NCBI GenBank assembly: GCA_945906755.1
Contig: CAMDRJ010000008.1
Coordinates: forward strand, 1 to 38,600
Length of the DNA: 38,600 nucleotides
Source: Klebsiella pneumoniae
Lineage (GTDB): Bacteria; Pseudomonadota; Gammaproteobacteria; Burkholderiales; SG8-39
Reading direction: 5' to 3'
The position numbers and the translations under genes were made by a program. This document shows, one piece after another, positions 1-38,600 of this stretch. Below the pieces are notes generated by a model. The model saw nothing but the letters and a program-made list of their open reading frames with translations, was not told where the DNA came from and ran no database searches. The stretch's first letter is position 1. Every line of letters starts with the position of its first letter.

Positions 1-167
1 GGGATTATCGTCGAGACGACGTGCGCCGCCGGCCCACGATGCGTCGGCAAGCTGAAGAACGCCACGTTCCGGGCAGCGCGGCATCATGCATGAAACGCCG
101 GCCGGCGAATCCACGTACGATTCGAGGCCGCTTGGAACCTCCGCCGACCACGACCCAGGAGCCTCTC

Positions 168-1205
168 ATGCCCAATCTTCGCTTAGGCCTTACCGCCGGT
201 TACTCAGGCGCCGCCATGCAGATCAATCGCGAACTGATTCTGGAAGCCGAGCGCCTCGGTTTCTGGTCGGTGTGGAGCGCCGAGGCCTATGGCTCCGATG
301 CCGTTTCACCGATCGCCTACATGGCCGCGTTCACCACGAAGATCAAGTTGGGCACCGCGATCATGCAAATGCCCGCGCGCACGCCCGCGATGACCGCGAT
401 GACCGCCATGACCATCGATGCGATGTCGGGTGGGCGCTTTATCCTTGGCCTCGGGCCCTCCGGTCCGCAGGTCGTGGAAGGCTGGCATGGCGTGGCCTAT
501 GGCAAGCCGCTCACGCGAACGCGTGAATATGTCAACATCGTGCGCAAGATCATCGCGCGCGACGCACCGCTCGAATTTCAAGGCGAGCACTATCAGATTC
601 CCTACTCCGGGCCAGGCGCGACCGGCCTCGGCAAACCGCTGAAAAGCATCATCCATGGACGCAAGGATCTGAAAATCTACACGGCGTCGATTGGACCGGC
701 TGGCATCGAGTGCAGCGCGGAATGCGCGGATGGCTTGATTCCGGTCTGGATGAATCCGGAACGCTTCGATCTGCTGCAACCAAGTCTGGAAAAAGGATTC
801 GCGAAAGCAGGCAGCGGCAAGTCGCTCGCCAATTTCGATGTCGCGCCGTTTGTGACCTGCGTGATGGGTGACGATCTAGAAGCGTGCCGTCGACCGATCA
901 AGGCGAGTCTTGCGCTGTATATCGGCGGCATGGGCGCACGCGGCAAAAACTTCTACAACGATTACGCCAAGCGCCTGGGCTATGAAGCCGCGGCGATCAA
1001 GATCCAGGATCTCTTTCTTTCAGGCAAGCGCGACGAAGCCGCAGCGGCGGTGCCCGATGCATTGGTCGATGCCACCGCGCTCGTGGGCACCAAGGCGCAT
1101 ATCCGCGATCGCTTGGAAGCATGGAAGGCCTCGCCGATTCGATCGCTATTGATCAAGGCGGAGGATGCCGCGACCTTACGTGCATTGGCAGAGTTGGCGC
1201 TCTAA
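168..1205 (+). CDS. LLM-class flavin-dependent oxidoreductase (luciferase-like monooxygenase)
   Basis: ORF 21..1205; start placed at ATG 168 after AGGAG. Protein [48 protein letters not shown]...[50 protein letters not shown] is typical of F420/FMN LLM oxidoreductases. Confidence 0.9.
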
Positions 1206-1218
1206 AGCTTCATTCAAC

Positions 1219-1249
1219 GGTGGAATGCGCATTGCTATTCCACCCTACG
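1219..1249. repeat. Intergenic palindromic repeat GGTGGAAT-(12 nt)-ATTCCACC followed by CTACG
   Basis: cggtggaatgcgcattgctattccaccctacg; near-identical element at 31631-31661; lies between convergent genes. Confidence 0.6.
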
Positions 1250-1259
1250 CGCTACTGGT

Positions 1260-2069
1260 TCAGCCTTTCCGTTCCAGTTTCGGCGTCCGCAACCGATCGT
1301 CCGGATGGTTCCAACCTTTGAATTTTGGCGCTCGTTTCTCTGCGAATGCACGCCGCGATTCCATCAAATCATCCTTCGCGCCATGCTCTTTCAGTCGCGC
1401 GGCAAGCTGCACCAATTCATCGGTCACGCGCGGCCGCATGGCGCGCATGATGGTAAGCGTGTTCACGCGTGATGCGGGCGGCAGGGTCATGAGATGCGCG
1501 GCCATCTCGTAAGCGGTCGGCATCAACGCCTCCGCCTCAACGAGTCGATTCAGGAAGCCTGCTTCGTAGAGTCGTTCCGCGGTGAACCGGAATGCGAACG
1601 CCATTTCGGTCGCGATCGTATGCGACAGTCCACTGATATGGCCATGGTCATAGCCGCCTAACAACCAGCGTTTCGCCTCCGACGATTCGAAGACCGCGCC
1701 ACGCACGGCCACGCGCAAGTCCGCTTTCTCCACCATTTGAAAGCCGCCACCCATCGCGAAGCCATTGATGGCGACGATGATCGGCTTGTCGATCGCGCGA
1801 TTGTTGTAAGGATTCTCGCGCTGCGGTTGCGGGCCCGCCGCACTGCCTGCGGTACCCCGCTCCACCGATTCCTTCATGTCCTCGCCCGCGCAAAACGCCC
1901 GCCCGGTACCGGTCAGGATCGCGACTTCCAAATCTGCGCTATCGCGAAACTCGCACCATGCATCGGCCAACCCCGCACGCAGCTCCGTGCCAAGCGCATT
2001 CATGCGTTCCGGTCGATTCATCCGGATCACCATCACGCCATCTTGCCGTTCGGTCTTGACCACGCTCAT
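1260..2069 (-). CDS. Enoyl-CoA hydratase/isomerase family protein
   Basis: MSVVKTERQDGVMVIRMNRPERMNALGTELRAGL...AILTGTGRAFCAGEDMKE...IVAINGFAMGGGFQMV matches the crotonase fold signature. Confidence 0.92.
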   Translation of the reverse strand: MSVVKTERQDGVMVIRMNRPERMNALGTELRAGLADAWCEFRDSADLEVAILTGTGRAFCAGEDMKESVERGTAGSAAGPQPQRENPYNNRAIDKPIIVAINGFAMGGGFQMVEKADLRVAVRGAVFESSEAKRWLLGGYDHGHISGLSHTIATEMAFAFRFTAERLYEAGFLNRLVEAEALMPTAYEMAAHLMTLPPASRVNTLTIMRAMRPRVTDELVQLAARLKEHGAKDDLMESRRAFAEKRAPKFKGWNHPDDRLRTPKLERKG

Positions 2070-2123
2070 TGCCTTGCTTCCTTGGTAGTGTTACGGTTTG
2101 TGCTTGCTTGAAAGGAGACCGTC

Positions 2124-3092
2124 ATGAAACGAGCGACTCACCTTGCTTGCCTTGCAGCGATCGTACTTGCTTCGCCTTGCGTCCTTGCGGCGGATTTTCC
2201 GACCAAACCCATCACGCTGGTCCTCGGATTTGCGCCCGGCGGGCCAAGTGATGTCATGGGACGGATCTTGGCACGAAAGCTCGAACAAGTCGTCGGGCAG
2301 TCGGTGGTGGTCGAGAACCGCGCGGGCGCCGGCGGCAATATCGCAGGCGAATACCTGGCGCGCGCGACGCCCGACGGTCACACCATCATGCTGGGCACCA
2401 ATGGCATTCTCGCCGTCAACGCAAGCCTCTATCGCAAGATCAACTTCGATCCGGCAAAAGACTTTCAGCCGATTACGCTGGTGGGCGAACAGCCGAACAT
2501 CATCTACGTTCACCCTTCCGTTCCAGCCAACACACTGGCCGAACTCGTTGCGTATGCCAAGGCCAATCCCGCGAAACTCAATTTCGCCTCGGGCGGCAAT
2601 GGCACCTCGGCGCATCTCGCCGGCGAGCTGCTCAAGACCGAGGCGAAGTTCAACATGGTGCATGTCCCGATGAAAGGGACCGGACCGGCGCTCCAAAATG
2701 TTCTGGCCGGTCATGTGCAAATCGGCATCTCATCGATTGCGCCGGTCATTGCGCATATTCAAGGCGGCGCGCTACGGCCAATCGCGGTGACCTCGCTCAA
2801 GCGATCGGGTCCGCTGCCAGCGGTTGCCACCGTTGCAGAGCTGATGGTTCCGGGTTTCGAAGCAACCTCATGGCATGGCATCGTGGCGCCATCTGGCATC
2901 TCGAAGGAAATTACCGCCACCCTTTATCGCGCGATGATGACAACATTGAATGATGCAGACGTCCGCAAGCGTCTCGATGGGCTCGGCATCGATATCATCG
3001 CCAATACGCCCGAGCAGTTCGCGGCTTACATCAAGGCGGAAGTACCGAAATGGGCGGCGATCATCAAGGCGTCCGGCGCGACGGCTGACTAA
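2124..3092 (+). CDS. Tripartite tricarboxylate (Bug/TctC-type) periplasmic substrate-binding protein
   Basis: Signal peptide; FPTKPITLVLGFAPGGPSDVMGRILARKL...VVVENRAGAGGNIAGEYLARATPDGHTIMLG; VPMKGTGPAL motif; SD aaggaga before ATG. Confidence 0.93.
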   Translation: MKRATHLACLAAIVLASPCVLAADFPTKPITLVLGFAPGGPSDVMGRILARKLEQVVGQSVVVENRAGAGGNIAGEYLARATPDGHTIMLGTNGILAVNASLYRKINFDPAKDFQPITLVGEQPNIIYVHPSVPANTLAELVAYAKANPAKLNFASGGNGTSAHLAGELLKTEAKFNMVHVPMKGTGPALQNVLAGHVQIGISSIAPVIAHIQGGALRPIAVTSLKRSGPLPAVATVAELMVPGFEATSWHGIVAPSGISKEITATLYRAMMTTLNDADVRKRLDGLGIDIIANTPEQFAAYIKAEVPKWAAIIKASGATAD

Positions 3093-4173
3093 GTTTGCCC
3101 GGTTCATCCGCCTCGCGATCGAGCAGCGCTCGCTTGCGCTCGGTTCCCCAGCGGTACCCAGACAGTGCTCCGTCACTGCGCACGACACGGTGACAAGGGA
3201 TCGCCACCGCCAATGCGTTCGCTCCGCACGCTTGCGCCACCGCCCGCACCGCTTTGGGTGAACCGATGCGCTTGGCAATGTCGGCATAGCTTGCCTTTCG
3301 ACCAGCCGGGATTTCACGCAAGGCCTGCCAGACGCGCTGCTGGAAGACGGTTCCGCGTACATCGAGCGGCAGGTCGAACCCAAGACGCGGCGCTTCCACC
3401 ATCGCGATCACCTTCACGACAATTTTCTCAAAGCCCGCATCGCCACTGACCAATGCAGCGCGTGGGAATCGATCCCGCAGATCGCGCTCAAGCGTCTTGC
3501 GATCGTCACCCATGAGAATGGCGCAGACGCCGCGTGCGGTTGCGGCGATAAGAATCGCACCGAGCGAGCAACGACCAATGGTGAATTGAATGACCGTATC
3601 CACACCTCCCTGCCGAAATGCGGTGGGCGTCATGCCAAGCACCGCATTCGAGGTCGCATAAAAGCGTCCATTCGAATTGAAGCCCGCGTCATAGATCGCA
3701 TCGGTGACCGTGGGGGCGCCCTCTAACGCGCTGCGCACTCGCTTGGCCCGATGCGCCATCGCATACGCCTTGGGGGTAAGGCCCGTTACCGCTTTGAAGC
3801 GCCGATGCAGATGGTATGGACTGATGCCTGCGTGCTTGGCCAATGCATCAAGGCTTGGCGGGGCCTCGGCCTGCTCAATCCATCGGCATAGCTCCGCGAT
3901 TTGGGTGGCGTGCTGAGTCGCGCTCGGCGCCTCGTCCGGTTTGCAGCGCTTGCACGGGCGAAAGCCGGCGCGCGCCGCATCCTCGATGGTCAAATGAAAC
4001 CCGACGTTCTCCGGTCGTGCCGGACGCGCGGCACACGAGGGGCGGCAATAGACGCCGGTTGTTTTCACCGAGTAGAAAAACGTTCCGTCGGCCGACCGAT
4101 CACGTCGTGTCACGGCTGCCCAGCGCGGATCATTCAGCGTTACCGCGGCACGTGTTGTTGTCGTCATGTTCAT
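3064..4173 (-). CDS. ada: Ada-type bifunctional DNA alkylation response regulator / methylated-DNA-cysteine methyltransferase
   Basis: ORF 3064..4332, probable start at 4173 (MNMTTTTRAAVTLNDPRW). Zinc/acceptor Cys VYCRPSC...CKRC, AraC-like HTH, C-terminal IPCHRVVRSDGALSGYRWG. Confidence 0.92.
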   Translation of the reverse strand: MNMTTTTRAAVTLNDPRWAAVTRRDRSADGTFFYSVKTTGVYCRPSCAARPARPENVGFHLTIEDAARAGFRPCKRCKPDEAPSATQHATQIAELCRWIEQAEAPPSLDALAKHAGISPYHLHRRFKAVTGLTPKAYAMAHRAKRVRSALEGAPTVTDAIYDAGFNSNGRFYATSNAVLGMTPTAFRQGGVDTVIQFTIGRCSLGAILIAATARGVCAILMGDDRKTLERDLRDRFPRAALVSGDAGFEKIVVKVIAMVEAPRLGFDLPLDVRGTVFQQRVWQALREIPAGRKASYADIAKRIGSPKAVRAVAQACGANALAVAIPCHRVVRSDGALSGYRWGTERKRALLDREADEPGKLSQPSRRTP

Positions 4174-4303
4174 TGGCGCCCTTCGCACTTTGGAGAGATG
4201 ACCAAAGCCTAGCCCCTTCAGCACCCCGCCGCACTTCGAGTCTTGCGCTCCAATTCGATTGGCGCTGTTCGTCGGCTGGGCGCCTTCCCTCAATCGCGTC
4301 CGC

Positions 4304-5428
4304 TCAACTCTTCGCCTTAATACGGCTCGCATTCACGATGGCTGCGACCACGCCGCCACCCGCCGGTCCTTGCTGCAATGCCGCCACTGAGCAATACACA
4401 GCCGGGTCACCGATCGCTGCTGCCGCGACGGCCCCCACCGCGCCCTTGGTGTGATGGGTGTGATGGATATCGGAATCATTGAGTGAAACCAGACGCCGGC
4501 CACGCAAGCGCCCGGACGGATGCGTCTCGCATTTGATGAAACAGTTCACCAGCGCATCGCCCAGGTCGCTCGCCCGCGCGCGCTCGGGCAGCGGCAGTCC
4601 GGCATTGCGAATCGCCTGGTAAATGCCCTCGAAATCGATCGAGTCATTCATCACCGAATGACCGATGCGAAAATCACCGCCAATGCCGCGCCGGTTACCC
4701 ACCAGCACGATCTGGGCTTCGTCTTGTTCGACGCCTGACGAGCATGAAGCAACCGACGAATAAAGCGACAGATCGTGGGCGATCTGTTCTGGCCTTGGCA
4801 GCGGAAACTCACCTACGCCGACACCGATGCCCAGCGCGGCGGTGGCGTTGGAGACGGCCATCGATTCCATCGTATCGGTCATCACACAGGTCTGCCCGCG
4901 CGATTTTGCGGCAGCGATTCGCTCAGACGTGAGGAGCGGTGTCTTCGTCTGCACGAAGTGCACATCGGCCGGATCGGTGATGCCCGCATCGGCCATCGCT
5001 CTCCTCACGCCGGCCGCGACTTTCTCTACCATCGGCAGGCGGCCGATTTCCTCTGGGAGAATTTTCTCCGAGACTGTCACGCCCACAGTGAGCCGCAGTT
5101 CGTTCTTGGATGCCGCGGACACCGCGCTGTCTGGGATGCGTGCAAACACGTTCATATGGGGCGAAATCACGCCGTCACACCCGCCCGATAGCGCGATCGG
5201 CACCTGCAATGCCTGCGCACGGTTACGAGATCCTTTGGTGGCAAGGAAGTCACGCAGCACGCGGTCGACCAGAATCCGCGACATATCGTTGACCCCGCCA
5301 TTACCTTCGGTCTTGGCGACGATCGCGACGATGTCATCCGAGCCGAATTTATGTTCTTTCATGGCGGCTTCGATGCCGGCGGTGTCCTGCACACTTTCCA
5401 TTGGGATCTTGCAAACGATAAACGGCAT
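4304..5428 (-). CDS. Ring-opening amidohydrolase (cyanuric acid amidohydrolase/barbiturase family)
   Basis: VAIVAKTEGNGGVNDMSRILVDRVLRDFL; LSGGCDGVISPHMNVFAR; CSSGVEQDEAQIVLVGNRRGIGGDFRIGHSVMNDSIDFEGIYQAIRNAGL: the three-fold repeat pattern of the AtzD/TrzD/barbiturase family. Confidence 0.9.
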   Translation of the reverse strand: MPFIVCKIPMESVQDTAGIEAAMKEHKFGSDDIVAIVAKTEGNGGVNDMSRILVDRVLRDFLATKGSRNRAQALQVPIALSGGCDGVISPHMNVFARIPDSAVSAASKNELRLTVGVTVSEKILPEEIGRLPMVEKVAAGVRRAMADAGITDPADVHFVQTKTPLLTSERIAAAKSRGQTCVMTDTMESMAVSNATAALGIGVGVGEFPLPRPEQIAHDLSLYSSVASCSSGVEQDEAQIVLVGNRRGIGGDFRIGHSVMNDSIDFEGIYQAIRNAGLPLPERARASDLGDALVNCFIKCETHPSGRLRGRRLVSLNDSDIHHTHHTKGAVGAVAAAAIGDPAVYCSVAALQQGPAGGGVVAAIVNASRIKAKS

Positions 5429-5511
5429 GACATCCTCACGTTGGGTTGGCGATAGGGAGCATCTAGTTTAGTACGAACTTGTTTTCAGCCTGCCGCGCCG
5501 ATTCGCGGCGC

Positions 5512-6648
5512 TCAGGTCGCTCGTTCGCTTTCCGGTTCGAGCGCGATCGGCTCGAGACCCACCATTTCAGTCACACCCGGAACGTAGATCCCGCCGCGCC
5601 GCCCGGCTCCGTAACGCTCATAGTGCCAATGCGGCAGCGGACGTCCGGCGGGTGTCACCAGCCACAGCCGCAGCAGATGACGCCTACGTGCGGGCTCCGG
5701 ATAGTCTTCGTACGACGTGCGCGCATGGAGGACGGTGTGGTTGTTGATGAGCTGAATGTCACCGCGTTCCAAGACCATGCTCAGATGAAACGCCGGGTCG
5801 TTGGCGATCGCATCGACCAAGGCCATCGCTTCCTTCTGTTGCGGACTGAGCGGTGGCAGCTCGGCGAACTGCGCTGTCGTCTTCATGTGTCCGCCGGCAT
5901 AGTAGCTGGTGAGCTTGCCACCGAACATGCAGAAGATCGGCATCGGATAGTACGGACGCGCGCCCGCGGGCAGCTCGCCCCGACGATCCACCCAAAACGG
6001 CTCATAGAGCACCTTCAATAGATCGGGTCGGCGGCGCAGGATTTCATTGTGGATCGCGATCGAGCTCACGATCTTGCTTTCGCCACCGGCCTTGGCGTGG
6101 TGCAGGCACAAGAGCCCGATCACATCGGCAAAATCGGTGTGATAGGAAAGCCGCTCGTTGCTCATGTAGCTGCGGTACTTGGGATGCAGGAACACCTTGT
6201 TCTCGGCGGTCTCGCCAAGTGGGTTCATCACGCTTGATCGTGCGCCCAGATCGATGACATGGCCGATCATCTCGCCGCGCGCGTTCTGGCAAACCGGGTA
6301 GCCGATATGCACGCCAATGCCCCAGTAGGCCATCGTTGCATCGCGCTTCGAATAGCGCTCCACCGGCACGCCGCGCAAGAGGACGAAGCCGCGGCCGTCC
6401 AGCACTTCGCCACGCAGCGCTGCCAGTTTCGCGCCGAACGAGGGCAGCAGAAAGTCGGCCTTGGTGATGGCCATGATGTCGAGCCCGCGCGCATGCACAT
6501 GGGCAAGCGCGGCGTCGAGCTCGGCGATCTCCACATCGTTGAGCCGGTACTGCCAGCGGGCCGGCTGTGCCATGTCGGCAGCTTGCCAAGCAGCCGGGTC
6601 GTCGATCGGCCGGCTCGGCACGGCAGGTCGGGTGTCATTGGCGTTCAT
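5512..6648 (-). CDS. TauD/TfdA family 2-oxoglutarate-dependent dioxygenase (paralog A)
   Basis: LDGRGFVLLRGVPVERYSKRDATMAYWGIGVHIG...YHTDFADVIGLLCL (HxD) ...NNHTVLHARTSYEDYPEPARRRHLLRLWL. Confidence 0.9.
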   Translation of the reverse strand: MNANDTRPAVPSRPIDDPAAWQAADMAQPARWQYRLNDVEIAELDAALAHVHARGLDIMAITKADFLLPSFGAKLAALRGEVLDGRGFVLLRGVPVERYSKRDATMAYWGIGVHIGYPVCQNARGEMIGHVIDLGARSSVMNPLGETAENKVFLHPKYRSYMSNERLSYHTDFADVIGLLCLHHAKAGGESKIVSSIAIHNEILRRRPDLLKVLYEPFWVDRRGELPAGARPYYPMPIFCMFGGKLTSYYAGGHMKTTAQFAELPPLSPQQKEAMALVDAIANDPAFHLSMVLERGDIQLINNHTVLHARTSYEDYPEPARRRHLLRLWLVTPAGRPLPHWHYERYGAGRRGGIYVPGVTEMVGLEPIALEPESERAT

Positions 6649-6660
6649 GCGAAGGATCTC

Positions 6661-7677
6661 CTAATTCGCTTTGACGCCCGCGCGTTCGATAATTCTTGTC
6701 CAGCGCGCGAGTTCGGTTGCGATGTGCTTGGTCACGCGCTCGGGCTCGCCGCCTTCCGGTTCCGCTTCCATCCCGGCGAGTCGGGCCCGCATCTCCGGTG
6801 TCTTGAGTGCGCGATTGAGCTCCTGATTGAGGCGCATTACGATCGCGGTGGGCGTCCCCTTCGGGGCCATAAGCGAGGTCCACGAGCCGATGTCATCGAA
6901 ACCGCCGATGCCAAGCTCTGCGAGCGTCGGCACATTTGGGAGTTGCGCTGAGCGTTGCCTCGTCGTGATCCAGATTGCTTTGAGCTGGCCGGACTTGAGA
7001 TAAGGCAGCGCGGTCGGCAGGGCGTCGAACATCATGTCGACCCGGCCCGCGATAAGGTCGGTGTACGCCGGGGTACTGCCTTTGTACGGAATGTGCGTCC
7101 AACTTACGTTCGAGTTGGATTGATAGTATTCGCCGATCAGATGCATCACGCTGCCGCTGCCTGCGGAGGCCATCGTGAGCTTCCCGGGACTCGCCGCCGA
7201 CAGCGCGATGAGATCCTTTGGGCTCGCTGCCGGCAAGTCGTTCCGTGCCAGGAGCACGATCTTCGTATTGGTGAACCAGATGATTGGGTCCAACTGGGCA
7301 AGTGGATCGAAGCCGCGTTCCTTGAACAAGGCGGGGCTCACCGTGAGCGGCCCGCCCGATCCCACCACCAGCGTATAGCCATCCGGCGCGGACTTAGCCA
7401 CCGCCTCCAGGGCGAGTAGCCCGCCCACGCCCGGCCGATTTTCGACGAGGAATGACTGGCCGAGCTGATCGGAGAGGGCCTGCGCCATCGTTCGCCCGAG
7501 CACATCGACGGTGCCACCGGCCGCGAACGTCACCAGGAGCTTGACGGGCTTCGCGGGATAGCTCTGGGCGAGGGCACTTCCCACACCGATGAGCGATGCG
7601 AGGGTTAAGCCGAACCAAGCTTTGAAAACGATTCTCATAAGGCGCTCCTGGAGTTCCATGTTCTTATCTGCCTTCAT
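6661..7677 (-). CDS. Tripartite tricarboxylate (Bug-type) substrate-binding protein
   Basis: YPAKPVKLLVTFAAGGTVDVLGRTMAQALSDQLGQSFLVENRPGVGG; IPYKGSTPAY; start overlaps the upstream dioxygenase stop (7674-7677). Confidence 0.92.
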   Translation of the reverse strand: MKADKNMELQERLMRIVFKAWFGLTLASLIGVGSALAQSYPAKPVKLLVTFAAGGTVDVLGRTMAQALSDQLGQSFLVENRPGVGGLLALEAVAKSAPDGYTLVVGSGGPLTVSPALFKERGFDPLAQLDPIIWFTNTKIVLLARNDLPAASPKDLIALSAASPGKLTMASAGSGSVMHLIGEYYQSNSNVSWTHIPYKGSTPAYTDLIAGRVDMMFDALPTALPYLKSGQLKAIWITTRQRSAQLPNVPTLAELGIGGFDDIGSWTSLMAPKGTPTAIVMRLNQELNRALKTPEMRARLAGMEAEPEGGEPERVTKHIATELARWTRIIERAGVKAN

Positions 7678-8789
7678 TCCAGTGCATCAACATCAAGCGG
7701 CGCCGAAAGCGCAACCCCACTCACGCTGACCCCGCGCATACGCCCTTCGCGCTGCGCGGGCGGAATCGGCCGACCCTCTGGATCATTCAGCCACAAGCGC
7801 AACAGGTGGCGCTTGCGCGCGGGCTCGGGCCAGTCTTCATAATCGCGACGCGTGTGCAGCATGACGTGATTATTGAGGAACTGTACATCGCCTGGTTGGA
7901 AACCGATCTCCAGTGCGCATGCGTCAACCGTTTCCTTATAGACCCTGACTGCTTCCTTCTGCAATGCAGTGTACGGCGGCACACCGGGCAGGCCTTGCGC
8001 CTTTTCCACCGCCATGCCGATCCCAGAGCAACTGAAATAGCCGTCGGTGAACGAGAAGATCGGCTGCTTGAACCAGGGTGCCTCGCCCGGATTGACTTCC
8101 CCGCTGCGCGAGCGATAGAAGTCTTCGGTCAGCACCTGGGCAAGATCCGGACGGCGCTCTAGCATGCGGTTGTAGACGGCGACTGAACTGGCGATGCAAC
8201 TGGCCCCGCCGCTCTTGGATTTCTGCAGACACAAGAGGCCCACGTAATCGCAGGGATCGGTGTGAAACCGCATCTCGGCCCGCGTCATGTAGCCGCGGGT
8301 ATTGGGGTCTGCATAGTCGCCACCGAGGTCCTTCACATGACCGAGGAGATGGCCCGCCTTGTTCTGCGGTATGGGACGACCGAGGTGCGATCCCATGCCA
8401 AGATAGGCGATCGCGACGGCTTCCCGATCCATGTCGAGCGGAAAATTCCGTAGCATGACGATGCCGCGGCCATCCTGGAGTTCGCGCCGCACGTCTGCAA
8501 GAATCGCCGCGAAGCCACGCAATGGAAATTGATCCCGGCCGATGGCGGTGATGGCAATCCGATTGCGGCGCACCGCATCGACACCGGCACGCAGCTCGTC
8601 CCGGTCGCTGCCGGTGAGCGTATAGCTCCATGCCCCGACATCGCTCAGGTCCTCGGCGTGCCCCGCCGGGTCAATGACCGGTTCGAGAGCCTGCGCCGGC
8701 ACGCGCCTTGCCTTGTGAAAACTGCGAAAGCCGGCCGCTGTGGGCATCGCGCCGGCCGCAGCAGATGTCTCGGTTGCCTGCCTAACCAT
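7674..8789 (-). CDS. TauD/TfdA family 2-oxoglutarate-dependent dioxygenase (paralog B)
   Basis: LQDGRGIVMLRNFPLDMDREAVAIAYLGMGSHLGRPIPQNKAGHLLGHVKDLGG; FHTDPCDYVGLLCL; NNHVMLHTRRDYEDWPEPARKRHLLRLWLNDPEGRP. Clearly paralogous to 5512-6648. Confidence 0.9.
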   Translation of the reverse strand: MVRQATETSAAAGAMPTAAGFRSFHKARRVPAQALEPVIDPAGHAEDLSDVGAWSYTLTGSDRDELRAGVDAVRRNRIAITAIGRDQFPLRGFAAILADVRRELQDGRGIVMLRNFPLDMDREAVAIAYLGMGSHLGRPIPQNKAGHLLGHVKDLGGDYADPNTRGYMTRAEMRFHTDPCDYVGLLCLQKSKSGGASCIASSVAVYNRMLERRPDLAQVLTEDFYRSRSGEVNPGEAPWFKQPIFSFTDGYFSCSGIGMAVEKAQGLPGVPPYTALQKEAVRVYKETVDACALEIGFQPGDVQFLNNHVMLHTRRDYEDWPEPARKRHLLRLWLNDPEGRPIPPAQREGRMRGVSVSGVALSAPLDVDALE

Positions 8790-8876
8790 CGTTGACCTCC
8801 CTATCGCGTTACTTGCGGGCCTACAACGCTCGGTCGACTATGCCACGCGAATAACCGTGGCGCTCGACAACCCGCG

Positions 8877-9923
8877 TTACTCCGACTTGATGCCGACCTG
8901 CTTGATGAGCGGCCCCCAGCGCTTCAGATCCGCGTTCAGATACGTTCGGAAATCCTCCAGGCCGATGGCCACCGGCTCCGCACCATGCGTCAGCAGGCGT
9001 TCGCGGATTTCGCTTCCGCCCATGATCTTTTCAATATCCGCATGGAGCCGCTGTACGATCGCTCGCGGTGTCCCCGCCGGTGCCACGATGCCGGCCCAGG
9101 ACACTACGTCATAGCCTTTCAGGCCCTGTTCGTCCAAGGTCGCAACGTCGGGCAATTCGCCCGCGCGCTTGAGGGTGCCCACGCCCAGGGCACGCAACTT
9201 GCCGGTTTTGATGAACGGCATCATCGATGCAACGCTCGTGAAATAGACATGCACATGACCGGCGATAAGGTCGGCGACGGCCGGGCCGCCCCCCTTGTAG
9301 GGCACATGCACCATCCGCGTTCCGGCCAGCAGGTTGAACAATTCGCCAGCCAGATGATTGATGCTGCCATTGCCGGTGGAGGCCATGTTGATGCTGTCTG
9401 GCTTCGCCTTTGCATAGGCGATGAATTCGCGCACATCTTTCGCCGGCACGGACGGATGGGCCACCATCATGTATGGAATCACCGCGAAAAGGGTCACCAG
9501 CTCATAACTCTTCTGTGGATCGTATCCGGGCTTGGCAACAACAAATGGTGTGATGGACATCGTGCCGCTGGTTGCCAACGTGAGCGTGTAGCCATTGGGC
9601 GCGGCATTGGCGCCGAGTTCCTGTCCGATGATGCCGCCCGCGCCCGCGCGATTGTCGACGACCACGACCTGCCCCAACGATTCGGACAGCTTCTGCGCGA
9701 GCAACCTGCCAAGAATGTCGTTGGACCCACTCGGTGGCCACGGGATGATCAGCCGGACCGGCCGGTTCGGATAGCTGCCTTCCGTACTCTGAGCATGCAC
9801 CCAGGACGCGGCCAGCACCAATGCAAAGGCAGCAAGCGCCGACAGCGACGCCTGAATGCCATCCCGAAACGGTATCCGCGCGGCAATGTTAATCATGAAG
9901 GCCCGCCATTCAATGGTCATCAC
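8877..9923 (-). CDS. Tripartite tricarboxylate (Bug-type) substrate-binding protein
   Basis: YPNRPVRLIIPWPPSGSNDILGRLLAQKLSESLGQVVVVDNRAGAGGIIGQELGANAAPNGYTL; VPYKGGGPAV. Confidence 0.92.
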   Translation of the reverse strand: MMTIEWRAFMINIAARIPFRDGIQASLSALAAFALVLAASWVHAQSTEGSYPNRPVRLIIPWPPSGSNDILGRLLAQKLSESLGQVVVVDNRAGAGGIIGQELGANAAPNGYTLTLATSGTMSITPFVVAKPGYDPQKSYELVTLFAVIPYMMVAHPSVPAKDVREFIAYAKAKPDSINMASTGNGSINHLAGELFNLLAGTRMVHVPYKGGGPAVADLIAGHVHVYFTSVASMMPFIKTGKLRALGVGTLKRAGELPDVATLDEQGLKGYDVVSWAGIVAPAGTPRAIVQRLHADIEKIMGGSEIRERLLTHGAEPVAIGLEDFRTYLNADLKRWGPLIKQVGIKSE

Positions 9924-10046
9924 CCGCTACACCCGAAGCACGATCAACGACATCGGCCACATACCGGTACTCAGACGTTCGCCCAGGGCGCGCTTGACCG
10001 GGCTTGCCCGGGCTTGTCAATTGTATGGTGCGCCGGACCAACCGGT

Positions 10047-10421
10047 GGTGAGATTGCCGACATGCTGCCGTTTTCCAAGCAGATTCAGATTGCGTGTGAC
10101 CAGGCGCGCGGCGGCATGGCGCGTATCGCCGGTGTGGAGGTTCCCAAAGTCGAAGATACCGAGACCACGCTTGCCCACTTGAAGACGCGCATCGAATCAA
10201 CGCTCGCTTTCGTAAACAGCATCAAGGAAAGCCAGCTTGCAGGTGCCTAAGATCGTGAAGTGGTGCTGCCAATGCGGGCCGGCCCGACGACGTTCAAAGG
10301 CCTCACCTATATCCAGCATTTCGTGCTGCCCAATTTCTATTTCCATGTCGCGACCGCCTACAACATTCTGCGGCACAACGGCGTGGACATTGGCAAACGG
10401 GACTATCTCGGCAAGTATTAA
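10047..10421 (+). pseudogene. DUF1993 family protein remnant: N-terminus missing, in-frame TAA at 10248-10250
   Basis: One frame reads ADMLPFSKQIQIACDQARGGMARIAGVEVPKVEDTETTLAHLKTRIESTLAFVNSIKESQLAGA*DREVVLPMRAGPTTFKGLTYIQHFVLPNFYFHVATAYNILRHNGVDIGKRDYLGKY*, resembling the C-terminal two thirds of DUF1993 proteins. Confidence 0.75.
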
Positions 10422-10455
10422 AAAAGGGCGCGACCGCAATGGCCGCGCCCTTTGT
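10422..10455. terminator. Bidirectional intrinsic terminator-like hairpin
   Basis: AAAGGGCGCG-accgcaatggc-CGCGCCCTTT, A-rich on the left and T-rich on the right, between convergent 10047-10421 (+) and 10467-10907 (-). Confidence 0.75.
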
Positions 10456-10466
10456 TACCTGGAGAT

Positions 10467-10907
10467 TTAGCTGCGCTGCGCCGCTCCATGCCGGCCATGC
10501 CCGCGGCCCTCTAACTGCGCATAGTGCTGATCGATGGTTTCCCGCTGCGTAGGCGTGAGGACTGCGTAAAGATCCTTCAGCGCGCCGGCGACCGCTTCCA
10601 GCCCGGTACCGCGCTGCTTCATGAACTCAGCCTGCCTAGCAAGTTTGTCGGGCGCGGCCACCGCAGCTTGCGCCGTATTTTGGCGCGCTGCCCGCGCACT
10701 GGCCATCTGCTCTTTGATCTTGGCTTCAAACGCTTGCCACTGCGATTCCTGACCGCCGGTGATCTGCAGCTTGGCCTTCAGATCGGTCAGGCGTTGCTCA
10801 ACCCTTGACCCGTGATGACCCGATCCTGAATGGGCGAACGCCGGCAGTGCCAAGGTAATGGGCAGCGCTGCCGCCAGCGCGATGGCTACATTCCGTATTG
10901 ATTTCAT
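10467..10907 (-). CDS. Spy/CpxP family (LTXXQ) periplasmic protein
   Basis: MKSIRNVAIALAAALPITLALPAFAHSGSGHHGSRVEQRLTDLKAKLQITGGQESQWQAFEAKIKEQM...LTPTQRETIDQHYAQLEGRGHGRHG; signal peptide, LTPTQ motif; start set at 10907. Confidence 0.8.
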   Translation of the reverse strand: MKSIRNVAIALAAALPITLALPAFAHSGSGHHGSRVEQRLTDLKAKLQITGGQESQWQAFEAKIKEQMASARAARQNTAQAAVAAPDKLARQAEFMKQRGTGLEAVAGALKDLYAVLTPTQRETIDQHYAQLEGRGHGRHGAAQRS

Positions 10908-11045
10908 ACAGTTTCTCCTCGAAGGTTCAATGGTTGCTTCGGATGAGCTCACCCGATGGCGGCTATTGGACGCCCAAGTTGTAACGAAACCATTTCACGA
11001 TGGAGCGAAAGTTCAAGCAAATGCTACCGATCGCACCTGGCGCAT

Positions 11046-12729
11046 TCACGAGCGATGCAAGATTTCCCCGGCGCGACCGTCTTGCACTTGGCCGTGATCC
11101 AACAGCGGCTCGCCGTTCACGATAACGTGCGAGATACCACGTGATTCAACATAGAGCCGCGCCCCGCCGCCCGGCAAATCGCGATTGACATGGGTCGCCT
11201 TCATCGCCGAACCGACCGTCTGCTCATCAAACACCGTGATGTCCGCGGCCAGACCTTGTTTGAGCTGGCCACGATCGGTAATGCCGAAGAGCTTGGCCGG
11301 TTCTGCGGTCATCCGATAAATGGCCCGTTCGAGTGTCATCGCTTTTTTGTCGCGCACCCAATAACCAAGAATGTAGGTGGTGTAGTTGGATTCCAGCAAC
11401 ATATCGACATGCGCGCCGCCGTCTGACATGCCAAGCAGGATGCGATCGTCATTGATTTGCTTGCCCACGCGTTCGGGTTCGACATTCGCAATGGCACCGA
11501 GATAGCGCAGATTCAAATCGTCTTCCAACGCCAGATCAAAGAACACATCGATCGGTTCCTTGCCTTGTTCAGCCGCGATCTCACGCACCGAGCGGCGCAG
11601 GTATTTTTCCATCGTCGGGCTACCGACTCGCAGCACTTGCGCATCGATCCAGGCGCCACTGAAAAGCTTTCCGCCCTTGGCATATTCATCCCGCACCTGT
11701 TTGCGAAATTCTGGATCGGCATAGTGTTGCTTCTGCACATCCTTTGGCTGACCGAGCACCTTCTTGCCCGCATCAAGATCGGTCATGACGAATGGATTGT
11801 TGAGATTGACTTCCACTGTGAGCGGGCGGGAGGTGCCTTGCGGTTTGCTGCCGCGCGCGACCAGCGGCTCGATCTTTTTCAGGTAGGCCTCCAGGCCGCC
11901 CGGTTGATCGCCACGGCTGACCCCGCCTGACCAGGTGACGGGCCGGCCGCTTTCGGTGGTCAACATATCGAGAAGAGCAAACTCGTCATCCGATAAAGAC
12001 CCGAGGTTATAGGCGCAATTGAGCTGAATCACGCCGCGCCCGACTTCCTTCAGCACGCGCGCATACGTGCGTAGCTCATCATGACTCGCCAAGGTGCATG
12101 CAAGCGGCGCGCCTTGCCAACCTTTTTGCCGCGAAATGGTCGTCGTGCTGAAGCCATTGGCACCGGCTTCCATCGCCTCTTTCAACAACTTCGCAATCTG
12201 TTTGGTCTCTTCTGCCGTGGCCGCTCGCTCGATCGCCGCTTTGCGCATGACATAGCGCCGCAATGCCGCCATCGGCATCAGGAAACTGAGATTGACCCCA
12301 GGGCGCTGCGCCGCGGCAAACTGCATATATTCGATGAAGGTTTCCCACTGCCACGGAATGCCCGCCTTCAGCACATCGATCGAAAGACCTTCGAGACTAA
12401 CGAGATCGAGCGCATTGATTTCGCGATCCGCAGGCCAACTCGGTGCCACGCCGATGCCGCAGTTGCCAAGCACCACGGTCGTTACACCGTGTTCGGACGA
12501 GGAACCGAGCACCGGATCCCAGCAGATCTGCGCGTCATAGTGGGTATGAATATCGACAAATCCTGGGCACACGATGAGACCCGTTGCATCGATCTCGCGC
12601 TTTCCCTTCTCAGCGATGACGCCGATGCTCGCTATCTTGCCGTCCATCACGCCGATGTCAGCATGAAAGCGTGGCTGGCCGGATCCATCGATGACGGTCC
12701 CGTTCCGAACGATCAAATCGTAGGACAAA
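11046..12729 (-). CDS. Amidohydrolase, N-acyl-D-amino-acid deacylase (D-aminoacylase)-like
   Basis: LSYDLIVRNGTVIDGSGQPRFHADIGVMDGKIASIG...GLIVCPGFVDIHTHYDAQICWDPVLGSSSEHGVTTVVLGNCGIGVAP; GMSDGGAHVDML near C-terminus; likely TTG start near 12729 within ORF 11046..12791. Confidence 0.88.
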
Positions 12730-12855
12730 GCTGGTCTCCTTGGATTTATTGGCCGTGGCGCAACGCTTGGCGTACTACCGAGATGAAACACCCTCTACAA
12801 TGCGCCCGTCAATAACATGCAAGGTGCGCATTGCACCCGAAGCTGGAGCCTACCA

Positions 12856-13830
12856 ATGATGAACCTTGTTCGCTGCGCCGCAGCCGTAGCCTTCGCTGCC
12901 TTCGCAACCATCGCATTCGGCCAGACGCCCGCTTGGCCGGTGAAACCGGTCCGACTGGTGGCGCCGTTTCCACCCGGTGGCACCACCGATCAGCTGGCCC
13001 GTATTCTCGCCCATGGTCTTACGCAATCGCTCGGCCAGCAGGTGATCGCTGAGAATCGCGCGGGTGGCGGTGGCTCGATCGGCACCGGCCAAGTCGCGAA
13101 ATCGCCCCCGGATGGCTACACCTGGATCGTCGTGTTCGATACGCATGCCATCAATCCAAGCATCATTCCGAATCTACCGTTCGACACGCGCGCTGATCTT
13201 GCGCCAGTGATGTTGGTGGCGACCGGTTCGATGGTGATCACCGTTCACAAATCGCAGCCCTACAAAAACCTTAGCGAGCTGCTGACCGCGGCGCGCACGA
13301 AACCCAATGCAATCACGTTCGGCTCGATCGGCACGGGCAGCTTGGCCCATCTGGCGATGACCTTGATGGGCGAGCAGGCGAAATTCCAGATGCAGCATGT
13401 GCCTTACAAGGGTGGCGGGCCGCTCGCACAAGACGCGATTGCGGGGCATGTACCGGTGGCCATGGCGACCACCGCGCTGCTCAGCCCGCAGATCAAGGCT
13501 GGTCACATCATGCCACTCTCGGTGAGCTCGCTCAAACGTGATCCGGAGTTACCGAACGTCCCCACTGTTGCAGAAAGCGGAATCCCTGGATTTGAAGCCC
13601 TCTCATGGTGGGGAATTTTCGCACCCACCAAGACACCCGCGCCGATCATGCAGCGCATGTTCGATGAAGTGGCAAAGGTGCTCAATGAGAAAACGGTCCG
13701 CGAACGATTGACCGCACAGGGGATGAATCTGGTCGTCGGCCCTCCCGAGCAAATGGCCAAGTTCCTGGATGCTGAAATGGCGAAGTGGTCGAAGGTGGTG
13801 AAGGACTTCGGTATTCGTGCCGGCGACTAA
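12856..13830 (+). CDS. Tripartite tricarboxylate (Bug-type) substrate-binding protein
   Basis: ORF 12817..13830, start at ATG 12856 (MMNLVRCAAAVAFAAFATIAFGQTPAWPVKPVRLVAPFPPGGTTDQLARILAHGL); VPYKGGGPLA. Confidence 0.92.
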   Translation: MMNLVRCAAAVAFAAFATIAFGQTPAWPVKPVRLVAPFPPGGTTDQLARILAHGLTQSLGQQVIAENRAGGGGSIGTGQVAKSPPDGYTWIVVFDTHAINPSIIPNLPFDTRADLAPVMLVATGSMVITVHKSQPYKNLSELLTAARTKPNAITFGSIGTGSLAHLAMTLMGEQAKFQMQHVPYKGGGPLAQDAIAGHVPVAMATTALLSPQIKAGHIMPLSVSSLKRDPELPNVPTVAESGIPGFEALSWWGIFAPTKTPAPIMQRMFDEVAKVLNEKTVRERLTAQGMNLVVGPPEQMAKFLDAEMAKWSKVVKDFGIRAGD

Positions 13831-13843
13831 CGCCGCATCGCGC

Positions 13844-14731
13844 TCAGGCAACGCTCAGCTTCGCACTCGCCGAGGCCACATCGACGGTGGTCGTGCGACG
13901 CAGATCGCGCCGTTGCGTAAGATCGTACCGGCGGCCGCGGTGCAACGTACAGCGGTTGTCCCACATGACCAGATCACCCATGCGCCAGGTGTGCCGATAG
14001 ACGAACTCGCGCTGGGTGGCATGTTCCAGCAACTCGGCGAGCAGTAAGCGGCCTTCGGGCAGGGTCATCCCACTCACCCGTCGGCAGTGGATGCCAACGA
14101 ACAAGGCTTTCCGCCCCGAGCCAGGATGCACGCGTACCAGCGGCCATTCCACTGGCGGCATGGTGGTGAGCTGCTTTTGGTTATAGCCATCATCGCCCAG
14201 TAGCAAGGTGCGCGAATGAAATGCATAGTGCTCGGCGGCCAACCCTTCGATGAGATGTTTGGTCGCGTCATCGAGGGCATCGTAGGCCGCACGCAGATCC
14301 GCGAATTCGGTATCACCGCCGGCACCTGGAACAGTGACACCCGACAGCATCGAAAATTTCGCGACGAACGATTGAAACGAGCTATCGCTATGCCAGAGTT
14401 GGTTGGCAAGCGTGCCGATCAGCTTTGGGTTGTCGCGCTCGGCGACCTTACCCTCCAGCGTAAGGTTAGACACGTCGATAAGTTCGTCGTATTCGAAGCG
14501 CGTAGCCGCACCGGTCGCTTTGCGCAGGCCTTGATCGAGCGGTCCGAAGTTACTTGAAAACGCCACCTGCTCGGCTTGACTGAGCGGCTGATCGCGAAAC
14601 ACCAGCACCGCATACCGATTCATGCCGTCTTCAATCGCCTCGACCTCTTCTTGAGTGAGCGGGCGTCGGATATCGATGCCGCGCGCTTCGGCGCCAATTG
14701 TCGAATGCAAGGGCTTGAAATCGATTGTCAT
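13844..14731 (-). CDS. TauD/TfdA family dioxygenase (distinct subgroup from paralogs A/B)
   Basis: MTIDFKPLHSTIGAEARGIDIRRPLTQEEVEAIEDGMNRYAVLVFRDQPLSQAEQVAFSSNFGPL; LWHSDSSFQ (HxD); MWDNRCTLHRGRRYD. Confidence 0.9.
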   Translation of the reverse strand: MTIDFKPLHSTIGAEARGIDIRRPLTQEEVEAIEDGMNRYAVLVFRDQPLSQAEQVAFSSNFGPLDQGLRKATGAATRFEYDELIDVSNLTLEGKVAERDNPKLIGTLANQLWHSDSSFQSFVAKFSMLSGVTVPGAGGDTEFADLRAAYDALDDATKHLIEGLAAEHYAFHSRTLLLGDDGYNQKQLTTMPPVEWPLVRVHPGSGRKALFVGIHCRRVSGMTLPEGRLLLAELLEHATQREFVYRHTWRMGDLVMWDNRCTLHRGRRYDLTQRRDLRRTTTVDVASASAKLSVA

Positions 14732-14738
14732 GGCGCTA

Positions 14739-16463
14739 TTACTTTCGTGGATTGACCTCGGCCAGCACGATATCGATCAACGCGAGCTTGCCCGCGCCGA
14801 TTGCTTCCAAACCGCGCAGCAACGCCGGCCGCAGATCGCTTGGTTTGACCACCCGCTCACCAACGCCCTCGAACGCGAGCGGCAACGCAGCGTAATTCGG
14901 GCTTGGCGTGATCGTGGTACCCGGGAAATTCTTGGTGCGAACCGCCGCACCATCCGGGTAATACTTCGGAATGCCGCCCTTTTGTGAGAGATAACCCGAG
15001 TTGTTCATCACGAGAATCAACGCGGGCAGCCCATGTTCCTGACACGCACCGAATGAAGCAACCACCGGGTTGTAGTTGAACGAGCCATCGCCAATCGTCG
15101 TGATCACCGGTCGATTGCGCGCCGCGTACTTGACGCCCAGCGCGTAGCCAAGGCCCATACCCAATCCGCCATAAGCCGCCTCGAAATAGCTGCCGGGCTT
15201 CATCGCTTCCAAACCGCGATACAGATCGTAGCGATGGGTAATCGTTTCATCGACGACGATCGCATTGCCAGGCAGCACCGCGTTCAATTCATTGGCAACC
15301 CATGCGGTATCGATGACACCGCTCTTCGCCGCGCCCTGCGCTCGATCACGCCACGCAGCACGCGCCTGCTCGTGCTTGGCGCCCCACTCCTTCACCATCC
15401 CTGCACGCGCACCGGCAGCAATCTTTTTATTCACGCGCTCATTGATCATCGACAAGCTTTGCGCGACATTCGCCTGCACCACGAGGTCCGCGCGCAGACC
15501 GAGGTAGGGCACCTGCGGATACAACGGCGCATCGCCCAGCATCACCATCGAGGTATTCGGTCCGGGCAACGCTGATGGCGGATGCCACGGAATCACCGCA
15601 TCGGCAAGAAAGACGAGATCGGCATCATTGAGATAGGTCTTCATCTGCGCGGTATCGCAGAGCCCACCATACAACGGATGCGTATGCGGGAAATTCATGA
15701 AACTCGGATTTCTGCCCTCAAGCACCGGCGCGCCCAACTGTTCGGCCAACGCAACCAGTGACGCGACCGCTTGAACGGAGCGGCCCACGCCTTCGGTCAC
15801 GATGACCGGGCGCTTGGCCGCGGTGAGTCGATCAGCGATCGCATCCATCGCCGCAGGGTCGGGGGTGCTCGGCTGCACATAGACACCAGGTGGCGCGTCA
15901 TGGGTCATCGTGGCGAACTGCACTTCCATCGGCAGTGAGACGAACACCGGTCCGGCCGGCGCCGCCATGGCGAGTTGGCAAGCACGATGAATCGTTGCGG
16001 GCAGCAAGGCCGGTACGTTGAGGCCAAAGGTCCACTTTACGCAGCGCTCGACGAGCGGCGCCGGACCACCCATATCAGTAAGAAGGCGTAACCACTGCGC
16101 GCCCGGATCGGGACTGTCATCTTCACCAAAGCCGATCGATTCGCCCGTGAACACCACCATCGGCACGCGCTCATGCAATGCCGCACGAAGCGCCATGGTC
16201 GCGTGCAACGCGCCCACCGTGGTATGGATGATCACGCCCGGCAATTTACCGGTTGCCTTGTAATAGGCCGTCGCCGCAGCGATCACCGTCTCTTCATGGC
16301 GAAACGAAATGTATTCGGGGTATTCGCCGGACCCACCGTTCTTTGCGAGCGCCTCCCAGACTGGCGCCCACTCTGATCCTGGCGACGCAAAAATCGTTTC
16401 GACGCCCATGCCGCGCAAGACATGGAGAAGCGCTTCGGCGCCGTTTAGACCTTTGGTGTTCAC
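14739..16463 (-). CDS. Thiamine diphosphate-binding enzyme (acetolactate synthase large subunit/decarboxylase-like)
   Basis: ETIFASPGSEWAPVWEAL...FRHEETVIAAATAYYKATGKLPGVIIHTTVGALHATMALRAALHERVPMVVFTGE; ThDP motif GDGSFNYNPVVASFGACQEHGLPALILVMNN. Confidence 0.88.
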   Translation of the reverse strand: MNTKGLNGAEALLHVLRGMGVETIFASPGSEWAPVWEALAKNGGSGEYPEYISFRHEETVIAAATAYYKATGKLPGVIIHTTVGALHATMALRAALHERVPMVVFTGESIGFGEDDSPDPGAQWLRLLTDMGGPAPLVERCVKWTFGLNVPALLPATIHRACQLAMAAPAGPVFVSLPMEVQFATMTHDAPPGVYVQPSTPDPAAMDAIADRLTAAKRPVIVTEGVGRSVQAVASLVALAEQLGAPVLEGRNPSFMNFPHTHPLYGGLCDTAQMKTYLNDADLVFLADAVIPWHPPSALPGPNTSMVMLGDAPLYPQVPYLGLRADLVVQANVAQSLSMINERVNKKIAAGARAGMVKEWGAKHEQARAAWRDRAQGAAKSGVIDTAWVANELNAVLPGNAIVVDETITHRYDLYRGLEAMKPGSYFEAAYGGLGMGLGYALGVKYAARNRPVITTIGDGSFNYNPVVASFGACQEHGLPALILVMNNSGYLSQKGGIPKYYPDGAAVRTKNFPGTTITPSPNYAALPLAFEGVGERVVKPSDLRPALLRGLEAIGAGKLALIDIVLAEVNPRK

Positions 16464-16722
16464 CGTGCGTACTCCCTAGTCGACGTTAGTTGGCGAGAAT
16501 ACCGGCTTCCCGGGCGCCTTGCTGAATTCGTAGTAGTCGCCATACGGCGTTCGACCCTCGGAGCACGCGAGCAAGACGAACGAATCTTGATCGCTTGTTG
16601 ATACATTTGTGATCTCCCCGCTGCATTGTCCAATCGCCAGGCAAGCGCAGCGGGAATTTCACCCTCTGCACTGTACCGGCCGTGTTCAACCTCGCCCTGA
16701 TCCTTTGCAAATGGAGATTTCT

Positions 16723-17898
16723 ATGACAAATGTTGATTCCAGTCGGCCATCCCGCCGCATTCCCCCAGTGACATCCATTAAGACCCTATCGAGGCGGTCG
16801 CTGCTTCGCTCCGGGCTTGCGATGCTGCTAGGCATGGCCGCTACGATGTCGTTCGCCCCAGGTGCATCGGCGCGCGACGATGATGCAGGCGGTGCCGTTT
16901 TTGCACTGACGAACGCGAACTCGCCCGCTGGCAACGCGGTGGTCATGTACCGCCGCGCGTCAAACGGCACGTTGACGCCCGGAGGAACATATGCCACGGG
17001 CGGCACGGGTACCGGCGCAGGCCTCGGGTCGCAAGATGCAGTGATCGTCTCGCGGGACAAGCGGTTCTTGTTCGCGGTTAACGCCGGCAGCGACTCGATC
17101 ACGTCATTTCGTATTCGCGACGCAGCGCTTGAGCTGGTCGATGTCCAACATTCCGGCGGCGACCAACCCACCAGCCTCACACTTCGCCACGGCCTGCTCT
17201 ATGTTCTGAATGCCGGCGTGCCGAACAACATCACCGGATTCAAGGTGTCGGCAGACGGGCGACTCAGGCCAATTCCGAATTCGACACGCTCTTTGAGCGG
17301 TTCATCAGTGGCCCCGGCGCAAGTTGGATTCAGCCAGGATGGCGACAGCCTGATCGTGACCGAGCGCGGCACCAATCTGATCAGCACCTTCAACGTCGGT
17401 GACGATGGCGTTGCAGAGGGTCCTATCGTCAATCCGTCGGCAGGTCCGGTGCCGTTCGGTTTTGCAGCCGGCCGGCGGAACACCATTCTAGTATCAGAGG
17501 CCGGCACCGGCGGAGGTGCCTCGACTTACAAGGTCGACGACGGCAATCTGCAGCGCATCAGTGCAATGGTCATGACGGGCCAGCGTGCCGCATGCTGGGC
17601 GCTCATTACGAACAACGGGCGCTTTGGCTATGTAACCAATGCCGGCACTGGCAACATTTCGGGCTTCGCACTTGCGCGAGATGGCTCGGCCACGCTGCTC
17701 AACGCCAACGGTATAACGACGGTGACGGGCGGCAACCCGACCGATATGGCGATGTCGGAGGACGGTCGGTATCTTTACGCGCGTGTCGGGGCGCTCAGCC
17801 AGATCGCGATCTTCCGGATTCGGGACAATGGTTCCCTTACCGCACTACCCGCATTGCCGGGCGTGCCGGGAACGTTGGCGGGATTAGCCGGGTTTTGA
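16723..17898 (+). CDS. Lactonase-family/beta-propeller protein with signal sequence
   Basis: ORF 16609..17898, start at ATG 16723; RRSLLRSGLAMLLGMAATMSFAPGASA leader, then repeated blade motifs (VSRDKRFLFAVNAGSDSITSFRI; TNNGRFGYVTNAGTGNISGFAL; SEDGRYLYARVGALSQIAIFRI). Confidence 0.82.
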   Translation: MTNVDSSRPSRRIPPVTSIKTLSRRSLLRSGLAMLLGMAATMSFAPGASARDDDAGGAVFALTNANSPAGNAVVMYRRASNGTLTPGGTYATGGTGTGAGLGSQDAVIVSRDKRFLFAVNAGSDSITSFRIRDAALELVDVQHSGGDQPTSLTLRHGLLYVLNAGVPNNITGFKVSADGRLRPIPNSTRSLSGSSVAPAQVGFSQDGDSLIVTERGTNLISTFNVGDDGVAEGPIVNPSAGPVPFGFAAGRRNTILVSEAGTGGGASTYKVDDGNLQRISAMVMTGQRAACWALITNNGRFGYVTNAGTGNISGFALARDGSATLLNANGITTVTGGNPTDMAMSEDGRYLYARVGALSQIAIFRIRDNGSLTALPALPGVPGTLAGLAGF

Positions 17899-18057
17899 GT
17901 TGAGGAACGGGGAGCCAAGGACAGTACTCCTTGGCCTTCCCGCTTCAATCATGGGCGAGTAATCGAGCACAGCTTTGGGAGTCGCGAATACGACCGCACG
18001 ACAAGGCCTCATCTTCGCATCCGGACTAAGATCAGGTTTTTCCTGCGGAGACATCCC

Positions 18058-18621
18058 ATGGCCAACGCCATCTACACCCCCACCAAAGAAGAAATCGAGG
18101 CGCGCGTAGGTCGTTACGATGCACTCGCACCAATGTCCACCGCGACCGATCTCGCCTGGTTCCCGCAAGGCGCGATGGATGTCGTGTTCGCGCGCAAGAT
18201 CATGCCTGTCATCCTGCATGACAAGGACAAGCTCTTCGGCAATGCAGCGCCCATCGTCGGCGCATCGGGCGTGTCGACATTTATCTCGATCATGCCGCCC
18301 GGACAGGGGCCCTGCCTGCATTCCCACAACACGACGCATGAAACCTTCATGGTCCTGCAAGGCACGATCGAATATGAAATCGGCGAGCCGGTGGCGCATA
18401 AGATCGTCCTCAACAAATGGGACACCCTGTCGGTACCGCCGCTGGTCTATCGCGGCTTTCGCAATGTGGGCACGGTCGATGCCGTGCAGCTCACCATCGT
18501 GAGCGGCCTCACCGACGGCAAGGATGCGGTCTCGATACCCAAGTCGGTGGATACGCAACTCCGGACTGAGTATGGCGAAGAAGTCGCTGCGGCGTTCCGG
18601 AAATTGGTGCCGGTGGACTAA
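18058..18621 (+). CDS. Cupin domain-containing protein
   Basis: PPGQGPCLHSHNTTHETFMVLQGTIEYEIGEPVAHKIVLNKWDTLSVPPLVYRGFRNVG matches cupin motifs 1 and 2. Confidence 0.88.
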   Translation: MANAIYTPTKEEIEARVGRYDALAPMSTATDLAWFPQGAMDVVFARKIMPVILHDKDKLFGNAAPIVGASGVSTFISIMPPGQGPCLHSHNTTHETFMVLQGTIEYEIGEPVAHKIVLNKWDTLSVPPLVYRGFRNVGTVDAVQLTIVSGLTDGKDAVSIPKSVDTQLRTEYGEEVAAAFRKLVPVD

Positions 18622-18645
18622 GATCAACGATCAATCGGAGCTGCC

Positions 18646-21066
18646 ATGACCACTGATGCCAGAGAATGGGATACCGCCGGGCGCCCAGAATTCGCGCGCT
18701 ATAACCCGACGGGATCAGGCTCAGCCGGCACCATCGGCAAGTCCATGCTGCGGGTCGAAGATGTGCGACTCTTGCGCGGCGAAGGACGCTTCACTAGCGA
18801 TCTGCAACTACCCGGGGCCCTCCATGCGGTGTTCGTACGCAGCCCACATGCGCATGCGCAGATCAGGCGCATCGATGCAACGCTTGCCCGTGGCATGCCG
18901 GACGTCGTAGCGGTATTCCTCCCAGAGGATGTGACGCCCCACTGCGATCCGATCTGCGTCGCCGGTGAGGTGCATACACCAGAACAACTGATCCGTGCCC
19001 TCAACCCGCTCGATCGCGTGCATCCAACACCGATTCTGCCGCTCGACAAGGTCACCTATGTCGGACAGGTCGTGGCCATGGTCGTCGCATCGAGCCGCCC
19101 TGCCGCACTCGACGCCGCCGAAGCGGTGGTCATCGACTATGCGGTGCTTGATGCGGCGCTCGATCCGGTTGCGGCGCTCGCACCCGGCGCGCCACGCATC
19201 GAGCCCAGCTGGCCCGACAATCTTGCTCTGTCGGTCGCTACCAGCAAGGGTACCCCCGACGAGATATTCAAGACGGCACCAGTCGTCGTCGAAGAGGAGA
19301 TCCGCACCCATCGCTATGTCGCATCACCGATGGAACCGCGCGGCGTGCTCGCGACCGTCGACCCGTTCAACGGCGATCTCACCATCTGGGCGAGCACGCA
19401 GACACCGCATGTGATGAAGACCATCGTCGCGGTCTGCCTGCGCGAACCGCAAGAGAAGCTGCGCGTCATTGCACCCGATGTCGGCGGCGGCTTTGGACAA
19501 AAAGGTGTCCAGTATGTCGAAGACGTGCTGGTGCCATTTGCGGCGCGTGCGTTGCGCCAACCGGTCCGCTGGATTGAAGAGCGCAGCGAGAATCTGATTG
19601 CCGCGGCACATGCGCGTGAGCAGATCCACCGCATCGCGCTCGCCGCGACCCAGGAGGGACGCATCCTTGCCGTTCGCGACGAGATCCTCGTCAACTTCGG
19701 TGCGTATAACGTAATCGGACTGGTCGTCCCGTACAACACGCTTTCGCACCTGCTGGGCGTCTACGACATTCCGCATGCCTCGATCAGCGTGAAAGCGGTA
19801 ATCACGAACACCTGCATTACGACGCCCTATCGTGGCGCGGGGCGGCCTGAGGCGGTGTTCGCGATGGAGCGGATCGTCGATCGCCTTGCAGCGCGTCTTG
19901 GCATGGAAGCCGCGGAGCTGCGTGCCCGCAACCTCGTCTCGAAGTCGATGATGCCGTACGACACCGGCTTGCTTTATCGTGATGGCTTTCCGCAGGTCTA
20001 CGACTCGGGGGATTTTCCGGAGCTATTGGCGCGTGCTCGCAAAATCATCGACCTTCCCGGCATCCGCGCGGCACAAAAGACCACCGGCCCAAATCGCTCG
20101 ATCGGTGTGGGCTTCGCCCTCTATGTCGAAGGCTCCGGCATGGGTCCGTTCGAAGGGGCCGACGTGCGCGTCATGCCCTCCGGACGCGTGGAAGTCGCGA
20201 CCGGCGCATGCAGCCAAGGGCAAGGTCATCGAACTGTCTATGCGCAGATCGCCGCGGAGATCCTCGGCGTGCCGTTTGATCAAATCGATGTGGTGGGCGG
20301 CGATACCGGCAAGATTGAATACGGCATTGGCACGATTGCCAGTCGCAGCACGGTCACCGCAGGGAATGCGGTATATCAAGCCGCGGTGCTGGTGCGTGAC
20401 CGTGCCCTCGACCTTGCCTCGGCCATGCTCGAAGCGGCCGCCGGCGATCTCGAATTGATGGACGGCAAGGCACGCATCAAGGGCGTCCCGGATAAGGCGA
20501 TCTCGCTCGCAACGCTGGCACGCTCGGCGGCGGGCGGCGTGCTACGGCAGCGAGCGCGTGGCGATGGCGTGTTGCATGAGGTGTCGTACTTCGTGCCGCC
20601 GACCGTCACTTACGCAAGCGCTGCGCATGCAGTAGTCGTGAGCGTGGACCACGAAACCGGCGTCGTAAACATCGAGCGCTATGTCGTCGTGCATGATTGC
20701 GGCCGCGTGGTGAATCCACTGCTCGCGGATGCACAAGTTACGGGTGGCATCGCCCAAGGCATCGGCGGAATTCTGCGGGAGGAGATGGTGTTCGACGATA
20801 ATGGGCAGCCGCTGTCGGCCACCTTCATGGACTATGCGATGCCGATCGCAGCGGACATTCCCGCGATCGAGATCGACCATATCGAAAATCTATCGACGCG
20901 CAATCCGCTTGGCGTAAAAGGCCTGGGCGAAGGCGGCGCGATCGGACCGCCCGCGGCCATTGCGAATGCCGTCGAAGATGCCCTGCGTGGCCTGGGCGTC
21001 ATCGTGCGCACTGGCCCGTTGAGTCCATCGCGCGTGCGTGCGCTGATCGAAAAAGCCAAAGGATAG
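18646..21066 (+). CDS. Xanthine dehydrogenase/CO dehydrogenase family molybdopterin-binding (large) subunit
   Basis: LRVEDVRLLRGEGRFTSDLQLPGALHAVFVRSPHAHAQIRRID; DVGGGFGQKG; TTPYRGAGRPEAVFAMERIVDRLA; GVKGLGEGGAIGPPAAIANAVEDAL. Active-site loop is not the CODH form I AYRCSFR type. Confidence 0.93.
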   Translation: MTTDAREWDTAGRPEFARYNPTGSGSAGTIGKSMLRVEDVRLLRGEGRFTSDLQLPGALHAVFVRSPHAHAQIRRIDATLARGMPDVVAVFLPEDVTPHCDPICVAGEVHTPEQLIRALNPLDRVHPTPILPLDKVTYVGQVVAMVVASSRPAALDAAEAVVIDYAVLDAALDPVAALAPGAPRIEPSWPDNLALSVATSKGTPDEIFKTAPVVVEEEIRTHRYVASPMEPRGVLATVDPFNGDLTIWASTQTPHVMKTIVAVCLREPQEKLRVIAPDVGGGFGQKGVQYVEDVLVPFAARALRQPVRWIEERSENLIAAAHAREQIHRIALAATQEGRILAVRDEILVNFGAYNVIGLVVPYNTLSHLLGVYDIPHASISVKAVITNTCITTPYRGAGRPEAVFAMERIVDRLAARLGMEAAELRARNLVSKSMMPYDTGLLYRDGFPQVYDSGDFPELLARARKIIDLPGIRAAQKTTGPNRSIGVGFALYVEGSGMGPFEGADVRVMPSGRVEVATGACSQGQGHRTVYAQIAAEILGVPFDQIDVVGGDTGKIEYGIGTIASRSTVTAGNAVYQAAVLVRDRALDLASAMLEAAAGDLELMDGKARIKGVPDKAISLATLARSAAGGVLRQRARGDGVLHEVSYFVPPTVTYASAAHAVVVSVDHETGVVNIERYVVVHDCGRVVNPLLADAQVTGGIAQGIGGILREEMVFDDNGQPLSATFMDYAMPIAADIPAIEIDHIENLSTRNPLGVKGLGEGGAIGPPAAIANAVEDALRGLGVIVRTGPLSPSRVRALIEKAKG

Positions 21067-21127
21067 GCGCGCCGACGCATTTCTTTCACATCAACCAATT
21101 TCCCTGCTACGTCAACAAAGGACTGCA

Positions 21128-22126
21128 ATGAACTATTCGTTTTCCCGCCGCGCCGCCTTGGCTGCATTAGCCGTCATCACGCTAGCTACGGTGCATGCCA
21201 CGTCCCAGAACGTGCATGCGCAAACATATCCCACCAAACCGGTTCGCATCATCGTGAGCTATCCACCCGGGGGTCCAGTCGATGCACTCGCGCGACCACT
21301 CGCGGCGGGCCTATCCACGCTCTGGGGCGGCGTCTCCGTGCTGGTCGAGAACAAGCCGGGCGCCAACGCAATCATCGGCACCGACTATGTCGCCAAGCAG
21401 CCAGGGGACGGCTACACCCTGCTGCTCGCCAACGATCCGTCTTTGTCGTCGAACCAGTACCTCTACAGCAAGCTGCCCTACGATCCGGTGAAGGACTTCG
21501 TACCGGTGGCAGGCGTTGCGTCCACGACGCTGATCCTGCTCGCGCCAACGACGCCGCCGATGGCGAGTCTCCAGGAATTGCTCGCCGCGGCCAAGGCAAA
21601 GCCCGCCACGCTGACATACGGCAGCATCGGCCCGGGCAGCGTCACGCATCTCGACGCGGAGGCGATGGCCACCACTGCGGGCATTCAGCTGGTGCATGTC
21701 CCGTACAAGGGCACAAGCGAAGTGGTGCCCGCACTCCTCAATGGACAGATCAGCATGGCCCTCACCGCCATCGGCCCATCGCTTGGTCTCATCCGTCAAG
21801 GCAAGCTGAAGGCGCTGGCGATCGCAAGCCGTCAACGATCGACGCTGCTGCCGGATGTGCCGACGTTCAACGAAGCGGGCCTCAAATTCGAAGCACGCTC
21901 ATGGTTTGCGCTCGCCGCACCGGCCGGCACGCCACGCGCAATCGTCGACAAGATCGCGGCCGACACCCGCAAAGTGGTTGATGCCGCCGAATACCGCGAC
22001 AAGTTCATCATCGGCATGGGCCTCGACCCGTTCGCACTTGGGCCCGATCAATTCGCCGAGTACCTCGTGCGCGACCGGGCGAGCTACGCGGAGCGGGTGC
22101 GCAACGCAAAGGTGAAACTGGACTGA
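21128..22126 (+). CDS. Tripartite tricarboxylate (Bug-type) substrate-binding protein
   Basis: YPTKPVRIIVSYPPGGPVDALARPLAAGL...VLVENKPGANAIIGTDYVAKQPGDGYTLLLAN; VPYKGTSEVV. Confidence 0.92.
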   Translation: MNYSFSRRAALAALAVITLATVHATSQNVHAQTYPTKPVRIIVSYPPGGPVDALARPLAAGLSTLWGGVSVLVENKPGANAIIGTDYVAKQPGDGYTLLLANDPSLSSNQYLYSKLPYDPVKDFVPVAGVASTTLILLAPTTPPMASLQELLAAAKAKPATLTYGSIGPGSVTHLDAEAMATTAGIQLVHVPYKGTSEVVPALLNGQISMALTAIGPSLGLIRQGKLKALAIASRQRSTLLPDVPTFNEAGLKFEARSWFALAAPAGTPRAIVDKIAADTRKVVDAAEYRDKFIIGMGLDPFALGPDQFAEYLVRDRASYAERVRNAKVKLD

Positions 22127-22131
22127 GGCGA

Positions 22132-22339
22132 CCTATTCAAACAACGATAGATTGGTTCCGACGCCAACGCCCGATCTTTCCCGAGGCGCGGCAGTCGCCT
22201 GACCGGTCTCCTCCCCCGGCCGCATAAGCGTTCCCACTCGCACGCCCAACAACCGAATTCGCCGATCGAGATCGACGCGTTTCAAGCATTCACGTGCCGC
22301 CGCGCGAATTGCCTCGGCATCCGCGACCGCGAATGACAG
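22132..22339 (-). pseudogene. Duplicated 3'-terminal fragment of dinB
   Basis: Encodes AVADAEAIRAAARECLKRVDLDRRIRLLGVRVGTLMRPGEETGQATAAPRERSGVGVGTNLSLFE*, matching the end of dinB at 23567-23773 (AVADAELIRAAARECLKRVDLDRRIRLLGVRVGALVRPDEGGGLATAAPRERSGVGLGTNLSLFE*). About one mismatch in the first ~67 nt, weaker beyond. Confidence 0.88.
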
Positions 22340-22428
22340 GGAAGAAATTGGCGTCCAAGTGAAGTCACCTACGGTCTCTAACCTTACTGTGACCCCGCTT
22401 TCGTAACGGAAGTCGCAGATAAGCAAAC

Positions 22429-22457
22429 CGGCCGGGCGAGGAGTCCTCGTCCGGCCG
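22429..22457 (-). terminator. Intrinsic terminator-like hairpin downstream of the PEP-CTERM gene
   Basis: cggccgggcgaggagtcctcgtccggccg; on the minus strand the stem is followed by GTTTGCTT. Confidence 0.6.
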
Positions 22458-22490
22458 TAGACCGAACGCCGACCAGAAATCCGGTTAGCT

Positions 22491-23144
22491 CTACCGTTTG
22501 GGACGCCACGTCTGTTTAGCGCGGAGTCGTACCAAGACCAGCCCAGCCAACCCGGAGCAGAGCAGCAAGAGCGAACCCGGCTCCGGGACCGCGTTTTGGG
22601 TTTCGATCCGGATCGATGCCGCAAAAGCATGGTTCTGCCCATGCACCGGGATATTGTCCGAAGCCGCTACTGCAATCAGGTTGAGACCCTGGACCAGCAA
22701 TGCAGCAATATCGATCGGTCCGAAATTATTTGCGAACCCGTTTTGTTCGTCGAACACGAGAGTGCCGTTCAGATAAATGGAGGCGTCATCGTCAACGCCT
22801 CCGATCAGGGAGGCGGTCAATACCGGATCCGATATAGTGAACGTCTTTCTCAGCCATACGAATCGCGTGCTTGAAAATTGTCCGTCGTACCAGATGCATG
22901 AGCTTCCGCCGTTGCACCCTAGGACAAATAATAAGTCGATGGCGTTGATCCAGCTCGTCGTATTGAACGACGAATCGGAATTCCATGTGGGAGGCGGCTG
23001 CACATTTGTCGCGAGCCAAGAGGTATCGGTATTGATGATCAAAGGCGCGGCAGTAGCCGAAGAGGCAGCGGCCAGCGCCAGCGCGAAACCCAGCACAATC
23101 GCTTTCACCCGCGCGGCGCCCTTTCTCAAAAGATCGTCATCGAG
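22491..23144 (-). CDS. PEP-CTERM sorting domain-containing exported protein
   Basis: C-terminus AVPEPGSLLLLCSGLAGLVLVRLRAKQTWRPKR (PEP motif, hydrophobic stretch, basic tail); N-terminal signal VKAIVLGFALALAAASSATAAP; start near MLDDDLL within ORF 22491..23219. Confidence 0.85.
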   Translation of the reverse strand, partial: LDDDLLRKGAARVKAIVLGFALALAAASSATAAPLIINTDTSWLATNVQPPPTWNSDSSFNTTSWINAIDLLFVLGCNGGSSCIWYDGQFSSTRFVWLRKTFTISDPVLTASLIGGVDDDASIYLNGTLVFDEQNGFANNFGPIDIAALLVQGLNLIAVAASDNIPVHGQNHAFAASIRIETQNAVPEPGSLLLLCSGLAGLVLVRLRAKQTWRPKR

Positions 23145-23364
23145 CATCGTTGTACCCTGACAATTCATGGGCTTGTCCATCGTTTTCTCTCCCTGCTCTA
23201 TCCAAATCGCCTTCAACAACGCAGTTATTCATTCGCGTAACGGTCTTATCAAATACCGCACATCGAGCATGCGTAAATAGAAAGGATAAATTCAACGAAG
23301 GCAGGAGGAATTGAATTCCCTTTAACTACGGTACGCCAAACGTTAAAACAACAAAGCAACAACC

Positions 23365-23427
23365 GGGGTCACATCCTGAAACAGCTGGGTGACATCTTGA
23401 AACAGCGGGCTCAAATCTTGTGCAATA
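23365..23427. repeat. Three imperfect tandem copies of a ~20-21 bp unit
   Basis: ggGGTCACATCCTGAAACAGC / tGGGTGACATCTTGAAACAGC / GGGCTCAAATCTTGTGCAAT. Confidence 0.65.
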
Positions 23428-23566
23428 GGCCGATGGCTACGGTCCGCCCGCTTCTCCGTGCCTTAAAGCTGAAATTGCCCCACCCGACCAGACCCCTACC
23501 GCAAACTGGCGACGGGGGTGATGCAATAGCCCGCAGTGCACAAGTCAGTTTGCTTTGCTGCACGCC

Positions 23567-24736
23567 CTATTCAAACAACGATAGATTGGTTCCGAGGCCA
23601 ACGCCCGATCTTTCCCGAGGCGCGGCAGTCGCCAGGCCGCCCCCCTCATCCGGCCTTACCAACGCCCCCACCCGCACCCCCAACAGCCGAATCCGCCGAT
23701 CGAGATCGACGCGCTTCAGGCATTCACGTGCGGCCGCCCGAATCAACTCGGCATCGGCGACCGCGACTGGCAGCGTGAAATCTCGGGTCACCGTCTTGAA
23801 GTCCTCGTAGCGCAGCTTGATGCCGATCGTCTTGCCGACGACGCCTTTGCGTACGAGATCTTCGGCGACGCGCGTACACAGGTGAAGCAGCACCATCGAT
23901 AGCGCCTCCCGGTCACGCTTGGGATGCAGATCGCGCTCGAAGGTCGTTTCGCGGCTGATTGATTTTGCCTCGCGCTCGGTGACAACCGGCCGGTCATCGC
24001 GGCCATGCGCTGCTTCATGCAGCCAGCGCCCATAGCTCTTGCCGAACTGTTCGACCAGCATCGCCGGATCGGCATTGGCGATATCGCCCACAGTGCGGAT
24101 GCCAAGGGCTTCGAGTTTATCGCTCGCGCGCGGACCGATGCCGTTCACTTTGCGTGTGGCGAGTGGCCAGATACGCGTTGGGACGTCGGCATGGGTGAGG
24201 ACGGTGATGCCGTTCGGTTTCTGCAATTCAGAGGCAAGCTTTGAGAGCAGCTTGTTTGGCGTAATGCCGATCGAACACGAGAGGCCGGTGGCATCGCGCA
24301 CGCGTTGTTTGATTTCAGTTGCGAGCGTCACCGACTCGCCGGGTACCTCGGTGAGGTCCATGTAGATTTCATCGATGCCACGATCCTCAATGACCGGTGC
24401 AATCGTCGCCACCGCCCCTTTGAACAGGCGCGAGTATTTGCTGTACTCCTCAAAATCGGCGGGCAGCAGAATCGCATCGGGCGCGAGCGCTGCGGCTTTC
24501 ATCAAGCCAATGCCGGAATGCACGCCGAATGCCCGCGCTTCATAGGTAGCAGTGGTGGCCACGCCACGCCCGACATACTCTCGCAATCGCGTGTAGATAC
24601 CGGATGATTCCGCGTCGCTCGCACGGCGCCTGCGTCCACCGATGACGACCGGTTGTCCGCGCAGATCGGGGTAGCGCAGCAATTCGACCGACGCATAGAA
24701 AGCATCCATGTCGAGATGCGCGATACGCCGCTCCAT
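23567..24736 (-). CDS. dinB: DNA polymerase IV (Y-family)
   Basis: MERRIAHLDMDAFYASVELLRYPDLRGQPVVIGG...GIDEIYMDLTEV...GLSCSIGITPNKLLSKLASELQKPNG. Confidence 0.95.
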   Translation of the reverse strand: MERRIAHLDMDAFYASVELLRYPDLRGQPVVIGGRRRRASDAESSGIYTRLREYVGRGVATTATYEARAFGVHSGIGLMKAAALAPDAILLPADFEEYSKYSRLFKGAVATIAPVIEDRGIDEIYMDLTEVPGESVTLATEIKQRVRDATGLSCSIGITPNKLLSKLASELQKPNGITVLTHADVPTRIWPLATRKVNGIGPRASDKLEALGIRTVGDIANADPAMLVEQFGKSYGRWLHEAAHGRDDRPVVTEREAKSISRETTFERDLHPKRDREALSMVLLHLCTRVAEDLVRKGVVGKTIGIKLRYEDFKTVTRDFTLPVAVADAELIRAAARECLKRVDLDRRIRLLGVRVGALVRPDEGGGLATAAPRERSGVGLGTNLSLFE

Positions 24737-24738
24737 GG

Positions 24739-25203
24739 CTATTTACGGTAAGCGGCCCGCGCCTCCATCACCGCCTCGACGATCGGGATGTAGCCGGTGC
24801 AGCGACACAGGTTGCCGGACAGCACCTCGCGAATCCGCTCGATGTCGGCATCCGGCTCGTCGGTGAGCAAAGCATGCGCCGTGGTGATCATGCCGGGTGT
24901 GCAGAAGCCGCATTGCAACGCATGGTGCTTGCGAAACGCGGCTTGCAGCGGCGACAAGGCTTCATCACGGCTCAATCCCTCGACCGTGACGATCTTCGCG
25001 CCTTCGGCTTGCACGGCAAGCATGAGACATGAACGCACCGCCTCGCCATTGACGATCACCGTGCATGCACCGCACACCCCGTGCTCGCAGCCGACATGCG
25101 TCCCGGTGAGTCCAAGATGGTGTCGCAGGCAATCGGCCAGATGCGTGCGCGGCTCGACATCCACCTTCACCGCTTTGCCGTTGACTTCAAACTGAATCGT
25201 CAT
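24739..25203 (-). CDS. Xanthine dehydrogenase family [2Fe-2S] small subunit (CoxS-like)
   Basis: GTHVGCEHGVCGACTVIVNGEAVRSCLMLAVQA...CGFCTPGMITTAHALL...LSGNLCRCTGYIPIVEAVMEA. Confidence 0.95.
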   Translation of the reverse strand: MTIQFEVNGKAVKVDVEPRTHLADCLRHHLGLTGTHVGCEHGVCGACTVIVNGEAVRSCLMLAVQAEGAKIVTVEGLSRDEALSPLQAAFRKHHALQCGFCTPGMITTAHALLTDEPDADIERIREVLSGNLCRCTGYIPIVEAVMEARAAYRK

Positions 25204-25205
25204 GA

Positions 25206-26084
25206 TCAGGCGTTCCCACGCATGGATCGAGCCGCCGCCTGACGCAAAGCGCGCTCAACCAAGGTCTCGACCAATGCGCGTCGATAGCGCGCGGGCGCAT
25301 GTAAATCTTCTGGAGGATCGACGCCTTCTGCCGCCACTTTCGCTGCGGCGAGCATGGACGCGTCGTTGACGACCCGCCCGTTCAGCGCCGCTTCAGCCGT
25401 GGCGATCCTGTGCGGTCGCCGGCACGCGCCGATCACGCCGATATGCGTATTTGTCGCGCATCCACGAGCGTCGGTGTCATAGAACAGTCCGATCGCCGTG
25501 ATCGCGAAATCACCCCGACGACGTGATATCTCCTCGAAGCCCCAACGGCGTGTTGCCGGCCACTGCGGCAGTTGCAGACCCGTGATGAGTTCACCGGATT
25601 TCAGGACCGTACTAAGCGGGCCGAGAAAAAAATCAGCCGCGCGAATGGTACGCGCGCCGTTCGGACCAGAGGCTTTGATGATCCCATCGCAAGCCACCGC
25701 AATGCCCGGCAGTTCGGCGGCAGGATCTGCATGCGCAAGACTGCCACCGATCGTCCCGCGGTTGCGAATCTGATAGTGCGCCACATGCGCGATCGCAGCC
25801 TTCAATAGCGGATGCGCGGTATCAAGCCGCGCGTCGTCTTCGATATCACGCCAGCGCACCATCGCACCGAGGTGAACGCCGTCACCGTCGATCACAATCC
25901 GATTAAGCCCCGGAATGCGCCGCAGATCCACGAGCAGCTTCGGTGCAGCCAACCGAAAGGCGAGCACCGGCATCAGGCTTTGCCCGCCAGCGATGGCCAT
26001 GGCGTTCGCATCAGGCGCCGACAGCAATGCGACCGCCTCGGCGAGCGTAGCGGGGGATGCATAGGAAAATGGCGCGGGTTTCAT
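25206..26084 (-). CDS. Xanthine dehydrogenase family FAD-binding medium subunit (CoxM-like)
   Basis: MKPAPFSYASPATLAEAVALLSAPDANAMAIAGGQSLMPVLAFRLAAPKLLVDLRRIPGL; NRGTIGGSLAHADPAAELPG. ORF track start 26357 is too far upstream. Confidence 0.93.
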   Translation of the reverse strand: MKPAPFSYASPATLAEAVALLSAPDANAMAIAGGQSLMPVLAFRLAAPKLLVDLRRIPGLNRIVIDGDGVHLGAMVRWRDIEDDARLDTAHPLLKAAIAHVAHYQIRNRGTIGGSLAHADPAAELPGIAVACDGIIKASGPNGARTIRAADFFLGPLSTVLKSGELITGLQLPQWPATRRWGFEEISRRRGDFAITAIGLFYDTDARGCATNTHIGVIGACRRPHRIATAEAALNGRVVNDASMLAAAKVAAEGVDPPEDLHAPARYRRALVETLVERALRQAAARSMRGNA

Positions 26085-26168
26085 GATCAAGAGACTAGAG
26101 ACAGGAGACAAGAGGCAAGGATAGCTTATCGCGCATAATGCGGGCACCAACGATGCAAGGAGACAGCT

Positions 26169-26786
26169 ATGCCCAACATCACGATGCTTGATATCGACGA
26201 TCTCAAGCAAACCAAGCTCGCGCCCTATATCGAGATGTGCCTCAAAAATAAAGCGCCCGATCCCGGCTTTCACGCGATGATGGGCCACAACGTCGATCTC
26301 GCCGAAGCGATGTTTGTCGCTTGGAATACCGTCTTCAACACCGGCCGCGTGCCGCACAAGCTAAAAGAAATCATCCGCGTGCAACTATCGCGTCTCGTCG
26401 CCTGCACGTATTGAGGCAATGTCCGGTCCGCTTCGGCGAAGTGGCAAGGGCTTTCAGAAGAAAATCTCGACGACGGCATCAACAACTACGCCGCCAGCAC
26501 CAAACTCAGTCCCGCGGAAAGAATAGCGCTTCGCTATAGCGAAACGATGGCGCTCAACCCGGGCGCGATTGGCGCCGCTTTCTATGACGAATTGCGTCAG
26601 CATTACTCGGAAGAAGAAATCGTCGAGCTGGGCAGCTTCGTCGGCATGAACATCGGCTATCACACGTTCTTTGGCACGCTCAAGTTCTATCCGATGTTCT
26701 CGCCCGATGGCCGGCTCATCAGCCAGGAAGAATCCATTCGCATCTACGGCGATGCACCGGTGTCGCTGCAAGCGGCGAGGGCCTGA
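26169..26786 (+). CDS. Carboxymuconolactone decarboxylase/AhpD-like protein, candidate selenoprotein with in-frame TGA (Sec82) at 26412-26414
   Basis: SD aaggagaca before ATG 26169. Track ORFs 26169..26414 and 26547..26786 are in the same frame, with no other stop between them: ...LKEIIRVQLSRLVACTY[TGA]GNVRSASAKWQGLSEENLDDGINNYAASTKLSPAERIALRYSETMALNPGAIGAAFYDELRQHYSEEEIVELGSFVGMNIGYHTFFG.... TGA occupies the second position of a CxxC-type motif. Confidence 0.72.
26421..26451 (+). promoter_or_regulatory. Candidate bacterial SECIS hairpin downstream of the TGA
   Basis: GUCC-ggu-CCGCUUC-GGC-GAAGUGG-caa-GGGC: 7-bp upper stem (one G-U), GGC apical loop starting 20 nt after the TGA, 4-bp lower stem (one G-U). 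Folded by eye. Confidence 0.5.
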
Positions 26787-26789
26787 ACC

Positions 26790-27323
26790 ATGTCTAACAT
26801 CAAACCGCTGCCTTTGGAATCGATTACCGATCCGGAGTTGCGTGAGTTGATATCACGCTGCGAGAAGCTCGGCGTTCCCGATTCGATCTTCCCGCGCATC
26901 CTCGCGCATGTGCCGAGCTATGCGAAAGCGCTGCTGCGCGCACTGCTCCATTCGCATGTCGAAGGTAATGTCGATCACCGGTTAAAGGAAATCATCCGCG
27001 TGCGGCTGGCGGGTATTGCGGGTGACCCGTACTTCAGCGCCCTGCGCTCGAAACAAGCCAAGGCATCCGGACTCACCGAGGAGAGGATTGCCGCAGCCAC
27101 AAAATTCAACGAGGGCCCATACACGCCGGCCGAGAAACTTGCGATCGAATACGCGGTGCAGATGTATCTCGACGCCGACGGGAACGACGCCGCGTTCTAC
27201 GCACGCCTTAAAGAGCATTACAGCGAAGCGCAGATCATGGAGTTAGGCGCATTCATCGCATTCCACTACGGCATGCAAGTGTTCATGCGGACGTTGGATG
27301 CGCGACCGTTGGCGACTACGTGA
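26790..27323 (+). CDS. Carboxymuconolactone decarboxylase family protein (paralog of the preceding gene)
   Basis: LKEIIRVRLAGIAGDPYFSALRSKQAKASGLTEERIAAATKFNEGPYTPAEKLAIEYAVQMYLDADGNDAAFYARLKEHYSEAQIMELGAFIAFHYGMQVFMRTL aligns with the candidate selenoprotein; only 3 nt between genes. Confidence 0.82.
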   Translation: MSNIKPLPLESITDPELRELISRCEKLGVPDSIFPRILAHVPSYAKALLRALLHSHVEGNVDHRLKEIIRVRLAGIAGDPYFSALRSKQAKASGLTEERIAAATKFNEGPYTPAEKLAIEYAVQMYLDADGNDAAFYARLKEHYSEAQIMELGAFIAFHYGMQVFMRTLDARPLATT

Positions 27324-28383
27324 TTACTCCCGCGCAATATTCGCCTCAGTAATCACCTTGTTCCACCGCGCGAGTTCCGACACGACGCGCTGCTTTGTCT
27401 CATCCGGTGTACTACCACGCACCGTTCCGCCCATCGCTTCCAGACGCGCTTTCACTTCGGGTTCTTTTAGCGCGGCCATCATCGCTTCATGCAATCGATC
27501 GACCACCGCGCGTGGCGTTCCCCCCCGTCGTTGCTAATCCGAGCCACGAGCGCACGTCGTAGCCGGGCACGCCTGCTTCTGAGATGGTTGGGACGTCTGG
27601 CATACCGGGCCAACGGGTTGCGGAGGACACGGCGATCGCTCTCACCTTGCCGCCGTTGACTTGCCCGACCGCGGTGGTTGGCGTGGCAACGGAAAAGCTG
27701 ATATCACCCGCAAGGATCGCGGTCATCGCCTGCGATTCGCCCTTGTACGGGACATGCACCAACTCCACGTTCGCCATGCGACCCATCAGTTCGCCGACCA
27801 GATGCAGGGTTGCTCCCGTACCGGATGATCCGAACGTTACGGTCTGTGGCTTGGCACGCGCTTCGGCAAGCACGGCGGCCAAGGTCTGGAGGCGCGAGTC
27901 GGCCCGTACCACCAGCATGAACGGGAATTCACTCGCCATCGAGATCCACGCGAAGCTTTCCACTGTGTCGTACGGCAGTGATTTCGATGCCGCGCCGGTG
28001 GTCACATGCCCACCGGTAATGAGCAGCATTGTGTAGCCATCTGGTGCTGCCTTGGCCACTGCGTCGGCGGCAATGCGCCCTGCCCCGCCCAGGCGCGTGT
28101 CGACGATGATCGGCTGCCCAAGCGCCTTTTGCATCCCTTGGGCCAATAGCCGCGCGGCGGTATCCGCGTTGCCGCCCGCCGCCGACCCTTGAATGATGCG
28201 CAGCGGCTTGTTCGGAAACGACTGCGCAGCGACGGCGTTCGCCAGCACGACGGACAAGACGAACACGATGAATCGGCAGCCATAATCAATTCGCTCCAGA
28301 ATGTGCAAAGGGGTCGCCCGATTGGGCAGTTCACTTGTGATCGCGCGGCGACGATGGATCGATTGTAGGCATTCCGAGCGCAA
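27324..28383 (-). pseudogene. Tripartite tricarboxylate (Bug-type) substrate-binding protein, frameshifted at a 7-nt homopolymer
   Basis: Frame 1 (27487..28383) FPNKPLRIIQGSAAGGNADTAARLLAQGM...VPYKGESQAM...RSWLGLATTGG; frame 2 (27324..27506) MVDRLHEAMMAALKEPEVKARLEAMGGTVRG...WNKVITEANIARE. Deleting one base of C7 at 27520-27526 restores LGLATTGGTPRAVVDRLHEAMM. True N-terminus uncertain. Confidence 0.85.
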
Positions 28384-28519
28384 TCGGCTGCCTCTTTGCA
28401 GAATCGGCCCGCCGATCGAATCGCTCAGTTCGCCCGCGAATTGCTATCATGCGTCAGGCGTAGCCCCCGCCTGCCATGACTCATCGGGGGTTCAGATCCC
28501 AAGCAACCGGAGACCCGCG

Positions 28520-29314
28520 ATGGAATTGGTGAAAAAGACATCAACAGCCGCAAAAACCCCGAGCAAAGACACCGCCGAATGGCGCATGCGTGTGGATTTG
28601 GCCGCCGCGCACCGGCTCGCACATATGCATGGCTTCAGCGAAGGTATCTTCAATCACCTGACCTGCGCGGTGCCTGGCAAGACCGATCGCTACTACCAGA
28701 TTCCGTTTGGACTGCATTGGTCGGAAATCAGTGCGAGTTCCTTCATGGAAGTGGCCTACGCGGAGCCCAAGCCATTGGTCGGTGAAGGCGAAGTTGAGCT
28801 TTCCGCTTTTTGCATCCACGCGCCGATTCACCGTTTGAACAAAGATGCGGTATGCGTGATGCATACCCACATGCCATTCGCGAGCGCACTGTCACGATTG
28901 GAAGATCCGCGCATCAAGCCGATCGGACAAACCGAAGCGATCCTGATGCGCCACACCGCGTACGACGATCTCTATACCGGCCCCGCGTTCGACCCCGCGG
29001 AAGGTGAGCGCTTGAATGGCATCCTCGGCAAGAACAAGGTGCTGTTCATGGCCAATCACGGTGTTCTCACCGTGGGCCGCTCGGTCGCCGAAGCCTATGA
29101 CCTGCTCTACTACACCGAGCGCGTCGCGCAAGTGCAGATTTATGCGATGTGGACCGGCCAGAAGCTCAAGGAGCTGCCGCAGGCGATCGTCGACAAGACG
29201 ATGGATCAAGCCGGCGCGCGCAGCCCAAAATACGGCGGCAAGCCAAGCTATGAGCATCATTTCGATGCATTGAAGCGGATGCTTGATCGGAAAGAGCCTG
29301 ATTACCGGGATTGA
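28520..29314 (+). CDS. Class II aldolase/adducin family protein
   Basis: ATG 28520 (MELVKKTSTAAKTPSKDTAEWRMRVDLAAAHRLAHMHGFSEGIFNHLTCAVPGKTDRYYQIPFGLHWSEISASSF); VMHTHMPFASAL; MANHGVLTVGRSVAEAYDLLYYTER. Confidence 0.93.
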   Translation: MELVKKTSTAAKTPSKDTAEWRMRVDLAAAHRLAHMHGFSEGIFNHLTCAVPGKTDRYYQIPFGLHWSEISASSFMEVAYAEPKPLVGEGEVELSAFCIHAPIHRLNKDAVCVMHTHMPFASALSRLEDPRIKPIGQTEAILMRHTAYDDLYTGPAFDPAEGERLNGILGKNKVLFMANHGVLTVGRSVAEAYDLLYYTERVAQVQIYAMWTGQKLKELPQAIVDKTMDQAGARSPKYGGKPSYEHHFDALKRMLDRKEPDYRD

Positions 29315-29422
29315 GCAAAGCAAGACTCATGCTCGCCGTGGCGCAGCCCACTGCGCCGCGTCATCCCGGTCACTGAACCGGGATCCAGAAACGTTCGTTA
29401 CCGAGCCTGGGCCCCGGATCAG

Positions 29423-29482
29423 TGTCCGGGGTGACGATCTACTGTCCGGGGTGACGATCTACAATCCGGGGTGACGGTTATC
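29423..29482. repeat. 20-bp tandem repeat, two perfect copies plus one degenerate copy
   Basis: TGTCCGGGGTGACGATCTAC x2, then AATCCGGGGTGACGGTTATC; the third copy enters the stop codon of the 29481-30518 gene. Confidence 0.85.
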
Positions 29483-30518
29483 AGCCCAACTCCTTTCGCA
29501 CGATCGCAGCCCCGGCACTAAGTGCCTGCAGCTTGCCGAACGCGACCTCGCGTTGCAGGTACTTCATGCCGCAGTCGGGCGCCGGAATCAGGCGGTCCGC
29601 GCTCACGAATTTCAGTCCGGCACGGATGCGCATGGCGACGATCTCCGGTGTCTCGATCGCCTGATTGCCAAGATCGATCACGCCAAGCACGATCTTCTTG
29701 GCCGAAAGATCGGCGAGCACGCCCAGATCCACTTTCGCCTGCGCAGCTTCGATCGAAATTTGCTGCGCGGTCGTCTCGGCAAGCTGCGGCAGGAACGAAT
29801 AGCCAGTGGGTTTCAAACCGGGCACCACCGCCGCATAACCGAAGCATAGATGCACCACGGTAGGCACGGTGATGCCTTGCAAGGCGCGGTTGATCGCTTG
29901 CACCGCGTAACGCTTGGCCGCTTCCGGATCATTGCGCAGCCATGGTTCGTCAATCTGGATCACATCGGCACCCGCGGCTTGGAGATCGAGCAGTTCCTCA
30001 TTGACCGCGGCGGCGAGGTCCATGATCATCGCTTCGACATCGGGATACCATTCGTTCTGCGCCTGCTGCGCCATCGTAAATGGGCCGGGCAAGGTCACCT
30101 TGGTCGCACGATCGGTATTGCGGCGCAGGAACTCCAGATCACGCACCTCCACGGCATGCTTGCGGGTAATTTTGCCGACGACGCGCGGCACCAGCGTTTC
30201 GCGTCCGGCGCGGTTGATGATCCGGCCTGGATTTTCGGTATCGATGCCATCGAGCGCCGAGGCAAAGTAGTTCGAATAGCTTTCGCGACGCATTTCGCCA
30301 TCGGTGATGATGTCGATGCCGGCCCGCTCCATATCGCGGATCGCAACGATCGTCGCATCGTCTTGCGCCTCGGCGCGAAACTGCTCGGGTATGCGCCACA
30401 TCTCCCGCATCGGCACGCGCGGCACCACTTTTGACAAGAGCTGGCGATTGATCAACCAGTCAGGCTGCGGATAGCTGCCGACGACTGTTGTAGGAAGAAG
30501 TTTCGGAATGGTCGGCAC
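29481..30518 (-). CDS. Cobalamin-independent methionine synthase (MetE) C-terminal domain-like protein
   Basis: LLPTTVVGSYPQPDWLINRQLLS...ITDGEMRRESYSNYFA...VTLPGPFTMAQQ...DVIQIDEPWLRNDPE...VVHLCFGY...LIPAPDCGMKYL: metal-ligand motifs HxC, DEP and DCG. Start GTG 30518 or ATG 30542. Confidence 0.88.
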   Translation of the reverse strand: MPTIPKLLPTTVVGSYPQPDWLINRQLLSKVVPRVPMREMWRIPEQFRAEAQDDATIVAIRDMERAGIDIITDGEMRRESYSNYFASALDGIDTENPGRIINRAGRETLVPRVVGKITRKHAVEVRDLEFLRRNTDRATKVTLPGPFTMAQQAQNEWYPDVEAMIMDLAAAVNEELLDLQAAGADVIQIDEPWLRNDPEAAKRYAVQAINRALQGITVPTVVHLCFGYAAVVPGLKPTGYSFLPQLAETTAQQISIEAAQAKVDLGVLADLSAKKIVLGVIDLGNQAIETPEIVAMRIRAGLKFVSADRLIPAPDCGMKYLQREVAFGKLQALSAGAAIVRKELG

Positions 30519-30646
30519 GGTGTGTTCTCGATCGCATCCCAAATGGGACGCAAAGAATTAGTATAGGCGCTGCTGGAACTCGGCCATTGTATCGATCCGC
30601 CGCATTCCGGTCGGACTACCCTTTGCTACTCACCTGGAATGTATTC

Positions 30647-31609
30647 ATGCCGATTCGCCACTTCGCGATTGCCCTTTGCAGCATCATCGCCAGCATCACC
30701 GGCTGCCTGGCCCAGGACTATCCGTCCCGCCCGATCCGCATCATCAACGGCTTCCCGCCGGGCGGTAACGTCGATCTGGTCGGCCGACTCATCGCCCAGA
30801 AACTCGGCGAATCGCTCAAACAACCGGTGATCGTCGAGAGCAAACCGGGCGCGGGCACCATGATCGCGAACAATTTCGTTGCCAAAGCACCTGCCGATGG
30901 CTACACCATCTTGCTCGTGAGTGGCGCGTTTCCCACGGTGGCCGCGACGCAACGGAAGCTCCCCTACGATCCGATCCGCGACTTCGCGTGGCTCTCGACA
31001 ATCATCACTTATCCGCTGGTAGCGATCGTGCGGCCCGACTCACCGCTCCGATCGATCGACGATCTCATCAATGCCGCCAAGGCGCATCCGGGCAAGCTCA
31101 CCTTTCCATCGCCCGGTGTGCGAAGCCTCATCCACTTGGCAGGTGAATTGTTTTGCGCGACCGCGGGCGTCGAGATGCTGCACATTCCCTACAAGAGCAG
31201 CGCCGAGACCGTCACCGAAGTCATGACCGGCCGGATCGATGTGCTGTTTGAAACGCTGACCCTTGCGTCCACCCACTTGCAGGCGGGAAAGGTGCGTGCG
31301 CTGGCGATCACCTCAGCACAGCGTGTGCCGCACATGCCGGATCTGCCAACCGTGGCGGAGCGACTACCCGGCTTCGAGACGACATCCTTCATCGGCATGG
31401 CAGCACCGCGCGGAATGCCTGCGCCGATCGTGCAGCGACTCACCGAAGAATTTCACAAGATGCTCGCGCTGCCTGACATTCGTCAACGGTTCAGCGATCT
31501 CGGCGGCACGCCACGACCTTCGACGCCGGAGGAAACCGCCGCCTTCATGGAGAAGGAAATCGTGAAATGGCGGCGGGTGGTCGAGACGCGGAAGATTGCG
31601 ATTGATTAG
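30647..31609 (+). CDS. Tripartite tricarboxylate (Bug-type) substrate-binding protein
   Basis: ATG 30647 (MPIRHFAIALCSIIASITGCLAQDYPSRPIRIINGFPPGGNVDLVGRLIAQKLGESLKQPVIVESKPGAGT); IPYKSSAETV. Confidence 0.92.
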   Translation: MPIRHFAIALCSIIASITGCLAQDYPSRPIRIINGFPPGGNVDLVGRLIAQKLGESLKQPVIVESKPGAGTMIANNFVAKAPADGYTILLVSGAFPTVAATQRKLPYDPIRDFAWLSTIITYPLVAIVRPDSPLRSIDDLINAAKAHPGKLTFPSPGVRSLIHLAGELFCATAGVEMLHIPYKSSAETVTEVMTGRIDVLFETLTLASTHLQAGKVRALAITSAQRVPHMPDLPTVAERLPGFETTSFIGMAAPRGMPAPIVQRLTEEFHKMLALPDIRQRFSDLGGTPRPSTPEETAAFMEKEIVKWRRVVETRKIAID

Positions 31610-31630
31610 AGAGCGGCCATGCGCATTGAT

Positions 31631-31661
31631 GGTGGAATGCGCTTCACTTTTCCACCCTACG
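31631..31661. repeat. Second copy of the GGTGGAAT...TTCCACCCTACG palindromic repeat
   Basis: ggtggaatgcgcttcacttttccaccctacg; compare 1219-1249. Confidence 0.6.
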
Positions 31662-31699
31662 TTACGACCGTACGTTACGACCCTACGCGACGACCTACG
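31658..31699. repeat. Short tandem repeat (~13-bp TACGTTACGACCS) overlapping the cupin stop codon
   Basis: tacgttacgaccg / tacgttacgaccc / tacgcgacgacc / tacgcg. Confidence 0.7.
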
Positions 31700-32258
31700 C
31701 GAGCTTCGCCGCAAGCGCCGGATCGAATTCGCCATCGATCAAGATGAACGCGATTTCGCAGATCGCGTTCGAGCGGTTGCTCCACGCATGATTAGTTCCG
31801 CATTGGACGAGCACATCGCCCGCCTTCAGCAGCACTTCCGAATCATCGAGCACGCAATAAATTTCGCCGGATAGCACGATCGCGTAATCGATGGTCTCAG
31901 TCCGATGCATCATCGGATGCCGCCCGGTCTGGCTGAACGTCGACGCCTTCTCGTTGCCCAGCGCGGCGAACGCCTTCTTCGCTTCTTCCTGGCTCATATT
32001 GCGGACCGCGACCGACTCCGGTTCGATGCGATTGATGCGGATTACAGTGCCCTGCTTGTTTGGTAATTGCCGCCGTGGCCCAAGCGTCGGTTCCGGTGCA
32101 TTGGCGACGATTGGCGCGGGCATTGCATTGGTGCGCCAGATATCGGTGGAGGAATAACCGACGCGCGCCGCCGCGGTATGCACGAACGGCGCCGGACCAT
32201 CGGAAACGACGATGGCCCGTCCTTTCTCATCATGCCCTGTAACAACACGCCTTACCAT
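31695..32258 (-). CDS. Cupin domain-containing protein
   Basis: TGRHPMMHRTETIDYAIVLSGEIYCVLDDSEVLLKAGDVLVQCGTNHAWSNRSNAICEIAFILIDGEF. Confidence 0.9.
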   Translation of the reverse strand: MVRRVVTGHDEKGRAIVVSDGPAPFVHTAAARVGYSSTDIWRTNAMPAPIVANAPEPTLGPRRQLPNKQGTVIRINRIEPESVAVRNMSQEEAKKAFAALGNEKASTFSQTGRHPMMHRTETIDYAIVLSGEIYCVLDDSEVLLKAGDVLVQCGTNHAWSNRSNAICEIAFILIDGEFDPALAAKLA

Positions 32259-33131
32259 CTACGCCGCCTTCGCCTGCTTTTCGGTCTGCTGGTGAATGTA
32301 GGCGATGATCTTGGCGATCACCTGCTTGGCGGTTTCCGTTTCGGGTTTGCTGCGGACCAAATCGTACGGCTGCCCTTCGAAGAGTTCCAGCTGCAGCTTA
32401 CCGCCTGCCTTCCGGTAGCCGGATACAAACTCTTCCATATACTGGCCCGGATGCAAGGCATCTTCAGGATTTTGGGTATACAGAATGTTAGGCAGATCGA
32501 CCTTCTCGCCACGCTGCAAGATCAGGTTGGCGCTGCCTTCGATCATGGCCGCTTCGGTGAGCCAATAGGAGACTTGACGCACCGCGGGTCCACCCACGTT
32601 CTTGTAGGCCGGATCGCTGACCGGGAATTTCACATGGGTGCGATAGCGGCCAATCGGGCAAATCACCGGCCATAGCGTCACCACGAAGGGCACGCGCGCA
32701 TCGATGTTCGGTGCGCTTGGCATCGGGATCGCCGCATAACGCGGATCGTTCGGTTTCATCGCCGCCAGCACGACCAGATGGCCGCCGCTCGACGTGCCCA
32801 TGCTCCCCACCATGTCGGCGCGGGAATTGAAGCGCGCCGCCTGCGATTTCAACCAACGCACACCATAGTTGATATCGGCCACCGAGCCCGGATAGGTCGC
32901 ATCCGGTGGATTACGAAAGTCGAGTGCCGCCACCACCACGCCACCCTCGGCGATCGGACGATTGATCGTCTCGTTATTCATGCGAGTGCCTTCAGCCCAG
33001 GCACCACCATGCGCATCGATGACGGCCGGAAAGGGGCCCTTGCCACGCGGCTTGAAGACACGCGCGATCAGCGGCTTGCCGTTGTGATTGAGGTATTCGA
33101 TTTCTTCGATATCGACTTCATACTTGCCCAT
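32259..33131 (-). CDS. Alpha/beta hydrolase (esterase/lipase-like)
   Basis: KGPFPAVIDAHGGAWAEGTRMNNETINRPIAEGGVVVAALDFRNPPDATYPGSVADINYGVRWLKSQAARFNSRADMVGSMGTSSGGHLVVLAAM (HGG oxyanion region and GTSSGG nucleophile elbow). Confidence 0.9.
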   Translation of the reverse strand: MGKYEVDIEEIEYLNHNGKPLIARVFKPRGKGPFPAVIDAHGGAWAEGTRMNNETINRPIAEGGVVVAALDFRNPPDATYPGSVADINYGVRWLKSQAARFNSRADMVGSMGTSSGGHLVVLAAMKPNDPRYAAIPMPSAPNIDARVPFVVTLWPVICPIGRYRTHVKFPVSDPAYKNVGGPAVRQVSYWLTEAAMIEGSANLILQRGEKVDLPNILYTQNPEDALHPGQYMEEFVSGYRKAGGKLQLELFEGQPYDLVRSKPETETAKQVIAKIIAYIHQQTEKQAKAA

Positions 33132-33240
33132 GGTCTGCTCCTGGTTTGCCCGCGATCAATCAAACTTTGAGCGTTCCGTATTCGACGACCTTCATCGAGG
33201 AAACGCCCCCTCTCCCGCATTGGGGCGAGGGTGAACTGAC

Positions 33241-35130
33241 TTAACTGCAACAACGTAACCAAACTAATCCTTCTGCCTTCGCCTCATCATGCCAGGCCCG
33301 CGCATGGCGACTCATTCCGCCTCCTTGGAGCAGCTTGAAACGCTGCGCCGGCTGTGATGCTGCCATACTCGTAAGCGGAATATCTTTCGGCAGTCCGAGC
33401 GCCCGCATCTCGGTACGCAAGGCCTCGGTCGCCGCTACATCGGCCTTCATCGTCGCACGATCGATGACAACACCATAATGATCCTTGGCCATCGGGATCG
33501 ATACATAGCCTTGGCGCACATCGTCTTCCACATCCGATCGCTTGCGATCGAGCGGACTGCCGAAGCCACCGCCGCCACCCGAACGGAGCGTATAGCGATC
33601 GCCGCTCTTCAAGAGTTGCGAGAACACTTTCCCGGTCGTGAAGACCGTCTCGTCCTTGCCCTGACGATGAATCGCGACTTGATTGCCATAAGCTGACAAG
33701 CCGCCGAACAATCCCCATGGCCGGCTTTCCACACGCTCGATTTGCGTGTTGAACATCATGTCGGTTTGCAGATGCACGATCTGCTCGGTGCCAAGGCCGC
33801 CGCGTTGCTTGCCCGCGCCACCGGAATCGTCACGCAGCCCGTATTTCTCGACGATCAACGGATATTTCGCTTCGACCTGTTCGGAGGGCCCGTTGTGCGT
33901 ATCGCCATCATTGATCGCAATCGTTGCGCACATACCGTCTTCAGTTTGCTTCGCGCCCCAGCCCCCACCGATCAATCCGCCCAGATAGAGAAAGAGCTTC
34001 TTCGTCTGTGGTGAGCGGCCATGAATGTTCGCCACCACCAGATCCGCATGATGACCGGCGATTACTTTACCTGGGATAGCGGGCGCGAGCGCCTTGAAGA
34101 TCGTATCGATCACGGTCATGGGGAAGGTCATCCACATTCGCATCGGTGCCGGCCGTGTGGCATTGACGACCTTGCCTTCCGGAAGAATCACCGTGAGAGG
34201 CCGAAAGCAGCCGTCGTTGATCGGCATGTCGAGTGCGGCGGTGAGGCATTTGAGTGCCACTTGCGCAGCCGAGATACCGGCCGCTCGCCCGGAATTGAAG
34301 AAGCCTTTCACCTGATCGCTCACATTAGTGAGATCGACTTCCATCGTGTCGCCCTTGACGGTGACCTTCACGCCGATTCGGATGCGCTTGCCATGATCGA
34401 CGCCATCATCGTCCATGAACGATTCGGCTTCATAGACGCCATCTGGAATAGCGCGGATTTGATCCCGCACAATCGCTTCACTTTGGTCGTAAATCGCCTC
34501 GATCGCACCCAGCACGCCGTCACGCCCGTACTTTGTGAGCATTTCCAACATGCGCCGTTCGCCGGTTTTCACCGCAGCGATTTGTGCACGCAAGTCACCC
34601 ATCGCGCGTTCCGGGATCCGCACATTCATCTCGATGATGCGAAATACATCATCATTCTGCACGCCCTTGGCCCACGCCTTGACGATCGGCATTTGCAGGC
34701 CTTCGGAATAGATATCGAGGGTCATGCCATCGAGGGTGCCGCCGATGTCGATCCAGTGCGCCATGCAAGCCGCGAACGCGACGATCTCGCCCTGCCAAAA
34801 CACCGGCACACAGAACGTCATGTGATTGAGGTGACTACCGGTGATATAGGCGTCGTTGGTCAGCAGCACATCACCGTCGTCCATGGCAGCCAAGCCGTAG
34901 TGCGCGATCATGCGCTTCACGGTATTGCTCATGCCGCGAATGAAAGTGGGCAACCCGATGCCGATCGACACCGTATTGCCCTCTTTGTCGAAGAGCCCGA
35001 CCGTGAAATCGAGTGCCTCGTAGATGATCATGTTGTACGCGGTGCGCATGAGGTTCGATTTCATTTCCTCAGACGCGGCCACCAAACCGTTGCGAACAAT
35101 CTCCGTCAGTACCGGATCCATCTTAACCAT
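33241..35130 (-). CDS. Hydantoinase B/oxoprolinase family protein
   Basis: [52 protein letters not shown]...DVLLTNDAYITGSHLNHMTFCVPVFWQGEIVAFAACMAHWIDIGG; LRSGGGGGFGSPLDR. Confidence 0.95.
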   Translation of the reverse strand: MVKMDPVLTEIVRNGLVAASEEMKSNLMRTAYNMIIYEALDFTVGLFDKEGNTVSIGIGLPTFIRGMSNTVKRMIAHYGLAAMDDGDVLLTNDAYITGSHLNHMTFCVPVFWQGEIVAFAACMAHWIDIGGTLDGMTLDIYSEGLQMPIVKAWAKGVQNDDVFRIIEMNVRIPERAMGDLRAQIAAVKTGERRMLEMLTKYGRDGVLGAIEAIYDQSEAIVRDQIRAIPDGVYEAESFMDDDGVDHGKRIRIGVKVTVKGDTMEVDLTNVSDQVKGFFNSGRAAGISAAQVALKCLTAALDMPINDGCFRPLTVILPEGKVVNATRPAPMRMWMTFPMTVIDTIFKALAPAIPGKVIAGHHADLVVANIHGRSPQTKKLFLYLGGLIGGGWGAKQTEDGMCATIAINDGDTHNGPSEQVEAKYPLIVEKYGLRDDSGGAGKQRGGLGTEQIVHLQTDMMFNTQIERVESRPWGLFGGLSAYGNQVAIHRQGKDETVFTTGKVFSQLLKSGDRYTLRSGGGGGFGSPLDRKRSDVEDDVRQGYVSIPMAKDHYGVVIDRATMKADVAATEALRTEMRALGLPKDIPLTSMAASQPAQRFKLLQGGGMSRHARAWHDEAKAEGLVWLRCCS

Positions 35131-37213
35131 TGGCAACCTCAATGCTCAAATTACCCAACGTATCGACCGACAGTTTGTCGCCAGGCAGCACGACCGTGGT
35201 CGAAGCGTATTCTTCGATCAGCGCAGGCCCAGTGATCATATTGCCGGCACGCAGGCGCTCGCGTTGATAGGTGGCCGTATCAATCCATCCACCCGCTCCG
35301 GAAAAATATACCTTGCGAATGCCGTTATTCGCCTCAGAGGGTGGTACTGCGCCACCGGACGCGATTTTACTTAGCGCGGGCTTTGGCATGGCGCCCGCCA
35401 CCGACGTGCGGATGCTCACGATTTCGGCCAATTCCTTCTCGGAGCAATAGCCGTAACGCACGGTATGTACCGCATCGAAGCGACGCTTCACTTCTGCCAT
35501 GTCTTTGGCTTTGAACGCGGCCACCGGAATATCGACCGTGACCGCATGTTCTTGTCCCACATAGCGCATATCAAGGCCGCGACTTATCGCCACAGCGCCA
35601 ATGCTCTTCGAGGCAGCGAGCACATCGCGTTCCCCTTCGGTTTCCATCGCGGTGAACTGCGTTTCGAGCTTATCAAAATCAAGATTGGCAAGCGGTGTAA
35701 AGAGCGTCTTCACATAATCGCGGCGCAGATCCGCAACGAGCATCCCATATGCGGAGAAGTGCCCCGGCGCATTCGGAATGATCACCTTGCCGATTTGCAA
35801 GTCGCGCGCCACCAGCACTGCATGCAAGGGCCCGGCACCACCAAATGCCACCATCGGAAAGTCGCGCGCATCGAGGCCGCGCTCGGTCGTCACACGCTTC
35901 ACGACATTCGACATCGACGCGGCCGCAATCCGGATGATGCCATCGGCCGCTTGCTCGATCGAAAGCCCCAAGGGCTCGGCGATCTTCGACCGCAACGCCT
36001 CGCGCGCAGCCTCCAGGTCGAGTTTCATATCACCGCCAAGGAAGCGATTCGCGTTCAACCGGCCAAGGACGAGGTTTGCATCGGTTACCGTTGGTTCGGT
36101 CCCGCCCAACGCATAGCAGACGGGGCCCGGACTGGCGCCCGCGCTTTGTGGCCCGACGCGCAACGAGCGGGCGGGTCCGAGCTTGGCGATGCTGCCACCG
36201 CCGGTGCCGACCTCTTGAATATCGATCATCGGGATCTGCACCGGCAGGCCTTCTGCATAGCCGCCGATCATCGAGCTGGAAGTCATCAGCACCTCGCCAT
36301 CGAGAATCACACCTGACTTCGCAGTGGTGCCGCCCATGTCGAACGCGATTGCTTTTGGCCAACCGACTTCGCGACACAACGACTGTGTTGCAATGACGCC
36401 CGCCGCCGGACCCGATTCCAGCATCCGAATGCATTCGGCCTGCGCCCGATCGGCGTTGTAAAGGCCGCCCGTCGATTGCACGATCAGAAAGCTGCCGCCG
36501 AATTGCTGCGTCTCAAGATGCTGGACAATCTCGCCAAGATAAGTCCGTACCCGTGGCCCGATGTACGCGTTCGCAGCGACGGTAGAGGTGCGTTCGAATT
36601 CGCGATATTCCTGCGATAGCTCATGGGAAGCAGTGATGTAGACGCCGGGCAATCGTTTCTCGAAGAATTGCTTCGCCGCGATCTCGTGGCTTGGATTGCG
36701 GTAGCTATGCAGAAAAAGAATCGCCAGGGCTTCGATGCGCTCCGCGTCGAGCAACTTCGCGACGCGCTCAAGCTCTTCTTCCTTGAGAGCGAAACGTACC
36801 TCGCCCGAACTCATCATGCGTTCGTCGACTTCGAAGCGCAGGGCTCGCTCGACCAGCGGCTTGTGCTTCTTGAAGTACAGGTTGTACGCCTCGGGACGAT
36901 TCACTCGGCCGATTTCATAGATATCGCGAAACCCTTTGGTCGTCACGAGTGCGGTCTTGGCACCGGTACGCTCAAGGAGCGTGTTGATGGCCACCGTCGT
37001 GCCATGCAAGAACAGATTCGCCTCGGCGAACGTCGCATGCGATTTTGCGACGCCATCGTTGATACCGTGAACCAGATGATCAGGGGTGGTGAGCGTCTTG
37101 CCGAGCCGGATAGAACCGGCGCGCTCATCAAAGATAGCAATATCGGTGAAAGTGCCGCCGACGTCAGCGGCGATACGCGCCGTACCCGTCGGGCGCGCGT
37201 TGGGCAATGCCAT
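35123..37213 (-). CDS. Hydantoinase A/oxoprolinase family protein
   Basis: [55 protein letters not shown]...[54 protein letters not shown]; start at ATG 37213. Confidence 0.95.
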
Positions 37214-37327
37214 GCAGGCTTCCTTTGCGGTTGAATCAAGGGGATCGGCGAAGAATACCTCAGAGGAATCCGCAGGGCGTGCGGACCCCGGATCGGACGC
37301 GGCGCAGGCACGACGGAGAAAAGCGGC

Positions 37328-37414
37328 CGTCACTCCCGCGCAGGCGGGAGTCCAGAAATTTCGCCGTGGATGAAATCAAGCACCGACTGGATTCCCGCCT
37401 GCGCGGGAATGACG
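37328..37414. repeat. Inverted pair of CGTCAYTCCCGCxxAGGCGGGARTCCAG palindromic repeats
   Basis: CGTCACTCCCGCGCAGGCGGGAGTCCAG (37328-37355) and CTGGATTCCCGCCTGCGCGGGAATGACG (37387-37414), near-perfect reverse complements 31 nt apart. Confidence 0.85.
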
Positions 37415-37558
37415 TTTCAAATCGAATCCGCGCGGATTTCGACCAACAGCTTCGAATTGCCAACCGGTGCTATGGTGCGAATTACGGATCGCCTGCGCAA
37501 GTCAGAGGCGGTCCGCCGAGTCGATGAATCGAACGGTCATAGAAAAGGAGACAACATC

Positions 37559-38557
37559 ATGCGAAGCCATGTTTGGAGACAGGCCGGACCGCTTATGGCA
37601 TTGGTCTTGGCGCTGATGCCGATCGCGGGTCACACGCAGTCGGCGGATAGTTTTCCGGTTCGTCCGATTCGCATCTTGGTGCCCTATGGACCGGGCGGGG
37701 CCACCGACATCACGGCACGTTTGCTTGCCGCCAAGCTACCGGATGCGATCGGGCAACAGGTCGTCGTCGAGAATCGCCCTGGTGCGGGGGGCAATATCGC
37801 GATTGACGCGCTGGCCGCCGCGGCACCCGATGGTTATACGCTCTTGGTCGGGAACGTTTCCACCAACGCGATCAACGAAACGACCTATGCCGGATCGATG
37901 CGATCAAAACCGTCGCGCGACCTCGTCGGCGTGAGCAATCTCACCGAGGTTCCGCATATCGTCGCAGTGAGTGGCTTGTTCCCCGCGCAGTCCCTCAAGG
38001 AAGCGATCGACTTGGCCAAGGCGCAACCTGGCAAGCTCAATTACTCGTCGGTCGGCGGCGGGACTTATCCGCATCTGGACATGATCAAGTTCACGCGCGC
38101 CGCCGGCATCGACATGACGCATGTGCCGTACAAGGGTGGCGCCGGTCAGATTCTGCCCGCGTTGATCACCAATGAAGTGCAGATCACGTTCATCAATCTC
38201 TCCTCGGCGCTTCCCCATGTACGGGCCGGCAAGATTCGCGCGATCGGCATCGCCACCGACACGCGCCTGCCCGAACTCCCCAATGTAGCGACCATGGCCG
38301 AACAAGGTTTTGCCGGGCATGGCACCAATGCATGGCAAGGACTGCTCGCACCGGCAGGAACGCCGAAGATCGTGCTAGATAAATTGCATAGCAGCGTCGC
38401 CAAAGCCATGACCTCACCCGATCTGAAGGACACGCTCGCCAAGCAAATGCTGAACCTTGTGATTTCCAAATCGCATGAGGAGTTCACCGATTTCATGCGT
38501 GCCGAGACCAGAAAATGGGCGGAGTTTGTCGCGCAGAATCCGGTGAAGGTGGAGTAA
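37559..38557 (+). CDS. Tripartite tricarboxylate (Bug-type) substrate-binding protein
   Basis: ATG 37559 after aaaggag; FPVRPIRILVPYGPGGATDITARLLAAKLPDAIGQQVVVENRPGAGGNIAIDALAAAAPDGYTLLVG; VPYKGGAGQI. Confidence 0.93.
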   Translation: MRSHVWRQAGPLMALVLALMPIAGHTQSADSFPVRPIRILVPYGPGGATDITARLLAAKLPDAIGQQVVVENRPGAGGNIAIDALAAAAPDGYTLLVGNVSTNAINETTYAGSMRSKPSRDLVGVSNLTEVPHIVAVSGLFPAQSLKEAIDLAKAQPGKLNYSSVGGGTYPHLDMIKFTRAAGIDMTHVPYKGGAGQILPALITNEVQITFINLSSALPHVRAGKIRAIGIATDTRLPELPNVATMAEQGFAGHGTNAWQGLLAPAGTPKIVLDKLHSSVAKAMTSPDLKDTLAKQMLNLVISKSHEEFTDFMRAETRKWAEFVAQNPVKVE

Positions 38558-38561
38558 ATAT

Positions 38562-38590
38562 CCCCCGGCAGAGCCGGGGGCTTTAGTTTG
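38562..38590 (+). terminator. Intrinsic terminator
   Basis: CCCCCGGC-AGA-GCCGGGGG followed by CTTTAGTTT, 5 nt after the receptor stop codon. Confidence 0.85.
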
Positions 38591-38600
38591 TGAGCCGCTC

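Follow-up and report, generated by a model that had tools for sequence, protein, structure and literature searches.

The stretch of DNA analysed here (38,600 nucleotides; hereafter the window) contains a gene of the AhpD/carboxymuconolactone decarboxylase (CMD) fold that is interrupted by a single in-frame TGA, which raises the question of whether the locus is broken or encodes a selenoprotein. This gene, which we call alpha (26169-26786, forward strand; 205 residues), looks as if a stop had disabled it but almost certainly encodes an intact selenocysteine (Sec) redox enzyme, a reading that draws on a conserved UGA, cysteine in homologues, a frozen hairpin tip, the presence of sel genes and loci in which alpha and sel genes are linked. 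We hold with high confidence to the reading as a whole: that alpha is an AhpD/CMD-fold selenoprotein in which UGA codon 82 is read as Sec, forming a CxxU redox pair, and that it is probably made together with the product of the adjacent gene, beta.

The reading frame and its conserved TGA

Alpha occupies a single frame of 205 codons, in which the sole internal stop is the TGA at 26412-26414 (codon 82, predicted Sec, forward strand); the frame ends at another TGA (26784-26786). The initial annotation had linked two ORFs of the same frame, beginning at 26169 and 26547, across an open interval, and our check of the frame agreed. The internal TGA sits in the context RLVACTY-(TGA)-GNVRSASAK, at the second Cys position of a C-x-x-C, and thereby completes the predicted redox motif C79-T-Y-U82 (26403-26414, forward strand), of which C79 and Y81 are invariant in A1. 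When codon 82 is read as Cys, the Pfam CMD model PF02627 matches residues 51-123, a span that includes the TGA, scoring 24.8 bits (cut-off 23), which bears out the earlier view that both halves belong to one carboxymuconolactone decarboxylase-family protein.

The TGA is shared by relatives. A genome from the same genus encodes a protein 97% identical to alpha with TGA at the same codon, and alpha is carried by six of 99 genomes from the family, with one internal TGA in each. Scanning named genome contigs yielded 22 alpha loci in assemblies of Beta- and Alphaproteobacteria, while among 369 genomes drawn across the class no further one matched at E <= 1e-25. Once duplicates had been removed, 25 distinct sequences reached codon 82: the window and 24 relatives from Beta- and Alphaproteobacteria, the latter at 60-97% identity. 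At the aligned position all 25 carry TGA, with no instance of TAA, TAG or a sense codon, a pattern that excludes chance. One locus (L050) has undergone a 29-codon in-frame deletion further upstream and retains the TGA. Purifying selection acts on both halves, with a median pairwise dN/dS of 0.13 ahead of the TGA and 0.24 past it, so the downstream half is still functional protein. Two of the environmental metagenome-assembled genome records that carry alpha (L044 and L045) are titled Bordetella parapertussis and Devosia equisanguinis, species names that look doubtful.

The initial annotation had also asked what homologues carry at the Sec column. Among distant homologues recovered by an order-wide profile search, column 82 is Cys in 20 (CEFC or CEYC, followed by GNQRS) and TGA in four members of other subfamilies (CTYU, CHYU, CGYU and CAYU). 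In a phylogenetic tree, the alpha, beta, Cys and other Sec forms each fall on one side of a branch, and a branch with support of 100/99 parts alpha and beta from the rest, subject to a long-branch warning. The other CMD selenoprotein subfamilies occur in the same order (L071, L089, L090 and L091), with several copies in some genomes; in the three that were scanned, the score against NF053654 fell under the cut-off.

A predicted bSECIS hairpin and the selenocysteine machinery

Immediately 3' of the UGA lies a predicted bSECIS hairpin (26421-26451, forward strand), identified from the fold, the consensus fold, pair counts and frozen synonymous sites at codons 88-92. It comprises a lower stem (26421-26424/26448-26451), an upper stem (26428-26434/26438-26444) and an apical loop, GGC (26435-26437), which supplies the G expected in the loop of a SECIS element and is placed 20 nt 3' of the UGA. 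Its folding energy is unremarkable (z = -1.07, not significant), and we rejected stand-alone energy as proof of a SECIS element. Covariation is weak, in that a single pair has both partners altered (in two sequences) and 58 of the 500 shuffles do as well; as this was insufficient as proof, a synonymous-site test was used instead. Codons 88-91 (GCT TCG GCG AAG) are identical in 24 of 24 sequences, where the encoded amino acids allow 4, 6, 4 and 2 codons, respectively. Synonymous entropy across codons 88-92 is 0.021, the lowest of 127 windows (median 0.613), a value reached by none of 20,000 permutations. Such a nucleotide-level freeze at the hairpin tip is as expected for a bacterial SECIS element.

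Genes for selenocysteine use are present in the genome from which the window derives: selA (585 bits), selB (365) and selD (427) all exceed their cut-offs. The selD gene itself has an in-frame TGA (GGGUGCKI; L018:1399-2538, minus strand), as does a UGSC-family gene (DUGSC; L020:3188-3745; NF041046, 157.6 bits) that lies downstream of selB with one other gene between them. The machinery that the initial annotation had proposed to look for was recovered in part, the tRNA-Sec coming from the same-genus genome rather than from the draft assembly itself. In this fragmented draft no tRNA-Sec was found among the 150 of 609 candidates that were scored; the best Rfam matches put through ARAGORN proved to be ordinary tRNAs, and the same-genus tRNA-Sec used as a DNA query gave no match. 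Four alpha-carrying members of the family, one of them the same-genus genome, do encode a tRNA-Sec with anticodon TCA. It directly follows the UGSC gene in the same-genus genome, whereas the contig bearing selB and the UGSC gene in our genome ends 63 bases past the UGSC stop, making an assembly gap a plausible reason for its absence. For a further alpha-carrying family member (G053), no tRNA-Sec occurred among the candidates listed or in the 19 kb around selA. Across the family, selA is found in all six genomes with alpha and in 37 of the 93 without it (Fisher p = 0.005, relatedness ignored).

The neighbourhood of alpha in other genomes adds guilt by association, a line of evidence separate from the sequence argument. 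In G047 the gene order is alpha, beta, a peroxiredoxin-like gene with an in-frame TGA (RGHWUPYC), tRNA-Sec, selB and selA, and G048 has the same gene set; selB and tRNA-Sec lie directly upstream of alpha in L051, and in L094 the peroxiredoxin-like gene, tRNA-Sec and part of selB are 7-9 kb away. The peroxiredoxin-like gene with this motif was seen near the alpha-beta pair at L092:6172-6648 and in L093, L094 and L039; its best NCBIfam match is far under the cut-off.

Within the window, alpha is accompanied by genes for molybdenum hydroxylase subunits, a tripartite tricarboxylate transporter receptor and hydantoinase/oxoprolinase-like proteins, which suggest a catabolic setting and do not give a substrate. 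Elsewhere on the minus strand, the end of a DinB-like ORF (23567-24736) recurs in the ORF at 22133-22642, and an ORF with a PEP-CTERM-like tail sits between the two, in what looks like a partial duplication.

How the UGA codon is read

When a draft assembly shows a lone in-frame stop, the usual cause is a nonsense mutation, leaving a pseudogene, or a sequencing error, here a misread Cys codon. We rejected this account, to which we assign virtually no probability, on the conservation of the TGA: the same codon recurs in the 25 distinct sequences and in independent assemblies, ruling out a point error, while the downstream half is open, evolves under purifying selection in relatives and has frozen synonymous sites just past the TGA. 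The initial annotation had named both a sequence error and a pseudogene as refutations, and neither held. It is hardly more credible that the UGA ends an 81-residue product and that translation restarts at 26547 to give a second protein. Gene callers would indeed yield those two ORFs, but between the TGA and 26547 the protein sequence is strongly conserved (GNVRSASAK), the CMD domain runs across the TGA and the Cys homologues are continuous.

The UGA might instead specify another amino acid, through a reassigned code or a Cys-tRNA with anticodon UCA. Cys at column 82 of the homologues and the missing tRNA-Sec in our assembly both fit such a reading, but TGA also serves as the terminator of alpha, both in the window and in most relatives, selA, selB and selD are encoded in the genome, and a tRNA-Sec of the expected type is found in four alpha-carrying related genomes and near alpha in three loci; we judge it very unlikely. 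Selenocysteine recoding of the TGA within CxxC, as the initial annotation proposed, is supported, and those refutations it named that could be tested all failed.

On the selenoprotein reading, SelB and Sec-tRNA would decode UGA codon 82 as selenocysteine, guided by the hairpin immediately 3' in the mRNA, and Sec82 would form with Cys79 a CxxU redox pair, standing in for the CxxC of AhpD-like enzymes. On the model of AhpD, Sec82 would attack and Cys79 resolve, generating a selenenyl-sulfide that would then be re-reduced; the substrate may be a peroxide, a disulfide or another oxidised organic compound.

The predicted beta partner and known relatives

Directly after alpha comes beta (26790-27323, forward strand), a CMD paralogue (Pfam CMD, 27.9 bits) and predicted partner subunit. 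The initial annotation had aligned this paralogue with alpha across the TGA; that alignment holds, at 35% identity, with the refinement that beta lacks CxxC, having GDPYF at that place and similar residues in relatives. Beta lies directly 3' of alpha in each of the 24 loci examined that have room for it (23 of them distinct); in three others the contig stops within alpha or right at its end. The invariable succession of alpha by a motif-less CMD paralogue suggests a hetero-oligomer with one Sec subunit: alpha is probably made together with beta and may assemble with it. We see an even chance that the two constitute an obligate hetero-oligomeric AhpD-fold enzyme with a CxxU redox centre in one subunit only, the sister having lost the motif and serving structure, substrate binding or reductant docking. 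Somewhat short of even is the chance that beta is an independent protein that shares a transcript with selenoprotein alpha and forms no complex with it, a view that bears on the partner alone. The variable gap between the genes, from an overlap to 139 nt, fits independence. Against it, beta is the next gene after alpha wherever there is room, the two often overlapping by 1-4 nt; the tree makes beta sister to alpha; and beta lacks the catalytic motif. In the passages of the selenoprotein literature consulted, we found no hetero-oligomer with a single Sec subunit.

An AlphaFold model of alpha (mean pLDDT 77) matches AhpD/CMD structures, PA0269 and Bmp8 among them, and the profile search points the same way. 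By both profile and fold, the nearest solved structures are the Bmp8 debrominase (6ohi) and PA0269 (2ijc, 2o4d), which have CxxC at the same place and so carry Cys where alpha has its predicted Sec; identity is about 25%, and their substrates are not transferable to alpha. PA0269 also differs in having His where alpha has Arg86, four residues past Sec82. AhpD from Mycobacterium tuberculosis (1gu9), which works by a CxxC peroxidase mechanism, belongs to the same fold class, with a weak fold match (E = 2.8).

As a kind, CxxU AhpD-like selenoproteins are already known, with reports since 2005. They and CMD-domain selenoproteins were described from the Sargasso Sea (PMC1088965) and are listed again in recent surveys (PMC9312934; PMC13188914, Table 1, under TIGR01926 and PF02627). 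They resemble alpha in family, in having Sec at the second CxxC position and in a predicted SECIS element right after the UGA. Alpha appears to differ from them in being always paired with a motif-less paralogue, and the alpha subfamily may already be covered by one of those listed. It is not a member of TIGR01926 (peroxidase-related enzyme; 39.8 bits, cut-off 81.8), and it falls under the cut-off of every NCBIfam model matched. The best of these for the window protein is NF053654 (GroundWater_YciW, YciW-related (seleno)protein), which is matched by 17 of 17 aligned members and which the window protein matches at 57.8 bits (cut-off 310), placing it outside that family.

Standard gene callers would split or truncate alpha, and annotation of uncultured bacteria from soil, groundwater and lakes can therefore easily overlook the subfamily. 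The fixed pairing of alpha with a motif-less paralogue and, in several relatives, its clustering with tRNA-Sec, selB and selA make the pair a candidate heteromeric Sec enzyme that can be tested, and suggest a linked module for Sec use in uncultured Betaproteobacteria.
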